Shown here one piece after another: positions 1-64,000 of a DNA stretch of 64,000 nucleotides. Positions within the stretch are counted from its first letter, which is position 1. The number at the start of each line of letters is the position of its first letter. The position numbers and the translations under genes are program-made. The notes under the pieces are model-generated. The model worked only from the letters and a program-made list of their open reading frames with translations. It searched no databases and had not been told where the DNA came from. Origin of the DNA: Marinilabiliales bacterium (GTDB lineage Bacteria; Bacteroidota; Bacteroidia; Bacteroidales; F082); the NCBI GenBank assembly GCA_002869365.1, contig PKTA01000178.1:1-64000 (forward strand). The letters run 5' to 3'.

Positions 1-365
1 ATAAATACAATTAGTCCGATTACTGCCGAAATAATTGCCGAAATCAATACTGCACCGGCTGCCATATCTTTAACCAATCCGGCTTTTTTATTATAATCAG
101 GCGATGCTAGATCTGTTAATGCTTCTATTGCAGAATTAAATATTTCGGCAGAAATAACAAAGCCAATGCATAAAACAACGGCGAACCATTCGTAACTATT
201 AATTTGAAAATAAAACCCAAAAACAATAACTAATATGCTTGCAGTCAGATGAATCCAAAGGTTATGCTGGGATTTAAGAGCATAAACAATACCCTTAAAA
301 GCATAAGTGAAACTTTGAAGCCTCCTTTTAATTGAGAACTTATTATTTTCTGATTTTTTTGTCAT
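1..365 (-). CDS. dgkA: Diacylglycerol/undecaprenol kinase, 3' end cut by window edge
   Basis: Small integral membrane kinase of the DgkA family, which phosphorylates diacylglycerol or undecaprenol for lipid recycling in the inner membrane. It is absent from the ORF track because the window edge removes its stop. Translating the minus strand from an ATG at 365 gives 121 codons that run off the left edge. The family signature EIFNSAIEAL is visible, followed by KDMAAGAVL and three hydrophobic segments. The size (about 120 residues) is normal for the family, so only a few residues and the stop should be missing. Undecaprenol is the likelier substrate in this phylum, but that is inference. Confidence 0.9.
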   Translation of the reverse strand, partial: MTKKSENNKFSIKRRLQSFTYAFKGIVYALKSQHNLWIHLTASILVIVFGFYFQINSYEWFAVVLCIGFVISAEIFNSAIEALTDLASPDYNKKAGLVKDMAAGAVLISAIISAVIGLIVF

Positions 366-432
366 CAAACTAATAAATGATTCTGATGTAAAATTAAGAA
401 TTATATCGAATCATTTTCTTTATTTTTACCCT

Positions 433-1356
433 ATGATTTATACTCTTGGAGAATCGTTAATGGACTTGATATTCGAGTCTGATTCGAAAATAATTGCAAA
501 GTCTGGCGGGTCTATGTTAAATTTATCAGTTTCACTAGGCAGATGTGGGTTGAAAGTAAGCCTTGTCTCCGAGTTGGGAGATGATATTGTTGGTGATAAA
601 ATTGTAAACTTCCTCAGGGAAAATAAGGTGGATACAAAATATATTAATCGCTATGTCCATAATAAATCGCCATTGGCATTAGCAGTTTTAGATGAGGATA
701 GTATACCAACTTATTCCTTTTACAAACCTTATCCTGAGAAAAGAGTGCTGAAAACTCCTGCATCGATTAAAAAGGATGATATTTTAGTTTTTGGTTCGTT
801 TTATTCTTTGGAGGAAAGTATTCACAATTATATCAAGGGTTTAACTGAAATGGCAAACTCATCCAAAGCCATAGTAATTTATGATCCTAATATTAGAATG
901 GCACATAAGATAGATTCAGAACAAACAAAGAAATATTTGATTGAAAATTTAGCTGCAGCAGATATTATCAAGGGCTCAAACGAGGACTTCTGCAATATTT
1001 TTGGCAATGGGGATGATAATTATTTTGTTAGTGAATTACGAAAAATAAATCCTGAAGCAATAATATTTATAACCAGAGGAAGTGAGGGGGCCAGAGTATT
1101 TAGTAAAGATCAGAATTGTTACATTAGTGCAGATTCAGTTAAGTTAAAAAGTACAATTGGAGCGGGAGATAACTTTACTGCAGGCATTGTTTATTCGATT
1201 AAAAAGCAAAATATTGCTAAAAATGATTTGGCTCATCTGGACAGTAATGCTTTGATGAAAATGTTAGAATATGGAAAAGGATTTTCCTCAAATGTTTGTA
1301 CTTCTTATGAAAATTATATCAGTAAGGAATTTGCTAATTCTTTAATACAGAATTAA
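433..1356 (+). CDS. PfkB-family carbohydrate kinase (fructokinase-like)
   Basis: Cytosolic sugar kinase of the ribokinase/PfkB family. The N-terminal [16 protein letters not shown] stretch fits the substrate-binding GGxxxN region. The C-terminal signature [11 protein letters not shown] carries the catalytic Asp (about residue 246) and the anion hole. The length of 307 residues is normal. Fructose is the likeliest substrate by resemblance to Bacteroidota fructokinases, but the sequence does not settle it. The gene stands alone on the plus strand between divergent dgkA and a convergent macrodomain gene, whose 3' end it overlaps by 4 bp. No sugar transporter or glycosidase is adjacent. Confidence 0.85.
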
Positions 1357-1859
1357 ATCAGACTTTTATAAATATTCAAATTCTCCTCATCGAAACAAAC
1401 AAAATATATTAATTCGGGTTTGTTTTCTTTAATGATAAAATCCCTTACAGTTTCTATGGCAATTTTAGCTGCTCTTTCTTTTGGAAATCCGTAAATTCCT
1501 GTACTTATATTTGAAAAAGCAATTGATTTCAGATTATTTTCCTTTGCCAGTTTCAAACTTTCATAATAACATGATCTTAATAAATCATCTTCATTCTGAT
1601 TTCCTCCCCTCCATACAGGACCTACAGCATGAATAACAAACTTAGAAGGAAGATTATAAGCTTTAGTAATTTTTGCCTTACCTGTTTCACATCCGTTTAG
1701 TGTTTTGCATTCTTCTAAAAGTTGAGGCCCGGCAGCCCTATGAATAGCCCCGTCAACTCCACCTCCTCCAGCAAGTTTGGAATTTGCAGCATTAACAATG
1801 GCATCAACCTCAAGCTTGGTAATATCTGCTTTTATTATCTCTATTTTGTTGTCATTCAA
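1353..1859 (-). CDS. Macrodomain protein (MacroD/YmdB-like ADP-ribosyl hydrolase)
   Basis: Stand-alone macrodomain of 168 residues, expected to hydrolyse O-acetyl-ADP-ribose or mono-ADP-ribose from protein or nucleic acid. The diagnostic loops are present: [19 protein letters not shown] for ribose and phosphate binding, HAVGP in the middle, and ISTGIYGFP near residue 120. These match the MacroD/YmdB type rather than the PARG type. It is the last gene of a minus-strand series, 15 bp downstream of the NfeD gene, and its 3' end overlaps the convergent sugar kinase. No ADP-ribosyltransferase partner is adjacent, so a housekeeping role is likelier than a toxin-antitoxin role. Confidence 0.9.
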
Positions 1860-1874
1860 AACAATACAATTTTA

Positions 1875-3230
1875 TTACTGCTTTCTATTAACTATTAATT
1901 GTCCTGTTTGGTATCCTACAACTTCAATTTCTGTTTCTTTATCTATGAAGCCTACAATAGCCGTGGCATCATACATATTATCATCAATAATTACTTTTCC
2001 TGAAGGTCGTAAACTGCTTTTTGATATGCCAGTTTTACCAATCATACTCTTATACACAGCATCAGAAGAAGTATAACCTTCAACAGGATTTAGTGTTTTT
2101 GCTAGTGATAAATTTCCAAAGGAGTTAGTGGCAAAGAGTTTCTTGCTCAACCAAATGGATAGTATCACAGAGGCAGTTAATGCTATAATAACTGTCATCA
2201 ATGCTTTAATAAGATTAGAAGGATCGTAATCGAATATGCCATCTCCCATATTTTCTACCATACTCAAACTCAAGCCGGTTACCATCAGTAAGGCACCTAA
2301 AGTTCCTGCCACACCAAAACCTGGTATGGCGAATATTTCCACCGCAAGCAGAGCCAATCCAAATACGAAAATTAATATTTCCCAGTGATTTGCCAGGCCT
2401 TCAAGGTAAAGTGGAGCGAAGTATAATAATGCTGCTATCGCCGATGCTGCAATAGGAAAACCAATGCCTGGTGTTTGAAGTTCGAAATATATTCCTCCAA
2501 TAATTATCATTATCAACACGCCACTGAACATTGGGTTAATTAGGAAGCCAATTATTTTGTCAGTTGCTGACAATTGATGTCTGTTAATTTTATAATTTTT
2601 AATGCCACTTTTTTCTAGTGCATCTTCAATACTTTTTGCTTCGTTCTCACAAAATTTATATTTAATGGCTTCTGATGTTGTAAATGTTAAAACCTGACCT
2701 GAATCGCTAATACCAGGCACATAAACCTTAGGATCAACCATGGCTTGGGCAATTTTTGGATCTCTGCCACTGGCTTCGGCAGTTGCCCTCATCATCGAGC
2801 GCATATACGATTGGTATTTATCGGGCATCTGCTCTCCCTGCTGATTTACAACAGTAGCAGCACCAATGCTGGCTCCTTCTGCCATATAAATTGAGTCGCA
2901 GGCCAGCGAAATTAATGCTCCGGCAGAAGCCGCATTTTTATCAATAAAAACATAAATCGGAATTTTCGAATTAAGTATTTTTGTGCGTATTGAATCGGCG
3001 GCATCCAACATCCCACCGTAGGTGTTCATATGAATAATTATTAAATCGTAACCATCTTTTTCAGCTGATTCAATGGCCTTTTTTGTTGTACGCCAAACAG
3101 GAGGCGCAATCATTTCCTTAATGTCAAAAGAGAAAACTTTTGTAACAGTACTGTCATTACTTGCACTTAAAGTGCTGGCAAGGATCATTATAACTGCTAT
3201 TAAACCTATTTTACTCAGGATTCTATTCAT
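1875..3230 (-). CDS. NfeD-family membrane-bound serine protease (ClpP class)
   Basis: Long-form NfeD (1b type), an inner-membrane protein with a periplasmic ClpP/SppA-like protease domain. The order is: signal peptide (residues 1-23), protease domain (about 30-220) with catalytic Ser102 in ASAGAL and HMNTYGG upstream, four or five membrane helices (about 225-365), then the soluble NfeD OB-fold domain (about 385-451). Family members cleave stomatin-like partners and affect membrane quality control; no stomatin gene is adjacent here. The start overlaps the upstream DUF2061 gene by 8 bp, so the two are probably co-translated. The 451-residue length is typical. Confidence 0.9.
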   Translation of the reverse strand: MNRILSKIGLIAVIMILASTLSASNDSTVTKVFSFDIKEMIAPPVWRTTKKAIESAEKDGYDLIIIHMNTYGGMLDAADSIRTKILNSKIPIYVFIDKNAASAGALISLACDSIYMAEGASIGAATVVNQQGEQMPDKYQSYMRSMMRATAEASGRDPKIAQAMVDPKVYVPGISDSGQVLTFTTSEAIKYKFCENEAKSIEDALEKSGIKNYKINRHQLSATDKIIGFLINPMFSGVLIMIIIGGIYFELQTPGIGFPIAASAIAALLYFAPLYLEGLANHWEILIFVFGLALLAVEIFAIPGFGVAGTLGALLMVTGLSLSMVENMGDGIFDYDPSNLIKALMTVIIALTASVILSIWLSKKLFATNSFGNLSLAKTLNPVEGYTSSDAVYKSMIGKTGISKSSLRPSGKVIIDDNMYDATAIVGFIDKETEIEVVGYQTGQLIVNRKQ

Positions 3231-3549
3231 TTTTCATCTTTTTAATTTTTTGAATATTACGATATCGTTTTCTTGCTGCCTGCCTTCGCCAATATTTACC
3301 CCAAACAATATTAGTCCATAATCTTTCATGCAAATAGTACAGAATGAGTTTGGCTATAATATCAACGCCTGTAATTAATGATACTGCCCCAACTATGTCT
3401 TTAAATGCTGTTTGTGTAGCCTGGGTGAAAATGGTAAAACTAATAATAAATGTTGCCCCCGAGGCTACAAGCCTCCAACTCAATGCTTTTAGGATGCTTC
3501 TTGTGGGGCTGTCTTTATCAATATGTTTGTAATTTTTCCTATCTGACAT
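3223..3549 (-). CDS. DUF2061 small membrane protein
   Basis: A 108-residue protein matching the DUF2061 pattern: SILKALSWRLVASGATF near the N-terminus, a first membrane helix, a DIIAKLILYYLHERLW motif, then a second helix and a basic tail. Its function is not known. In this phylum members are found alone or next to sulfate-activation genes; here it precedes nfeD, overlapping it by 8 bp. The C-terminal 30 residues are rich in Arg and Lys (KYWRRQAARKRYR) and probably face the cytoplasm. The family assignment is firm and the role is open. Confidence 0.85.
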   Translation of the reverse strand: MSDRKNYKHIDKDSPTRSILKALSWRLVASGATFIISFTIFTQATQTAFKDIVGAVSLITGVDIIAKLILYYLHERLWTNIVWGKYWRRQAARKRYRNIQKIKKMKNE

Positions 3550-3631
3550 TGCAATAAATTATATTTACAATATTAATAAAAATGCCTCTACTATTGGATT
3601 ATTTTATTAATAAAAATCTATAATTACTTTC

Positions 3632-4429
3632 CTATTTTTTATTGAAATAGAAGTTTAGTTTTTTGGCAAAATCATCATGAGTTAGTTTGTTCGAGGCTAT
3701 AATTTGCTTGCCGAAAAGGTAATTTTCTGTCAAGTTAAAATCGGTGACCATTCCTCCAGCTTGTTTAACAATAAATGCCCCTGCAGCAACATCCCATGGA
3801 TTTAATCCATATTCATAAAACACTTCAAATCTGCCTGCTGCCACATATGCAAGATCAAGTGCTGCCGAACCAAGTCTTCTAACACCACGACTGTTTTGCA
3901 TTAAATCCTTAAATAATTCCAAATATTGATCTAAAAGAGCATAATCGTAATAAGGAAAGCCTGTGGCTATAAGCGAGTTGTTTAAGTTTGATTGCTTAGT
4001 AACTTTAATTTCTCTTTTATTCAGAAAAGCTGCTGCTCCTTTCCATGAATAAAAACATTCACCGCTGCTAACCTCATAAACAATTCCAATAATTGTTTCA
4101 TTACCATCATTTAATGCAATTGAAATTGAATAGAATGGCACTGAATGTATGAAGTTTGTTGTACCGTCTAAAGGGTCTACTATCCAGTTAAACCTGTCTG
4201 CTTTTTTTAATGTTGGATCCTCTTCTGCGATAAATCCTGCTTCAGGTAGAATTTTTGATAATTCACTAACTATTATCTTTTCTGCCTGCTTATCAACATA
4301 TGTAACAAGATTATGTAAGCCCTTCTCTTCCACATCTTTATCTTCAAATTTTAATGATTCGCTCTTAATAAATTTACCAACTGCTTTTGTTAAGTTAATT
4401 ATTTGATTTGTAGTAGTTTGTAGTTTCAT
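3632..4429 (-). CDS. suhB: Inositol-1-monophosphatase family phosphatase
   Basis: Mg-dependent sugar or inositol phosphatase. All three metal-site motifs are visible: AEEDP (first acidic site, about residue 77), WIVDPLDGTTNFIH (about 90-103) and LNPWDVAAGAFIVKQAGG (about 210). The 265-residue length fits SuhB/IMPase. The gene overlaps upstream lgt by 4 bp (ATG inside the lgt end), so the two form a translationally coupled pair. The physiological substrate cannot be read from sequence; SuhB homologues may also serve in rRNA transcription complexes, but that is shown for Enterobacteria only. Confidence 0.88.
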   Translation of the reverse strand: MKLQTTTNQIINLTKAVGKFIKSESLKFEDKDVEEKGLHNLVTYVDKQAEKIIVSELSKILPEAGFIAEEDPTLKKADRFNWIVDPLDGTTNFIHSVPFYSISIALNDGNETIIGIVYEVSSGECFYSWKGAAAFLNKREIKVTKQSNLNNSLIATGFPYYDYALLDQYLELFKDLMQNSRGVRRLGSAALDLAYVAAGRFEVFYEYGLNPWDVAAGAFIVKQAGGMVTDFNLTENYLFGKQIIASNKLTHDDFAKKLNFYFNKK

Positions 4430-5583
4430 ACATTTGTTTTTTTGCGATTCATAAGGAGGAAGGTGAATAGCGAAAGTCCTGCAATGAATATCAATGTGGA
4501 AATTACTTCTGCTTGTGTTACCTTCATACCCAAAAAATTAAAAATATTATTAACTCTTATGTGCTCAATTAAAAATCTTTCAACTCCATTAAACATTAAA
4601 TAGATGGCAAAGAGCAAGCCCGGTATTTTAATTCTTTTTCTTATTGTCCACAGAATGATAAAAATAATAACTGCCATAAATGTTTCATAAATGGGAGTTG
4701 GAAATACTGGTTCAGCAAGTGCCATGCAATGAGGGCCAATACAACCGGGAATAGGAATGCCTTCATTAATTATATTATGAGGATAATTATAAGCCCATAG
4801 CCAATCGGGTAAAAAGTTTAGCCAATCGGGCTTTGATAAAGTGTTTACTATTCCCCAGTCACCATCACCTGCTGTATGGCAACCCAAACGACCTATACCA
4901 TAAGCAATTATTAAGGCAGGAGCGACAATGTCGGCCAGATGTTTCCAGTTAATACCTTTTTTTCCTGAATAAATAACTAATGCTACACCAGCAACTATTA
5001 ATCCTCCATAAAAAGTAAGCCCTGCAAACGACACTAAGGATTCCATTGGATCGGCCAAAAACTGATCCCAATTTTCAAACCAATGGAATATTTTAGCACC
5101 AATAATCCCAAATATCACAGCTACAAAAACTATTGGCCATGTATGGTCCTGGGCATGAATAATTACCTCAACCTTTTCAGGTTTTTCCTTGTTTTTATAG
5201 TTTTTTGTATAGAAAAGATAAGCAGCATAAATAATACCTAAACTTAATCCTCCCCATAAATTTCCCTTTAAGGAAATTAAAAATTCTTGTGGGTTGTTGG
5301 CAAAATACTGATAATCGGTGAAGGCATAAATTCCTTTAAAGCCAATTATAAAGGCGATAACAAAACTTATAATTAAATCAGTAATTGACAGGCGTTTAGA
5401 TTTCCAAATATTTTTTGTCTGGGCTTTTATTAAACCTTCTTCTTCCTTACGCTTAAGTTCATAAAAGAGAATAATTGCAGCGACTAAAAATGCCAATGCA
5501 AGAAAAAATCCGTATGATTGTATTGGCATATTAATGTTGGTGCCAAACAAATCATTAATAAGGTCGCTTAGTTTTGGATACAC
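4426..5583 (-). CDS. lgt: Prolipoprotein diacylglyceryl transferase
   Basis: Inner-membrane enzyme that attaches diacylglycerol to the lipobox cysteine of prolipoproteins, the first step for lipoproteins such as those in this window. The signature region GRLGCHTAGDGDWG replaces the enterobacterial NGCCYG form, as is usual for this phylum. At least seven hydrophobic segments are visible. The 385 residues make it longer than the E. coli enzyme (about 290), mainly through an N-terminal extension and a charged loop around residues 125-145 (KNYKNKEKPEKVEV). It is co-transcribed with suhB through a 4-bp overlap. Confidence 0.92.
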   Translation of the reverse strand: MYPKLSDLINDLFGTNINMPIQSYGFFLALAFLVAAIILFYELKRKEEEGLIKAQTKNIWKSKRLSITDLIISFVIAFIIGFKGIYAFTDYQYFANNPQEFLISLKGNLWGGLSLGIIYAAYLFYTKNYKNKEKPEKVEVIIHAQDHTWPIVFVAVIFGIIGAKIFHWFENWDQFLADPMESLVSFAGLTFYGGLIVAGVALVIYSGKKGINWKHLADIVAPALIIAYGIGRLGCHTAGDGDWGIVNTLSKPDWLNFLPDWLWAYNYPHNIINEGIPIPGCIGPHCMALAEPVFPTPIYETFMAVIIFIILWTIRKRIKIPGLLFAIYLMFNGVERFLIEHIRVNNIFNFLGMKVTQAEVISTLIFIAGLSLFTFLLMNRKKTNV

Positions 5584-5611
5584 TTTTTAAAAAATTAGTT
5601 TTTAAAATTAT

Positions 5612-6538
5612 TTATTTGGTTTCATTAGCAATTTCACTTTTATCAAAACGGCCTCTGGAGGATAAAAATTGTTGCAATAAAATTCCTGCAATTATAAATA
5701 CAAGTCCAACAATAGTAGAGAGATGTATTTCCTCTCCTACGGTGAGGTTTATCCAAAATAAAGCCACAAAAGGTGATAAGTAAACAAGGTTACTTACTTT
5801 AGCAGTATTCGATGAAAGTTTAAGAGCGTTCAACCAGATTACAAAAGTAATACTTAATTCAAACAAGCCAATGTATGCCGAGCCAGCAATACTTTGCCAT
5901 GAAGGAGGACTTATCTTAACGCCAGTAATTATCAGATATAAGGCAACATAGAAAAAACCTATTAATAAGTTTAAAAATATCTTTTCTTCCGATTTTCTTT
6001 TTTTATCCTTGAGGTTTAGTATCCAGTAAATTGCCCAGAAAATAGAACTTAGAAGGGCAAGAAATATGCCCCACGGTTCATTAAATTCCATGTCGAGTGG
6101 TGCTCCATCTGTTCCTATAACAATTATGCCTATAAAACTTACGAAGAGTGCCACAAAACTATAAATTGGGATTTTTTGTTTTAATAAAGGAACAGAAAGT
6201 ATAACTAAAACGATTGGCCATGTATAGTTTAAAATACCGGCTACCTGTGCCTCAAGAAGGCTATAAGCTTTTAGTAAAACTATATAATATAAAAATGGAT
6301 TGAAAAACCCCATTATTGCTGACTTTTTTATATTCCTTAGCGTAAATTGCTTCTTTAAATTTATATTTTTGCTACTCAGCAGAATTATTGTTAATGCCAT
6401 AATTCCAAATATCGCCGACCAGAAAAGTAATTGATCGAACTCAATAAATCGTAAACTTATTTTAAATGCAGAACTCATGGTAGACCAGAAAAGGATGGCA
6501 ACCAAGGCAAGTAGATATGCTTTTTTTTGATTTTGCAT
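5612..6538 (-). CDS. EamA/DMT-family transporter
   Basis: Ten-helix drug/metabolite transporter family permease of 308 residues made of two EamA repeats (about residues 8-140 and 160-295). Helix boundaries such as YTWPIVLVILSVPLL and the repeat-ending GIIVIGTDG are typical. Substrate cannot be predicted; relatives export amino acids or metabolites. It lies on the minus strand 28 bp upstream of lgt and 59 bp downstream of the DASS symporter gene, so it could be part of a long minus-strand transcription unit. A second, distinct EamA gene lies at 51969. Confidence 0.85.
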   Translation of the reverse strand: MQNQKKAYLLALVAILFWSTMSSAFKISLRFIEFDQLLFWSAIFGIMALTIILLSSKNINLKKQFTLRNIKKSAIMGFFNPFLYYIVLLKAYSLLEAQVAGILNYTWPIVLVILSVPLLKQKIPIYSFVALFVSFIGIIVIGTDGAPLDMEFNEPWGIFLALLSSIFWAIYWILNLKDKKRKSEEKIFLNLLIGFFYVALYLIITGVKISPPSWQSIAGSAYIGLFELSITFVIWLNALKLSSNTAKVSNLVYLSPFVALFWINLTVGEEIHLSTIVGLVFIIAGILLQQFLSSRGRFDKSEIANETK

Positions 6539-6597
6539 ATTAAGTTTTCTTCTTTATTATTAAGAATTATTCGATAAAATTTACTTCAATTACTTTA

Positions 6598-8127
6598 CTA
6601 ATGTACTGCCCATGGCGGCAATGCTCCAAAACTTAAATCAAATACTTCCATGCCCCAAAAGTAAGTGAAAAGAGTAATAATTATAGCCCCTATTATGTTT
6701 AATATAAATCCGTTTTTCGCCATTTGCATTACCGTAATACGGTTAGAACCAAAAACAATTGCATTGGGAGGTGTAGCAACAGGCAACATAAAAGCCATTG
6801 AAGCACTAATAGTGGCCGGTAACATGAATAATAATGGATTAACATTTACACTAACAGATAATCCGGCTAAAACTGGCAGAAGCATTTCTGTAGTTGCTGT
6901 ATTGGATGTGAGTTCCGTTAAAAATGTCATGCCAAAACAAATAGTAAAAATTATCAGTATGGGAGGCATTCCGGCCAGTCCACTAAGTTGCTCACCAAAC
7001 CAAAGTGATAAGCCCGATTCTTTAAATCCTGTGGCCAGAGCAAAACCTCCACCAAAAAGAAGGACTATATTCCATGGAAGTTTAACGGCTGTGGGCCAGT
7101 CCATTATCTTTGTTTTTCCTTTTTTAGATGGGATCAGAAACAGAATTATGGCCATCCCAATTGCAACAGTACCATCATTAATAAAAGATGGATTTCCAAG
7201 AAGACTACTCCAACCTGTAATTGAGACATTGCCTATACTTAAATCTGATCTGAATAACCATAGTATTGCCAATAAAACGAAATCGATAAAAACTACTTTT
7301 TCTTCCCAGCCTGCAGGCCCAAGTTTTTTATATTCTTGTTTAAAGCTAATTCCTTTTTGTAAGTCTTTCCATGATGTTTTTGGTTTGAAAATGAGATATA
7401 AATATATCCAAACTACAGCGAAAACGGTAATACTAATAGGTAAAGCAAACATGAACCATGTTGAGAAACTTATTTCGGGTGCATTTGGAAACATTATTTG
7501 AAATATCCTTGCAAAAGAAAGATTGGGCGGGGTTCCTACCAATGTAGCTATTCCTCCAATAGACGCACTATAGGCTATTCCAAGCAATAAACCAACCGAG
7601 TATTTTTTTAATTCTTTTTTTGGAACAAATTCTTCAAGTTTCTGAATAATTGAAAGTAATATTGGGACCATCATCATTGCTGTTGCAGTGTTGGAAATCC
7701 ACATCGACAGAAATGCAGTTGCTGTCATGAATCCCAGAAGTATTCGTGCCGGACTGGTACCTGTTAGTAGCAGAATTTTTAGTGCAATACGTTTGTGCAA
7801 GTTCCATCTTTGCATTGCCAATGCCACCAAAAAGCCACCTATAAAAAGGAAAATTACATGATTAAAATATGTGGCAGAAACACTTTTTCCGTTCATTATC
7901 CCAAAAAGAGGAAATAAAACCACCGGCAGCAATGCTGTAATTGCCAAAGGAACAATTTCGGTAACCCACCAAATTGCCATTATTATTGCAATTGCAAGAG
8001 TGTAAGTTACCTGAGGATTGTCTGGTTCAAGGTCTGTAAATAATATTAAAAATAAGAAAAGAGCAGGAGCAATTATAAACCCAAAAATTTGATTTAGCCC
8101 CAATTTGCTACTAATTAATTTTCGCAT
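6598..8127 (-). CDS. DASS (SLC13) family sodium:dicarboxylate/anion symporter
   Basis: Inner-membrane secondary transporter of 509 residues. The two Ser-Asn-Thr sodium/substrate motifs of the DASS family are present, WISNTATAMMMVPI (about residue 143) and LTSNTATTEMLLPV (about 408). About eleven hydrophobic segments are visible. Family members take up C4-dicarboxylates, citrate or sulfate with sodium; dicarboxylates are likely but unproven. It is the first gene of the minus-strand series, with about 200 bp between it and divergent carbamate kinase. A long shadow ORF on the other strand (6665-7501) is a frame artefact. Confidence 0.9.
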   Translation of the reverse strand: MRKLISSKLGLNQIFGFIIAPALFLFLILFTDLEPDNPQVTYTLAIAIIMAIWWVTEIVPLAITALLPVVLFPLFGIMNGKSVSATYFNHVIFLFIGGFLVALAMQRWNLHKRIALKILLLTGTSPARILLGFMTATAFLSMWISNTATAMMMVPILLSIIQKLEEFVPKKELKKYSVGLLLGIAYSASIGGIATLVGTPPNLSFARIFQIMFPNAPEISFSTWFMFALPISITVFAVVWIYLYLIFKPKTSWKDLQKGISFKQEYKKLGPAGWEEKVVFIDFVLLAILWLFRSDLSIGNVSITGWSSLLGNPSFINDGTVAIGMAIILFLIPSKKGKTKIMDWPTAVKLPWNIVLLFGGGFALATGFKESGLSLWFGEQLSGLAGMPPILIIFTICFGMTFLTELTSNTATTEMLLPVLAGLSVSVNVNPLLFMLPATISASMAFMLPVATPPNAIVFGSNRITVMQMAKNGFILNIIGAIIITLFTYFWGMEVFDLSFGALPPWAVH

Positions 8128-8285
8128 GGATTAATCATAATATGTTTAAACTGCAAGTTAATAATAATTAAGCAAACTGGTAAAAGAAATTTCCTTCAAA
8201 AATAATTTTAAATGAATATTTTTAGCAAGATTTAAAGCTACAGCAAATAATTGTCATAAATCATTATTTGAATGCTATAATTTCT

Positions 8286-8293
8286 TATATTTG
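8286..8293 (+). promoter_or_regulatory. Bacteroidota-type -7 element before arcC
   Basis: TATATTTG fits the TAnnTTTG -7 consensus and lies 33 bp before the carbamate kinase start. A well-spaced -33 TTTG was not found, so support is partial. Confidence 0.35.
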
Positions 8294-8326
8294 TTGTTTT
8301 TCCGTAAATTATAAAAGTATCTGATT

Positions 8327-9271
8327 ATGAGAAAGTTAGCGGTTGTAGCCTTTGGAGGAAATGCTTTGTTAAAAGCAGGTCAGAAGGGAACTATTGAAGA
8401 GCAGGAAATTAATGCCTTAAGGGCAAGTGAAAACCTTCTTAAGCTTATACAAAATAAGTACAACCTGGTACTTACGCATGGAAATGGTCCACAGGTTGGA
8501 AATATTTTGTTGGCTAATTCTGCAGGTTTTAAAGAGCACGGAATTCCTGAAATGCCTTTGGATATAAGTGTTGCCTATTCCCAGGGATTTATTGGGTATT
8601 TGCTTGAGCAGCAATTGCGTAATGTATTGAGAAACAATGATATGGAAAGAGATGTGATATCCATAATCACGCAAGTTCTTGTAAATAAAGATGATCCTGC
8701 ATTTAATAATCCAACGAAACCGGTTGGCCCATATTATTCTGCTGAAGAAGCCCAAAAGTTTATGGCTGATGGTAAGACCATATATAAAGAAGATAAAGCC
8801 CGTGGGGGATGGCGTAAAGTTGTTGCTTCTCCTGAACCATTGGTTATTTTTAATATGCGATCAATAGAAAAAATTGCCAACGATGGTAATATTGTAATTG
8901 CCGTTGGGGGGGGAGGTGTTCCTTGTTATTACAAAAAGGAAAATACTCTGCAAGGAATTGATGCTGTTATTGATAAGGATTTGGCTTCCGCTTTGCTTGC
9001 AACGCAAATTCACGCCAGTAAATTGTTTATTCTAACAGATGTACCAAAAGTTTGCTTAGATTTCAATACTCCTCAGGAGAAGACAATAGACAGAATGAGT
9101 ATTGCTCAGGCAAAAAAATACTTAGCTCAGGGTCAGTTTGGAGCAGGTAGTATGGCACCAAAAATTCAAGCAGCTATTAACTTTGTTGTAAGAAGTGGTA
9201 ATGATGCGATTATCACTGAAAGTTCTAAACTTGGAATTGATAACGGAGGTACTCGTATAACAATAGTATAA
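8327..9271 (+). CDS. arcC: Carbamate kinase
   Basis: Cytosolic enzyme that makes ATP and carbamate from carbamoyl phosphate (reversible). The amino-acid-kinase fold motifs are clear: AFGGNALL at the N-terminus, THGNGPQVGN near residue 50, AVGGGGVP near 200 and KDLASALLA near 223; the 314-residue length is standard. It is usually paired with arginine deiminase and ornithine carbamoyltransferase, or with purine/agmatine catabolic genes, but none is adjacent. The gene is monocistronic, with its own -7 promoter element and a strong hairpin terminator. It could make ATP from carbamoyl phosphate produced elsewhere, or supply carbamoyl phosphate. Confidence 0.92.
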   Translation: MRKLAVVAFGGNALLKAGQKGTIEEQEINALRASENLLKLIQNKYNLVLTHGNGPQVGNILLANSAGFKEHGIPEMPLDISVAYSQGFIGYLLEQQLRNVLRNNDMERDVISIITQVLVNKDDPAFNNPTKPVGPYYSAEEAQKFMADGKTIYKEDKARGGWRKVVASPEPLVIFNMRSIEKIANDGNIVIAVGGGGVPCYYKKENTLQGIDAVIDKDLASALLATQIHASKLFILTDVPKVCLDFNTPQEKTIDRMSIAQAKKYLAQGQFGAGSMAPKIQAAINFVVRSGNDAIITESSKLGIDNGGTRITIV

Positions 9272-9305
9272 AGTACAAACTATTTAAGATATTTTTCGGG
9301 GATAT

Positions 9306-9341
9306 AAAGACGAAGTACTATTCTGGTATTTCGTCTTTTTT
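9306..9341 (+). terminator. Rho-independent terminator after arcC
   Basis: A 9-bp stem AAAGACGAA/TTCGTCTTT with a 15-nt loop is followed by a T run. It lies 35 bp after the arcC stop and reaches the 3' end of the convergent deaminase gene, which it may also serve weakly. Confidence 0.8.
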
Positions 9342-9762
9342 ATTTAGTTGAAATTTGCAACTCCTCCAATTCTATACCCGCTCTTTCCAATAGGTCGAGG
9401 CCTTCTGTTATCCTATATTTTCTGTCGAAAACAACTCTTTTTATTCCGGCCTGTATTATTAATTTGGCACATTCAATGCATGGTGAATCGGTTATATATA
9501 AAGTTGCCCCTTCACTACTATTATTGGATTTGGCTACTTTAGTAATTGCATTAGCCTCCGCGTGAAGAACATATGATTTTGTTATCCCCGCATCATCTTC
9601 GCAAATGTTTTCAAAACCTGAAGGCGTACCATTATAACCGTCTGAGATAATCATACGATCTTTAACTATGAGTGCACCAACTTGTCGTCTGATACAATAT
9701 GAATTTTTAGCCCATACGTGAGCCATCTCCAAATAACTCTTGTCGAATTTTTTGTCTTTCAT
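9340..9762 (-). CDS. dCMP/cytidine deaminase-family protein (ComEB-like)
   Basis: Zinc-dependent deoxycytidylate deaminase family enzyme, probably supplying dUMP for thymidylate synthesis. The zinc and proton-shuttle motifs are HAEANAI (about residue 83) and SPCIECAKLI (about 112), the classic HAE...PCxxC pair. The N-terminal CIRRQVGALIVKDRMIISDGYNGTP is characteristic of dCMP deaminases rather than tRNA adenosine deaminases. The 140-residue length is normal. It lies 14 bp downstream of dnaX on the same strand, so the two DNA-metabolism genes are probably one operon. Confidence 0.88.
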   Translation of the reverse strand: MKDKKFDKSYLEMAHVWAKNSYCIRRQVGALIVKDRMIISDGYNGTPSGFENICEDDAGITKSYVLHAEANAITKVAKSNNSSEGATLYITDSPCIECAKLIIQAGIKRVVFDRKYRITEGLDLLERAGIELEELQISTK

Positions 9763-9776
9763 TTAATTTCTTTTAT

Positions 9777-11621
9777 TTATGCGCCAAAATCTAAGCCCAG
9801 TTGATCTTTTAGTTTGACAATACCCGGGTAGTCTTTTGCTAATTCATCGAACTTCTCATTATCGAAATAGGCTTTTTTAACTTCATCTACTTCAGGAACT
9901 ATTGCCTTTAATTTTATCTGATTATTTTTCAGTTCACGCTTTATAAATTCCAGTAAACTTGTTTGATGTAATAAATCCTTTGCCATAATATGATTATCAA
10001 CCATATATTCAATGACAAAATCGTCGGTCAATTTGGGAGTGTACTTTGCTATGGCACTGGCAAAACTTGGAGATTTGGATTGATACCCCACAACAAATTC
10101 TTTCCAAACTTCCTCTAGCTTTTCCTGAGTAAATTCATTTTTAATTACCGGCTCATCTCCCTCTTCACTTTTGTTCTTTTCGTCTTTTAGGGCTTTTAAA
10201 CTTTCAGTAATTGAAATCCGCCTAATTTTTCTTCCGGAATCATCCTTTGGCTTATTTTTTTTCTCCGATTCTTCAATTTTATCATCGCCAGTAATATCAG
10301 TTTGAACCTGCCCCGTTTCACTTTCCTTATTTGTATCATCAACTTTAACTTCTGATGATTCTTTAGCAGGAGGAGGAGTTTTAATTTCTTCCTTTATCTC
10401 AGGCTTTTTTGAGACTTCTTTTTCTTTTTTGTTTACCGGTTGAGGAGTTTTGTATTCAACTTTTCTCTCCAACGATTGATCTTTACTTTTTTGAGAAATA
10501 TTAACTTTATCATCAAAACCACCAGCAGTATTCGATAACTTAGCCAACTGCATCAGGGCAATTTCAATATGTAGCCTTTTATTATTACTGGCCTTATAAC
10601 TGAGGTCAGTTTTATTGCAGATATCAAGAGCATTTATCAAAAGGGCTGAATTACAATTATTAGCCTGATTTAAGTAATTTTCCTTTTGCTTGTCGCTGGC
10701 CAAAAGCAATTTTATTGTAGTTTCATTTTTAAGTACCAATAAGTTTCTCAGATGATTTCCCAGTCCAATAATAAAGTTTTGTCCATCGAAACCATTTTCG
10801 ATAATTTCATCAAAAGTTAATAATAAATCTGGAATATTTGATTTAATTATGGCATCTGTAACGCTAAAAAAGTACTCATAATCGAGTATATTAAGATTTT
10901 CGATTACATTTTTATATGTAAGGTGATCGCCACTATAACTAACTATCTGATCGAACGTTGAAAGAGCATCACGGAGTGCTCCATCTGATTTCTGAGCGAT
11001 AATATTCAGGGCTTCTATTTCGGCTTCAATATTCTCATTATTAGCAACATACGAAAGGTGCTGCGCAATATCTTCCACATTTATTCTTCTAAAATCAAAA
11101 ATCTGACAACGTGAAAGTATTGTTGGCAATATTTTATGTTTTTCGGTAGTTGCAAGAATAAATTTCGCATAAGCTGGCGGTTCTTCAAGTGTTTTTAGAA
11201 ATGCATTGAAGGCCGCTTGAGAAAGCATATGAACCTCATCTATTATATAAACTTTGTATTTTCCTATTTGTGGTGGTATACGAACCTGATCAACCAGATT
11301 CCTGATGTCGTCGACCGAATTGTTGGAAGCTGCATCTAATTCATGGATGTTGAAGGAGGCATTATTATTAAATGAAGTGCACGACTCACATTTGTCGCAT
11401 GGTTCATAAGTTTCTGTCAGGTTCTCACAATTAATAGTTTTGGCCATAATTCTGGCACATGTTGTTTTTCCAACACCTCTTGGCCCTGTAAACAAAAAGG
11501 CTTGCGCCAGATGGTTGCTTTTTATTGCATTTAGCAAAGTGGTTGTAATAGCATTTTGACCAACAACCTGCTTAAAAGTTACAGGACGGTATTTGCGCGC
11601 AGATACTACAAAATTATCCAT
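9777..11621 (-). CDS. dnaX: DNA polymerase III subunits gamma/tau
   Basis: Clamp-loader ATPase of the replisome. Walker A is GPRGVGKTTCAR (about residue 45), followed by a four-Cys zinc module (CENL...CDKCESC), Walker B YIIDEVHMLS (about 125) and the sensor/arginine-finger SRC box ILSRCQIF (about 167). Residues 1-360 form the AAA+ and collar domains. Residues about 375-495 are a low-complexity Lys/Glu/Pro-rich linker, then a conserved C-terminal domain of about 110 residues comparable to tau. At 614 residues this is a full tau form. I saw no clear frameshift-programming heptamer, but did not search exhaustively. Confidence 0.95.
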   Translation of the reverse strand: MDNFVVSARKYRPVTFKQVVGQNAITTTLLNAIKSNHLAQAFLFTGPRGVGKTTCARIMAKTINCENLTETYEPCDKCESCTSFNNNASFNIHELDAASNNSVDDIRNLVDQVRIPPQIGKYKVYIIDEVHMLSQAAFNAFLKTLEEPPAYAKFILATTEKHKILPTILSRCQIFDFRRINVEDIAQHLSYVANNENIEAEIEALNIIAQKSDGALRDALSTFDQIVSYSGDHLTYKNVIENLNILDYEYFFSVTDAIIKSNIPDLLLTFDEIIENGFDGQNFIIGLGNHLRNLLVLKNETTIKLLLASDKQKENYLNQANNCNSALLINALDICNKTDLSYKASNNKRLHIEIALMQLAKLSNTAGGFDDKVNISQKSKDQSLERKVEYKTPQPVNKKEKEVSKKPEIKEEIKTPPPAKESSEVKVDDTNKESETGQVQTDITGDDKIEESEKKNKPKDDSGRKIRRISITESLKALKDEKNKSEEGDEPVIKNEFTQEKLEEVWKEFVVGYQSKSPSFASAIAKYTPKLTDDFVIEYMVDNHIMAKDLLHQTSLLEFIKRELKNNQIKLKAIVPEVDEVKKAYFDNEKFDELAKDYPGIVKLKDQLGLDFGA

Positions 11622-11644
11622 AAATATATTTGAAATTTAAACTT

Positions 11645-11652
11645 CAAAAATA
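11645..11652 (-). promoter_or_regulatory. Possible -7 element for dnaX
   Basis: Read on the minus strand this is TATTTTTG, matching TAnnTTTG, 24 bp before the dnaX ATG. No matching -33 element was seen. Confidence 0.35.
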
Positions 11653-11741
11653 TAAAATAAAGTTGATGATTAGAATCTGATTCGGCTTTAGTTAGTTTTA
11701 TTTCTTGTTATACTTGAAAAAATATATAATTTTGACATCTT

Positions 11742-13055
11742 ATGGATGAGATACTGATTTATGCACCAAAACTTACAGCCAGAGTGAGATACGTATTTCG
11801 CTTGGTTTTTATTGAACTACTGCGTAAGAAGCCGGTGTTTACATCCAATGTTGATGAATTTCAGTCGAGTGACCTTCCGAAGATAATTTATGGAGATAAG
11901 CCAATTTCAGATGATATTTTCTTTAACTCATCAGGTTTATTATTTGAAAAAGGAATAAATGATGTAGAACTGGAACCTTTCGACTATGAGGGTATGCGGG
12001 TGATATTTCCGGTTTATAATAAATACTCGGTTTTGCCATTTGATGTTTTTGCTGCTATATTTTATTTTGTTTCAAGATATGAGGAATATCAACCATATAA
12101 AGTTGATATGCATGGTAGGTTTACAGCCCATTTATCAACTGCTTATAAACTAGGAATTCTGGAAAAACCTGTAGTAAATATATGGGCATTGAAAATAAAG
12201 GATATAATTCTTAATAAATATCCCGATTTAAAATTCACACAACTACAGTATAAATTTGTTCCTACATACGATATAGATTCCGCATATGCATATACTCAAA
12301 AAGGACTTATCAGGTCAATTGGCGGATTTATAGTTTCTCTAAAGCGTTTCGAATGGCAGGATATAGTTGACAGGATAAGGGTGTTGATAACAAGGCGTAA
12401 AGATCCGTTTGATACCTTCGATTTACAAATATCTTATCAAAAAAAATATGGCTTAAGGCCGATATATTTTATCCTCTTTGGTAGATATGGTCAATACAAC
12501 AAAAATATTAATACGCGAAATAAATCGTTCAGGTTTTTAATTAAAATGCTCAGCGATTATGCTAGTATTGGAATTCATCCTTCCTATTATACAGTTGAAG
12601 ACGATAGTTTGTTACCAACAGAAAAGAAGAATCTTGAAAATGCAATTAATAAGAGTATAGATTGTAGTCGTCAGCATTTTCTACGATTAAATCTGCCATC
12701 TACTTACAGGCAATTAATTAATAATGATATTACCGACGATTTTTCAATGGGATTTGCAGCCCAGCCAGGTTTTAGAGCCGGTATATGTAGTTCGTATAAC
12801 TTCTATGATATCGATTTAGAGGCAGAAACAAATTTCAGAATTCATCCATTCGCTGTTATGGATGGAACGCTTAGAGATTATTTGGATATGACACCTGCCG
12901 ATGCAATAAGCAAAATAAGTCAACTTATTGATGAAGTTAAAAAGGTTAACGGAACTTTTATTTCGCTATGGCATAACGAATCGTTAAGCGATACAAAAAG
13001 ATGGACTGGCTGGCTTCACGTTTATGAGCAATTGCTCAGAAAAGCAATTGATTAA
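11742..13055 (+). CDS. Polysaccharide-deacetylase-like protein (DUF7033-type N-terminus)
   Basis: A 437-residue protein with a Bacteroidota-specific N-terminal half (about 1-170, DUF7033-like) and a C-terminal NodB-like barrel. The PTYDIDSAYAY motif (about residue 183) supplies the metal-site Asp pair; GIHPSYY (about 280) looks like the HPxxY/HSxxH equivalent, and ISLWHNESLSD (about 405) provides a late His. No signal peptide is seen, so a cytoplasmic or inner-membrane-associated role is likely. It is followed after 3 bp by a GNAT-like gene, a pairing that suggests sugar or envelope modification. The substrate is unknown. Confidence 0.75.
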   Translation: MDEILIYAPKLTARVRYVFRLVFIELLRKKPVFTSNVDEFQSSDLPKIIYGDKPISDDIFFNSSGLLFEKGINDVELEPFDYEGMRVIFPVYNKYSVLPFDVFAAIFYFVSRYEEYQPYKVDMHGRFTAHLSTAYKLGILEKPVVNIWALKIKDIILNKYPDLKFTQLQYKFVPTYDIDSAYAYTQKGLIRSIGGFIVSLKRFEWQDIVDRIRVLITRRKDPFDTFDLQISYQKKYGLRPIYFILFGRYGQYNKNINTRNKSFRFLIKMLSDYASIGIHPSYYTVEDDSLLPTEKKNLENAINKSIDCSRQHFLRLNLPSTYRQLINNDITDDFSMGFAAQPGFRAGICSSYNFYDIDLEAETNFRIHPFAVMDGTLRDYLDMTPADAISKISQLIDEVKKVNGTFISLWHNESLSDTKRWTGWLHVYEQLLRKAID

Positions 13056-13058
13056 TAT

Positions 13059-13991
13059 ATGATTACGCATTTAATATCAAGCCAAATTGACCATGAAAAA
13101 TGGGATGAGTGCATTAACAACTCCTTTAACGGAAACGCATATGCTCTATCATGGTTTCTTAATTTTGCACATCCCGAATGGGAAGCCCTGATAGAAAATG
13201 ATTATGAAACAGTAATGCCCTTGCCTGTTAGCAGGAAATATGGGATGAGTTATGTATTACAACCCTATTTTATTCAGCAATTGGGAGTTTTTTCAAAAAC
13301 TAAACTTTATCCTGATAAAATCAGGGAATTTTTGGATGCTATTCCTCCGAAAGTAAAATACCTGGATATTAACCTGAATATTCATAACAAAATTGATGGT
13401 CTTAACTTAAGCCCTACAAAAAACAGAAATTATATGTTGGATTTGGTTCTGGATTATGAAAGTCTTAAATCAAATTATAATGAAAATACCAAAAGAAACC
13501 TGGGCAAAGCTCTGAAGAATGGACTTCAGTTGCTTAAAAATATTAAACCTGCGGAACTTATCAACTTATTCAGGGAAAACAAAGGAAGTGATTTAAACAC
13601 GTTTGCCGATAATGATTATAAGACCCTCGAGCGTATTATTTATATGTCGATGCATAAGGGTGTAGGGTTTGTTTATGGTGTTTATGATAAGGAAAATCAA
13701 TTGTGTGCAGCAGCATTTTTTTTAAGGCATCGTAACAATTTAATCTTCTTATTTTCGGGCAGTAATGAACGTGCACGACAAAACAGGGCTATGTTTTTCC
13801 TTATCGACTCGATTATTAAAAATAATTCACCTAGTCCGAAAACTCTTGATTTTGAGGGCTCAAACGATGATAATTTAGCAAGATTCTATAAAGGTTTTGG
13901 TGCAAAAGAAGTTTTGTATGACAGACTGAAAATTAACAGGGCGGTTTTTCCATTAAAGAATTTGATTAATATTTATTTGGGCAGTAAATAA
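13059..13991 (+). CDS. GNAT/FemAB-like acyltransferase
   Basis: A 310-residue protein with the shape of a FemAB-like double GNAT fold. The second half has the typical strands and turn: GVGFVYGVYDKENQLCAAAFFLRH, NLIFLFSGSN and LIDSIIK, then LDFEGSNDDNLARFYKGFGA, a pattern common in peptidyl or lipid aminoacyl transferases. It follows the deacetylase-like gene by 3 bp and is surely in its operon. The acceptor and donor are unknown. Transfer onto a sugar or cell-wall amine exposed by the deacetylase is a reasonable guess, but inference only. Confidence 0.6.
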   Translation: MITHLISSQIDHEKWDECINNSFNGNAYALSWFLNFAHPEWEALIENDYETVMPLPVSRKYGMSYVLQPYFIQQLGVFSKTKLYPDKIREFLDAIPPKVKYLDINLNIHNKIDGLNLSPTKNRNYMLDLVLDYESLKSNYNENTKRNLGKALKNGLQLLKNIKPAELINLFRENKGSDLNTFADNDYKTLERIIYMSMHKGVGFVYGVYDKENQLCAAAFFLRHRNNLIFLFSGSNERARQNRAMFFLIDSIIKNNSPSPKTLDFEGSNDDNLARFYKGFGAKEVLYDRLKINRAVFPLKNLINIYLGSK

Positions 13992-13999
13992 TAATTTAT

Positions 14000-14323
14000 C
14001 TAAAAATCTCCGTCTTCTTTAAAAATATCAATATCAATCGATTCTATATGAGTTTCTTCAAGAAAATATTTTACTCTTTTGTGCATTTGTAAATTATCAT
14101 TTAAAAATACTGCTTCGGGTTTTACTTTGTCTGATTTTTCATCAATTATGGTTATTATTTTTTCATAATGTTCTTCGGCAACTAAATCAATGTCTTCGTC
14201 GATCATATTTTTACTTATTTTGGGTAATGTATGGTTTACCACAATTCCATAAGTATCCTTCACTTTACTTAACATCTCCTGCGTCCATTCCTGATATGGA
14301 CTCTCTGTGCAATTAACTAACAT
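14000..14323 (-). CDS. Small orphan protein resembling CRISPR-linked CARF/Csx-type Rossmann proteins
   Basis: A 107-residue acidic protein with no signal peptide. The pattern LVNCTESPYQEW at the N-terminus, a following YGIVVNHTLPKIS, a helix LVAEEHYEKIITII and then KPEAVFLND resemble small CRISPR-associated Rossmann proteins remembered as LxNLSNHPxxxW...PFPNI...LAEEYYxKI...PxAVHVMGE. That family has been linked to cyclic-oligoadenylate binding or cleavage. The match here is partial: the glycine of the second turn (MGE) is replaced by ND. No cas gene or array is visible in the window. The gene stands alone, convergent with the GNAT-like gene 8 bp away. Treat the relation as a hypothesis. Confidence 0.4.
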   Translation of the reverse strand: MLVNCTESPYQEWTQEMLSKVKDTYGIVVNHTLPKISKNMIDEDIDLVAEEHYEKIITIIDEKSDKVKPEAVFLNDNLQMHKRVKYFLEETHIESIDIDIFKEDGDF

Positions 14324-14518
14324 AACACACTTTTTTAGTAAAACAAACGCACTAATTTTATAATAATGCGTGTAAATATAAGTGGATTTTTTCTAAATAT
14401 AAAATGAAGTTATAAACACTTTCATCTTATTGTTCAATGTATATTTCTATCTGACTAAGAGGGCTTTTTATAACCATTATAAATTTTGTTAATAAGATAT
14501 TATATGCGATTGATTTTA

Positions 14519-14526
14519 TACTTTTG
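14519..14526 (+). promoter_or_regulatory. Bacteroidota-type -7 element before the aldehyde dehydrogenase
   Basis: TACTTTTG matches TAnnTTTG and lies 38 bp before the start codon. The same octamer precedes several other plus-strand genes here. Confidence 0.4.
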
Positions 14527-14564
14527 CTCTTTGTTTAATTATTAACGATAAAAAAACTAAAATA

Positions 14565-16121
14565 ATGAATAAATATCAGGATAAAGCCACAATATTGGCT
14601 GAACTTGGATTGAGCGAACTTAACGCTGGTGTTTCAACCGGACAAGAATGGTTTGATACTGAAGGAGCAGTTACTGCTTCCATATCCCCCATTGATGGAG
14701 AAGAGATTGCCAAGGTTAAAAATGCTACCCTTGAAGACTATGAAATGGTGATAAAGAAAGCCCAGTCTGCTTTCAAGGAATGGCGTTTAGTACCTGCTCC
14801 TGTAAGAGGAGAAATTGTACGTCAAATAGGATTGGCTTTGCGTGATAAGAAAGAAGCTTTGGGAGCTTTAGTGACCCTCGAAATGGGAAAAATCTATCAG
14901 GAAGGTCTTGGGGAAGTACAGGAGATGATCGATATTTGCGACTTTGCTGTAGGACAGTCACGTCTTATTAATGGTGTAAACCTGCAGTCGGAAAGACCTG
15001 AACACCGTCTTTCTGAGCAATATCATCACTTAGGAATTGTTGGGATTGTTACTTCCTACAATTTTCCTGTTGCTGTATGGGCATGGAATACTGCCCTTGC
15101 TGCAATAGCCGGTGATGTGGTTGTTTGGAAACCTTCGTCAAAAACACCTATAACAGCTTTGGCAACACAAAAGATTATTAAAGATGTATTAATTGCAAAC
15201 AATGTTCCTGAAGGCGTGTTTAACTTAGTAGTTGCAAAATCATCAGTGATGGGCGATAACTTCCTGGCCGACAATAGAATACCTCTTTTATCGGTAACAG
15301 GATCTACTGCTGTTGGAAAACGTGTTGGCGGAATTGTTGGAAAACGTTTAGGTAAAACTATTTTGGAATTAGGCGGAAACAATGCCGTAATTATTTCTCC
15401 TAAAGCCGATATACAAATGGCTATTATGTCTACTGTTTTCGGTACTGTTGGTACTGCAGGTCAAAGATGCACATCCACAAGAAGAGTTATTATACATGAA
15501 GATATTTTTGATGAGGTAAGAGATAAATTTGTTTCAGCTTACAAAAAGATAGTTCCAAAAATTGGCAATCCTTTAAATGAAGAATATTTGGTTGGACCAT
15601 TAATTGATAATGGCTCGGTTGAATTGTTTAAAAATGCTGTTGTAAGCGTTGAAAAAGAAGGTGGAAAAGTTTTATTTGGTGGTCACGTTCTTGAAGGAGA
15701 AGGTTTTGAATCAGGTAATTATGTAGTGCCTTGTATAGCAGAAGCTGAGAATCACTTCGAAATTGTGCAGGAAGAAACATTTGCACCTATTGTTTATCTG
15801 ATAAAATATAAAGGGGATATCACAAATGCTATCGATATTCAAAACAATGTTCCTCAAGGACTTTCCTCAGCTTGTTTTACTCTCGATATGAGAGAAGCCG
15901 AAACCTTTTTATCACTCGCCGGTTCCGATTGCGGTATTGCAAATGTGAACCTTGGTACTTCAGGTGCTGAAATTGGTGGCGCCTTCGGTGGTGAAAAAGA
16001 TACAGGTGGAGGACGTGAGTCTGGTTCAGATGCGTGGAAAATTTATATGCGCCGACAAACAAATACTGTAAATTATGGAGCAGAACTTCCTTTAGCACAA
16101 GGTATAAAGTTCGATATTTAA
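14565..16121 (+). CDS. Aldehyde dehydrogenase, ALDH7 / alpha-aminoadipic semialdehyde type
   Basis: NAD(P)-dependent aldehyde dehydrogenase of 518 residues. The catalytic Glu is in LELGGNNA (about residue 268) and the catalytic Cys in GQRCTSTRR (about 302). The second half, with PIVYLIKYKGDITNAI and the FGGEKDTGGGRESGSDAWK tail, matches the ALDH7 group (piperideine-6-carboxylate or alpha-aminoadipic semialdehyde dehydrogenase) of lysine catabolism. No lysine aminotransferase or other catabolic gene is adjacent; the gene is flanked by its own -7 element and a strong terminator. The substrate assignment is therefore family-based. Confidence 0.85.
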   Translation: MNKYQDKATILAELGLSELNAGVSTGQEWFDTEGAVTASISPIDGEEIAKVKNATLEDYEMVIKKAQSAFKEWRLVPAPVRGEIVRQIGLALRDKKEALGALVTLEMGKIYQEGLGEVQEMIDICDFAVGQSRLINGVNLQSERPEHRLSEQYHHLGIVGIVTSYNFPVAVWAWNTALAAIAGDVVVWKPSSKTPITALATQKIIKDVLIANNVPEGVFNLVVAKSSVMGDNFLADNRIPLLSVTGSTAVGKRVGGIVGKRLGKTILELGGNNAVIISPKADIQMAIMSTVFGTVGTAGQRCTSTRRVIIHEDIFDEVRDKFVSAYKKIVPKIGNPLNEEYLVGPLIDNGSVELFKNAVVSVEKEGGKVLFGGHVLEGEGFESGNYVVPCIAEAENHFEIVQEETFAPIVYLIKYKGDITNAIDIQNNVPQGLSSACFTLDMREAETFLSLAGSDCGIANVNLGTSGAEIGGAFGGEKDTGGGRESGSDAWKIYMRRQTNTVNYGAELPLAQGIKFDI

Positions 16122-16136
16122 TTTATTATTATAAAT

Positions 16137-16190
16137 AAAATTGTTCACGGAGTTTTTTAACATCAAATTTAACTTCGTGAACAATTTTTC
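16137..16190 (+). terminator. Strong hairpin terminator after the ALDH gene
   Basis: A 13-bp perfect stem AAAATTGTTCACG/CGTGAACAATTTT encloses a 26-nt loop, and the T run continues past the stem. It begins 16 bp after the stop. Confidence 0.85.
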
Positions 16191-16206
16191 TTTTAAAAAC
16201 CTTCAC

Positions 16207-16236
16207 ATTGCACAATTGTAAAAAGGCATACTTTTG
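16207..16236 (+). promoter_or_regulatory. Probable promoter of the lipoprotein/peptidase pair
   Basis: ATTG at 16207 and TACTTTTG at 16229-16236 match the Bacteroidota -33/-7 arrangement with about 18 nt between them. The start codon follows 15 bp later. Confidence 0.45.
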
Positions 16237-16251
16237 TAATAATTTAAAACT

Positions 16252-16638
16252 ATGAAGCACTTAATCTTAATAGCACTTATTGCAGTTATTACACTTTTTT
16301 CCTGTAATAACCAGAATTCCAAAGTAGAAAACTCAAAAAGTAAAATTGAAATAACTCAGGATAGTTTAAGAAACAATAATTCAGGTCTTGATAGTATAAC
16401 AAAGTATAATATAAATATGGATATGACTTTGAGTGAAGTATCAAAAAAGAACTCCATTAACTTGAATTATCTTAAATCTGAACTAGGAATACCTGCCAGT
16501 TTAAAGCACGACTATCAGTTAAAAACCATAAGTAAAAATTTCAAATTTGAGATTAAAGATATTGAAAGAATAATAAAGCAATATCATAATGATAGAATTG
16601 AAAGGATAAAAAATAATGTTTCAAAATCATCAAAATAA
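16252..16638 (+). CDS. Small lipoprotein of unknown function
   Basis: A 128-residue protein with a clear lipoprotein signal: MKHLILIALIAVITLFSC, with Cys18 as the lipidation site. The mature part is polar and rich in Asn, Ser and Lys; I recognise no domain. Residues about 60-105 (LSEVSKKNSINLNYLKSEL...) look like a short helical repeat, possibly helix-turn-helix in shape, as in DUF4405-like or LysM-adjacent segments, but this is weak. It ends 10 bp before the exported C1B peptidase and shares its promoter, so it may assist or inhibit that enzyme; this is inference from position. Confidence 0.65.
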   Translation: MKHLILIALIAVITLFSCNNQNSKVENSKSKIEITQDSLRNNNSGLDSITKYNINMDMTLSEVSKKNSINLNYLKSELGIPASLKHDYQLKTISKNFKFEIKDIERIIKQYHNDRIERIKNNVSKSSK

Positions 16639-16648
16639 ACTAAGTACT

Positions 16649-17848
16649 ATGAAAAGGGTAATTTCAATTATTATTGCTTTGGTAACGATAATAAGTATCG
16701 ATACCTTCGCTCAGGAAGATGTAAAAAAAGAAGAAAAGGGCTATGTATTTACTGATGTAATTTCTATACCCCATACAACTGTGCGTAACCAATTTCGCTC
16801 AGGAACATGCTGGAGTTTTTCAGGACTAGCATTTATTGAGGCTGAACTTTTAAGAGAAACAGGAAAAAAATATGATCTTTCTGAAATGTTTTGTGTTAAC
16901 CATACATATTCTGAAAAGGCAGAAAAATATGTACGTACTGGAGGGAATTTAAATTTTGGTTCAGGAGCAGAATTTACTGATGTTTTTAATGTAATTAAGA
17001 ATTATGGAATAGTTCCTGAAGAAGTTTATTCAGGACTGGAATACGGAACCGAATTGCATACGCATGGTGAACTTGACGAACTTTTAAAATCATATGTAGA
17101 TGCTATTATTAAAAATAGAAATAAGAAACTTACTCCCGTATGGCATGAAGGATTTGACAAGGTTTTAGATACATATCTGGGTGATCTCCCTGAAACATTT
17201 ACTTATGAGGGAGTAGAGTACTCTCCTGCTTCATTTCGTGATATGTTAGGAATTAATGTAGACGATTACATGGAATTTACATCATATACACATCATCCTT
17301 TTTATGAGGCATTTGCAATAGCAATCCCCGACAATTGGTTGTGGGCACGATGGATGAATATTCCAATGGATGAAATGATGGATATTATTGATAACTCACT
17401 TGAAAAAGGCTATACTGTTGCCTGGGGTGCTGATGTGTCTGACAAAGGTTTCTCATGGAAAAATGGAGTTGCTGTGATTCCTGATATGGAAAAATCTGAC
17501 TTGGAAGGAACTGAAAAAGAAAAGTGGGAAACGCTAACAAACAAGGAAAAGGCAAAAGCAGCCTTTAGTTTTGATGGTCCTGCAAAAGAAAAGACAATTA
17601 CTCAGGAGATGCGACAGCAAGCATATGATAATTACACTGTTACAGATGATCATGGTATGTTAATAGTTGGTGCAGCCACAGATCAATTAGGTAATAAGTA
17701 CTACAAAATTAAAAATTCATGGGGCACTGAAGGCCATGTTTATAATGGGTATTTTTACGCTTCAGAATCATATGTTAAATTGCAAACTATTGGTATAGCA
17801 GTTAATAAAAAAGTTATCCCAAAAGAAATAATGAAAAAAATTAAATAG
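16649..17848 (+). CDS. Exported C1B (bleomycin hydrolase-like) cysteine aminopeptidase
   Basis: The ORF track starts at 16616, but the ATG at 16649 gives a proper signal peptide (MKRVISIIIALVTIISIDTFAQ), so that start is preferred (399 residues). The papain-fold triad is complete: Cys54 in SGTCWSFSG, His in DDHGMLIVG and Asn in KIKNSWGTEG. These are hallmarks of family C1B (PepC/bleomycin hydrolase). The usual cytosolic enzyme lacks a leader, but exported forms are common in Bacteroidota and would act in the periplasm or outside on peptides. It follows a lipoprotein gene by 10 bp and ends at a strong terminator. Confidence 0.88.
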   Translation: MKRVISIIIALVTIISIDTFAQEDVKKEEKGYVFTDVISIPHTTVRNQFRSGTCWSFSGLAFIEAELLRETGKKYDLSEMFCVNHTYSEKAEKYVRTGGNLNFGSGAEFTDVFNVIKNYGIVPEEVYSGLEYGTELHTHGELDELLKSYVDAIIKNRNKKLTPVWHEGFDKVLDTYLGDLPETFTYEGVEYSPASFRDMLGINVDDYMEFTSYTHHPFYEAFAIAIPDNWLWARWMNIPMDEMMDIIDNSLEKGYTVAWGADVSDKGFSWKNGVAVIPDMEKSDLEGTEKEKWETLTNKEKAKAAFSFDGPAKEKTITQEMRQQAYDNYTVTDDHGMLIVGAATDQLGNKYYKIKNSWGTEGHVYNGYFYASESYVKLQTIGIAVNKKVIPKEIMKKIK

Positions 17849-17867
17849 TTTCTCATTTCACATTTTT

Positions 17868-17907
17868 AAAAAAAGCACCAAAATCATACAGTTTTTGGTG
17901 CTTTTTT
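17868..17907 (+). terminator. Terminator after the C1B peptidase gene
   Basis: A long stem AAAAAAGCACCAAAA/TTTTGGTGCTTTTTT encloses a 9-nt loop. It is symmetric enough to act on either strand. Confidence 0.88.
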
Positions 17908-18015
17908 AATTATTACTTATTTTGTTCATCATTCGTAAGTGTAAAATAGTTAATAATATGTAGTTCTCTCTGTTAGAATTAGTTATTTTTACAAAAAATC
18001 GCTGTAATAACTAAT

Positions 18016-18594
18016 ATGAAGAAAACTGCTATAATTGTTGATGACGAAATTGCTGGTCTTGAGCATTTAAGTCGTTTACTTAACACTTGTGCTGATGTTC
18101 AACTTTTAGCATCTACCACCATACCTGAAGAGGCAATTGAACTTATTACCAAAAACAAACCTGATATTTTATTTCTGGATATTGAAATGCCACGAATTAG
18201 TGGATTTGAAGTATTAGAAATTACCAGAAACCAGGGACTTATACCGTACGTTGTTTTTACAACAGCCTATAGTCAATATGCTATAAAAGCAATAAAGGAG
18301 AATGCCTTCGATTATTTATTAAAACCAATAGATATTGAAGAACTCAGAATTACTCTTGATAGAATTGATGAGGTAGTCAATACGCCAAATTTATACCCAA
18401 ACAATCTCACAAGAATATTGAGTCGTCGTGAATTACAGATCCTTGAGTTAATAGTAGAGGGTAAAACTAGTAAGGAAATAGGAGAGGAGTTGTTTATATC
18501 GAAAGTAACTGTAGATACACACAGAAGAAATATACTTGAAAAGACAAAAGCGAAAAGTACTGCTGATTTGATTGCAACTATTTTGTTGAAATAG
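18016..18594 (+). CDS. Response regulator, LytR-type receiver with LuxR-type HTH
   Basis: A 192-residue two-domain regulator. The receiver (1-120) has all catalytic residues: Asp9/Asp10 in IIVDDE, phospho-acceptor Asp55 in LFLDIEMP, Thr83 in FTTAY and Lys103 in LLKPID. The receiver resembles the LytTR class, yet the output (about 133-190, LSRRELQILELIVEGKTSKEI) is a LuxR/GerE helix-turn-helix. No histidine kinase is adjacent. A paralogue follows 40 bp downstream, so the two are probably one operon. It is expected to be a conventional phosphorylation-controlled activator. Confidence 0.9.
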   Translation: MKKTAIIVDDEIAGLEHLSRLLNTCADVQLLASTTIPEEAIELITKNKPDILFLDIEMPRISGFEVLEITRNQGLIPYVVFTTAYSQYAIKAIKENAFDYLLKPIDIEELRITLDRIDEVVNTPNLYPNNLTRILSRRELQILELIVEGKTSKEIGEELFISKVTVDTHRRNILEKTKAKSTADLIATILLK

Positions 18595-18634
18595 TTATTA
18601 TTATAAAATTTATTAACCAAAATAAGAATGGATT

Positions 18635-19219
18635 ATGTCGTTAAAAATAATTGTTATTGATGATGATTTTTTTGAAAGATCAAGATTAGTTAAGTTATTG
18701 TCTTATTGCGATTCCAAAAAATATAAATTATATGAAAGTGAGCCTGATGATGCCCTTAAATTAATAGAAAATGTACGACCCGATATTATTTTTATAGAAA
18801 TTATTATGAAAAATTATTCGGGTTTCAAGATTATAAAGTCAGTATTTAAGATAGGCTTGCAATCTAGTGTAATTTATGTTCATAATTCTGATAAATACGC
18901 AATAGAATCCATTAGAAATAATGCTTTTGACTATTTAGTTAAACCAGTTAATATCGATGAGTTAAAAAAATGTTTAAAAAGATTTTTAAACCATAATTAC
19001 TCAATCGACAATGGTGATGTGCTTGATATAAGCAATTTGTCTAACAGAGAAATCGAAGTACTTAAACAATTAATTAATGGTTTAAGTTCCAAGGAGATAG
19101 CCCAGAAACTAAATATAAGTATAAATACGGTTAACTCTCACAGAAGTAATTTATTAAAAAAATGTCGTGTTAAAAATGTTGTTGAACTGATGAATAAATC
19201 AAGAAATTTGTTTATTTGA
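18635..19219 (+). CDS. Atypical response regulator with degenerate receiver and LuxR-type HTH
   Basis: A paralogue of the upstream regulator with the same spacing (194 residues). Receiver landmarks can be compared position by position: Asp9/Asp10 are kept (VIDDD) and Lys103 is kept (LVKPVN), but the acceptor position 55 is Glu (IFIEIIM) and position 83, normally Thr/Ser, is His (YVHNS). Such a receiver should not be phosphorylated in the usual way; Glu may mimic the active state. The HTH (LSNREIEVLKQLINGLSSKEIAQ) is intact. It may act constitutively, bind a ligand, or heterodimerise with its neighbour. Confidence 0.85.
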   Translation: MSLKIIVIDDDFFERSRLVKLLSYCDSKKYKLYESEPDDALKLIENVRPDIIFIEIIMKNYSGFKIIKSVFKIGLQSSVIYVHNSDKYAIESIRNNAFDYLVKPVNIDELKKCLKRFLNHNYSIDNGDVLDISNLSNREIEVLKQLINGLSSKEIAQKLNISINTVNSHRSNLLKKCRVKNVVELMNKSRNLFI

Positions 19220-19297
19220 TTTACTTTTTGTTTAACTTGCATACTTAATTCATTTTGGATATTTTTGACATTTTATAACCATTTTATTTATTAAATT

Positions 19298-19582
19298 ATG
19301 GAATTAAATACTCGTTTTATTAAAACTACGCTCATATTAATAACAGTGGGGATTTGGGTAATAGTTTTCCAGAATGCTGGTATTTTTCCGAGTGTTGCGC
19401 CGCAAAAAATAACCTCAGATGATCCCATTGTTGTTACAGGCGAGGTTGATGTAAATAATACTGTCACCGTTAAAGGTCGTGTTAATACAAATATTGAAAG
19501 CATTAATGGATATAGTAAATTTTACAAAGATCCTCGTACTGGTGAGTATTATGTAATTCCTATTACCGACCCATATGAATAA
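19298..19582 (+). CDS. Small membrane-anchored protein, unknown function
   Basis: A 94-residue protein with one N-terminal membrane helix (residues about 9-28, TLILITVGIWVIVFQNAGIF). A short polar domain has two repeating phrases, VVTGEVDVNNTVTVKGRVN, then a tail rich in Tyr and Pro. I recognise no named family; similar short proteins occur in other Bacteroidota as hypothetical proteins. It lies between the paired response regulators and the TPR-HTH sensor, 79 and 75 bp from its neighbours, and could belong to the same regulatory module. That role is inferred from position only. Confidence 0.6.
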   Translation: MELNTRFIKTTLILITVGIWVIVFQNAGIFPSVAPQKITSDDPIVVTGEVDVNNTVTVKGRVNTNIESINGYSKFYKDPRTGEYYVIPITDPYE

Positions 19583-19657
19583 TTTGATTTTTGACTAATT
19601 ATTGTTAATTCTATTTAGTTACATTTGTCCTTTATAATAATAATTATATATTATAAA

Positions 19658-21433
19658 GTGAAAAGGATTATTGTTACGTTTTTAATATTTTCTTGTTCAG
19701 TTGCTTTCGCTTTTAGTCAAGATTCTGTTAGCCAGATAGATACTTCGTTTTTCAATGAAGATAGTCTGGATAAAGTGTATTATTTCTTTGATTTAGCCAA
19801 AAACTTTAAAAATACCAATCTTGACCTGGCCGTTTTTTATAATAAAAAAGCCTTAAAACTTGCTAATAGAATAAAATCGCCAGAAGCTTGCGCTCTGACT
19901 AATGAATTGATGGGTGAATTATTCCAAAAGGGTAATAACCTGCAACCTTCCATTAATTATTATTTAATTAGTGCCCGTATTTATGAGAATAATAATAATT
20001 TAAAAAAATTAGCTGGTGTTTATTCTAAACTTGGAGAACTATACTTTGGAGATAATTTTAATCTCGAGAAATCGCATACCTATTACGATAAAGCTCTTGG
20101 GCTTGGAATAAAAACTGATAATAAAGACTTAATTGCAGAAATTTATAATAGAATAGGAGGGGTGTTTTTCTATCAGGCTAACTACGATGAATCATTGCAA
20201 TACTACTTAAAGGCTTACGATTTATGGGAAACACTAAATAATCAGGAGGGTATTGCAAGATCATTAAACAATATTGGCGAAATTTATCGTAAAAAGAATA
20301 ACCTGATACTTGCTTATGATTATTATAGAAAAAGTTTGGAAATTAATCAAACAATAGGTGCTGTACGTCAAACTGCTGTAAATTATGAAAATATTGGTAT
20401 GATTAAAAGTGCTGAGGGAAATACCGCCGAAGCTTTCGAATACTATCAAAAGAGTTTAAATATATATTCAGAAAATAGTTTTGTTGACGATAAACTTCAA
20501 ATTCTTATCCTAATGGGTAAGGAATACTTGAAAATAAACCTTAACGAAAAAGCATTAAAATATTTTACCGAAGCATATAATGCATCAAAGAAAAATAACG
20601 ATCTCGACAAACAGGCTGAATCCTCACTAGGGTTGAGTAATGTGCTGGAAAAAGTTGGAGATTATAAAAATTCTCTTCATTATTACAGAATTCATTCGCA
20701 AACTAATGATTCTATTGTAGCTAAGCAAAAGATTGACCAGATGGCGATAATGCAAATCAATTTCTTGAATGACCTTAACACTAAAGAGTTGGAAATAAAA
20801 GAAAATCAAATATCTCTTTATGAAAAGCAACAACGCATTGATTTAATTAACTTCCGCTTTATGGTTTTTGTGGTTCTTGTTATTATTATTGCGGCAGTAT
20901 TGATAGTAGTACGACAAAGATTACAGGCTAAGGAAGACAAACTGATAAGACATAAAAACCTTGAATTACATAAAACTCAACAAGAATTAATGCAAACAGA
21001 GTTGAAAAGTAAAGACAGCGATCTTGTAAATTTTGCATTACACCTGATTCAAAAGAATAATTTGTTGAGCCACTTAAAAGAAGACTTAAAAAAACTCGCC
21101 CAAGAAACTGATGATGAAACATCAAAGCGCTTGCGAGAATTAATAATGCATCTTAAACAAAGTTTGCAGTTGGATAAAGAAAAGAAAGAATTCCAGAATA
21201 AAGTAGACAGAAACTATGCTGAATTTTTTTCCAGGCTTAAAAATAAATATCCCTCACTCACAAAAAATGAAGAACGCTTATGTGCCATGCTTAGACTAAA
21301 CCTAAGTTCAAAAGAAATTGCCTCTCTTAATAATACTTCTGTAAAAGCAGTGGAAATGGGAAGATACCGACTGCGAAAAAAATGCGGAATTGAAAATAAC
21401 CAGGAATTATCTGCATTCTTAAATATGATTTAA
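19658..21433 (+). CDS. Membrane-tethered TPR sensor with C-terminal LuxR-like HTH
   Basis: The track starts at a TTG (19625), but the in-frame GTG at 19658 begins a good signal peptide (VKRIIVTFLIFSCSVAFAFSQ), so it is preferred (591 residues). The order is: signal peptide; about eight tetratricopeptide repeats (about 40-350, for example YDESLQYYLKAYDLWE) expected in the periplasm; a short coiled coil; one membrane helix (about 395-418, FMVFVVLVIIIAAVLIVV); a cytoplasmic coiled coil; then a GerE-like HTH near the C-terminus (LSSKEIASLNNTSVKAVEMG). This layout is common in Bacteroidota and looks like a one-component transmembrane regulator. Its targets are unknown; the regulator pair upstream and the sigma factor downstream are candidates. 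Confidence 0.8.
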   Translation: MKRIIVTFLIFSCSVAFAFSQDSVSQIDTSFFNEDSLDKVYYFFDLAKNFKNTNLDLAVFYNKKALKLANRIKSPEACALTNELMGELFQKGNNLQPSINYYLISARIYENNNNLKKLAGVYSKLGELYFGDNFNLEKSHTYYDKALGLGIKTDNKDLIAEIYNRIGGVFFYQANYDESLQYYLKAYDLWETLNNQEGIARSLNNIGEIYRKKNNLILAYDYYRKSLEINQTIGAVRQTAVNYENIGMIKSAEGNTAEAFEYYQKSLNIYSENSFVDDKLQILILMGKEYLKINLNEKALKYFTEAYNASKKNNDLDKQAESSLGLSNVLEKVGDYKNSLHYYRIHSQTNDSIVAKQKIDQMAIMQINFLNDLNTKELEIKENQISLYEKQQRIDLINFRFMVFVVLVIIIAAVLIVVRQRLQAKEDKLIRHKNLELHKTQQELMQTELKSKDSDLVNFALHLIQKNNLLSHLKEDLKKLAQETDDETSKRLRELIMHLKQSLQLDKEKKEFQNKVDRNYAEFFSRLKNKYPSLTKNEERLCAMLRLNLSSKEIASLNNTSVKAVEMGRYRLRKKCGIENNQELSAFLNMI

Positions 21434-21564
21434 TATACTTGTAGAAGCATATAAAATAACAATTATATTATAATCAATGTATTAGGATTATATATGTAGA
21501 GGTCGATAAGTTTTGAAATTCTGTAAGTATTCATTATGTAGTAGTCTTGTAGAAGTAAATTTAA

Positions 21565-21594
21565 TTGTTAATTAATTCTAAAAATATATGTTTG
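21565..21594 (+). promoter_or_regulatory. Probable promoter of the ECF sigma gene
   Basis: TTG at 21565 and TATGTTTG at 21587-21594 fit the -33/-7 elements with 19 nt between. The start codon follows 27 bp later. Confidence 0.5.
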
Positions 21595-21621
21595 TACCGG
21601 ATTTAACCAAATCGAATAATA

Positions 21622-22209
21622 ATGAGAGGAAAAGTTACTTTACAACCAGAGGAGTTAATTAAGGGATGCATTCAAGGTAATCGCCAGGCACAGAACAATT
21701 TTTACAATAAATATTCATCCTTACTATTTGGAATCACTTTGAGATATGCCAAAAACCGTACTGATGCCGAAGATATATTGCAGGAAAGTTTTATTAAAAT
21801 TTTCAAATATTTAAAAGATTTTCGGGCTGATGGAGCATTGGAAGGATGGATGCGACGAATCATTGTTACTACCGCATTTAATTTTTATAAAAGAAAATCT
21901 CACATAAATAGTAATATTGAACCCGAACATGTTAGAATTCCTATTACCGGTGATAACGAAGTAGTATCAAAAATGTCGCATGATGAATTATTAGATATTA
22001 TTAATGGTTTACCAAACGGTTATCGCATGGTTTTTAATATGAATACTTTCGAAGGATACTCACATAAGGAGATAGGGGAAATGATGAATATTTCAGTTAA
22101 TACTTCTAAATCACAACTTTCAAGAGCAAAATCATCACTTCAGAAAACAATTACTACTTTATTTCAAGTTGAAGAACAAAAGATACACCATTCAATGGTG
22201 GCATGTTAA
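21622..22209 (+). CDS. ECF-type RNA polymerase sigma factor
   Basis: A 195-residue extracytoplasmic-function sigma factor. Region 2 (about residues 25-90) contains YAKNRTDAEDILQESFIKIF and the -10-recognising GWMRRIIVTTAFNFYKRK. Region 4 (about 128-180) contains LPNGYRMVFNMNTFEGYSHKEIGEMM, the HTH for the -35 element. No anti-sigma factor follows; the next gene, 27 bp on, encodes a large T9SS-exported protein, which could be its target or simply a co-transcribed gene. Similar sigma genes are abundant in Bacteroidota and their regulons cannot be inferred from sequence alone. Confidence 0.9.
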   Translation: MRGKVTLQPEELIKGCIQGNRQAQNNFYNKYSSLLFGITLRYAKNRTDAEDILQESFIKIFKYLKDFRADGALEGWMRRIIVTTAFNFYKRKSHINSNIEPEHVRIPITGDNEVVSKMSHDELLDIINGLPNGYRMVFNMNTFEGYSHKEIGEMMNISVNTSKSQLSRAKSSLQKTITTLFQVEEQKIHHSMVAC

Positions 22210-22236
22210 AATAAAAATTAATTAAAGCTTTATACT

Positions 22237-24252
22237 ATGAAAAAAATTTACTTATTGGCAATTATGCTTTTTACGGGATTATTAAGTTATTCCCAAATTT
22301 TAGTGGAAGAGGACTTCAGTTCTGGTCAGATGCCGCCAGCTGGATGGACTATTGACGGATACAATAGCCAATGGACTAATGACGACAGCAATATGGCTGG
22401 AGGTAATGCTCCTGAAGCACATTTTCTATACACTAGTTCTGTTGGAGTTTCACGCTTGGTTTCTCCACAAGTTGACTTAACAGGTCAGACGTCGGTTACA
22501 TTACGTTTCAAACATTATTTCGATAATTACAGCGGTACAGATCCAAAAGTTGGCGTTGCAACCCGTTCTGGTGGTGGCGATTGGAATATTGCTTGGGAGG
22601 TTGGTCCTACAGGAGATATAGGCCCCGAAACACAACTTCTGGAAATTGATAATTCCGACGTTGGAGCAGCAGATTTTCAATTTTGCATTTATATCGATGG
22701 TGACTTTTATAATATGGATAACTGGTATATCGACGATATTAACTTATATATACCTTATAATCTTGATGCAGAACTTTCTTCTATTAATTCATCAGTTTAC
22801 ACAAGCGGACCAACTGAAGTTACTGGTACTGTTTCTAATTTTAGCCAGAGTTTTATAGTGTCGCTTGATATTAATTGGCAGGTTGCTGATGGTCCGGTAA
22901 ACGAAACTAGTATTGTTGGCCTTGCAATTGGAACAGGTGATTCATATGATTTTGTATGTGATCAATTATTCGATTTTCCTATTGGATCTTACGATTTAAA
23001 TGTTTGGATAGCAGGCGTTAATGGTGGCGATGACGATTTTGAAGGAAATAACTCTCTCACTAAAACAATAAATGTAGTAAGTAATACTACTGACAGAACC
23101 CCTTGTCTTGAAGAGTTTACAAGTTCAACTTGTGCACCTTGTGCATCATTTAACTCAAGTTTTGTACCTTGGTGTGAAACTAATGCCGATGATATTGCAC
23201 TTGTTAAATATCAAATGAGTTGGCCTGGAGCAGGCGATCCTTATTATACTGAAGAAGGTGGTGTTAGAAGAGGTTATTACGGAGTTTCCTGGGTGCCATG
23301 GTTAGTTGCTGATGGTAGTCAAATTGAAACAAGCATGGCAGATGTAAATAGTTTCTTTAATGAGTCATTAGCTAATCCTTCTTTTGTAAGTTTGGTTAGT
23401 TCACATAGCGTCACAGGTACTACGATTGACATTAATGCCACTGTTCTCCCTTTTGCTGACTTAACAGGAAGTAAAGTTCATATTATAGTTTTTGAAAATC
23501 TTACTACAGGTAATGTTGCTACAAATGGCGAAACCGAATTCGAAAACGTAATGATGAAAATGGTTCCCAATGCTAATGGAAATTCAGTTGATTTTATTGA
23601 CCGTGAGCCTGTTACATTTACTGAGCAAGTTGATCTTGCCGGTACTAATGTTGAGGAATTTGATGATCTTGGTGTTATTATAATTGTTCAGGATTATACC
23701 AGTGCTTCCGTTTATCAGTCAGGATATAGTTTAGAAAATGCAGTATATTCAACTGAAGCCAGATTAGATGCTGTTAATGTAGATGGTGAAATTATGCCAG
23801 ATTTCGATTCAGATGTATTCGAATATAATATCGAACTTCCTGAGGGTACAACAGAAGTTCCTGCTATTGAAGGAGTTCCTTATGAATCAAATGAAACTGT
23901 TGTAGTAGTACCTGCTACTGAATTACCTGGAACTACAATAATCGACGTATATGCAGAAGATTTATCTACTCATGTTCGTTATACATTTAATTATACTGTT
24001 GCTGTTGGTGTTGATGAGATTGCTAATTCAAAAATCAAACTTTATCCAAATCCAAGTAACGGACAGTTCTATATAGGTGGACTAGAAGGTGATGCAGATG
24101 TAAGTGTTTTCAATGTATCAGGTAAAAAACTTCATGAGTTCGAAAATATCAATGGCAAAATTGATGTATCCGATTTAGTTAATGGTATATATTTTATTCA
24201 AATAACTTCAGAAAAAGGTATTGTAAGCAAGCGTTTTACAATTAATAAATAA
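22237..24252 (+). CDS. T9SS-exported Omp28-like protein with thioredoxin-like segment
   Basis: A 671-residue exported protein. It has a signal peptide (1-19), an N-terminal jelly-roll-like domain (about 20-170, SSGQMPPAGWTIDGYNSQW and WYIDDINLY, as in MAM/choice-of-anchor domains) and a CARDB-like beta domain (about 180-280). An Omp28-type thioredoxin-like region follows (about 288-470) with FTSSTCAPCASF, a CxxC pair, then a T9SS type A sorting domain (last 75 residues, KLYPNPSNGQFYI to SKRFTINK). It should be moved across the outer membrane and anchored or released. The CAPC pair suggests redox activity, but surface Omp28 proteins are uncharacterised. It is followed by a strong terminator. 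Confidence 0.85.
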   Translation: MKKIYLLAIMLFTGLLSYSQILVEEDFSSGQMPPAGWTIDGYNSQWTNDDSNMAGGNAPEAHFLYTSSVGVSRLVSPQVDLTGQTSVTLRFKHYFDNYSGTDPKVGVATRSGGGDWNIAWEVGPTGDIGPETQLLEIDNSDVGAADFQFCIYIDGDFYNMDNWYIDDINLYIPYNLDAELSSINSSVYTSGPTEVTGTVSNFSQSFIVSLDINWQVADGPVNETSIVGLAIGTGDSYDFVCDQLFDFPIGSYDLNVWIAGVNGGDDDFEGNNSLTKTINVVSNTTDRTPCLEEFTSSTCAPCASFNSSFVPWCETNADDIALVKYQMSWPGAGDPYYTEEGGVRRGYYGVSWVPWLVADGSQIETSMADVNSFFNESLANPSFVSLVSSHSVTGTTIDINATVLPFADLTGSKVHIIVFENLTTGNVATNGETEFENVMMKMVPNANGNSVDFIDREPVTFTEQVDLAGTNVEEFDDLGVIIIVQDYTSASVYQSGYSLENAVYSTEARLDAVNVDGEIMPDFDSDVFEYNIELPEGTTEVPAIEGVPYESNETVVVVPATELPGTTIIDVYAEDLSTHVRYTFNYTVAVGVDEIANSKIKLYPNPSNGQFYIGGLEGDADVSVFNVSGKKLHEFENINGKIDVSDLVNGIYFIQITSEKGIVSKRFTINK

Positions 24253-24270
24253 ATTTTTTTTGAGTGTAAT

Positions 24271-24306
24271 AAAAGCCGTCTTGCCATTGGTAAGGCGGCT
24301 TTTTTT
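24271..24306 (+). terminator. Terminator after the Omp28-like gene
   Basis: The nearly perfect stem AAAAGCCGTCTTGCC/GGTAAGGCGGCTTTT has a 3-nt loop and is followed by a T run. It starts 18 bp after the stop. Confidence 0.88.
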
Positions 24307-24360
24307 ATTAAAATTTGTGAATGAAAATTTTAAAATGGCTATTATTGCATTAAGATTAGG

Positions 24361-24368
24361 TACTTTTG
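24361..24368 (+). promoter_or_regulatory. -7 element before the nucleotidyltransferase gene
   Basis: TACTTTTG matches TAnnTTTG and lies 43 bp before the start. The nearest TTG upstream is too close for a normal -33. Confidence 0.35.
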
Positions 24369-24411
24369 CAAAATCTTAAAATCTAATTATTATTAAAATG
24401 CTATTTCGTTT

Positions 24412-25308
24412 ATGAAGCCTACTTTGTTAATATTAGCTGCCGGAATTGGAAGTCGTTATGGGGGAGTAAAACAGATGGATCAAATTGGTCCTTCGGGTGA
24501 AAGTATTATTGATTACTCTGTTTACGATGCCATTAGGGCCGGTTTTGAAAAAGTTGTGTTTGTTTTGAATCCAAAAATTATCGATGATTTCAAAGATGTT
24601 TATGAGAAAAGATTAGAGGGGAAAATTGAAGCAGAGTACATTTTGCAGGAATTGTCAAATATTCCTGATGGAGTGGATTATAATAAGGATAGAGTTAAAC
24701 CATGGGGAACAGCCCATGCTGTAATGGTGGCTAAGAATTACATTAATGAGCCTTTTGCAGTTATAAATGCCGATGATTTCTACGGGAAAGAAGCTTATAA
24801 GGTAATGTCGGATTATCTAAGTCAACTTAATAACAAATCCACCGACTATTCTATGGTTGGTTACCGACTTAAAAATACATTATCTGAAAATGGAAGTGTT
24901 TCACGGGGAATTTGTAGTTTGGAAAGTGGGGCATTAAGCGATGTGGTGGAAAGAACAAAAATCTATCAGGAAAACTCAAAAATTATTTTTGAAGAAGATG
25001 GTAATAAAAATGAAATTTCAGGTGAATCGATAGTCTCCATGAACTTTTGGGGCTTTTCTCCAAAGTTTTTCGTTCAGATGGAAGAAGATTTTAGGAAATT
25101 TATAATCCATAATGCAAATAACCTCAAGGCTGAGTTTTATATTCCTTTTGTAGTAAATAATTTAATAGTATCAAAAGAAGCAAAAGTAAAAGTGCTTACT
25201 AGTGAATCTTCATGGTTTGGAGTAACTTATAAAGAAGATAAAGAAGAAACAATAAAACGAATAAAAAGTCTTGTTAAAGAAGGAACATATCCTTCAAAAC
25301 TTTGGTAA
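24412..25308 (+). CDS. Sugar-phosphate nucleotidyltransferase-family protein
   Basis: A 298-residue NTP-transferase (GlmU/RmlA N-terminal fold). The signature LAAGIGSRYGGVKQMD corresponds to the GxGTRxxxxTxxxPK nucleotide-binding loop, and FAVINADDFYG (about residue 118) provides the metal-binding Asp. There is no left-handed beta-helix, so it would only activate the sugar phosphate. The family is common in Bacteroidota, often with a kinase-like partner that is missing here. Its sugar is unknown. The downstream coiled-coil gene follows after 12 bp and is likely in the same transcript. Confidence 0.8.
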   Translation: MKPTLLILAAGIGSRYGGVKQMDQIGPSGESIIDYSVYDAIRAGFEKVVFVLNPKIIDDFKDVYEKRLEGKIEAEYILQELSNIPDGVDYNKDRVKPWGTAHAVMVAKNYINEPFAVINADDFYGKEAYKVMSDYLSQLNNKSTDYSMVGYRLKNTLSENGSVSRGICSLESGALSDVVERTKIYQENSKIIFEEDGNKNEISGESIVSMNFWGFSPKFFVQMEEDFRKFIIHNANNLKAEFYIPFVVNNLIVSKEAKVKVLTSESSWFGVTYKEDKEETIKRIKSLVKEGTYPSKLW

Positions 25309-25320
25309 TAAAAAAATAAA

Positions 25321-26295
25321 ATGAAAACAATAATTTATACAACAGCATTCACTCTTTTATTGATCGTAAGCGGAACTTTAAATGCGCAAATTCGTTCCAA
25401 AGGAAGTGACAAAGTTCATACAAAAGAAAAAAAAGTTGTTAATAGTAACAGAAAAGCCGACCTGGTTTCTTATAAGAACAACATGTTCATTATTGATAAT
25501 GCCTACAAATCTAATGATACTAATAAAGTTATTTTAGGTGTAAATAATATTAAGTTATTGGCAAATAATGAACTCGATCGGGCAAATAATAATCTTATTG
25601 ATTTATATGCTATCGGTTCAAAATCGAATAACATAAGCAAACAAATACAAAATCTGGAGAAAAGAATTAAAATGATGCAACAGCGTTATCGAATTTTCTC
25701 ACAAGCTAAACTTGATATGGATCCAACTTCCAAAACTTCTATTAATGCTTACAGATCCATGAAGCAATTTGTTGAGTATATGGAGCAAAATTACAATGAA
25801 TTTGATTCAGGAAATCAGGACAATAATCAAAATAAATCTACACCTGCTGATGTAGATATTAAACTTGACAGAACTGTTGATGGAGGTATGATAAGTTCGA
25901 AGTCTTCAAATACCAAGAGTAATAGAAATAATGAAATTAAAAATCCAGAGATAAAAAAATATATTGATAAACAAAGGCTTAACATTTCTGGAATTAGTAA
26001 GAAATCACGTGAATTAGTTAAGAGTTTATCTGAAAAAGATTTAGCCGCGGCAAACAAAATTAAGCAAAAGATAACTGTTGATATGCAGAAAACTATGGAG
26101 TTCGATAAATCAATGTCGCAGCGTATCGACAAAGGCGAGTTTAAAGATTTAGAATTAAATAACTCTCAACTTAAAATGACCATCCAAGACGAAGAAAAGT
26201 TGATTGAAGAATTTAAAAAATTAAATTTTCCAAAGGACAACAGTAGAATCATGTCTGTAATAAACGATTTTAACAGACTTAAAAGGTATTTATAG
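25321..26295 (+). CDS. Exported coiled-coil protein, unknown function
   Basis: A 324-residue protein with a signal peptide (MKTIIYTTAFTLLLIVSGTLNAQ) and no lipobox. The mature protein is Asn/Lys/Ser-rich and mainly helical. A first helical region (about 35-160) includes ISKQIQNLEKRIKMMQQRYR, then a Ser/Asn-rich linker (about 165-220), then a second helical part (about 225-324) with QLKMTIQDEEKLIEEFKKL. I do not recognise a family. It lies between the nucleotidyltransferase and the acyltransferase, on the same strand. A periplasmic structural or chaperone-like role would fit but is not shown. Confidence 0.6.
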   Translation: MKTIIYTTAFTLLLIVSGTLNAQIRSKGSDKVHTKEKKVVNSNRKADLVSYKNNMFIIDNAYKSNDTNKVILGVNNIKLLANNELDRANNNLIDLYAIGSKSNNISKQIQNLEKRIKMMQQRYRIFSQAKLDMDPTSKTSINAYRSMKQFVEYMEQNYNEFDSGNQDNNQNKSTPADVDIKLDRTVDGGMISSKSSNTKSNRNNEIKNPEIKKYIDKQRLNISGISKKSRELVKSLSEKDLAAANKIKQKITVDMQKTMEFDKSMSQRIDKGEFKDLELNNSQLKMTIQDEEKLIEEFKKLNFPKDNSRIMSVINDFNRLKRYL

Positions 26296-26341
26296 CAGAT
26301 ATTCAAATTTCTTTAATATCTTTATACTTCAAATTTAATTT

Positions 26342-27472
26342 ATGCAAGAAGATAATTTCGACTTAATAAGGCCTTATAATAATAAGGAAGTGCGTGAAGC
26401 AATACCGCGAATTATTAATGATTCGGGATTTAAACCGATGATGAATTTTCTTTTTGATGAAGATGAACAACGAACTGTTACAGAGGCACTCAAGAGATCC
26501 ACTAATGTTAAAGACTTTCAGAAAAACTTTACTCTTCCCTGTATAAAAACTGTTGTTGAAAAAACCTCAGATGAAACTACATGCTCTGGTTTGGATAAAT
26601 TAAAAAATGATAAATCCTATCTTTTTATTGCTAACCACAGAGACATTGCATTGGATTCCTCTATTCTTGGAATGCACATGATCAATAATAATTTTACTCC
26701 TCCTGCAATGACCTGGGGTAGTAACTTAGAATTATCACAGTTTATAGTAGATTTGGGTAAGTGTAATCAAATGATTACTGTTTTCAGAGATGGTAGCCCA
26801 AAAGAGATTTTAAGAAACTCAAAACGCTTATCCCAGTTTATTAATAATATGATTTCTTCAGGTGAGCGATCAGTATGGATTGCTCAAAGTAAGGGAAGAA
26901 CAAAAGATGGAAGAGACCATGTTGATGCCAGTATTCTGAAAATGCTAATACTTTCAGGAGTAAATAATGCAAAACAGGCGCTTAAAAATTTAAATCTTAT
27001 TCCGGTTACTATATCATATGAACTAGAACCTTGCGGTGCTATGAAAGTCAGGGAAGTATTCCTGTCGAAGCAGGAAGGTGCTTATGTGAAAGAAGAAAAT
27101 GAAGACCTTCAAAGTATTTTAGGTGGTTTTGTGATGAATAAAGGTCGTATACATGTGGATATTGGCAGACCTATAAATCATTTTATTGACGAATTGGATG
27201 ATTCACTAACTAATAATGAGACAGTTAGTGAAGTGGCTTCTATTATCGATAAAGAAACTCATAAGAATTATAAATTGTGGCCAACAAATTATCTGGCATA
27301 TGATTATCTGGAAAAAACCGACAGATTCAAAGAATATTACAATGATAAAACCAGAGAAGATCTTGAAACACGCTGCCAGGCAATTTTTTCTATCATAGAT
27401 GATGATAAGGAAATGCTTAGAAATCTGTTTTATCAAATGTATGCAAACCCGGTTTACAGTAAATTAAAATAA
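26342..27472 (+). CDS. Lysophosphatidate-type (PlsC-like) acyltransferase
   Basis: A 376-residue glycerol-3-phosphate acyltransferase-fold protein. The acceptor motif is IANHRDIALDS (about residue 99), which places five rather than four residues between His and the second Asp. This NHRDI form recurs in a Bacteroidota clade annotated as 1-acyl-glycerol-3-phosphate acyltransferases. The second motif is IAQSKGRTKDGRDHVD (about 179), and there is a long charged C-terminal part. It could acylate lysophosphatidate or another envelope lipid; relatives also occur in aryl-polyene/flexirubin clusters, and such a gene trio begins 1.1 kb downstream. Its true acceptor is unknown. Confidence 0.75.
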   Translation: MQEDNFDLIRPYNNKEVREAIPRIINDSGFKPMMNFLFDEDEQRTVTEALKRSTNVKDFQKNFTLPCIKTVVEKTSDETTCSGLDKLKNDKSYLFIANHRDIALDSSILGMHMINNNFTPPAMTWGSNLELSQFIVDLGKCNQMITVFRDGSPKEILRNSKRLSQFINNMISSGERSVWIAQSKGRTKDGRDHVDASILKMLILSGVNNAKQALKNLNLIPVTISYELEPCGAMKVREVFLSKQEGAYVKEENEDLQSILGGFVMNKGRIHVDIGRPINHFIDELDDSLTNNETVSEVASIIDKETHKNYKLWPTNYLAYDYLEKTDRFKEYYNDKTREDLETRCQAIFSIIDDDKEMLRNLFYQMYANPVYSKLK

Positions 27473-27514
27473 GGTTTTACAATATTGATCGACTAATGTT
27501 TAAAATTTAAGAAC

Positions 27515-28429
27515 ATGATCATTTTAAACCGATTGATTTTATTAGTATTTTTCTCATTTATTTTAAACTCTTCTTTTGGACAAGGATGTAGCGATGCTGG
27601 TGCCTGTAGCGTTGAATCGCTAAATTTTGATAATCCTGAAATTAATTCCCAAAACCATTTAAGTCTTAATATTGAACAAAGTTTTGGTCTGGGAGAAAAA
27701 TTTGTTTTTATTTCTCAAACAACAGCAGGAATTCAATATAGAATTACAAAATTTAATATGCTGGAATTGAGAATTCCATTTATTTATACGGCTGGAAATC
27801 TGGGCAATAGTATGGGTGTTGGTGATTTACTTCTGTCAATTAATCAGCGAATTTTGAGTAAGAATAAACATGTTTTGAGCGCCATAATTGCGGGCAGAAT
27901 AAAAACCAATGATGCCAATAAAAGTTTCAATAACGCTCCATTACCGATGGCTTATCAAACAAGCCTTGGCACTTATGATATTATACTAGGGGCCTACTAT
28001 CGTTATGTTTTATGGGATTTTTACCTGGCTTATCAGCACTCTTTCGGCAGAAATTCAAACTCCTACTTAAATCCTTTTAATGAAAACAATGATAATAAAC
28101 TTTATTATGAATCGAATAAGCTTAAAAGAGGTGATGATTTATATTTTAGAGCAAGACATTTCTTCAATTTGAAAAATGAAAATCAAATAATCGTTAACTC
28201 ACTTTTTATTTACCGTATTCAACAGGATGAAATTGTAAAGAATGGAAGTGATGTTAAACTTGCAGGTTCTGAAGGTCTTACGGTAAATCTGGCAGTCGCT
28301 TATTCTACAAAATTAAAAAACAACAGGAAACTGGAATACACTCTTGCTTTTCCAATAGTGGACAAAGATTATCGCTCCGACGGGCTTACAAGGAATGTAG
28401 TTATTGGTATCAGGTTAATTAATCTATAA
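27515..28429 (+). CDS. Probable outer-membrane beta-barrel protein
   Basis: A 304-residue exported protein with a signal peptide (MIILNRLILLVFFSFILNSSFGQ). The mature N-terminus carries a short Cys pair, GCSDAGACS, often seen at the start of Bacteroidota outer-membrane proteins. The rest shows alternating hydrophobic/polar strands (IQYRITKFNMLELRIPFIY, YRYVLWDFYLAYQHSFG) and ends in a strand (VVIGIRLINL). These are features of a 10-12-strand barrel, perhaps of the phenol-degradation/MetA-like transporter type. It sits 42 bp after the acyltransferase and 152 bp before the tyrosine ammonia-lyase. A role in export of a product is speculative. Confidence 0.6.
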   Translation: MIILNRLILLVFFSFILNSSFGQGCSDAGACSVESLNFDNPEINSQNHLSLNIEQSFGLGEKFVFISQTTAGIQYRITKFNMLELRIPFIYTAGNLGNSMGVGDLLLSINQRILSKNKHVLSAIIAGRIKTNDANKSFNNAPLPMAYQTSLGTYDIILGAYYRYVLWDFYLAYQHSFGRNSNSYLNPFNENNDNKLYYESNKLKRGDDLYFRARHFFNLKNENQIIVNSLFIYRIQQDEIVKNGSDVKLAGSEGLTVNLAVAYSTKLKNNRKLEYTLAFPIVDKDYRSDGLTRNVVIGIRLINL

Positions 28430-28490
28430 AAAAATAACTCATTAAGAAGTATTTATTTGACCTGGGGCTTTTTTGTAAGTTGCAAAATTT

Positions 28491-28498
28491 TAACTTTG
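28491..28498 (+). promoter_or_regulatory. -7 element before the ammonia-lyase operon
   Basis: TAACTTTG matches TAnnTTTG, and TTTG at 28472 lies 15 nt before it, a short but possible -33. It would give a leader of about 75 nt. Confidence 0.4.
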
Positions 28499-28581
28499 CA
28501 CCCGTGGATTTAAACAAAATTTGATTATTTCAACCTAAATGTATGTTTAAATTCTTTGATAGTGTTTTAATTTTATGCTAA

Positions 28582-30123
28582 ATGATTGTAATAAGCGACA
28601 AGGAATTAGATTTACAGGACTACTACCGCATACTTATAGAAGATGAAAATATTGATATTTCTGATGAAGTATTAAAAAAGGTCGATGATTGCTTCGATTT
28701 TCTTAGCGAATTTTCAAAAAACAAAGTTATTTACGGTGTTAATACAGGCTTAGGGCCTATGGCTCAATATCGTATAAATCAGGAAGATCAATTGAAGTTA
28801 CAATATAATTTGATCAGAAGTCATGCTGCAGGACAGGGTGAAGCTATTAAACCGATTTGTGTAAAAGCCGCCATGATATCCAGATTAAAAAGCCTTTCTT
28901 TGGGGTATTCGGGAGTTCATCGTGATGCCATAGTTTTGTTAAAAGAATTAATTAATAAAAATATTACCCCTTTTATCCCTGTTCATGGTGGAGTAGGAGC
29001 CAGTGGCGATTTGGTACAGTTATCACATCTCGCACTTGTGTTAATTGGAGAAGGAAAAGTTCTTTATAATGGAGAATGGAAGCCCACCGCTGAAGTATAT
29101 GAAAATGAGGACTTAAAGCCTCTTAAAGTTTATTTAAGAGAAGGTCTTGGTTTAATAAATGGCACTTCTGTAATGTCGGGTATAGGAATGGTAAATACTA
29201 TTTATGCAAATAAACTCCTTAATTGGTCGGTTGTTATTTCTGCCATGATAAATGAGATGGTAGAATCCTTTGATGATCATTTTTCTGATGAATTGAATTC
29301 AAAGAAAAAACATCAAGGGCAGCAGAAAGTTGCTATGGCTATGCGAAGTGCTATTACCGACTCAAAACTTATAAAAAAACGTGCCGATTCGCTTTTCAAT
29401 GGAAAGATAGAAGAGAAGATATTTAAACAAAAAATTCAGGAGTATTATTCGTTAAGATGTGTGCCTCAGATTCTTGGACCCATTAGTGATACCATTGATA
29501 ATGCTGAGAAAGTTCTGCAAAATGAAATTAACTCAGTAAACGATAATCCGGTAACCGATGTGGAAACAAAACATGTATATCATGGAGGTAATTTCCATGG
29601 CGATTATGTTTCCTTTGAAATGGATAAACTAAAGATAGCCATCACCAAACTATCTATGCTTGCAGAACGTCAACTTAACTTTCTCATGAATTCTAAATTG
29701 AATGAAATTCTGCCACCTTTTGTTAATTTAGGTACATTAGGATTAAATTTAGGTATGCAGGGAACGCAGTTTACAGCTACATCTACAACCGCTGAAAATC
29801 AAACCCTTTCAAATCCTGTTTATGTACATAGCATATCAAATAATAATGATAATCAGGATGTTGTGAGTATGGGGACCAACTCTGCCCTAATGGCGAAAAA
29901 AGTAATCGATAATACTTTTGAAGTTATGTCCATTGAATTCCTTACAGTTTTACAAGCAATCGACTATTTAAAAGTGCAGGATAAAATGGCCTCATTAACA
30001 AGCAATATTTATCAAAATTTGAGAGAAATTGTTCCGGTTTTTATTGAGGACAGTCCAAAATATGAGGAGATAGATGCAATTAAAAATTATCTCAGAAATA
30101 ATAACCCCAAAATTGTAAAGTAA
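28582..30123 (+). CDS. Tyrosine ammonia-lyase (flexirubin/aryl-polyene type)
   Basis: MIO-dependent aromatic amino acid lyase of 513 residues, expected to turn L-tyrosine into p-coumarate. The autocatalytic MIO triad Ala-Ser-Gly is at 140-142 (GGVGASGDLVQLSH) and the catalytic Tyr51 is in IYGVNTGLG. Its sequence is very close to the Flavobacterium johnsoniae enzyme as I remember it (the IRSH selectivity segment at 78-81, and HGGNFHGDYVSFEMDK). That enzyme is a selective TAL, so TAL is preferred over histidine ammonia-lyase, for which hutU/hutI partners are also lacking. p-Coumarate would prime an aryl polyene. It is followed after 1 bp by fabG, then a ketosynthase. Confidence 0.88.
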   Translation: MIVISDKELDLQDYYRILIEDENIDISDEVLKKVDDCFDFLSEFSKNKVIYGVNTGLGPMAQYRINQEDQLKLQYNLIRSHAAGQGEAIKPICVKAAMISRLKSLSLGYSGVHRDAIVLLKELINKNITPFIPVHGGVGASGDLVQLSHLALVLIGEGKVLYNGEWKPTAEVYENEDLKPLKVYLREGLGLINGTSVMSGIGMVNTIYANKLLNWSVVISAMINEMVESFDDHFSDELNSKKKHQGQQKVAMAMRSAITDSKLIKKRADSLFNGKIEEKIFKQKIQEYYSLRCVPQILGPISDTIDNAEKVLQNEINSVNDNPVTDVETKHVYHGGNFHGDYVSFEMDKLKIAITKLSMLAERQLNFLMNSKLNEILPPFVNLGTLGLNLGMQGTQFTATSTTAENQTLSNPVYVHSISNNNDNQDVVSMGTNSALMAKKVIDNTFEVMSIEFLTVLQAIDYLKVQDKMASLTSNIYQNLREIVPVFIEDSPKYEEIDAIKNYLRNNNPKIVK

Positions 30124-30124
30124 T

Positions 30125-30853
30125 ATGGACTATGCATTAGTAACAGGAGGCTCGGGTGCCATTGGTAGTGCAATATCTGCGGAATTGGCAAGCAAGAATA
30201 TAGCCGTATTGGTGCATTATAATTCCAATAAGGCAAAGGCAGACGATATTGTGAGTAAACTAACTGCAGAAGGCAATATTGCAGAGTCTATAGGGTTTGA
30301 CGTTGCAGATAACAAACAAGTTAAATCTGTTCTGGTTAAATGGAAAGAAAGTCATCCGGATGATAAAATCACAATTTTGGTAAATAATGCCGGAATTACT
30401 CAGGATAACCTGATGGTTTTTATGAATGAACCCGAATGGAAAAAGGTAATTGATACGAATTTAAATGGCTTTTATAATGTAACCTCCTCGCTTTTACAGG
30501 AAATGGTTTTAAATAAATGGGGCCGGATAGTAAATATAGTTTCGCTTTCGGGACAGAAGGGATTGCCGGGGCAAACTAATTATTCAGCCAGTAAAGCAGG
30601 AATAGTTGCTGCTACCAAATCCTTAGCTCAGGAATTGGGAAAAAAGCGAATAACTGTAAATGCAGTCTCTCCGGGATATATAGTTAGTGAAATGACTGAA
30701 GCTTTGGATGAGAGTGTTCTGAAAAAAATGATTCCCCTCAACCGTTTTGGAAAACCTGAAGAGGTTGCTTCTATAGTTGGCTTTTTAGTGTCCGATGGAG
30801 CCGCTTATATTACAGGAGAGTTGATAAGCGTAAATGGTGGGCTATATACTTAA
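30125..30853 (+). CDS. 3-oxoacyl-ACP reductase (FabG-like SDR) of the TAL operon
   Basis: A 242-residue short-chain dehydrogenase. NADP-binding Gly motif TGGSGAIGSA, NNAG motif VNNAGITQDN and active-site Ser/Tyr/Lys in VSLSGQ and TNYSASKAG are all present. The start is 1 bp after the TAL stop, so the genes are in one operon. In aryl-polyene and flexirubin clusters a FabG homologue reduces the 3-ketoacyl intermediate after each chain extension; that role fits this context better than primary fatty acid synthesis, because a second fabG is at the right end of the window. Confidence 0.88.
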   Translation: MDYALVTGGSGAIGSAISAELASKNIAVLVHYNSNKAKADDIVSKLTAEGNIAESIGFDVADNKQVKSVLVKWKESHPDDKITILVNNAGITQDNLMVFMNEPEWKKVIDTNLNGFYNVTSSLLQEMVLNKWGRIVNIVSLSGQKGLPGQTNYSASKAGIVAATKSLAQELGKKRITVNAVSPGYIVSEMTEALDESVLKKMIPLNRFGKPEEVASIVGFLVSDGAAYITGELISVNGGLYT

Positions 30854-30871
30854 TTTTATAATGTTTATTTT

Positions 30872-32086
30872 ATGAATAGGGTAGTAATTACAGGAATGGG
30901 AGTGTATTCCACTATAGGTGAGAATATTGAGGAAGTTAAAAATTCGCTTTATAAAGGAAAATCAGGAATTGTTTACGACTCAGAAAGGGAGAAATACGGC
31001 TTTCGTTCCAAACTAACCGGAGCATTAAACCGACCAGTTTTAAAAGGTATTTTATCAAGAAGAGAAAGAGTAGGCTTGCCGGAGCAGGGTGAGTATGCTT
31101 ATATGGCTACCATGGAAGCTCTTAACAATGCTAAAATGAGCCAGGATTATTTGAATGACCATATTGTAGGAATATTATATGGTAATGATAGTTCTTCAAC
31201 TGCTGTTATTGAGGCTGCTGAACTAATGAAAGAAAAGCGAAATACTATGCTACTGGGCTCGGGTTCAATTTTCCAATCGATGAACTCCACGGTTTCCATG
31301 AACCTTTCAGTAATTTTAAAACTCAGAGGAATAAACTTTACTTTAAGTGGCGCCTGCGCCAGTGGTTCTCATGCTATTGGAATGGGATATTTACTAATAA
31401 AACAAGGATTACAGGACGCCATAATATGTGGCGGAGCACAAGAAGTTAATGCACTATCTATGGGTAGTTTCGATGCTCTTAGTGCATTTTCAAACAGAAA
31501 TGAAAATCCTGACAAAGCTTCTCGCCCTTTCGACAGGGATAGAGACGGATTAATACCTTCAGGAGGAGGTGCCACTGTTATTTTGGAAAGTTATGAGAGT
31601 GCAAAAAAAAGAGGAGCGCCTATAATTGCAGAAGTACTTGGTTATGGCTTTTCATCTAATGGAGAGCATATCTCAGTTCCAAATGTTGAAGGGCCAGTAA
31701 GATCATTGGAAATGGCTTTGCAGCAGGCAGGGTTGAAAGCAAAGGATATAGACTATCTAAATGCTCATGCTACATCAACTCCCGTTGGAGATGCTAATGA
31801 AGCTAAAGCCATATATGAGGTGTTTGGGAATAAAGTACCGGTTAGTTCCACAAAATCGATGACCGGCCACGAAATGTGGATGGGTGGCGCCAGTGAAATA
31901 ATTTATTCATTAATAATGGCTCAAAATAGTTTTGCTGCTCCAAACATTAATTTTGAAAATCCTGATGAGTTTTCCGCCAAACTTAATATTGTAGCGGAAA
32001 CTAAGGAAATTAAGATAAATACTTTCTTGTCGAATTCCTTCGGGTTTGGAGGAACTAATTCGTCATTAATAGTGCATAAACTCTGA
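30872..32086 (+). CDS. Beta-ketoacyl-ACP synthase (aryl-polyene/flexirubin type)
   Basis: KAS-II-fold condensing enzyme of 404 residues with the full catalytic triad: Cys162 in SGACASGSHA, His299 in LNAHATSTPVGD and His333 in TKSMTGHEMW. The phrase MTGHEMWMGGASE instead of MTGHLLGAAGG is typical of ketosynthases in aryl-polyene/flexirubin clusters rather than of primary FabF. It follows FabG by 18 bp and ends the operon. It should extend an aryl primer such as p-coumaroyl-ACP with malonyl units. No acyl-carrier protein, dehydratase or ligase lies next to it, so partners must be elsewhere. Confidence 0.87.
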   Translation: MNRVVITGMGVYSTIGENIEEVKNSLYKGKSGIVYDSEREKYGFRSKLTGALNRPVLKGILSRRERVGLPEQGEYAYMATMEALNNAKMSQDYLNDHIVGILYGNDSSSTAVIEAAELMKEKRNTMLLGSGSIFQSMNSTVSMNLSVILKLRGINFTLSGACASGSHAIGMGYLLIKQGLQDAIICGGAQEVNALSMGSFDALSAFSNRNENPDKASRPFDRDRDGLIPSGGGATVILESYESAKKRGAPIIAEVLGYGFSSNGEHISVPNVEGPVRSLEMALQQAGLKAKDIDYLNAHATSTPVGDANEAKAIYEVFGNKVPVSSTKSMTGHEMWMGGASEIIYSLIMAQNSFAAPNINFENPDEFSAKLNIVAETKEIKINTFLSNSFGFGGTNSSLIVHKL

Positions 32087-32143
32087 TAATAAGCACTTTA
32101 AATTTTGGCGTAATTTTTTTTTCATTTTTTTTTATTCAAAGTA

Positions 32144-32172
32144 TTGACAGTTAAAAAAAATGTTTATTTTTG
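32144..32172 (+). promoter_or_regulatory. Promoter of tRNA-Glu
   Basis: TTG(ACA) at 32144 and TATTTTTG at 32165-32172 match the Bacteroidota -33/-7 pair with 18 nt between. Transcription would begin just before the tRNA at 32188. Confidence 0.6.
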
Positions 32173-32187
32173 CGCCTCCAAACAAAG

Positions 32188-32261
32188 GCACCGTTCGTCT
32201 AGCCAGGTCAGGACGCCAGGTTTTCATCCTGGTAACACGGGTTCAAATCCCGTACGGTGTA
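32188..32261 (+). tRNA. tRNA-Glu (anticodon TTC)
   Basis: A 74-nt cloverleaf. The acceptor stem GCACCGT pairs with ACGGTGT, closing on a G-U pair. The anticodon stem CCAGG/CCTGG holds the loop TTTTCAT with anticodon TTC, and the T arm ACGGG/CCCGT carries the loop TTCAAAT. The discriminator is A, and CCA is not encoded. It decodes GAA/GAG. Confidence 0.95.
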
Positions 32262-32267
32262 CTACTA

Positions 32268-32301
32268 AACTCCTCAGTCGCAAGACTGAGGAGTTTTTTT
32301 T
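32268..32301 (+). terminator. Terminator of tRNA-Glu
   Basis: The perfect 12-bp stem AACTCCTCAGTC/GACTGAGGAGTT has a GCAA tetraloop and a run of T, and begins 7 bp after the tRNA. The T run is also the left arm of the next inverted repeat. Confidence 0.93.
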
Positions 32302-32350
32302 ATGTCTGAGAAACTAAAACTTGTTTTTGTGTTTCTCAGACATAAAAAAA
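32295..32350 (+). repeat. 20-bp inverted repeat overlapping the tRNA terminator
   Basis: TTTTTTTATGTCTGAGAAAC at 32295-32314 is exactly complementary to GTTTCTCAGACATAAAAAAA at 32331-32350, with a 16-nt loop. The left arm begins inside the T tract of the tRNA terminator. No T tract follows the right arm on either strand, so it is not an ordinary terminator. Function unknown. Confidence 0.85.
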
Positions 32351-32368
32351 ACTGAAATCTCCTGTAAG

Positions 32369-32420
32369 GAGATTAGTTTTGTTGATACACCCCCAAGCGA
32401 GGATTCACGAAGTAAATCCC
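32369..32420. repeat. 52-bp direct repeat, copy 1
   Basis: Begins GAGATTAGTTTTGTTGATAC and ends AGTAAATCCC. It differs from copy 2 at one base (CACG against CTCG). Read on the minus strand in the frame of the remnant at 32472-32642, that change creates a stop (TCG TGA). Confidence 0.9.
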
Positions 32421-32471
32421 ACTCTCTTACCTAAATATTGTTATTGCCTTTAATAATGAAACAAATCGATA

Positions 32472-32642
32472 CTAGAGATTAGTTTTGTTGATACACCCCC
32501 AAGCGAGGATTCTCGAAGTAAATCCCGAAAGTTGTAATACAAAAGCTTTAAACTCATTTACCATCTCCCTAGAGTTCTCAATTTTCCTTGCATTAAAACC
32601 AATAGTGTCAGTATGCTTAATCTTACTTATAATTATGCTGAG
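32472..32642 (-). pseudogene. Possible 3' remnant of a coding gene (56 codons, no start)
   Basis: The minus strand stays open for 56 codons after a TAA, then ends at TAG. The peptide looks protein-like (for example ARKIENSREMVNEFKAFVLQ) and ends SRILAWGCINKTNL, which is encoded by repeat copy 2. There is no start codon except an internal Met. I do not recognise a family. It may be chance or the decayed end of a lost gene. Confidence 0.3.
32475..32526. repeat. 52-bp direct repeat, copy 2
   Basis: 51 of 52 bases match copy 1, at a period of 106 bp. The 54 bp between copies is unrelated to the sequence after copy 2, so it is a spaced pair and not a continuing tandem array. Confidence 0.9.
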
Positions 32643-32699
32643 TTAAAAAATATTCATAGATTTACTTAATAAAATAAAAACAAAACTAAATATCCAAAC

Positions 32700-34127
32700 A
32701 TGCTTCATTTAAAATACAATCATTCAGAATCAAAGAAAAATAGTAAACACTCTAAAATTCTTGTTAAAGAAGAAGGAAAAGAAATTCCTAAGTATAAAAT
32801 TCCAAAGGATTCAATGCCGGCAAGTTCAGCCTACCAAATTGTTCATGATGAATGTATGCTTGATGGTAATGCTCGCCTCAATCTTGCAACCTTTGTTACC
32901 ACTAGCATGGAACCAGAGGCCCAGAAACTTATGACTGAAACCATGGATAAAAACATGATCGATAAGTCGGAATACTCTCAGACTGCAGAGATCGAAAAAC
33001 GCTGTGTAAATATTATTGCCGACTTATGGAATTCGCATTCTGATCATGATTCTATTGGATGCTCTACAGTGGGCTCTTCTGAAGCATGTATGCTTGGCGG
33101 TATGGCATTAAAATGGAAGTGGAGAGAAAGGGAAAATCTGCCCACAAATACTGCTAGAATTCCAAATCTTGTTTTGAGTTCCGGTTTGCAGGTAGTTTGG
33201 GAGAAATTTTGTAAATATTGGGATGTGGAGATGAGAGAAGTTCCCATGGAAGAAGGAAATTACAAACTTGATGTTGATAAAGCCATAGAACTTTGTGACG
33301 AAAATACCATTGGTATAGTGCCTATTATGGGTATAACATATACCGGACAATATGACGATGTAAAATTACTGAACGATGAACTGGATAAGTTTAATAAAAA
33401 AACCGGATATAATATTCCCATACATGTTGATGCTGCCTCGGGAGGCTTTATTGCTCCTTTTGTACAGCCTGATTTGAAGTGGGATTTCCGCCTGAAATGG
33501 GTTCACTCCATAAGTGCATCAGGACATAAATACGGATTAGTATACCCGGGGGTAGGATGGGTAGTCTGGAAAAAAGAAGAATACCTTCCTGAAGACCTTG
33601 TTTTTTATGTTGACTATTTAGGTGGCAAAATGCCAACAATGGCCATTAATTTCTCTCGTCCCGGAAATCAGGTTTTGGCTCAATACTACCAATTCCTGCG
33701 ATTAGGATATGAAGGTTATGCCAGGGTACAAAAACATTCGCAAGATGTTGCTATGTATTTATCATCCAAAATATCCGAAATAGAAGAATTTAAATTGGTT
33801 ACCGACGGTAGTGATATACCGGTTTTTTGCTGGACTTTGAAAGAAAAGCAGGATAACTGGACATTATATGATCTTGGCGATCGTTTGTTAATGAATGGAT
33901 GGCAGGTACCTGCGTATGCCATGCCACAAAATGTTACAGATATGGTTGTACAGCGGATAGTTGTGAAAAGTGAAATGAGTTTTGATATGGCCGATATGCT
34001 TTTAAACAATATATTAGAACACCTCAATTATCTAAGGGCACTCACAGAACCAACTCCATCTACAATAGAAGCACAAAAACCAAAGGATGCAAATAACAAA
34101 ATACAAGAGGAGAGATTTCATCATTAG
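32700..34127 (+). CDS. gadB: Glutamate decarboxylase
   Basis: PLP-dependent decarboxylase of 475 residues turning glutamate into GABA and CO2 while consuming a proton, usually for acid resistance. The PLP lysine is Lys277 in SASGHKYGLVYPG, and IHVDAASGGF (242-251) holds the PLP-contacting Asp. The length and the C-terminal tail ending in His residues (EERFHH) fit the GadA/B group (E. coli GadB is about 466 residues with a C-terminal His). No glutamate/GABA antiporter follows, unlike in many Bacteroides, so the exchanger must be elsewhere. The next gene, 11 bp downstream, encodes a GIY-YIG-like protein. Confidence 0.93.
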   Translation: MLHLKYNHSESKKNSKHSKILVKEEGKEIPKYKIPKDSMPASSAYQIVHDECMLDGNARLNLATFVTTSMEPEAQKLMTETMDKNMIDKSEYSQTAEIEKRCVNIIADLWNSHSDHDSIGCSTVGSSEACMLGGMALKWKWRERENLPTNTARIPNLVLSSGLQVVWEKFCKYWDVEMREVPMEEGNYKLDVDKAIELCDENTIGIVPIMGITYTGQYDDVKLLNDELDKFNKKTGYNIPIHVDAASGGFIAPFVQPDLKWDFRLKWVHSISASGHKYGLVYPGVGWVVWKKEEYLPEDLVFYVDYLGGKMPTMAINFSRPGNQVLAQYYQFLRLGYEGYARVQKHSQDVAMYLSSKISEIEEFKLVTDGSDIPVFCWTLKEKQDNWTLYDLGDRLLMNGWQVPAYAMPQNVTDMVVQRIVVKSEMSFDMADMLLNNILEHLNYLRALTEPTPSTIEAQKPKDANNKIQEERFHH

Positions 34128-34138
34128 AAATTATAGAT

Positions 34139-34561
34139 ATGTTTGACGAATTAAGTAAGTATAAAAATACTGACCACTTCTTTATTTCTGCAAACAATTC
34201 ATTAGAAGATGTTTGCAATGCCCCAAAAGATAGAGGCGGAGTTTTTCTGGTTTATGAACTTAAAAAGGGAGGAATTCAACTAGTTTATATTGGCTCTGCA
34301 TGTAAAGTTAATAGAAATGGAAGATTAGGTAAAACAAGCCTTTATGATACCATCTTAAACGGGCATCAATTTGGAGAATTGCCAAGAAAGAAAACGTGGT
34401 TAAATAAAATAAAAGTGGAAAATATTGATGCTCCTGATGTATACTGGTATGTTAATTTTAATAGTGAAACAGCAGACATACCTTCTTACGTTGCGGCTAC
34501 CATAATACAGCGATTTTTTGACTTTAATGGTTGCTTCCCAAGGTGGAATACTGAAATGTAG
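34139..34561 (+). CDS. GIY-YIG-like small protein, unknown function
   Basis: A 140-residue soluble protein. GGVFLVYELKKGGIQLVYIGSACKV resembles the start of a GIY-YIG nuclease (two strands joined by a variable loop, then YIGS), and the following GRLGKTSLYDTIL fits the helix that carries the catalytic Arg. KKTWLNKIKVENIDAPDVYWYV and an acidic-poor C-terminus complete a compact domain. I recall similar 140-residue proteins in other Bacteroidota, all hypothetical. It is 11 bp after glutamate decarboxylase, probably by chance of location. Nuclease activity is a hypothesis: the metal-binding Glu is not clear. Confidence 0.5.
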   Translation: MFDELSKYKNTDHFFISANNSLEDVCNAPKDRGGVFLVYELKKGGIQLVYIGSACKVNRNGRLGKTSLYDTILNGHQFGELPRKKTWLNKIKVENIDAPDVYWYVNFNSETADIPSYVAATIIQRFFDFNGCFPRWNTEM

Positions 34562-34647
34562 TTTATTTACTTTTAGATTATTTTTCATACTTTTATGATT
34601 TGTAATCAATTACAAATAAATATTTATTAATAATAACAATTAAAATT

Positions 34648-34896
34648 ATGGGACCCCTGGAAATCACCTTAATTACCTTTCTAATTATTTATGTTATTGC
34701 AATACCATTTCTTAAAAAATATCTGATTTATCAGTATATTTCGTTGGTGATTAGCGCATTTCTTATAGGATATTTATTTGACAACATCGTTACTGTTGAA
34801 GGAATAGATAGAAATGGCTTAATATTAATAATTTTACTCATTGGCGGTTTGATATTTAATTCAGTAAGGTTCTTTAGAAGAAATCTTGTGAAATAG
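34648..34896 (+). CDS. Small membrane protein, unknown function
   Basis: An 82-residue protein consisting of three hydrophobic helices (about 5-20, 27-45 and 58-73) with a short basic C-terminus (VRFFRRNLVK). No family is recognised. Its nearest neighbours are the GIY-YIG-like gene 86 bp upstream and the VWA lipoprotein 127 bp downstream, both on the same strand. The start is the first ATG after an A/T-rich leader (AATAACAATTAAAATT). Confidence 0.55.
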   Translation: MGPLEITLITFLIIYVIAIPFLKKYLIYQYISLVISAFLIGYLFDNIVTVEGIDRNGLILIILLIGGLIFNSVRFFRRNLVK

Positions 34897-34903
34897 TTTT
34901 TGC

Positions 34904-34940
34904 TTAATAGTCATTAGTCATTGGTTATTAGTCATTGGCA
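34904..34940. repeat. Short dispersed repeat, three AGTCATTRG-like units
   Basis: TTAATAGTCATTAGTCATTG continues into GTTATTAGTCATTGGCAA, with three copies of an AGTCATTRG unit. A related phrase (TTAATAGTGGTCATTGGTCA) lies after the VWA gene at about 36528. Confidence 0.6.
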
Positions 34941-35023
34941 ATATTTTAAATAAATTAACATTGTTAGAAGCAACAAAAGCGGCCTGGTTTAAGTCATTAT
35001 AGAAACAATTAAATAACATTACT

Positions 35024-36472
35024 ATGAAATCCAAATTATTGATAATCCCATTTTTACTTTTAATCTTTGTAATCAGTTGTACTAAAAAGAATGATGGACT
35101 ATATGTAAATCCAGAATCTTTACCAGAGTCATATAATGAAAACTATAAAGACTATGAAGAAAATCCTTTTATAAAAGTTACTGATCAATCTGTTTCTACA
35201 TTTTCTGTTGATGCGGATGGTGGTTCATATGCTAATATGAGAAGATTTTTATATCTGGGACAAACACCACCAAAAGCTTCAGTAAGAATAGAGGAGTATC
35301 TCAATTATTTTACTTTCGATTATTCGGAATCTGAAGATGGAGAAAATGTTTCATTAAATTCTGACTTATCTAGTTGCCCATGGAATGCTGAACACTACCT
35401 TATGAGGATTGGAATGAAAGGAAAAACTATACCTGAAAACGAACTGCCACATTCAAATTATGTTTTTTTAATTGATGTTTCCGGTTCAATGAATTCACCG
35501 GATAAACTAGGAATTCTAAAAACTGGATTCAAAACCATGGTTGACAACCTAAAAGATCAGGATAGAATTGCCATAGTAACATATGCCGGCGAAGCAGGCT
35601 TGTTACTTCCTTCCACATTTGGAGATGAGAAAGATAAAATTAAGGAAGCAATAGAAAAACTTGGTGCAGGAGGTTCAACAGCCGGTGCTGATGGAATAAT
35701 TACAGCCTATCAAATAGCAGAAGAAAATTATATACCTAATGGCAACAATAGAATTATTTTAGGCTCCGATGGAGACTTTAATGTTGGACCTTCTTCAGTT
35801 GAAGATTTAGTATCATTGATAGAGCAAAAAAGAGAGTCAGGAATATATCTAACTGTTTTAGGAGTTGGAGGTGGAAATTTAAATGACTATATGATGGAGC
35901 AAATTGCAAATAAAGGCAATGGTAATTACGAATACATTGATAATGCAGAACAAATCCAGAAGGTTTTCACAAATGAATTAGGAAAATTCTATACAATTGC
36001 TAAAGACTCTAAAATTCAAATAACATTTAACACCAATATGGTCTATTCTTACCGATTGATAGGTTATGAGAATAGAAGTTTAAATAATGAGGATTTTGAA
36101 AATGATTCTACAGATGCCGGGGAAATTGGTTCATCACAAACAATAACAGCCCTTTACGAATTGGTTTTAACTGATGGATTGAATAACGAAAAATATGCTC
36201 AATTTTATTTCAGATATAAAAAACCAAACGAAAGTGAAAGCAGATTAATGTCGCATGAAATTAATACATTACCAAAAGACATTTCTAATTCTTCCGAAAA
36301 TATGAAGTTTTCTGCCGCCATTGTTAGTTTTGGGTTAATTATGAAACAATCGGAATATAAGGGGTCTGCATCAAAACAGATGGTTCTTGACCTAGCTACA
36401 AATTCCATATCGTTTGACCCGTTTGGATATAAACAGGAATTTATTGATTTGGTAAGTAATTGGGCAGAGTAA
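35024..36472 (+). CDS. YfbK-like VWA-domain lipoprotein
   Basis: A 482-residue lipoprotein (MKSKLLIIPFLLLIFVISC, lipid site Cys19). After an N-terminal YfbK-type domain (about 40-140, with TFSVDADGGSYANMRRFL), the von Willebrand A domain (about 145-320) has the MIDAS residues DVSGS, the Thr in AGGSTAG, and GSDGDFNVG. A C-terminal DUF3520-like domain (about 325-480) follows. The same three-part build is found in the enterobacterial YfbK/YfbL proteins, whose function is not settled. It is expected to hang from the inner or outer membrane on the periplasmic side and bind a protein in a metal-dependent way. Confidence 0.87.
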   Translation: MKSKLLIIPFLLLIFVISCTKKNDGLYVNPESLPESYNENYKDYEENPFIKVTDQSVSTFSVDADGGSYANMRRFLYLGQTPPKASVRIEEYLNYFTFDYSESEDGENVSLNSDLSSCPWNAEHYLMRIGMKGKTIPENELPHSNYVFLIDVSGSMNSPDKLGILKTGFKTMVDNLKDQDRIAIVTYAGEAGLLLPSTFGDEKDKIKEAIEKLGAGGSTAGADGIITAYQIAEENYIPNGNNRIILGSDGDFNVGPSSVEDLVSLIEQKRESGIYLTVLGVGGGNLNDYMMEQIANKGNGNYEYIDNAEQIQKVFTNELGKFYTIAKDSKIQITFNTNMVYSYRLIGYENRSLNNEDFENDSTDAGEIGSSQTITALYELVLTDGLNNEKYAQFYFRYKKPNESESRLMSHEINTLPKDISNSSENMKFSAAIVSFGLIMKQSEYKGSASKQMVLDLATNSISFDPFGYKQEFIDLVSNWAE

Positions 36473-36551
36473 ATTTGCCTACTCCAGAATGTAAAATATT
36501 TAGCGGAAAAATGCTTTAGAGTAAATCGTTAATAGTGGTCATTGGTCACCA

Positions 36552-36576
36552 TGCCTACACTTCGTTTCGGCAGGCA
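36552..36576. repeat. Short hairpin repeat with TGCCT/AGGCA arms
   Basis: TGCCTACACTTCGTTTCGGC continues to AGGCA. This TGCCTGCCG...TAGGCA type of hairpin is a common intergenic repeat in Bacteroidota. It follows the VWA gene by 79 bp. Confidence 0.5.
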
Positions 36577-36698
36577 AGTTGGTATTAGTGAATTGTGATT
36601 GGAAGTATAGAACAAAAGGCATGTCAAGTAGGTTACCCACTTTTAGTTCTTAGTTTTTCATTTTTAACTCTTAACTCATAACTTTAGGCACTCAAGCC

Positions 36699-36734
36699 CA
36701 CTCGATGAACTCAGCGCACTCGATGAACTCAATG
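36699..36734. repeat. 18-bp tandem repeat (2 copies plus a partial one)
   Basis: CACTCGATGAACTCAGCG is followed directly by CACTCGATGAACTCAATG. A third, decayed start (CACTCAAG) lies at 36690. The region before it is low-complexity (TTTTTAACTCTTAACTCATAAC). It sits 14 bp from the 3' end of the MBL hydrolase gene. Confidence 0.75.
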
Positions 36735-36747
36735 TACTTTTAACTTT

Positions 36748-37521
36748 CTACAATAATACCTCCAAACCATCATATGCCAGTTCTACAAATTCCGGCAACT
36801 CTTTACTAACCTCACCATGTAATCCCATAAGGTGACTGAGGTGAGTTATATAGCCTTTTTCAGGACGAATAAATTCCAGCATTTTTATGGCTTCACTAAG
36901 ACTGTAGTGGGAAGGGTGAGGTTCGTGGCGTACTGCGCTTAAAACTACAGTCTTACAGTCGCTTATTTGTGTAAGTGTAGAAGGTGGAATATAATGTGTA
37001 TCAGTTATATAAGCAAAATCACCTATTCTAAAACCACGGACTTCCATACGCTGGTGCAGGGCTTTTAAGGGTGTAATTATAGTGTTGTTTATTTTAAAAG
37101 GTTCTTCATCTATTTCTATTAAATTAAACCGGGGAACTCCGGGATATAAATTTTCGCCAAAGGCATAGGAAAATTCCTTCATTATTACCTTTTGGTCTTC
37201 TTTTGATGCATATATATTCATATCTTTCTTGCGGAGCCAGTTAAAAGCCCTCACATCATCCAAACCGGCAATATGATCCTTATGACTGTGGGTAATAACT
37301 ATACCATCAATGTCTTTTACATTTTGCCTTAACATCTGATATCTGAAGTCAGGACCTGCATCAATAGTAAAACATGCATCATCGGTTTCCACCATTATCG
37401 ACGATCGTAACCTTTTGTTCTTTTTATCCGTACTGCGGCACACCTCGCAATCGCAGCCTATAACAGGTACTCCCTGCGATGTGCCGGTTCCTAAAAATGT
37501 AATTTTAATTTTATTGTTCAC
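36748..37521 (-). CDS. MBL-fold metallo-hydrolase (PhnP/RNase Z-like)
   Basis: A 257-residue metallo-beta-lactamase-fold phosphodiesterase. TFLGTGTSQGVPVIGCDCEVC (residues about 9-29) and the HxHxDH motif ITHSHKDHIAGLDDVR (about 76-91) match PhnP-type enzymes, whose GCxCxVC cysteines bind an extra zinc. A late ITDTHYIPP and LSHLMG supply further metal ligands. Family members act on cyclic nucleotides or phosphoribosyl cyclic phosphate. No phosphonate cluster is present, so the substrate is open. The gene is alone on the minus strand and faces the DUF6913-dapA pair head to head. Confidence 0.85.
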   Translation of the reverse strand: MNNKIKITFLGTGTSQGVPVIGCDCEVCRSTDKKNKRLRSSIMVETDDACFTIDAGPDFRYQMLRQNVKDIDGIVITHSHKDHIAGLDDVRAFNWLRKKDMNIYASKEDQKVIMKEFSYAFGENLYPGVPRFNLIEIDEEPFKINNTIITPLKALHQRMEVRGFRIGDFAYITDTHYIPPSTLTQISDCKTVVLSAVRHEPHPSHYSLSEAIKMLEFIRPEKGYITHLSHLMGLHGEVSKELPEFVELAYDGLEVLL

Positions 37522-37526
37522 TAATA

Positions 37527-37534
37527 CAAAGTTA
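37527..37534 (-). promoter_or_regulatory. Possible -7 element for the MBL hydrolase
   Basis: On the minus strand the octamer reads TAACTTTG, six bases before the ATG; this is close enough that transcription would be nearly leaderless. Weak support. Confidence 0.25.
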
Positions 37535-37579
37535 AAGTTTTCTTTCTAATTTTAAGGCCTCAACCAAAGTAAGTGAAAA

Positions 37580-38191
37580 GTGGACATTAAACATTTTATA
37601 AAAGCCAAATTACAGGATTATTTTAAAAGTAGATTGAAACTTCAGGTGAATACATTTAAAAATAATTTTGATTCCGACAGTTTTGAAAATGTGGCTCTCC
37701 TCTTCCCGGTAAGGGGGAAAAACGATATGGATTTGCTAAGAAATGTTGTTCGTAAAGCAAAACAGGATTCCCTGAAAATAACAGTCGTGGTTTTTTCTTT
37801 TACCATAGATATGCCAGACCTGATTACCGATAGAAATTTGTATATTTTCAATGCCGATAGTTTTAATTATAAGTGGCAGCCCAATGACGATTTGAAGCAA
37901 TGGTTAGAAAAACGAAAATTCGACTTGCTTATAAATTTCGATTTTAATGGTTTATTTGAACTAAAAAATTTACACAACCTGATAAATGCAGGATTTAAAA
38001 TTGCCAATCAAAGCGAAAGTTTGCACAACTATTGCGATTTAACCATAAATATCGACGAGAATAAAATAAATTGGGCAGCATTTTATACTTTAGCAATTCG
38101 AAATTTAAAGATGCTAAAAATTAAAAAGAATGATACAAGGAACAGGAGCAGCAATAGTAACACCCTTCAACAAGAGCGGGGAAATAGATAA
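37580..38191 (+). CDS. DUF6913-like protein, overlapping dapA
   Basis: A 203-residue soluble protein matching what I recall of the Bacteroidota DUF6913 family, usually found before dapA. Conserved phrases are NVALLFPVRGKNDMDLLRNV and KFDLLINFDFN, and the fold looks Rossmann-like. Its function is unknown. The conserved domain seems to end near LKMLKIKK (about residue 180); the last 20 residues (NDTRNRSSNSNTLQQERGNR) lie within the dapA coding region in another frame and look unlike a normal tail. The 62-nt overlap suggests the original stop was lost and the frame ran on to the next one. Confidence 0.75.
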   Translation: MDIKHFIKAKLQDYFKSRLKLQVNTFKNNFDSDSFENVALLFPVRGKNDMDLLRNVVRKAKQDSLKITVVVFSFTIDMPDLITDRNLYIFNADSFNYKWQPNDDLKQWLEKRKFDLLINFDFNGLFELKNLHNLINAGFKIANQSESLHNYCDLTINIDENKINWAAFYTLAIRNLKMLKIKKNDTRNRSSNSNTLQQERGNR

Positions 38192-39008
38192 AAAATCACT
38201 GGAAAGTCTTATAAATCACCTCATTAACAATGGTACCGATTTTATAGTTTCGTTGGGAACTACCAGCGAGGCCGTTACTCTTAATAAACTGGAAAAAGAT
38301 GTGGTAATTAGCCTTGTAAAGGAATATGTAAGGGGCAGAGTGCCAATAGTTATGGGATTAGGTGGTAATAGTACTGCAGGAGTGTGCGAGGAAATTAATA
38401 ATACTAATTTTGATGGCGTAGATGCAATACTTTCTGTTGCACCTTATTATAATAAACCTAACCAAAGGGGAATTTATGCTCACTTTGCAGAGATAGCAAA
38501 AATATGTCCGGTACCTATAATTTTATATAATGTTCCAGGAAGAACATCGTCAAACATTAGTGCTTCTACCTGTATTAAACTGGCAAATGATTTTGAAAAA
38601 ATAGTTGCAGTAAAAGAGGCCTCAGGCGATATGAATCAGGTAATGGAAATTATTAAAAACCGTCCTAAGGATTTTAGTGTTCTTTCTGGTGATGACGCCC
38701 TTACTTACCCTATGATGACTTTAGGTGGAAATGGTGTCATTTCTGTTGTTGCTATGGCATATCCAAAGGAGTTTTCCGATATGGTAAATCTTTGTTTGAA
38801 AGGTGATTATGAAGGAGCCAAACAATTACACTACTCACTTGTGGAGTTTATTGATCTACTATTTGAAGATGGTAATCCAGCCGGAATAAAAGCCTCTTTG
38901 GAAGTTATAGGTTTATTGGAAAATAATTTACGTCTGCCAATGGTTCCGGTGCTAAATGATCATTATGCAGCAATTAAAAAGTTTATCACTGAATATAAAC
39001 AACCATAG
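38130..39008 (+). CDS. dapA: 4-hydroxy-tetrahydrodipicolinate synthase
   Basis: Lysine/diaminopimelate pathway enzyme of 292 residues, condensing pyruvate with aspartate semialdehyde. The N-terminus GTGAAIVTPF is standard, the Tyr of the proton relay is in ILYNVPGRTS (about residue 134), and the Schiff-base Lys is in IVAVKEASGD (about 163). The GTTSEAVTL loop differs from the usual GTTGESPTL at two positions but is seen in this clade. It starts inside the DUF6913 gene (62-nt overlap), so the two are transcribed together. It is needed for both lysine and cell-wall diaminopimelate. Confidence 0.93.
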   Translation: MIQGTGAAIVTPFNKSGEIDKKSLESLINHLINNGTDFIVSLGTTSEAVTLNKLEKDVVISLVKEYVRGRVPIVMGLGGNSTAGVCEEINNTNFDGVDAILSVAPYYNKPNQRGIYAHFAEIAKICPVPIILYNVPGRTSSNISASTCIKLANDFEKIVAVKEASGDMNQVMEIIKNRPKDFSVLSGDDALTYPMMTLGGNGVISVVAMAYPKEFSDMVNLCLKGDYEGAKQLHYSLVEFIDLLFEDGNPAGIKASLEVIGLLENNLRLPMVPVLNDHYAAIKKFITEYKQP

Positions 39009-39049
39009 TTTTACGGTTAATGTCATTATTAAATATCAATGTCATATTT

Positions 39050-40750
39050 ATGAAAAATTATACTATTTCATTCATTCTTTTAATTGCGCTTTTCATATCA
39101 GCAATAAATGTTTATTCTCAGTTTCCTGATGAATTGATAGCAAGAAAAGAGATTTTTGTTGAATTTAATCTTAACTCAGCTACAGATACTAAAGCCCAAC
39201 TTGAGAAACTCAATAAAGTAATTTCTATCTCCGATTTTGATATTGAAGATCTAAGGGTTGAGGCTTATGTTTCTATAAATAAGTATGATGAATTCAATGA
39301 GTTAGGTTATAATTATAAATTACTAACTCCGCCTTCTATGCTTTTAAGCAGAGCCGATTTGGATAAAGATGAAAGCAAAGGTGTTAATGAATGGGATTAT
39401 TATCCAAACTGGCAGCAGTATAACGATATGATGCAGCAGTTTGCCGATGGTTATCCAACTATTTGTGAGTTGATAAGCATTGGGCAGTCAGCGGAAGGAA
39501 GAGATATTTTATTCCTTCACATAGGCGATAGTATAGACACAGAGACCAACGAGCCCGAATTTATGTATACTTCTTCCATTCATGGAGATGAACTTACTGG
39601 TTATGTTTTAACGCTTCGCCTGGCAGATTATCTGCTATCGAATTATGGCAACGATGAACGAGTTACAAACTTGGTTGATAATGTTGATATTTGGATAAAT
39701 CCAATGGCAAATCCCGATGGAACATTTGCAGGAGGAAATAATTCGGTTTATGGAGCTACTCGTTTTAATTCCAATGGAGTTGATATGAACAGGAACTATC
39801 CTGATCCTGAAGATGGACCTCATCCTGATGGTAATGCATATCAGCAAGCAACAACTTTATTTATGAATTTTGCTTCAGAAAGAGATTTTGTAATGTCGGC
39901 AAACTTTCATGGAGGTGCTGAAGTAATAAACTATCCCTGGGATACATGGTCTAAATTAAGCGCCGATGATGATTGGTGGTATTTTGTAAGCAGAGAGTAT
40001 GCCGATACAGTACATCAATACGCACCAGCATACTATATGAGAGATCTGGATAATGGAGTTACTAATGGTTATCAATGGTATTCTATTAGTGGTGGACGAC
40101 AGGATTATATGAACTATTATCAGCATTGTCGTGAGGTAACTGCAGAAATTTCTTCCACCAAACTTCCTTCTGCCAGTCAGTTACCAGATTTTTGGAATTG
40201 GAATTATCGTTCACTATTAAACTATATGGAACAGGTGCTTTATGGAGTTAGAGGGTTGGTAACCAATGCTTCCAACGGAAATACTATTAAAGCAAAAGTA
40301 TTTGCCAATTCACACGATTTTGACGAATCTTATGTTTATTCAACTGCTTCAAATGGAAATTATCAGCGCTTGCTAAAAAGTGGTTTATATAGTTTAACAT
40401 TTTCCGCCCTGGGTTATTATGACAAAACAGTTCCCATGGTTGCGGCAATTGATTATGGAACAACAATTTTAAACGTACAATTAGAACCCATTACGAGCAT
40501 AGTTGATGCTAAAAAGGTATTTGCAAGGGTTTACCCCAATCCAGCTAGTCAATATGTAAAACTGGATTTTGCTCATGATGGAGAACATACAGTTCAATTA
40601 ATTGATATTCAGGGAAAAGTGATTTCAGAATTTTTAACCAGTGAAACTCAATTGCAGATTCCTCTTGATAATGTTAGTCCGGGAAAATATTTAATTTCAA
40701 TAAAGGCTTTTTCAGGAGATTCATTTGTTGTAAATTTGGTAGTTAATTAA
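39050..40750 (+). CDS. T9SS-exported M14 zinc carboxypeptidase
   Basis: The ORF track begins at 39020, but the ATG at 39050 heads a proper signal peptide (MKNYTISFILLIALFISAINVYSQ), giving 566 residues. The M14 domain (about 120-390) has the zinc residues HGDE in TSSIHGDELTG, NPMANPDGT, DMNRNYPDP and FHGGAEVINYPWD, and the catalytic Glu is probably in EVTAEISSTKLP. A carboxypeptidase regulatory-like domain follows (about 395-475, VRGLVTNASNGNTIKAKV), then a T9SS type A sorting domain (VYPNPASQYVKLDF, last 75 residues). It should digest peptides at the cell surface. It sits 41 bp after dapA and is probably transcribed with it. Confidence 0.9.
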   Translation: MKNYTISFILLIALFISAINVYSQFPDELIARKEIFVEFNLNSATDTKAQLEKLNKVISISDFDIEDLRVEAYVSINKYDEFNELGYNYKLLTPPSMLLSRADLDKDESKGVNEWDYYPNWQQYNDMMQQFADGYPTICELISIGQSAEGRDILFLHIGDSIDTETNEPEFMYTSSIHGDELTGYVLTLRLADYLLSNYGNDERVTNLVDNVDIWINPMANPDGTFAGGNNSVYGATRFNSNGVDMNRNYPDPEDGPHPDGNAYQQATTLFMNFASERDFVMSANFHGGAEVINYPWDTWSKLSADDDWWYFVSREYADTVHQYAPAYYMRDLDNGVTNGYQWYSISGGRQDYMNYYQHCREVTAEISSTKLPSASQLPDFWNWNYRSLLNYMEQVLYGVRGLVTNASNGNTIKAKVFANSHDFDESYVYSTASNGNYQRLLKSGLYSLTFSALGYYDKTVPMVAAIDYGTTILNVQLEPITSIVDAKKVFARVYPNPASQYVKLDFAHDGEHTVQLIDIQGKVISEFLTSETQLQIPLDNVSPGKYLISIKAFSGDSFVVNLVVN

Positions 40751-40830
40751 ACATTCGGAAAATTATACCGTTTTGTTAATGATTCTATTTTGATGCAATT
40801 TGCATTGATGAAACTTAATTTATATTACTC

Positions 40831-42342
40831 ATGAAAATTCTAAGTATTGATAATGTACGTGAGGCCGATAACTACACCATAAAAAATGAGCCTGTAAAAT
40901 CTATCGACTTGATGGAAAGGGCTTCGTTTCAGTTATTTAAATGGATAAAAAAGAGGCTTAATAAATCGGCAACCATAGTAATTTTTGCAGGTCCCGGGAA
41001 TAATGGCGGAGACGGTTTGGCTTTGGCCAGAATGCTCCACAATGCCAAATATCATGTTGAGGTTAAAGTGGTAAAATTTACCGATAAATTTTCCGGGGAT
41101 TTCAAAACTAATCTCAATAGCTTAAATGAAATCGATGGTTTACATATTGAAGAAATAGTTGATGCTAAGAAATTTCCGAACCTCGATGATGATAATGTAA
41201 TTGTAGATGCCATTTTTGGTTCGGGTTTAAGCAGGCCTGCTGAAGGTCTGGCAGCAGATGTTATTCATTTTATAAATAATCAGTCATGCGTTAGAATTTC
41301 CATTGACATTCCAAGTGGATTGTTCGCTGATAAGCACTCCGCATCAGGTATTTATTCGATTGTAAGAGCTGATTATACGCTGAGCTTTCAGTTTCCAAAA
41401 CTGGCTTTTATGTTTGCCGAAAACGATCAGTTTGTTGGCGAATGGCATATTTTAAATATAGGTTTACATCCCGATTTTATTAACCACGTGAAGACTAACA
41501 ATTATTACATCCTAAAAGAAGATATTGTTGCTAATTTTCACAAACGCTTAAAGTTTTCACATAAAGGTACTTATGGGCATGCGCTATTAATTGCAGGAAG
41601 TTATGGAAAGATGGGAGCCGCCATTTTAGCAAGCAAAGCATGCCTTCGATCAGGGCTCGGATTACTTCATGTTCATATTCCAAAAGTAGGTTATCAGATT
41701 CTGCAAACTACTTGTCCGGAAGCGATGTTAAGCATCGATAGATATGATAACTACTTCTCTGAAGTCCCTAATCTTGCACAATTCAATGTAATTGGAATTG
41801 GCCCTGGTTTAGGTATGGAGCATCAATCGATTATGGCATTAAAGTTATTAATACAAAGCACTAAAGTACCTTTGGTTATGGATGCCGATGCTTTGAATAT
41901 TCTGGCTGAAAATAAAACATGGATGGCCTTCTTGCCAAAAAATTCTGTTTTAACGCCACATCCTAAGGAGTTTGAACGTATTGCAGGAAAATGGCAAAAC
42001 GATTTTGAAAAAATTGAATTACAAAAGGCAATGGCCATTAAGCATGGATTAATTATAGTTTTAAAAGGAGCTCATACTTCTGTTTGTTTACCTTCTGGAG
42101 ATGTGTATTTTAATTCTACAGGAAATCCAGGAATGGCTACAGGAGGAAGTGGTGATGTTTTAACAGGCCTTATTACAGGCTTGATAGCCAGTGGCTATTC
42201 ATCGGCAAAAGCTGCAATAATTGGTACTTATATTCATGGTATGGCTGGAGATTTTGCATCAACAAAATTAGGACAAAATGCAATGATTGCTGGCGATATC
42301 GTTGATAAAATACCAAAAGCAATGAAACAATTTTTCGATTGA
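40831..42342 (+). CDS. nnrD: Bifunctional NAD(P)HX epimerase/dehydratase
   Basis: Metabolite-repair enzyme of 503 residues that restores hydrated NADH/NADPH. The N-terminal YjeF epimerase domain (about 1-215) has GPGNNGGDGLALARML and VDAIFGSG, and the C-terminal ribokinase-like ADP-dependent dehydratase domain (about 230-500) has TPHPKEFERI, LKGAHTSV and GNPGMATGGSGDVLTG. The fusion of NnrE with NnrD is standard in bacteria. It is a housekeeping gene with no functional link to its neighbours. Confidence 0.93.
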   Translation: MKILSIDNVREADNYTIKNEPVKSIDLMERASFQLFKWIKKRLNKSATIVIFAGPGNNGGDGLALARMLHNAKYHVEVKVVKFTDKFSGDFKTNLNSLNEIDGLHIEEIVDAKKFPNLDDDNVIVDAIFGSGLSRPAEGLAADVIHFINNQSCVRISIDIPSGLFADKHSASGIYSIVRADYTLSFQFPKLAFMFAENDQFVGEWHILNIGLHPDFINHVKTNNYYILKEDIVANFHKRLKFSHKGTYGHALLIAGSYGKMGAAILASKACLRSGLGLLHVHIPKVGYQILQTTCPEAMLSIDRYDNYFSEVPNLAQFNVIGIGPGLGMEHQSIMALKLLIQSTKVPLVMDADALNILAENKTWMAFLPKNSVLTPHPKEFERIAGKWQNDFEKIELQKAMAIKHGLIIVLKGAHTSVCLPSGDVYFNSTGNPGMATGGSGDVLTGLITGLIASGYSSAKAAIIGTYIHGMAGDFASTKLGQNAMIAGDIVDKIPKAMKQFFD

Positions 42343-42387
42343 ATTGTATCTGTTTAAAATCATGTATTAAAATTTAAGATTATATAT

Positions 42388-42395
42388 TACCTTTG
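42388..42395 (+). promoter_or_regulatory. -7 element before the alanine dehydrogenase gene
   Basis: TACCTTTG matches TAnnTTTG and lies 71 bp before the start codon. Confidence 0.35.
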
Positions 42396-42466
42396 CTTGA
42401 AAGACCGTTAGTTAATTATATTTAACTGATAACAAAAGGTGTTGTTTTTTTGATGATTGGAAAATT

Positions 42467-43687
42467 ATGAATGATAATCCTGGAAATTATATGGAGTTTT
42501 CTCGCAAAGGACAGTTGATGCCTTTGGAAGAGAAATTAGCAACCCAAACAAAAAGTAGTAAATTAAAAATTGGTATACCCAAAGAAATATCTTCAAATGA
42601 AAATCGTGTTCCTCTGGTGCCTGAATCAGTAAATTTATTGGTAGAAAACGATCATGAGGTTAGCATCGAAAGGTCGGCCGGTGAGAGGGCCCGCTTCTCC
42701 GATAAGGAATATGCCGATGCAGGTGCAATTTTATGCGATAGTGCTGAAGAAGTCTATAAATCGGATTTAATACTTAAAATTTCTCCGCCCACCATAGAAG
42801 AAATAGGGTTAATGGGTAGAGGAAAAACTATATTTTCTTCTGTTTTTCTTTCCGACAGAGAGCGTTCATATATTGATACTTTAACAAAGAATAAAGTTAA
42901 AGCCATTGGTTATGAATATATTAAGGATAAATCAGGTTCTTTTCCTGTTATTAAATCCATGAGTGAAATAGTTGGAAATACGTCTGTTTTGGTAGCAGCA
43001 GAGCATCTTAGCAATTTAAACTATGGCAAAGGGAAAATGCTTGGTGGATTTCCGGGATTAAACCCCAGTGAGGTTGTAATTATAGGTGCCGGAACCGTTG
43101 CGGAATATGCCGCTCGTACTGCCCTGGGTATGGGAGCCTTTGTTAAAATTTTTGATGATGCAATTTATAAGTTACGTGATCTTCAAAAACGTTTGGGATC
43201 AAGAGTTTTTACCTCCGTTCTGCAACCGAAAGTTATTTTAAAAGCACTTAAAAGTGCAGATGTTGTTATTGCAGCAAAGCACTCACACGGCACATCCTCG
43301 CCCTGCCTTATCAGTGAAGACATGGTTAAAAGTATGAGATCGGGTACTGTTATTGTTGATGTTAGTATCGATCAGGGTGGATGTTTCGAAACTTCAAAAC
43401 TTACAACACATAAATCGCCTGTTTATCAGGTACATGAAGTAACACATTATTGCGTTCCTAATATAGCTTCCCGCGTTCCTCATACAGCTTCTTATGCTCT
43501 TAGTAATTATCTTACTCCGGTTTTAATTAATATTTCCGAAAGTGGGGGAGTAGAACGTATGCTCATAAAAGACCATTCATTTTGTAAAGGTGTTTATGTT
43601 TATAATGGTATACTTTGTAACTCTACAATTGGAAAAAAATTCGGTTTGCCTTCACGGGATCTGGAGCTCTTGCTGTCAGCCTTTTAG
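42467..43687 (+). CDS. ald: Alanine dehydrogenase-like NAD-dependent enzyme
   Basis: A 406-residue AlaDH/PNT-family protein with an N-terminal substrate domain (about 34-170; IGIPKEISSNENRVPLVPES) and a Rossmann domain (about 200-350; VVIIGAGTVAEYAARTALGMGA). The Lys of the ILKISPP segment matches the pyruvate-binding Lys, but the position expected for the catalytic His (in the usual YLHLA segment) reads FSSVFLSDR. This variant is shared by a Bacteroidota clade annotated as alanine dehydrogenase, so the substrate should be tested. VDVSIDQGGCFETS and HYCVPNIASRVPHTAS are family motifs. Stands alone. Confidence 0.8.
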   Translation: MNDNPGNYMEFSRKGQLMPLEEKLATQTKSSKLKIGIPKEISSNENRVPLVPESVNLLVENDHEVSIERSAGERARFSDKEYADAGAILCDSAEEVYKSDLILKISPPTIEEIGLMGRGKTIFSSVFLSDRERSYIDTLTKNKVKAIGYEYIKDKSGSFPVIKSMSEIVGNTSVLVAAEHLSNLNYGKGKMLGGFPGLNPSEVVIIGAGTVAEYAARTALGMGAFVKIFDDAIYKLRDLQKRLGSRVFTSVLQPKVILKALKSADVVIAAKHSHGTSSPCLISEDMVKSMRSGTVIVDVSIDQGGCFETSKLTTHKSPVYQVHEVTHYCVPNIASRVPHTASYALSNYLTPVLINISESGGVERMLIKDHSFCKGVYVYNGILCNSTIGKKFGLPSRDLELLLSAF

Positions 43688-43780
43688 TTGACTAAAGTTC
43701 AGTATTTTGTGAAATTAATTTCATTGGTATTTTTATTCTTATGTGACAATAAAAATATGATATATTAAACATTTTGATTG

Positions 43781-43811
43781 TTGAGATTATTCGAAAAATA
43801 ATGCACTTTTG
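43781..43811 (+). promoter_or_regulatory. Possible promoter of aroB
   Basis: TTG at 43781 and CACTTTTG at 43804-43811 (one mismatch to TAnnTTTG) have about 20 nt between them. aroB starts 40 bp after. Confidence 0.35.
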
Positions 43812-43851
43812 CAGCCCTGTTTATACAGCTGTTTGATATTTAATTTTTGAT

Positions 43852-44946
43852 ATGAAGAAACCACAACTTGTTTGGGATATAAAGCCCGTAAGTTATATTT
43901 TAGGAAGAGATGCGCTAAGGTTATCTAGGAAGAGGTTAGAGGAATTTAATAAGCGCATAGTTCTGGTGGATGAAAATACTTTACAATTTTGTTTGCCGGT
44001 TTTTGAAGAACAAATGGAAAACCTTCGTATAGATGGAGTTATAAGTATTAATACAAATGTAAATAACAAAAGTATCGATCAAACAATTCATGTTTGGAAT
44101 GAGTTGGCAAAACTAGGTGCTGAACGCGATACATTATTGATAAATTTGGGAGGTGGTGTTGTTACCGACCTTGGCGGTTTCGCAGCAGCAACTTTTAAAC
44201 GTGGAATCAGTTTCGTTAATTTTCCTACATCATTGCTGGGCATGGTAGATGCAGCCATTGGTGGAAAAACAGGCCTCGATTTTGGTGGATTAAAAAACCA
44301 GATAGGATTATTTACAAACCCTATTTGTGTAGTTATCGATCCCATATTTTTGAAAACCCTCGATCAAAAGCAGTTGCTTTCTGGTTATGCCGAACTGCTT
44401 AAATGTGGATTGATAATGGATATTGATCTTTGGGATAGTCTTGAAAGTCAAAGATACGACAAAGTGGAAGAATGGGATAGCCTCATAGTTCAATCGGCGA
44501 GAAATAAAGTCGACATTGTAAGACATGATACTTTTGAAAAGGGACTTCGAAAAATTCTTAACTTTGGTCATACCGTTGGGCATGCAATTGAAAGTTATTT
44601 GTTAAATAAAGGTCTAGATATTACCCATGGAGAGGCTGTGGCTGCAGGCATGATTTGCGAAACCTATATCTCTTCGAAATTATATGAGTTTGAGTGTAAA
44701 AGAATAAAAGAAATTATCACAACCATCGACCATAATTTCCCAAGATTTAACCTGAAAAAAGATGACATTCCGGCATTGATGGAATTTTTAAAGCACGACA
44801 AAAAAAATAAGGGAGGTCAGTATCGTTTCAGCCTTTTAAGGCGACTTGGTAAAGCAGTTCATGATATTGAAGTTGAAGATGATTTGATACGCGAAAGCAT
44901 TGAATTTTACATCGACCATAAAGATTGTGAATGTGAAGAAGATTAG
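43852..44946 (+). CDS. aroB: 3-dehydroquinate synthase
   Basis: Second enzyme of the shikimate pathway, 364 residues, NAD- and zinc-dependent. NLGGGVVTDLGGFAAATF (about residues 98-115) is the NAD and phosphate site, FPTSLLGMVDAAIGGKTG follows, and the zinc ligands are the Glu in SGYAELLKCG (about 181), and the His residues of LNFGHTVGHAIE (about 240) and THGEAVAAG (about 262). The sequence is intact. Its 3' end overlaps the start of aroA by 14 nt, so the two are translationally coupled. Confidence 0.93.
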   Translation: MKKPQLVWDIKPVSYILGRDALRLSRKRLEEFNKRIVLVDENTLQFCLPVFEEQMENLRIDGVISINTNVNNKSIDQTIHVWNELAKLGAERDTLLINLGGGVVTDLGGFAAATFKRGISFVNFPTSLLGMVDAAIGGKTGLDFGGLKNQIGLFTNPICVVIDPIFLKTLDQKQLLSGYAELLKCGLIMDIDLWDSLESQRYDKVEEWDSLIVQSARNKVDIVRHDTFEKGLRKILNFGHTVGHAIESYLLNKGLDITHGEAVAAGMICETYISSKLYEFECKRIKEIITTIDHNFPRFNLKKDDIPALMEFLKHDKKNKGGQYRFSLLRRLGKAVHDIEVEDDLIRESIEFYIDHKDCECEED

Positions 44947-46177
44947 TCTTAAATCTGATCAAAAAAAAATTTCTGGTTCTGTAACACTTTCCGGATCTAA
45001 AAGTATCAGCAACAGGGTACTTATCATGACGGCATTTACTAGAAAAACACCACTAATATCAGGTTTGTCAAATTCTGATGATACTGTGCGTCTTCAAATG
45101 TATTTAAACAGAATAGAAACCTGTCGTAATTAAGGTATACCCCTGATTATTGATGCTAATAACGCCGGTACCGTTTTAAGATTTTTAACAGCATTTCTCG
45201 CTTTTGGTGATGGTAAATGGCTTTTAACAGGAAATGAACGCATGCAAAAAAGACCTGTTTCTGAACTTGTTACGGCGTTGCAGGATTTGGGAGCAAAAAT
45301 TTCCTATGCAAATAATGAGGGCTTTCCTCCTTTAAATATTACCTCTTCACGATTTAGTGGTGGTGAAGTATATATCGATGCTGCAAAGTCGAGCCAGTTT
45401 GTTAGCGCACTTATGATGATTGCTCCCGTATTAAAAAAAGGATTGATTATTAAACTTAATAAGAAAATTGTTTCGGAGCCGTATATTAAAATGACCGCCA
45501 GTTTGATGCGATTGTTTGGAATTGATGTGGACTTCTCAAATAATAAAATAATTATTCCACCTTCTGTTTATAATATTCCTGATTATACAGTTGAATCCGA
45601 CTGGAGTTCAGCGTCGTATTGGTATGAGGTAGTGGCTTTAAATGATGCATCCGAAATTAAAATATCGAATTTGTTTGAAAATTCAATCCAGGGAGATGCA
45701 AGTGTTTGTGAGGTATTTAAAAGTTTAGGTGTAACAACAACTTTTCTGCCCAAAGGCGAAATAGTCATTAAAAAAACCTCAACAACTGTTAAAGAATTAA
45801 ATTTCGATGCCACAGATTGTCCCGACTTGGTGCCATCTATAATGGCAAGTTGTTTTGGAAATGGTGTAAAATTGAATTTGACCGGATATTCACATTTAAA
45901 ATATAAGGAATCCGACAGGCTGAACTCAATGATTTCGGAATTATCAAAATTGGGTTGTAAACATTCATATAAGGGAAGAACATTAGTTCTTGAAGGTAAA
46001 ATTGTTGAGAAAAGAGCCGATTTTACAACCTATGGTGATCATCGTATTGCAATGAGTTTGGCACCTTTATGCTCGAAAACCGACAGTATTTCTATAGATG
46101 ATAAAGATGTGGTGCTTAAATCTTACCCTGATTTCTGGTCGGATATATTGAACCTTAATGTGTTAACAATTAGTTGA
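44933..46177 (+). pseudogene. aroA: EPSP synthase gene with one in-frame stop codon
   Basis: The ORF track splits this gene in two (44900-45133 and 45242-46177), but both lie in the same frame. Between them the frame reads RIETCRN, stop (TAA at 45131-45133), then GIPLIIDANNAGTVLRFL, which is the conserved DAGTAMRF block of AroA. So only one codon separates two otherwise good halves. The N-terminal half has KSISNRVLIM, and the C-terminal half keeps NERMQKRPV, TDCPDLVPSI, YKESDRLN and YGDHRIAMSL. The likely start is GTG at 44933. EPSP synthase would be truncated after about 66 residues. A true nonsense mutation, a recoded stop or a base-call error are all possible. Confidence 0.88.
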
Positions 46178-46206
46178 TTTTTTTAATAATAATCAATATG
46201 AATGTT

Positions 46207-46214
46207 TAATTTTG
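46207..46214 (+). promoter_or_regulatory. -7 element before the LutA-like gene
   Basis: TAATTTTG matches TAnnTTTG and lies 22 bp before the start codon. No -33 partner at the right distance. Confidence 0.3.
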
Positions 46215-46236
46215 TATCAAGGCCAAAGAATTAAAA

Positions 46237-46965
46237 ATGGATATTAAAGAAGTAGATATATTTATACCTTGTTTTATTGATCAGTTCTATCCGGATACTG
46301 CTTTTAATATGATAAAACTGCTTGAAGCAGCAGGACTGAAAGTTAATTATAATTCAAGTCAAACCTGTTGTGGTCAGATGGCTTTTAACGGAGGTTTTTG
46401 GGATGACGCTAAAAAACTTGGTGAAAAATTTATTACCGATTTTAATAATCATCGTCCAATAGTTGGTCCAACTGCCAGTTGTATTGGATATGTGAAAAAT
46501 AATTATGGTAAACTGTTTCATAATACTGCCTATCATATTGAATTTAAGCAACTTCAGAAAAATATTTATGAAATAAGCGACTTTCTTGTAAATGTTATAA
46601 AAGTCACTGATTTTGGTTCTGTATTCGAACATAAGGTTACATATCATGACTCATGTGCTGCTCTTAGAGAGTATCACTTGAAGAATGAGCCCAGAGAATT
46701 GTTGAAAAAAGTTAAGGGACTGGAGTTGATAGAAATGAAAGATACTGATGTTTGCTGTGGTTTTGGTGGAACATTTGCAGTTAAGTATGAACCCATATCA
46801 ACTGCAATGGCTGAGCAGAAAGTGAATAATGCTTTGGAAACCGGAGCCGAATTTATAGTATCAACTGATTCATCATGCCTCATGCATCAAAACGCATACA
46901 TCAAAAAGCATAAATTGCCAATAAAAGTTATCCATCTTGTTGATGTGCTTGCTGCCGGAATTTAG
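46237..46965 (+). CDS. lutA: LutA-like (Fe-S)-binding oxidoreductase subunit
   Basis: A 242-residue protein with two CCG (heterodisulfide-reductase) domains: SQTCCGQMAFNGG (about residue 44) and a later DSCAALREYH, then DVCCGFGGTFA (about 172) and SSCLMHQNAY. The Cys-Cys-Gly pairs bind an Fe-S cluster. The family (LutA/YkgE) serves in L-lactate oxidation with LutB and LutC, but neither follows: the next gene is convergent. It may be a lone paralogue or have partners elsewhere. It ends 7 bp from the end of the convergent barrel gene. Confidence 0.87.
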   Translation: MDIKEVDIFIPCFIDQFYPDTAFNMIKLLEAAGLKVNYNSSQTCCGQMAFNGGFWDDAKKLGEKFITDFNNHRPIVGPTASCIGYVKNNYGKLFHNTAYHIEFKQLQKNIYEISDFLVNVIKVTDFGSVFEHKVTYHDSCAALREYHLKNEPRELLKKVKGLELIEMKDTDVCCGFGGTFAVKYEPISTAMAEQKVNNALETGAEFIVSTDSSCLMHQNAYIKKHKLPIKVIHLVDVLAAGI

Positions 46966-46972
46966 AAGATCT

Positions 46973-49093
46973 CTATAAATCTGCTTTTAACTGAAACTTA
47001 ATCTCCGATTTGTGGTTACCATCAATTTTATCAGCCGACGATCCTATGCTGTTTTTATTGTCGAAAACTATCCTCGAAAATCTAAACCAAAAACTTAAAT
47101 GTCGGTTTAATTTGTATTTAACGTTAAAGTAAAACCGTTGGCCTTTGTCGTAATATGCCGGGATACTAAAGCCATATAATACATCATTTTCATAAGCATA
47201 AATCCTGCTGTCCCATCCATCGGTTGAAAAAATTGCAAACCGTAAATTCGCGCTCAAAGGAAAATTGTTTGGCCTGTAAATAATATCCTGATAAAGTAAA
47301 TACCCTCTCTCATTTTTATCAACTTTGCTGAAACTAACTGTTTCAAATCTACTTTTTAATATTATAAATTCAATAGGTGAGTAAGTTAAATTAATTCGTA
47401 GGGAGTACTTTTTTGTATTTGCCTGCTGTGGCAGAAATTTATATTCTTCTTTATTATTTTCCGATTTGAATTCGGATTTCATTCTGAAATATAGCCCAAA
47501 ATTATTAAGAGGGTTATAATTAATTTGAAGTAGATATTCAGCACCCATAGAAGGATAGGAAACCCCATATTTTAACCATGGGAATTTAAAAAAGTCGGCA
47601 TAAGCATCGATGCTGATATTTTTTATGGGTAACAATTTTATACCCATATAAAAAGCCCTTTCGTTTCGGCCATTGCTGCTTTCACTAATTGGGCTGTTAA
47701 AAAAGTTGTAATAATTTTTTGAATAATTTCTGTAAAGCAAACTTAATATTACCCTATTGCCAATGAATAGATTATTGCCAATTATTCCCGCCAAAGCACT
47801 ATTTTCATTGGCTGATAATTCGCCAAAGAACCTCATATTTTTTAGGTTAAAAGTAAAATCGAGGCCCATATTTAAATTGTTGTTTCCAACAAAATAATAT
47901 TGTTTATAAACCTCACTTGGTGCTTCAAATTTCAAATCAAATGTATTGCTGATGATGCTATAACCCAAACTGAATTTATTAGCCTTATAAGAAATATTTC
48001 CTCCTACAGATCTTATATTCATTACTTTCTTGTCGAGTAACTCGTTAATTGTTCGATGGTTACCGCTTTCTTGTATGCCACTAATCTCTTTATTTTCCAG
48101 TGAGTCGATGAAAGTGATATTTGCATCTATATTATTTGTAGAGTAGAATGCCGTAAATTCAATTCTTTTTATCCCAAGGCTTATGGCCGCTCCACGCATA
48201 AATCTGTTTTCGTTAACCGAACTGTTTTTTACCAAACCTCTTCCATATTTTTTAAGCATGGTAGCATCGGAAGACTTTCCGAAACTAAGCCCTGACCAAA
48301 GTGTTAAGCCCTGACCGAACTCCAGATGATAATCACCCACAATTATTTTTTTAATTATGCCAATATCAGCAACATAAAAATAGGCCGATGAGAAATCGAA
48401 TAAACTTACTTTTTCGCCAACGAGTGATTTTATACTATCGTTTAATCCGGAACTTCCCAGAAGTTCGCCTGCATCTTTTTCAAGGGTAAAGCCAAGACCA
48501 ACTTTTTTATCAAAATCAAAGGAATAGCGGCTATAGTATTTTTGTGGATTCCCCATATAAACGCTTCCCTTATACTCTAAGGCAGAGTCGTTGGGTAAGC
48601 TGTAAGCCTCCGCTTGTTCAATAATTTGCGAATAGCGGCTTATTAGTTGATGCCTTCCATATTTGAAAACGTCCTTAAATTTATATTTGGTTTTCTTCTT
48701 TTTGGAAGAGAAACTAATAAATGGAAGTAATCTTTCAACCTCTGATTTACTAAAACCATCTATGGCCAATAATTCTGCCTTGCTTCTCAAAGATCCGTAA
48801 CTACTAAGGTAAGCTTGAATGTTATTATACTGAATTTCATTTATAAGAAGTAGTTCAACCAGTTTATGACAATTTTCTCCATTTATGGAAATGGGGTTTT
48901 TATTGTAATACGCATAGTCGTCCAACAGGTCAGAGAAGTCTAATGAAATATCTTTTGAAGCAGATATGTTTTCCAACTGATTGCTAATAAATTCGTTGTT
49001 GATAAGTAAAGATGTGTCTGCTTCTTGAGCATTTGGTCTCAAATAGGCAAAAAGGCAGAGTATTATAAATATTGATTTAACCGATGATTTCAT
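46973..49093 (-). CDS. Helix-hairpin-helix protein with C-terminal outer-membrane barrel
   Basis: A 706-residue exported protein (signal peptide MKSSVKSIFIILCLFAYLRPNAQ). Residues about 40-150 are helical and contain ComEA-like HhH motifs (LLINEIQYNNIQAYLSSYGSL and SKAELLAIDGFSKSEVERLL). The rest (about 170-706) alternates aromatic/polar strands (for example KYSLRINLTYSPIEFIILKSRFETVSF) and should form a large beta-barrel. The gene lies 4 bp after the PorV-like gene and belongs to its operon. A DNA-binding HhH domain joined to an outer-membrane barrel hints at DNA uptake or surface handling, but this is inference. The combination occurs widely in Bacteroidota as an uncharacterised family. Confidence 0.75.
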   Translation of the reverse strand: MKSSVKSIFIILCLFAYLRPNAQEADTSLLINNEFISNQLENISASKDISLDFSDLLDDYAYYNKNPISINGENCHKLVELLLINEIQYNNIQAYLSSYGSLRSKAELLAIDGFSKSEVERLLPFISFSSKKKKTKYKFKDVFKYGRHQLISRYSQIIEQAEAYSLPNDSALEYKGSVYMGNPQKYYSRYSFDFDKKVGLGFTLEKDAGELLGSSGLNDSIKSLVGEKVSLFDFSSAYFYVADIGIIKKIIVGDYHLEFGQGLTLWSGLSFGKSSDATMLKKYGRGLVKNSSVNENRFMRGAAISLGIKRIEFTAFYSTNNIDANITFIDSLENKEISGIQESGNHRTINELLDKKVMNIRSVGGNISYKANKFSLGYSIISNTFDLKFEAPSEVYKQYYFVGNNNLNMGLDFTFNLKNMRFFGELSANENSALAGIIGNNLFIGNRVILSLLYRNYSKNYYNFFNSPISESSNGRNERAFYMGIKLLPIKNISIDAYADFFKFPWLKYGVSYPSMGAEYLLQINYNPLNNFGLYFRMKSEFKSENNKEEYKFLPQQANTKKYSLRINLTYSPIEFIILKSRFETVSFSKVDKNERGYLLYQDIIYRPNNFPLSANLRFAIFSTDGWDSRIYAYENDVLYGFSIPAYYDKGQRFYFNVKYKLNRHLSFWFRFSRIVFDNKNSIGSSADKIDGNHKSEIKFQLKADL

Positions 49094-49097
49094 GATG

Positions 49098-49937
49098 TCA
49101 GAAATTAAATATCAGTCCCATTTGAGGCGAAAAACCTAATGATTCATGCATACATGCTGCCATATCAACTTTGAGGTGTTTTAGGTTAAATCCAAAACCA
49201 AATGAAAATATTTCATATCTGCTGGCAATACCACCTCTGATAAAAAACTTTGACTTGATAGCGTATTCCAAGCCGCATCTGAATAGTATGGGGTTTAGGT
49301 ATGAATTTTTCTCCACTTCAGTTGTGATAATTAAATTATCGTTCATACTATAAGCCAGGCCAAAGCGCAATATGGCAGGTAATTTTTCATTATAGGTATC
49401 TGTAAGTTTAACCCTTATGGGATTGAAGACATATATTCCAATACAAAGGTTATCAACTATATCCGACTGTAGTCCGATTTCGAAACTTACATTATTCTTT
49501 TTGCCATAATCTTCTCCAAGTTTTACAGAAAAATAGTCAAGTTGAATGCCTATGCTTATAATTTTTCCAAATTTTCTGGCATAAGCCAAGCCTATTTTTT
49601 GCTCTCTATAGGCTTTATAGCCATAATGATTATAACTAAAACCGAGGACTCCTATTTTAAACGGAGCAATAAATGCCGCGCTTTTATAGGAGGTTTCTTT
49701 TAAAGTAAAACGATTTTCGTAGTTTATTCCAAAGGAATATTTATCAATTGAACTTATGGCTGCCTGATTATTCTGTATTCCCCAAAATCCTTTAAGAGCC
49801 GCCGAGCATCTGCCCATTCCTGCCGATCGACTTCCAATCGGAAAAATATCTCCCGAAGCAAATGATTTGTTGGTAAGAAGAAATAATAGGGAGATTAATA
49901 TTATTTTGTTAACCAAATTATAAAAACCGGGTTTCAT
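49098..49937 (-). CDS. PorV/PorQ-like outer-membrane protein
   Basis: A 279-residue exported protein (signal peptide about 1-27). The mature start GDIFPIGSRSAGMGRCSAAL is typical of the PorV/PorQ group, FadL-fold barrels that act in type IX secretion as shuttle or sorting partners; the GSRSAGMG turn is a frequent marker. The remainder shows regular amphipathic strands. It sits directly upstream (4 bp) of the HhH-barrel gene, so the two products may form a complex. It may be a PorV paralogue rather than PorV itself, since it is shorter (279 against about 380 residues) and is not next to por genes. Confidence 0.7.
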   Translation of the reverse strand: MKPGFYNLVNKIILISLLFLLTNKSFASGDIFPIGSRSAGMGRCSAALKGFWGIQNNQAAISSIDKYSFGINYENRFTLKETSYKSAAFIAPFKIGVLGFSYNHYGYKAYREQKIGLAYARKFGKIISIGIQLDYFSVKLGEDYGKKNNVSFEIGLQSDIVDNLCIGIYVFNPIRVKLTDTYNEKLPAILRFGLAYSMNDNLIITTEVEKNSYLNPILFRCGLEYAIKSKFFIRGGIASRYEIFSFGFGFNLKHLKVDMAACMHESLGFSPQMGLIFNF

Positions 49938-50042
49938 AGGTAAGTAGAGTTATTTTATATTAATTTTAGACTTTAAAAGTAATACTATGTTTAATGTTTT
50001 GCAAATAATTATGGCAAAACTTTTTTAATTTCTTATAATATT

Positions 50043-50696
50043 ATGAATTCATTACCATTGGAATTTTTGAATGATTTAGTTGTAAATAATGATAGAGATT
50101 GGTTTAGCGCCAATAAACCTATATATGAAAAAGCAAGGAAAATAGTTGAAGATTTTGTACAAAGTTTGATATTGGAATTATCGGTTTTTGATAAAAGTTT
50201 ACAAGGATTGGAGGCAAAAAAAACCATGTTCCGAATTTATAGAGATGTTAGGTTTTCTAAAAATAAACTTCCTTACAAAACAAATATGGGGTCTTATATT
50301 TCACCGGGAGGAAAGAAATCGGAAAAGGCTTCATATTATTTACATTTGGAACCCGGTTCTTCTTTTTTGGCTGGAGGATCTTACAGGCCTTCGTCGGATA
50401 ACCTGAAAAAAATCAGGCAGGAAATTTTGTACAATACGCAGGAATATAAAGATTTACTCAATTCAAAACTTATAAAGAAGTACTTTGATGAGGTACGAGG
50501 TGACAAGTTAAAACGACCACCAGTTGGTTTTCCGTCTGATTTCGAGGATATTGAACTTTTAAAGAACAAAGATTTTATAATGGTTCATGAAATTTCTGAT
50601 GATATAGTTTTATCGGATGACTTTCTAATGTATGCCACTAAAGTCTTCAAGGCTCTAAAGCCATTTAATGATTTTTTAAACCGAAGTATAGCTTAG
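50043..50696 (+). CDS. DUF2461 (TIGR02453) family protein
   Basis: A 217-residue soluble protein of the DUF2461 family. Diagnostic phrases are FLNDLVVNNDRDWFSANKP at the start, TMFRIYRDVRFSKNKLPYKTNMG in the middle and YYLHLEPGSSFLAGGSYRP. Its function is unknown. It is a single gene convergent with the DUF3298 gene 1 bp away, so the two transcripts must overlap. Confidence 0.88.
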   Translation: MNSLPLEFLNDLVVNNDRDWFSANKPIYEKARKIVEDFVQSLILELSVFDKSLQGLEAKKTMFRIYRDVRFSKNKLPYKTNMGSYISPGGKKSEKASYYLHLEPGSSFLAGGSYRPSSDNLKKIRQEILYNTQEYKDLLNSKLIKKYFDEVRGDKLKRPPVGFPSDFEDIELLKNKDFIMVHEISDDIVLSDDFLMYATKVFKALKPFNDFLNRSIA

Positions 50697-50697
50697 G

Positions 50698-51831
50698 TTA
50701 TTGGTGTTTACTTAATTTATAAATGGGGCTACCAACTTTAATTAAATTTTCGAGTTTTTCATAATTTAAAAGTATGGTAGTAGCACCACGTGAATAGGGT
50801 GCAATTTCATAACTATTATAAACAAAGCCAACTCCTTCACCACTTATAAAAAGGTTTTTATTTGGTTTAACTGTTTCCACAAAAAAACCTGCTTCCTTGA
50901 GACTAACTTCCTCAGGAATTTTATAATTATGTCTTAATTGTTTTGTTAGTAAAACCGATAAAAGCGAATCCGAAGCATTGTCGAATACATCTTCATAAGA
51001 TAGTTTTGTTCCCTTATCAAGATTTATAATATCGTATGACAGATTACTCATTCCATGCGAACCTCCGGCATAAGCATATCGTAAATATTCGATGCATAAT
51101 AAATAATTTGAGTTAAAAATAATCGACATATTTACTTGTTTCTCATAATTGAAATTATTTTTGGGCGACGATTGGGAACGGTTTTTTGCTTGCTCTAAAT
51201 AGTTTGTAAAATATTCAGTTTCAAAATCTTCAAGCATTTGCTGAGGCTCTCTTAAAACAAAACCTTTGCCAAAATAACTATCCAATATTATATTATCCAC
51301 CGAATCGATAATATCTGGTTGGAAATATTCACTAGAAGGGAATATTAAAGCTAATTCAATTCTAGCCGTGGGGGAGTCTTTCTCTTTTTTATCGAGAGGC
51401 GTTTCCGAACTCAAATAGTATACCTCAAAGGGAAGGCTCCCGTTTGGGTAATACTCTTTCATATTAAAGTTTAAAGCTTTACTGTCGTTATGATTCCATT
51501 CGCCATCATATTGCCCGTCTCTTATCAAACCTTTAAATGTAAAATCTTTACTTCCAAACTCTCTTAAAAGTACACTGTCGTTATTTTCTGCTATGCCAAC
51601 CAATTCAACGGTTTTTCCATAATACATATCATTTTCACCTTCAAGATAATAGTAAACATAATTACCGCTTACGTTATCGAACAATCTAACTAGGTTTGCA
51701 GTAACATTAATATTGTCACCTATTTTACCTTCAAGTCGCTTATAATATTTGTCGGATCCATTTTGGTTCTGTCCAAATATATTAATACTGATAATAAGAA
51801 GTGTTATAATTGATAATTGCCTGAATAACAT
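50698..51831 (-). CDS. Exported DUF3298-domain protein
   Basis: A 377-residue protein with a signal peptide (MLFRQLSIITLLIISINIFGQ). The C-terminal half matches DUF3298 (RsiV-like, about 240-365): LSYEDVFDNASDSLLSVL followed by GVGFVYNSYEIAPYSRGATTILLNYEKL. The YAYAGGSHGMSNLSY stretch (about 258) fits the preceding DUF4163-like segment. In Bacillus the related RsiV is a lysozyme receptor and anti-sigma factor, but this protein lacks the N-terminal cytosolic anti-sigma part, so only a periplasmic binding role is suggested. Confidence 0.8.
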   Translation of the reverse strand: MLFRQLSIITLLIISINIFGQNQNGSDKYYKRLEGKIGDNINVTANLVRLFDNVSGNYVYYYLEGENDMYYGKTVELVGIAENNDSVLLREFGSKDFTFKGLIRDGQYDGEWNHNDSKALNFNMKEYYPNGSLPFEVYYLSSETPLDKKEKDSPTARIELALIFPSSEYFQPDIIDSVDNIILDSYFGKGFVLREPQQMLEDFETEYFTNYLEQAKNRSQSSPKNNFNYEKQVNMSIIFNSNYLLCIEYLRYAYAGGSHGMSNLSYDIINLDKGTKLSYEDVFDNASDSLLSVLLTKQLRHNYKIPEEVSLKEAGFFVETVKPNKNLFISGEGVGFVYNSYEIAPYSRGATTILLNYEKLENLIKVGSPIYKLSKHQ

Positions 51832-51868
51832 ATGTTTGTATTAGAAGTATGCCTATAATATTTCGATA

Positions 51869-51876
51869 CAAAAATA
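51869..51876 (-). promoter_or_regulatory. Possible -7 element for the DUF3298 gene
   Basis: On the minus strand the octamer reads TATTTTTG, matching TAnnTTTG, 38 bp before the start codon. Confidence 0.3.
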
Positions 51877-51941
51877 AGTAATAAACACGACATATTATGT
51901 TAATATCCAATTTTAAAATATAAATCTTAAGTTTAAGTTTT

Positions 51942-51949
51942 TACTTTTG
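51942..51949 (+). promoter_or_regulatory. -7 element before the second EamA gene
   Basis: TACTTTTG matches TAnnTTTG and lies 20 bp before the start codon. Confidence 0.4.
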
Positions 51950-51968
51950 CAGGGCCAAATAATCGATC

Positions 51969-52832
51969 ATGATTTTTTTATCGATAACAATTTTAACATC
52001 TGTTTTAATAATTATATCCTTTAAGGTTTTTAACATCCTTGATGTTAGTGTAAATCAGGCAATTACCTTTAATTATTTATTTGGATTTATCTATGGTTTG
52101 GTGTTTCGGGAGGATAATCACTCCATGAATCAGGTAATTGATAGCGATTGGTTAATACCCTCAATATTTATTGGTTTCGTATTTATTCTTGGCTTTTTCC
52201 TTTTCTCTAAATCTGCTGTTAAGGCAGGTGTTTCAATAACCGCAGTTTCTGCAAAAATGTCGGTTATTATACCGGTAATGGCGGGATTTCTATTATTTGG
52301 TGATTCAATAAGTACGTTGAAAGTTGCAGGTATTGGTTTGGCTTTGCTATCGTTTTACTTCATTTTCAAAAAAGGAGAAAATGAAAGGATTAATTATAAA
52401 TATATTATTTTGCCATTATCCTTATTACTGGTATCGGGACTAAATGACTCTTTAGTAAAATATATGGAGCATAATTATTTGACAGATAATATTTTATTGT
52501 TTCTAACATTTGTATTTCTATCGGCATTTATTTTTGGACTTGTTTTTAGTTTGTCAAATTCAAAAAGCAGGCAGAATTTGATTTCATATAAAGGAGTATT
52601 GGGAGGGTTTTTGCTGGGAACTTTCAATTTTTGGAATGCATGGGCATTTATTAGGAGTATGAATATTTTTGAGTCGAGCATGCTTTTCCCAACAGTTAAT
52701 GTAAGTGTGGTATCCATATCGGCATTTGCAGGGTTATTATTTTTCAAAGAAAAATTAAAACTTATAAACTGGATAGGAATATTCATGGCTGTTATTGCAA
52801 TATTATTAATAAGTTTGGAAAATGGAAACTGA
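51969..52832 (+). CDS. EamA/DMT-family transporter
   Basis: A second ten-helix drug/metabolite transporter-type permease, 287 residues. The two halves end with GIGLALLSFYFIFKKG and WIGIFMAVIAILLISL, and the charged joint near residue 137 (KKGENERINYKY) separates them. Its substrate is unknown. The 3' end overlaps the next gene, yigZ, by 11 bp, so these are transcribed and probably translated together. It is not closely similar to the EamA protein at 5612. Confidence 0.85.
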   Translation: MIFLSITILTSVLIIISFKVFNILDVSVNQAITFNYLFGFIYGLVFREDNHSMNQVIDSDWLIPSIFIGFVFILGFFLFSKSAVKAGVSITAVSAKMSVIIPVMAGFLLFGDSISTLKVAGIGLALLSFYFIFKKGENERINYKYIILPLSLLLVSGLNDSLVKYMEHNYLTDNILLFLTFVFLSAFIFGLVFSLSNSKSRQNLISYKGVLGGFLLGTFNFWNAWAFIRSMNIFESSMLFPTVNVSVVSISAFAGLLFFKEKLKLINWIGIFMAVIAILLISLENGN

Positions 52833-53424
52833 TAGTTACAAGACCATAGTTTCGCCTTCAACAGGCTTATATAAAGAAAAGGGGAGTAAGTTTATTGCTA
52901 TTAGCAAACATATTGAATCGGAGGACGATTTTAAAGAGTTTATGGCTGAAGTCAAAAAGGAGTATTACGATGCCCGTCATCATTGCTATGCTTGGCGCTT
53001 AGGTCCCGATGATGAATTGTTTAGGAGTAATGACGATGGAGAACCTTCTGGCTCGGCAGGAAAACCTATTCTTAATCAAATACTGTCGAAGGAACTTTTT
53101 TATACAGCAATTATCGTAGTTAGATATTTTGGTGGTACTAAATTGGGAGTTAGTGGATTGATAAGGGCTTACAAAACTTCCAGCCAAGAAGTTATCGAAA
53201 ATTCAAAAATTAAGAAAAAATATATTTACAATACTATTGAATTGAAATTTAAATACCCGCGTTTAAATGATATGATGCGGATAATAAAGGAGGAAAATTT
53301 AAAGATTAGTAAACAAGATTTTCAGATTGAATGTTTATTAAGAATTGATGTTAAGAGAAACGATGTAAAATATGTCATAACTAAATTTAGTGTTTTTCAT
53401 GATATATCATTAATTGTGCTGTAA
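52822..53424 (+). CDS. yigZ: YigZ/IMPACT-family protein
   Basis: A 200-residue member of the UPF0029/IMPACT family. Conserved phrases are KGSKFIAISKHIESEDD near the start, HHCYAWRLG and the signature DDGEPSGSAGKPIL (about residue 71), then VVRYFGGTKLGVSGLIRAY. The first domain (to about 130) is the IMPACT domain; the second is a short EF-G-domain-IV-like ferredoxin fold. Its biochemical role is not settled. The start overlaps the EamA gene by 11 bp. Confidence 0.9.
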   Translation: METDSYKTIVSPSTGLYKEKGSKFIAISKHIESEDDFKEFMAEVKKEYYDARHHCYAWRLGPDDELFRSNDDGEPSGSAGKPILNQILSKELFYTAIIVVRYFGGTKLGVSGLIRAYKTSSQEVIENSKIKKKYIYNTIELKFKYPRLNDMMRIIKEENLKISKQDFQIECLLRIDVKRNDVKYVITKFSVFHDISLIVL

Positions 53425-53487
53425 AACAGCATTTTAAATTTTATTCCCCTAAATCCCATTTAATTAAAAAAAACTTAAAAGTCAACA

Positions 53488-53516
53488 AAAAAAAGTGTTT
53501 TTTTTTCACTTTTTTT
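53488..53516 (+). terminator. A-rich hairpin after yigZ, possible terminator
   Basis: A perfect 10-bp stem AAAAAAAGTG/CACTTTTTTT has a loop of nine T. The stem is weak (three G-C pairs) and its own 3' arm is the T run, so termination efficiency is uncertain. It lies in the 216-bp gap before dnaA. Confidence 0.5.
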
Positions 53517-53640
53517 ATATGATATTTGCTCAAGGGTTAAGGTGAAATATATACATTAAGTGGATGTTATTGAGCCTTAAAAAGTTAACCGTTTTTATAG
53601 AACTAAATTTATTAATTATCGACATAAGTTTTATTAACAC

Positions 53641-55077
53641 ATGAAGAAAAAGCATATTGATGTTTGGGAAAAATGCTTAAAAGTTATCAGTGATAACATA
53701 CCAATGCAAGCTTACAAAACATGGTTTGAACCGATCAGGCCAATTAAATTGGAAAACGATATCTTAACAATTCAAGTGCCAAGTCAGTTTTTTTATGAGT
53801 GGTTAGAGGAGCACTATATTGGGTTGTTAAAAAAAACCATTAAAAAAGAATTGGGGATTAATGGGAGATTAGAGTACAGTATTATTATTGATAGTGCATT
53901 TAAAGATGCTAAACCATATTCGGTTAACTATCCAACTTCTGACCGAAGGGCTACAAAAAATAAACCAATGAACATGCCAATTGACATTAATAAGGGCAAA
54001 TCCAGGGATATACCAAATCCCTTTATCATTCCCGGATTAAAGAAGATAAAAGTAGAATCGCAATTGGTAGAAGCTTACTCATTTGATAATTTTATTGAAG
54101 GCGATTGTAACAGGCTTGCCAGATCTGCCGGATGGGCTATAGCCGAGAACCCAGGGAAAACAGCGTTTAATCCATTACTTATCTATAGTGCTGTTGGATT
54201 GGGTAAAACGCATCTGGCACATGCCATTGGTTTACAGGTAAAAAGTAATTTTCCTGATAAAACAGTTTTGTTTGTAAAAACGGAACAGTTTATAAATCAA
54301 TATATTGATTCGGTTAGAAATAATAATCAAAACGACTTTGTGCATTTCTATCAAATGATCGATACGTTGATAATGGATGATGTACAATTTATTGCCGGTA
54401 AGGATAAAACACAGGATGTATTCTTTCATATATTCAACCATCTTCATCAAAACAATAAGCAAATTGTACTTACTTCCGACAAGCCTCCCGTCGAGTTAAA
54501 GGGAATGGAACCCCGATTATTATCACGTTTTAAATGGGGATTAGCTGCCGACTTACAGGTACCTGATTTGGAAACCAGGATAGCAATACTGCAAAATAAG
54601 TTATACAAAGATGGTATAGATATGCCATACGATGTTATTGAATATTTAGCATATAGTATAACAACAAATATCCGTGAGATGGAAGGTGCGCTGGTTTCCA
54701 TTCTTGCACAATCAACACTTAACAAGAAAACCATTGATTTGGAACTTGCAAAGAGGATGATTGATAAATTTGTTAAGAATACTACTCGTGAAATATCTAT
54801 CGACTATATTCAGAAGGTTGTTTGCGATTATTTTGATATGCCAATTGAAGCAATAAATTCAAAAACTCGTAAACGTGAAATTGTTCAGGCTAGGCAATTG
54901 GCCATGTTTTTTTCTAAAAAACATACAAAAAATTCTCTTGCAACCATCGGGCTTCATTGCGGAAATAAAGACCATGCTACAGTTCTACATGCCTGTCGTA
55001 CAGTGAATAATCTGGTGGAAACCGATAAGCAATTCAGGGTTTATGTTGAAGAAATTAATAAGAAATTAAAAATCTAA
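53641..55077 (+). CDS. dnaA: Chromosomal replication initiator DnaA
   Basis: AAA+ initiator protein of 478 residues. The N-terminal domain I begins VWEKCLKVISDNIPMQAYKTWF; a variable linker (about 95-145) follows. The ATPase domain has Walker A SAVGLGKTHLAHAIG (about 186) and Walker B LIMDDVQFIAGK (about 245), plus sensor/arginine-finger PRLLSRFKWGL. Domain IV carries the DNA-binding signature GNKDHATVLHACRTV near the C-terminus. In many Bacteroidota dnaA is not beside oriC; I found no convincing DnaA-box cluster in the flanks. The LMW-PTP gene follows after 71 bp. Confidence 0.96.
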   Translation: MKKKHIDVWEKCLKVISDNIPMQAYKTWFEPIRPIKLENDILTIQVPSQFFYEWLEEHYIGLLKKTIKKELGINGRLEYSIIIDSAFKDAKPYSVNYPTSDRRATKNKPMNMPIDINKGKSRDIPNPFIIPGLKKIKVESQLVEAYSFDNFIEGDCNRLARSAGWAIAENPGKTAFNPLLIYSAVGLGKTHLAHAIGLQVKSNFPDKTVLFVKTEQFINQYIDSVRNNNQNDFVHFYQMIDTLIMDDVQFIAGKDKTQDVFFHIFNHLHQNNKQIVLTSDKPPVELKGMEPRLLSRFKWGLAADLQVPDLETRIAILQNKLYKDGIDMPYDVIEYLAYSITTNIREMEGALVSILAQSTLNKKTIDLELAKRMIDKFVKNTTREISIDYIQKVVCDYFDMPIEAINSKTRKREIVQARQLAMFFSKKHTKNSLATIGLHCGNKDHATVLHACRTVNNLVETDKQFRVYVEEINKKLKI

Positions 55078-55148
55078 TTTTTAAGATATATTAATTTGTT
55101 ATTTCACTTTTTTTTAGTATATTTAGGACTCCAAAAAAAATAATAAAT

Positions 55149-55616
55149 ATGAATGTACTTTTTGTATGTCTTGGTAATATTTGTCGTTCTCCAATCGCCG
55201 AAGCATTGCTAAGGAAGAAATATATCGAGAACGGAATTGAAAGTGAAGTTGATTCAGCGGGATTTGAACCCTATCATATTAATAAACCCCCTGATGCAAA
55301 AGCCATAAAAACGGCTAAGTTTTACGGACTGGAGTTGGGAGGTAAAGCAAGGATATTTGTAAAAGCTGATTTTGATCGTTTCGACAGAATTTATGTTATG
55401 GATACCCAGAACCATAATGACATTAAGGAATTAGCACGATCAAAAGATGATATGAAAAAAGTTGATTATGTTCTTAATCTAACAGAACCAGGAAAAAATC
55501 TAACACTTGCGGATCCTTTTCATACAGGTATCGATAATTGTCATACCATTTATAAGAAACTAGATAAAGCAACCGACATACTTTTGGAGGAGGTAAAATC
55601 AACTACATTGGTTTAA
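55149..55616 (+). CDS. Low-molecular-weight protein tyrosine phosphatase
   Basis: A 155-residue cytosolic phosphatase. The P-loop CLGNICRSPIAEALL fits CX5RS, with nucleophile Cys7, and the general-acid Asp is in LTLADPFHTG (about residue 120). The C-terminal region is normal. Substrates may be protein phosphotyrosine or low-molecular-weight phosphates. It is followed by the threonine-dehydratase-like gene after 1 bp. Confidence 0.93.
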   Translation: MNVLFVCLGNICRSPIAEALLRKKYIENGIESEVDSAGFEPYHINKPPDAKAIKTAKFYGLELGGKARIFVKADFDRFDRIYVMDTQNHNDIKELARSKDDMKKVDYVLNLTEPGKNLTLADPFHTGIDNCHTIYKKLDKATDILLEEVKSTTLV

Positions 55617-55617
55617 A

Positions 55618-56571
55618 GTGCTAAATTCCATACCTACCGAAGCAGATATAATCTCTGCTCATAACAGAATTAAAGATTTAATAAACAGAACCCCGGTTCT
55701 TAGTTCTACTACTCTAAACTCCAAGTTTCAAAGCAATATTTTTTTTAAGTGTGAGAATTTTCAAAAGGCGGGCGCTTTGAAGTCAAGAGGTGCTGTTAAT
55801 GTTGTTTTCTCCCTTAATGAAACTCAGGCAACAAATGGTGTATGCACTCATTCTTCAGGAAATCATGCGCAGGCTTTAGCCAGGGCAGCTGCCATTAGAA
55901 AAATTCCGTCATATATAGTAATGCCTTCCAATGCCCCAAAAGTTAAAGTTGATGCTGTTAGAGAATATGGCGGCATAATAACATTTTGTGAACCTAATCT
56001 CAAGGCCCGTGAATCAACACTGCAAAGCGTAATAAAAAAAACCAATGCATTTGAAGTTCATCCCTATAATAATTACGATATAATTGCTGCGCAGGCGACA
56101 GCAGGAAAAGAGTTGATTGAAGATGCTGATGCAGAACTTGATATAATCCTTTGTCCTGTAGGTGGAGGCGGACTTTTAAGCGGAACCGCACTTAGTAAGA
56201 ATTATTTCAGTAATAGAACAATATTAATTGCATGTGAACCCAAAGGTGCCGACGATGCTTATAAGTCGTTTAAAGAAGGAAAAATAATCCCAAGTATAAG
56301 ACCAAATACTATAGCCGACGGTTTGTTAACTTCACTGGGAGAGAAAAACTTCGAAATTATTCTGAAATATGTTGATGATATTGTTACGGTTTCTGAAGAT
56401 TCCATTGTGGAAGCTATGAAGATTATTTATGAAAGGATGAAAATTGTTGTAGAACCATCTTCTTCAGTCCCTTTAGCGGCAATTCTTGAGAATAAAATTG
56501 ATATAAAAAATAAAAATGTTGGGATAATAGTTTCCGGTGGAAATGTCGATTTTGGCAAACTACCTTTTTAA
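55618..56571 (+). CDS. Threonine/serine dehydratase-like PLP enzyme
   Basis: A 317-residue fold-type II PLP enzyme starting with GTG. The PLP-Lys lies in FQKAGALKSRGAVN (about residue 51), SSGNHAQALARAAA follows, the phosphate-binding loop is VGGGGLLSGTAL (about 181) and VSGGNVD closes the site. The protein lacks the C-terminal ACT domains of biosynthetic IlvA, so a catabolic threonine dehydratase or serine racemase/dehydratase is likelier. The ALKSRG version differs slightly from the usual SFKxRG. It is translationally coupled to the phosphatase gene (1 bp gap). Confidence 0.85.
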   Translation: MLNSIPTEADIISAHNRIKDLINRTPVLSSTTLNSKFQSNIFFKCENFQKAGALKSRGAVNVVFSLNETQATNGVCTHSSGNHAQALARAAAIRKIPSYIVMPSNAPKVKVDAVREYGGIITFCEPNLKARESTLQSVIKKTNAFEVHPYNNYDIIAAQATAGKELIEDADAELDIILCPVGGGGLLSGTALSKNYFSNRTILIACEPKGADDAYKSFKEGKIIPSIRPNTIADGLLTSLGEKNFEIILKYVDDIVTVSEDSIVEAMKIIYERMKIVVEPSSSVPLAAILENKIDIKNKNVGIIVSGGNVDFGKLPF

Positions 56572-56607
56572 TTTACTATTCTTCGTAGTTTTACATTTTA
56601 TTTATAT

Positions 56608-57321
56608 ATGGAAACAGGGCTTTATTTAATACCAACTACATTAGGGGATTTTAACACTGTAGAAAAAGTTTTACCCGATTATAATGTTCAGGTAACACAT
56701 AATATTAAAATATTTATAGTTGAGCAGGTAAGAACGGCAAGAAGGTTTCTAAAAAGGATAAAACATCCTATTGAGATTGACAATATGACTTTTTTGGAAC
56801 TTAATAAACATACCGATTACAGCAAGATTACAAACTATCTTAATCCTATTGAAAATGGTGAATCCATTGGTTTGTTGTCGGAAGCAGGTACTCCATGTAT
56901 AGCCGATCCAGGAGCAGTAATTGTGAAACTTGCCCATGAAAAATCAATAAAGGTTTTTCCTTTGATAGGACCAAATTCAATAATTTTATCTCTAATGGCC
57001 TCGGGTTTTAATGGTCAGAACTTTAGTTTTCATGGTTACCTTCCTGTAGAAAAATCTCAAAGGGTGAAAAGTTTGCAAAAATTGGAATCCTTCTGTTCTG
57101 TAAATAATCAAACTCAGATATTTATTGAAACTCCCTATAGAAATAATGCGATGTTGGCCAGCATAATAAAAAACTGTAAAAAGCAAACAATGTTATGTGT
57201 GGCTTCTAATATAAGTCTTGATAATCAGTATATTAAATCCTTGAGTATTTCTCAATGGGGTAAAGAAAAAGTGGACCTCGACAAGAAGCCCACTATATTT
57301 TTATTATCCACCGGTGATTAA
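56608..57321 (+). CDS. RsmI-like SAM-dependent methyltransferase (short form)
   Basis: A 237-residue tetrapyrrole-methylase-fold protein. LYLIPTTLGDFN at the start corresponds to the RsmI GLYxVxTPIGN motif, LLSEAGTPCIADPGAVIVKLAHE (about residue 91) is the SAM-binding region and FHGYLPVEK is a further RsmI element. It lacks about 50 residues compared with E. coli RsmI, as is usual for Bacteroidota short forms, some of which may not methylate 16S rRNA C1402. Position beside dnaA and the phosphatase suggests a housekeeping gene. Confidence 0.85.
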   Translation: METGLYLIPTTLGDFNTVEKVLPDYNVQVTHNIKIFIVEQVRTARRFLKRIKHPIEIDNMTFLELNKHTDYSKITNYLNPIENGESIGLLSEAGTPCIADPGAVIVKLAHEKSIKVFPLIGPNSIILSLMASGFNGQNFSFHGYLPVEKSQRVKSLQKLESFCSVNNQTQIFIETPYRNNAMLASIIKNCKKQTMLCVASNISLDNQYIKSLSISQWGKEKVDLDKKPTIFLLSTGD

Positions 57322-57328
57322 ATACCTG

Positions 57329-57835
57329 TTAGTGCTGATGTCCTTCCGGGCCATGAACATGCCCATGTGAAAGTTCTTCGTCCAATGCTTCACGAACATT
57401 CAGAATTTTTCCGGAGAAATATAAATCTTGCCCTGACAGTGGATGATTAAAATCCATTACAACACCATCTTCTTCAATGGCAATAACTTTTCCTTCAATA
57501 ACATGTCCGTCATTATTTTGCATTGGAATATATTTTCCAACCTGAACGAGTTCTGTATCCATTTCTCCATTATTCATGAAGATACTTTTGTCAAGTTTAA
57601 CTATATCCTGATCGGAACCTTCGCCATAAGCATCTTTGGAAGCAAGTTCAAATCCAAATTCGTCACCTTCAGTTAATCCGTTTAAGTTGTTTTCAAATGC
57701 AGGTAGTAAGGAGCCCACTCCAAACAAGTGTACAAATGGTTTGTCTTCGTTAACTTCCTGAATAACTGCTCCATCAGCATTACCTGCCTTAAGAGTGTAA
57801 GTAAGTGTTACCACTTTATTTTTTTCAATTTTCAT
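57329..57835 (-). CDS. SlyD-like FKBP-type peptidyl-prolyl isomerase
   Basis: A 168-residue FKBP-family PPIase/chaperone of the SlyD type. The FKBP core (about 1-70 and 130-155) is interrupted by the insert-in-flap domain (about 75-125). Characteristic phrases are LFGVGSLLPAFENNLNGLTEGDE and FNHPLSGQDLYFSGKIL. The C-terminus is His-rich (HGHVHGPEGHQH), a likely nickel or zinc site as in SlyD. It is convergent with the methylase gene (7 bp) and probably has its own promoter. Confidence 0.93.
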   Translation of the reverse strand: MKIEKNKVVTLTYTLKAGNADGAVIQEVNEDKPFVHLFGVGSLLPAFENNLNGLTEGDEFGFELASKDAYGEGSDQDIVKLDKSIFMNNGEMDTELVQVGKYIPMQNNDGHVIEGKVIAIEEDGVVMDFNHPLSGQDLYFSGKILNVREALDEELSHGHVHGPEGHQH

Positions 57836-57931
57836 ATAAAATAGATTATTTAAAAATGTTATCCTAAAGGATAATCTTTATATAATTTACTGTAAATAAT
57901 ACTTAAAAATGAATTTTTTATTTACAGGCTG

Positions 57932-57939
57932 CAAAAGTA
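57932..57939 (-). promoter_or_regulatory. Possible -7 element for the FKBP gene
   Basis: On the minus strand the octamer reads TACTTTTG, matching TAnnTTTG, but it lies 97 bp upstream of the start, giving a long leader. Confidence 0.35.
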
Positions 57940-58021
57940 ATAAAAATACAGGATTAGGAAAGTTTATCAAATTCTTAATAATTATTGAAGTATATTAAAG
58001 AAGAATAACTATATTTGGAAT

Positions 58022-59035
58022 ATGCGAAAACTTAGTGCAATAACATTTGTATTTATGCTTTTAGTACTGGTTTTATCCTGTAGTACAAATAAGCATATTA
58101 CTAATTCAGAAACTATTTCCAGTGAAAATGCCGGCAGTTCAAAATTAGTTGAGACAATTAATATGATTTCACCATCTATTCTGAAAATTGATGTGTTGGG
58201 ATTTTATAAAACTTGGTATTTTAAAGAGGAAGATTTAATGCGTAGGGGAACAATAAATTTTGATAAAATTGATGCAGAATGTATTTTTTCTGAAATTAGT
58301 TCCGAATCCGTAAGTGGGACAGCAATAGTGTTGTCAACTACATCAGAAATATGCGGTATGATTACCTGCGCACACATTGTTGATTTTCCGGATACATTAT
58401 ATACTTATCACGACTTAAATAAAACAATAATAAGGTCCGTTTCAATAAAACAAGAGCAAAATATTTACGAATCAGGCAAATCGCTTCAAAACGATATCGA
58501 AATAGTTGCAATGGATGCTAAAACTGACCTGGCCTTTTTGAAAAGGACAATACCTGCAACCCAAGTAATACCGCCTCCTTTTTCATTAAAAAAGGGTAAA
58601 GTTGAAAAGTTACAGTGGGGCTCAAAGATTTATGTTCTGGGATATTCTTTAGGGAAGTTTTTGATAACAGAAGGAATTGTTAGTGTTGATAAGTCAATGA
58701 GTAAAAGGTTTATTAGCGATGCTTTGTTTAATAAGGGCATTAGTGGAAGTCCTGTATTTGGAATCCAGGAAGGAAGTACAGATTATGTTTGGTTAGGAAT
58801 GGCAAGTTCTTCAGCATCACAAAGTTTTGATTACCTTGAACCAAAGGAAAGCACATTAGGATTTCCAATTTCTAATAAAGAAGTATATGAAGCAGCTGTA
58901 GTAAAGAATAAGCAGTTGATAAATTATGGCGTAACTTATTCTATTTCAATTGAAGAAATAGTTACATTTGTCGACAATAATAAACTGGCAATTAATCTTG
59001 CCGGATTTGATGCTGAATTAATTATTTCTAAATAA
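58022..59035 (+). CDS. Trypsin-like serine protease lipoprotein
   Basis: A 337-residue lipoprotein (MRKLSAITFVFMLLVLVLSC, lipid site Cys20). The chymotrypsin-fold triad appears complete: His118 in ITCAHIVDF, Asp169 in DAKTDLAFL and Ser241 in NKGISGSPVFG. These are close to S1C/HtrA-type motifs, but no PDZ domain follows. It is expected to act in the periplasm. Its partner could be the sugar transferase 15 bp downstream, which begins with GTG and is probably in the same transcript. The substrate is unknown. Confidence 0.8.
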   Translation: MRKLSAITFVFMLLVLVLSCSTNKHITNSETISSENAGSSKLVETINMISPSILKIDVLGFYKTWYFKEEDLMRRGTINFDKIDAECIFSEISSESVSGTAIVLSTTSEICGMITCAHIVDFPDTLYTYHDLNKTIIRSVSIKQEQNIYESGKSLQNDIEIVAMDAKTDLAFLKRTIPATQVIPPPFSLKKGKVEKLQWGSKIYVLGYSLGKFLITEGIVSVDKSMSKRFISDALFNKGISGSPVFGIQEGSTDYVWLGMASSSASQSFDYLEPKESTLGFPISNKEVYEAAVVKNKQLINYGVTYSISIEEIVTFVDNNKLAINLAGFDAELIISK

Positions 59036-59050
59036 ATACTAAAGTTAATA

Positions 59051-59857
59051 GTGACTGAGAAATTTAAGAAGGAGGCTGGGTCATTTGAGGAGTTTAGAAT
59101 CAAACGCGGTAAAAGATTATTCGACATTGGATTTTCTGTTCTAGCGATTATTTTATTTTCACCAATAATGTTAATCATCGCCTTACTAATAAAACTGGAA
59201 AGCAAAGGACCCGTTTTTTACATAAGCAAGCGTATTGGAACTGGTTACGACATATTTAATTTTTATAAGTTTAGATCAATGAGGCTGGGAGCTGATATGG
59301 AACGTTCACATTTGTCGAAAATGAATGAATACCTTGTTAGTCATAAATCCAATGGCGATTTGTTTAAAAATATTGAAGAGTGTCCTGATTGTGCAGCAGT
59401 AGAAGGTACATGCTCTCCTCTACTGTATATAGATGGTGTAGAAATATGTGAAAACCTTTATTTGAAAAAGAAAAGAGAGTTACTTCTTAAAAGTACTTTC
59501 TTTAAGGTTAAAAATGATCCAAGAGTTACAAAAGTTGGACGATTGATAAGAGCAACTAATCTTGATGAATTACCACAGTTTTTAAATGTGCTAAAAGGTG
59601 ATATGTCGATAGTTGGTAACCGACCTTTGCCAATTTATGAGGCCGAAAAACTTACAACTGATGAATGGGCTTACAGGTTTTTAGCCCCTGCCGGGATAAC
59701 AGGATTATGGCAAATAAGCAATGAGGGATTTACTCATGCAGAGGAAAGAATCAGAATGGATAATCGGTATGCTCTGGTATCAAGTCCATTAGCCGATTTA
59801 AAAATTATTCTCAAAACTATTCCAACAATTTTTTATATTAAACGTAACACTTATTAA
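59051..59857 (+). CDS. Polyprenol-phosphate sugar-1-phosphate transferase
   Basis: A 268-residue bacterial sugar transferase (WcaJ/PglC catalytic family) that starts a polysaccharide on undecaprenyl phosphate. One membrane helix (FDIGFSVLAIILFSPIMLII) is followed by the catalytic part (FYKFRSMRLGADME and RATNLDELPQFLNVLKGDMSIVGNRPLP). A segment of about 45 residues in the middle (about 96-140) carries a Cys set (CPDC, then GTC and VEICEN) not present in WcaJ, perhaps a metal site. The start is GTG. The gene follows the trypsin-like lipoprotein by 15 bp; no further glycan genes are beside it. Confidence 0.85.
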   Translation: MTEKFKKEAGSFEEFRIKRGKRLFDIGFSVLAIILFSPIMLIIALLIKLESKGPVFYISKRIGTGYDIFNFYKFRSMRLGADMERSHLSKMNEYLVSHKSNGDLFKNIEECPDCAAVEGTCSPLLYIDGVEICENLYLKKKRELLLKSTFFKVKNDPRVTKVGRLIRATNLDELPQFLNVLKGDMSIVGNRPLPIYEAEKLTTDEWAYRFLAPAGITGLWQISNEGFTHAEERIRMDNRYALVSSPLADLKIILKTIPTIFYIKRNTY

Positions 59858-61101
59858 TATTTCTTCTTTATTGCTGCAATGCGCTGTAAAAGAGTAGGGT
59901 GGGAGTAATGAAAGAAGACATATAATTTATGTGGTGTAAGATTACTTAAATTGTTTACCGACAATTTTTTAAGTGAATTTATCAGATGTTCTCCAAATCC
60001 ATATTCCCTGGCAAATTCATCAGCCTCAAATTCATTAGATCGTGAGAACTTATTTGTAGAAATTCCTATTAAAAATGAAATTGGAGAGTATAAAAGTCCA
60101 AAGGCAATAATTCCCATATAAAAACTGGGTTCTACAGCACCTATGGATTTGGATACCGCAGGATATTCTAGTGCTATCGATAATAGAAAAAGCATGGCAG
60201 CACTCTGGAAAATTGAAATTACCAAACCTTTATATATATGCTTTTTCTTATAATGACCAACTTCATGCGCTAATACGGCAACTATCTCATCTTCACTTAA
60301 ATCCTTAATTAATGTGTCGAATAGTACTATCATTTTTTTTGGTCCGAATCCCGAAAAATAGGCGTTGGCTTTTGTGCTCCTTTTGCTGCCATCGATGGTG
60401 TAAATATTTTTCAATCTGAAATTGCATTTATCTGCAAAATCACTAATCTTTTGTTTTAAACTACCATCCTCCAAAGGCAATAACTTATTAAAAAGAGGTA
60501 CTATTAAACTCGAATAAAACATTGCCATGAAAATCATAAATGCGGTAAGTCCTGCCAAAACAACAGGTACAAAAAGATTATCTAACGATAACCATGCCCA
60601 CAAAATAAAACACATCAACGCGCCACCAATTATCACTGTGATTAACCATGACTTTAGTTTGTCGGTAATAAATGTTTTAATAGTGGTTTTATTGAAACCA
60701 TATTTTTCTTCTATAACAAAGGTGGAATAAATTTGAAAAGGTAAAGAAACGAGATCAAAAGCCAAGCCAAGTATGCCAAAAAATGCAAGTGTTCTAAAGT
60801 ATTCATTATCAGTAATACTTCTTACAAATTCATCAATAATGGTAAAGCCTCCTAAGGACAACATACCCAAAATTATTAATAAACTAAAAATACTGCTGAC
60901 AAGCGAAAATTTAGACGTTTCCTTCTCGTAGAGTTGGGATTTTTTGTATTTATCTTTATCATAAATACCACTTAACTCTTTGGGTAGTTCTTCTTTTAAA
61001 CTTTTAATATTAAGATAATCAAGATATTTTTCGAAAATAAAATCGAATATAATTATACCAATAATTAGCCAAAACAGTAGGTTTTCCATTTTCAATATCA
61101 C
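59854..61101 (-). CDS. M48 metalloprotease, Ste24/CAAX-prenyl-protease type
   Basis: A 415-residue integral-membrane zinc protease. The metal site is LAHEVGHYKKKH (HExxH, about residue 279) and the third ligand Glu is in SNEFEADEFARE (about 357). About seven hydrophobic helices surround it, as in Ste24/HtpX-like proteins. The C-terminal YSHPTLLQRI motif is also typical. It may degrade or process membrane proteins; prenylated substrates are not expected in bacteria. The 3' end overlaps the convergent sugar transferase by 4 bp. Confidence 0.9.
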   Translation of the reverse strand: MILKMENLLFWLIIGIIIFDFIFEKYLDYLNIKSLKEELPKELSGIYDKDKYKKSQLYEKETSKFSLVSSIFSLLIILGMLSLGGFTIIDEFVRSITDNEYFRTLAFFGILGLAFDLVSLPFQIYSTFVIEEKYGFNKTTIKTFITDKLKSWLITVIIGGALMCFILWAWLSLDNLFVPVVLAGLTAFMIFMAMFYSSLIVPLFNKLLPLEDGSLKQKISDFADKCNFRLKNIYTIDGSKRSTKANAYFSGFGPKKMIVLFDTLIKDLSEDEIVAVLAHEVGHYKKKHIYKGLVISIFQSAAMLFLLSIALEYPAVSKSIGAVEPSFYMGIIAFGLLYSPISFLIGISTNKFSRSNEFEADEFAREYGFGEHLINSLKKLSVNNLSNLTPHKLYVFFHYSHPTLLQRIAAIKKKY

Positions 61102-61117
61102 TTAGTTTTTATCAGAG

Positions 61118-63199
61118 TTAATACGAACCCATATATTTTCTTATGAACCATTCAGAAATCAGGAGAATCAAAATTATTGCCAACAAAGCAGCTAAATTAT
61201 TTAAGCCTTTATATGTAGTTGAATAACTTATTCTTTTGCTTGTATTAATGTTTTCAAGATATACATTAACACTATCATAATTATTAAATTCGAAAAAATG
61301 TCCCTGGCTTATTGATGATAATTTATAAAGTTGATTAAAATTTGCCTTTAATTGCTGAAATTCTTTTTTGTTTTTAGTAACTACGAATGCTCCATTGTCT
61401 GAAAATATTTCATCTTTATATTTTGTTCGTGCCCTAAATTTATAATTTCCGGTTTCCAAACTTTGTATATCTAATTTATAGATACCATTATCGGGTGTAA
61501 ATATGAAGTCGAATTTTTCTTTTTTTTCATTTGTTAGTTCTAGGTTTATTTCTGCATCCTCAATAGGTTCAAACGATTTATTGTAAAACTCGGCTTGCAG
61601 GTTTATTTTGCCGGGTATAAAGTATTCGCCATTACTATGAACTCTCAGCCTTCTCTTATCCTCTTTTACACTAAGGAACTGTACGATTTTGCTAATAATA
61701 TTATCGAAATCCGAGAAATTTTTCTTTTCCATAAAAACATGATTCCTCCATTTCCACAGTCCTGTTCCCATTATTAAAGCCTTTTTAATGCCCTCATCAT
61801 CAGTAAAATATATAAGTGGAAAATTCGATTTAATATTATTTATTTTCTGCCATGCTAACACTTTTGAATTGTCTATTCCTGAAAAGTTTAAAAGAGGAAT
61901 ATGCAAAGGGGGTAACTTTTCAATTAACTCTTTATCAATATTATCAATTTTGAAATACGAAAAATTTGCATTAATAGTTGCAGTGCTGTAGCCGTAGTTT
62001 CGTAAACCGGAACTTATACCAGAATTTTGGAAATAATTCCTTAATGAATTTATATGGGTTTGTTCGCCAACAATACCAATTGTTGCCAGTTTAATATTGC
62101 TGGCTTCCTGTAACAACTTTTGAATTTTATATTTGGAGGAAGGTAACTGATGAAGGATAAGCAAGTTGTAATTTTCTAAATTTTCTATTTTGTTATAAGC
62201 AAATTTAATATCTATGCTATAGTTTTTAAAACTTTCAAGCGATTGCTTAAGTGCTGACAAATCGGGATGAGGAGAATTTGCCAGTAAAAGTATTTTTTGT
62301 TTCGAATCTATAATATCTATATATATATCCGATTCATTATTTTTTGTATTGTTTTCTTCAATTTCGCTTTCGAGCACAAATTTTAGGTGCATTTTTCCTG
62401 CTTCTTTTGCTGTAAAGGAAAAATTAATAGTTTTGTTAAATACCTGATTGTTAATTTCTATATTTCTACTATCTATAAATTTGCCTTGCTGATAGGTTTT
62501 GAGTTTTACTTTCTCACCCCTCATATCAATAGCAGAAAAATTTAACTCAACAGCCACATTTTCATTTAAATAATTAATGCTATTATAACTTATGTCGTTT
62601 ATTTTTATGTCGGCTAAATTTGATGTGTCGCCAACCCCAAGGGTGTATATTTTATAATAATTATTGATAATTATATCACCAGGTCTTTGGCCTTTATTAT
62701 AAATACCATCTCCAATTAATATTAGGGCTTCAACTTCAGTTGGTGAATAGTGCTCGTCGATATATTTTAATAGTTGAGAATAATCAGAATAATTATCAGT
62801 GAAATCCGGATTTTGAAACTTAATATCTTCCCCGAAGGATATAATTTCAATGTCGAATTCATCCTCGAATTTACTAATAGTGTTACTAAGGTTATTGCTT
62901 AAATATTTGCTAATACTAACAGAATCTTTTGTAGCCATCATCGACATGGAATTGTCGATAGCAATAATTAATTTGGGGTTTTGAATTTTCTTTTGAGTTG
63001 TTTTTACAAAAGGTTTTAGTAGCAGTAAGCATATTAATCCAACAGACAGAAATCTGAAAAAGAACAACAGATAATTATAGAAGTTACTGAGTTTGTTTTT
63101 TTTATTTCTCCAATATAGAATAGCAGCATAAATAAGGCCAATTAATACTGGAAATATTAACGACCACATTGGATAATCTATGCTAAACTGACTAATCAT
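61118..63199 (-). CDS. Membrane protein with VWA-like domain
   Basis: A 693-residue protein anchored at both ends: two N-terminal helices (about 12-30 and 40-62) and one C-terminal helix (about 669-688). The segment LIIAIDNSMSMMATKD (about residue 78) is the MIDAS DxSxS motif of a von Willebrand A domain, and ALILIGDGIYNKG (about 158) supplies its later Asp. The middle (about 205-300) looks like an Ig-like CARDB domain, then a glutamine-amidotransferase-like region (KILLLANSPHPDLSALKQSLES). Such proteins occur widely in Bacteroidota without an assigned role. It lies 16 bp upstream of the Ste24 protease gene on the same strand. Confidence 0.75.
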   Translation of the reverse strand: MISQFSIDYPMWSLIFPVLIGLIYAAILYWRNKKNKLSNFYNYLLFFFRFLSVGLICLLLLKPFVKTTQKKIQNPKLIIAIDNSMSMMATKDSVSISKYLSNNLSNTISKFEDEFDIEIISFGEDIKFQNPDFTDNYSDYSQLLKYIDEHYSPTEVEALILIGDGIYNKGQRPGDIIINNYYKIYTLGVGDTSNLADIKINDISYNSINYLNENVAVELNFSAIDMRGEKVKLKTYQQGKFIDSRNIEINNQVFNKTINFSFTAKEAGKMHLKFVLESEIEENNTKNNESDIYIDIIDSKQKILLLANSPHPDLSALKQSLESFKNYSIDIKFAYNKIENLENYNLLILHQLPSSKYKIQKLLQEASNIKLATIGIVGEQTHINSLRNYFQNSGISSGLRNYGYSTATINANFSYFKIDNIDKELIEKLPPLHIPLLNFSGIDNSKVLAWQKINNIKSNFPLIYFTDDEGIKKALIMGTGLWKWRNHVFMEKKNFSDFDNIISKIVQFLSVKEDKRRLRVHSNGEYFIPGKINLQAEFYNKSFEPIEDAEINLELTNEKKEKFDFIFTPDNGIYKLDIQSLETGNYKFRARTKYKDEIFSDNGAFVVTKNKKEFQQLKANFNQLYKLSSISQGHFFEFNNYDSVNVYLENINTSKRISYSTTYKGLNNLAALLAIILILLISEWFIRKYMGSY

Positions 63200-63218
63200 A
63201 TTTTAATTTTGTGATAAA

Positions 63219-63250
63219 ACAAAAAGCAGACCTTAATAGTTAAGATCTGC
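63219..63250 (-). terminator. Terminator downstream of fabG
   Basis: Read on the minus strand, an 11-bp stem with one mismatch (GCAGATCTTAA/TTAAGGTCTGC, loop CTA) is followed by TTTTTG. It separates fabG from the VWA membrane-protein gene. Confidence 0.7.
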
Positions 63251-63276
63251 AATTAATTTTTAATTTCATATATGTA

Positions 63277-64000
63277 TTAAGTGTCCATACCTCCACAAAC
63301 ATTTATTACCTGTCCTGAAACATAGGATGATAAGTCGGAAGCCAGGAATGTTGCAACATTAGCAACGTCATCAGGCTTTCCTGAACGACGGAGTGGAATA
63401 GTTTTTATCCATGCATCTCTTACATCTTCTTTAAGTTTATGTGTCATTTCTGTTTCAATAAAGCCGGGTGCTATTGCATTGCAACGAATATTGCGGGAAC
63501 CTAATTCCTGAGCAATGGATTTTGTGAATCCAATCATTCCGGCTTTGGATGCTGAATAATTTGATTGTCCTGCATTTCCACTAACTCCAACTACCGAACT
63601 CATATTAATTATCGTACCAAATCTTTGTTTCATCATTGGTTTTTGAACGGCTTTTGTAAGGTTAAAAACCGACTTAAGGTTAACTGTTAAAACCATATCC
63701 CAGTCTTTTTCCTGCATTCTCATTAAAAGGTTGTCGCGAGTAATACCCGCATTATTAACAAGTATGTCAATTCTTTCAAAATCACCTATTACATCTTGTA
63801 CGAGTTTTTCACTATCTTCGAAAGAAGCAGCATTGGATGCATATCCTTTAGCCTTAATATTTAATGCGTTAAGTTCTTGCTCGGTCTCTTTCATGAACTC
63901 GTCATAGTTAAGGTCGGTAAAGGCAACGTTTGCTCCTTCTTGTGCAAATTTCATAGCAATAGCTTTGCCGATACCTCTGGCAGCACCTGTAATTAATGCA
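63277..64000 (-). CDS. fabG: 3-oxoacyl-ACP reductase, 5' end cut by window edge
   Basis: Short-chain dehydrogenase of fatty-acid synthesis. The ORF track starts at an internal Met (63954), but the frame stays open to the edge and reads ALITGAARGIGKAIA, the NADP-binding Gly motif, so the true start lies outside the window. The NNAG motif (LVNNAGITRDN), active-site Ser (MSSVVGVSG), Tyr/Lys (SNYSASKAGM) and the C-terminal GQVINVCGGMDT are all typical. It is close to canonical FabG and is likely the primary one, distinct from the copy in the TAL operon at 30125. Confidence 0.92.
   Translation of the reverse strand, partial: ALITGAARGIGKAIAMKFAQEGANVAFTDLNYDEFMKETEQELNALNIKAKGYASNAASFEDSEKLVQDVIGDFERIDILVNNAGITRDNLLMRMQEKDWDMVLTVNLKSVFNLTKAVQKPMMKQRFGTIINMSSVVGVSGNAGQSNYSASKAGMIGFTKSIAQELGSRNIRCNAIAPGFIETEMTHKLKEDVRDAWIKTIPLRRSGKPDDVANVATFLASDLSSYVSGQVINVCGGMDT

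Follow-up and report, generated by a model that had tools for sequence, protein, structure and literature searches.

The aroA locus and its internal stop

The DNA that we analyzed (hereafter, the window) is bases 1-64000 of contig C34 from the draft genome G000, which comprises 3.6 Mb in 223 contigs and is 88.8% complete. From its size, contig count, and completeness, we infer that G000 is a metagenome assembly. A single frame on the forward strand of the window, at 44933-46177, encodes EPSP synthase (aroA), and its sole internal stop is a TAA at codon 67. The features of the locus are:

43852-44946, + strand: aroB (3-dehydroquinate synthase), intact; above the cut-off of TIGR01357; overlaps the start of aroA
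44933-45130, + strand: 5' part of aroA, 66 codons from a GTG start at 44933, with KSISNR; from the translation and the profile match
45131-45133, + strand: in-frame TAA; of 14 intact relatives, 12 have Ser at this site, 1 has Gln, and 1 has Glu
45134-46177, + strand: 3' part of aroA, from NAGT to the natural stop, in the same frame and with no further lesion; from the translation and the alignment
45242-46177, + strand: the only restart ORF after the stop, beginning with the first in-frame ATG, 311 amino acids, lacking KSISNR and NAGT

A sequence-only reading of the window had described aroA as one frame that is split by a single TAA and adjoins an intact aroB, and our translations and profile searches bear this out. 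If the stop is read through, the product scores 304.1 bits against the NCBIfam equivalog profile for aroA (TIGR01356, with a cut-off of 287.25 bits) and matches positions 1-412 of its 415. The conserved blocks that had been reported in the two halves (KSISNR, NERMQKRPV, TDCPDLVPSI, and DHRIAMS) are all present, and NAGT, KSSQF, and KYKESDR are kept as well. In an alignment to solved EPSP synthases and to relatives, the catalytic motifs KSxSNR, NAGT, KRP, SSQ, SxPY, the D of CPD, KESDR, DHR, and the K of KSYP are in place. We saw no frameshift or second stop within 44933-46177, so the TAA is all that keeps this stretch from being an uninterrupted frame for AroA. An EPSP synthase without KSISNR and NAGT could not be active, so the product of a restart at 45242 could not be the full enzyme.

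The locus resembles the aroBA pairs of Bacteroidota (AroA being TIGR01356, PF00275) in its full-length profile match on readthrough, in its catalytic motifs, and in having aroB directly upstream; as assembled, it differs by the one TAA within aroA. The overlapping arrangement matches that of G003, which is from the same genus, and aroB is uninterrupted in G001, G002, G003, G005, and G020. Among the 41 genomes that we searched, no other AroA match has an internal stop. The alignment with the AroA proteins of relatives, which had been proposed as a check, gives a sense codon at this site in all 14 intact relatives. The codon is TCG (Ser) in G002 and G003 and TCA (Ser) in G020; a change from TCA to TAA is a single C-to-A step. 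We rejected the idea of a local pair of frameshifts that masks the correct frame: the alignment stays in register before and after the stop, with Ser at the site itself.

The AroA of G000 departs from the consensus at 4 of 114 conserved columns, the stop included, as compared to 3-18 for the intact relatives. It is 52% identical to the AroA of G001, and the intact proteins of G002 and G003 are likewise 50-52% identical to the G001 protein. Given so few departures from the conserved columns and such unaccelerated identities, we see no sign of decay in aroA, in agreement with the sequence-only reading. The lower identity to relatives of AroA (57%) than of AroB (73%) might suggest relaxed selection, but intact AroA pairs within the genus are equally diverged. 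Nor does aroA look like an old pseudogene, as it has neither extra lesions nor faster divergence than its intact orthologues.

The search for a second aroA in G000, another proposed check, came up empty: the sole other member of PF00275 is MurA. G000 contains aroC, which is cut by a contig end. G004, a draft from the same genus that is 87% complete, has aroC without aroA or aroB, and we suspect that the two missing genes probably fell into an assembly gap. The ammonia-lyase that had been noticed near aroA is, by its profile match, a flexirubin-type tyrosine ammonia-lyase (FlxA). Within 28582-32086, it precedes a FabG-like reductase and a ketoacyl synthase, and a glutamate decarboxylase comes after them (32700-34127).

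Interrupted genes in G000 and its relatives

We scanned G000 for other interrupted genes by coding potential, over 402 kb and then over another 213 and 234 kb (about 850 kb), and checked the candidates against relatives and family profiles. The comparison with relatives was based on coding-scored genes, and the scan is incompletely sensitive, as it missed the aroC of G002. Several genes of G000 have a single in-frame stop. SecDF is interrupted by a TGA, where the frame is open in the seven relatives and codes for Gly or Ala; it also has a private change of Trp to Leu (TGG to TTG) in a column that does not otherwise vary. PorU and a secreted protein of 1226 amino acids are each interrupted by a TGA, where the nearest relative of PorU has Gly and three relatives of the secreted protein have Gly. 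An ABC-F ATPase, an Fe-dependent alcohol dehydrogenase, and a CotH/beta-helix protein contain one in-frame stop each, and a TonB receptor is probably interrupted as well, by two stops (TAA and TAG). A further raw candidate in G000 (L258) proved to be two adjacent genes.

Other drafts from the same genus have similar lesions. In G004, BamA (889 residues; L286:10954-13620, on G004:C10) is cut short by 85 residues through a single TAA at residue 804, a position that is Glu in relatives, and we did not find a second bamA in that genome. RelA/SpoT, YebC, a HAD hydrolase, and an ATP-grasp protein of G004 are likewise interrupted. In G002, aroC (L098, G002:C21:1089-2117) is interrupted once, by an in-frame TAA in place of a conserved Ser that is encoded by TCA in G003. 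G002 also contains apparent frameshifts, two of them in a RelA/SpoT gene (L164, about 2695-4846), and one other gene is affected too (L162, about 4001-5340). The same scan over 400 kb of G006, a relative that is assembled into a single contig, found no interrupted gene; its one raw candidate (L177) is a pair of different, unrelated genes that are adjacent.

Thus, scattered lesions in unrelated genes are found in the drafts but not in the single-contig genome, and one of them, in the sister draft G004, hits an essential gene. BamA is essential in Gram-negative bacteria. SecDF is nearly so, and real lesions should spare such genes. Because similar stops are scattered over the assembly, and because an essential gene is hit in a sister draft, we favor a sequence error as the explanation for the TAA in aroA.

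Class of change and missing repair genes

For seven of the stops, we could infer the one-step change, with the original residue taken from relatives (for PorU, from the nearest relative). All seven are changes from G:C to T:A: they affect Ser in aroA and in the aroC of G002, Gly in SecDF, PorU, the secreted protein, and RelA/SpoT, and Glu in BamA. If all one-base changes were equally likely, codon usage would lead us to expect 29% of this class, and seven of seven would arise by chance about 2 times in 10,000. Changes from G:C to T:A are the mark of oxidized guanine, whether it forms in a sequencing library or goes unrepaired in cells. Both sources have precedents. Ex vivo 8-oxoG damage leads to artefactual G>T changes (PMC12390751), and where mutY is broken in Elizabethkingia anophelis, changes from G/C to T/A made up 87% of the substitutions and accounted for 45 of the 49 nonsense mutations (PMC5458099).

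The repair genes themselves are missing. We found no mutY in any of the five genomes of the genus (G000-G004, which are 87-98% complete), while 41 of 60 genomes from the family have a match above the cut-off. A candidate in G000 turned out to be endonuclease III (Nth). Also, mutM is absent from all nine genomes that we tested for it, namely the five from the genus and four other relatives. Outside of the genus, mutY is also missing from five of five genomes of another genus (g7) and from some genomes of g14. Given these absences and the precedent from Elizabethkingia, real mutation is a serious rival to sequence error.

On the other hand, a lineage whose mutations are mostly from G:C to T:A should show it at neutral sites. 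At four-fold silent sites that differ between G002 and G003, the closest pair within the genus, 50% of the differences are transitions and just 27% are A/C or G/T, so the long-term mutation process of this genus does not yield a pure class of G:C-to-T:A changes, and the silent sites of this pair are not dominated by it.

Error, mutation, or readthrough

The sequence-only reading had left three options for the stop: a very recent event, a sequencing error, or readthrough. We believe that the TAA is probably a base error of the oxidative type that entered the consensus sequence of this draft metagenome assembly, which is to say that the interruption of aroA is most likely not biological. A guanine that was oxidized during library preparation would have caused a G-to-T or C-to-A error in a Ser codon of aroA, a gene that is otherwise intact, and in the living organism, the gene downstream of aroB most likely codes for a normal AroA. 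The known artefacts of library oxidation (PMC12390751) are similarly of a pure G:C-to-T:A class, scattered, and indifferent to the importance of the gene. They are known as low-frequency errors in reads, however, and here they would have entered the assembly consensus. Furthermore, if about 12% of such changes create a nonsense codon, then the implied density of errors is roughly one per several kb, a high figure for short reads of ordinary depth that assembled into contigs of 30-80 kb. It also counts against a base error that the absence of mutY and mutM independently predicts real mutations from G:C to T:A, and that the interrupted genes other than BamA, and perhaps SecDF, are not strictly essential. 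The argument from essentiality comes from the sister genome G004 and not from G000 itself.

A real and very recent nonsense mutation, fixed or frequent in the sampled population, is the main rival, and we consider it unlikely without dismissing it. Under this scenario, a genus without MutY and MutM would fail to repair oxidized guanine, and aroA and dozens of other genes would be newly inactivated. The lack of decay in aroA is consistent with so recent an event, the class of change is the expected one at all seven stops for which we could infer it, and in the MutY-deficient outbreak strain of E. anophelis, which also belongs to the Bacteroidota, the nonsense mutations are nearly all from G/C to T/A (PMC5458099). 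The genus-wide absence of mutY would explain why the pattern appears in three drafts and not in G006. But in Elizabethkingia the spectrum was shown by many isolates, whereas the silent sites of this genus lack the expected excess, AroA shows no relaxation, and living cells cannot carry the stop in BamA. Long-standing loss is much harder to credit, and we think it very unlikely that the organism is an auxotroph for aromatic amino acids with aroA as an established pseudogene. In principle, the loss of AroA would block the synthesis of chorismate, as the sequence-only reading had stated, and the lack of a second aroA, along with the absence of aroA and aroB from G004, might suggest that the pathway is being lost. 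Yet aroB is intact and aroC is present in G000, AroA has not evolved faster than its intact orthologues, and G004, which is incomplete, retains aroC.

It seems more improbable still that a genuine stop is translated through, by a suppressor tRNA or by leaky ribosomes, so that AroA is made. The conserved blocks and catalytic motifs in both halves of aroA would fit with this, and other interrupted genes, including the essential one in the sister genome, also look functional. However, the interrupting codons include TAA, TGA, and probably TAG, and they align with Ser, Gly, and Glu, which a single reassignment could not account for. All three codons also terminate long genes in the ordinary way; among the 31 tRNAs that we found in this 89%-complete genome, none has a TTA, CTA, or TCA anticodon; and in-frame stops just past the ends of genes are no more enriched, relative to the other frames, than they are in G006. 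TAA as a Ser codon, as suggested by the aroA of G000 and the aroC of G002, fails for similar reasons: elsewhere TGA aligns with Gly and TAA with Glu, and TAA is also the commonest terminator. In short, G000 does not pair one stop with one residue in many genes, nor with a matching tRNA. The combination of real mutation and readthrough, in which the genus bears a load of G:C-to-T:A nonsense mutations (in aroA, secDF, bamA, and aroC) and survives by broad readthrough, strikes us as scarcely credible.

If the aroA stop is a base error, as we believe, then single in-frame stops in the public drafts of this genus should not be taken as gene loss, auxotrophy, or recoding unless the reads have been checked. 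If the stops were real, this lineage of Bacteroidota without MutY or MutM would be a natural test of the nonsense load in a repair-poor genome. That the whole genus has lost mutY is a more lasting observation than the stop in aroA.
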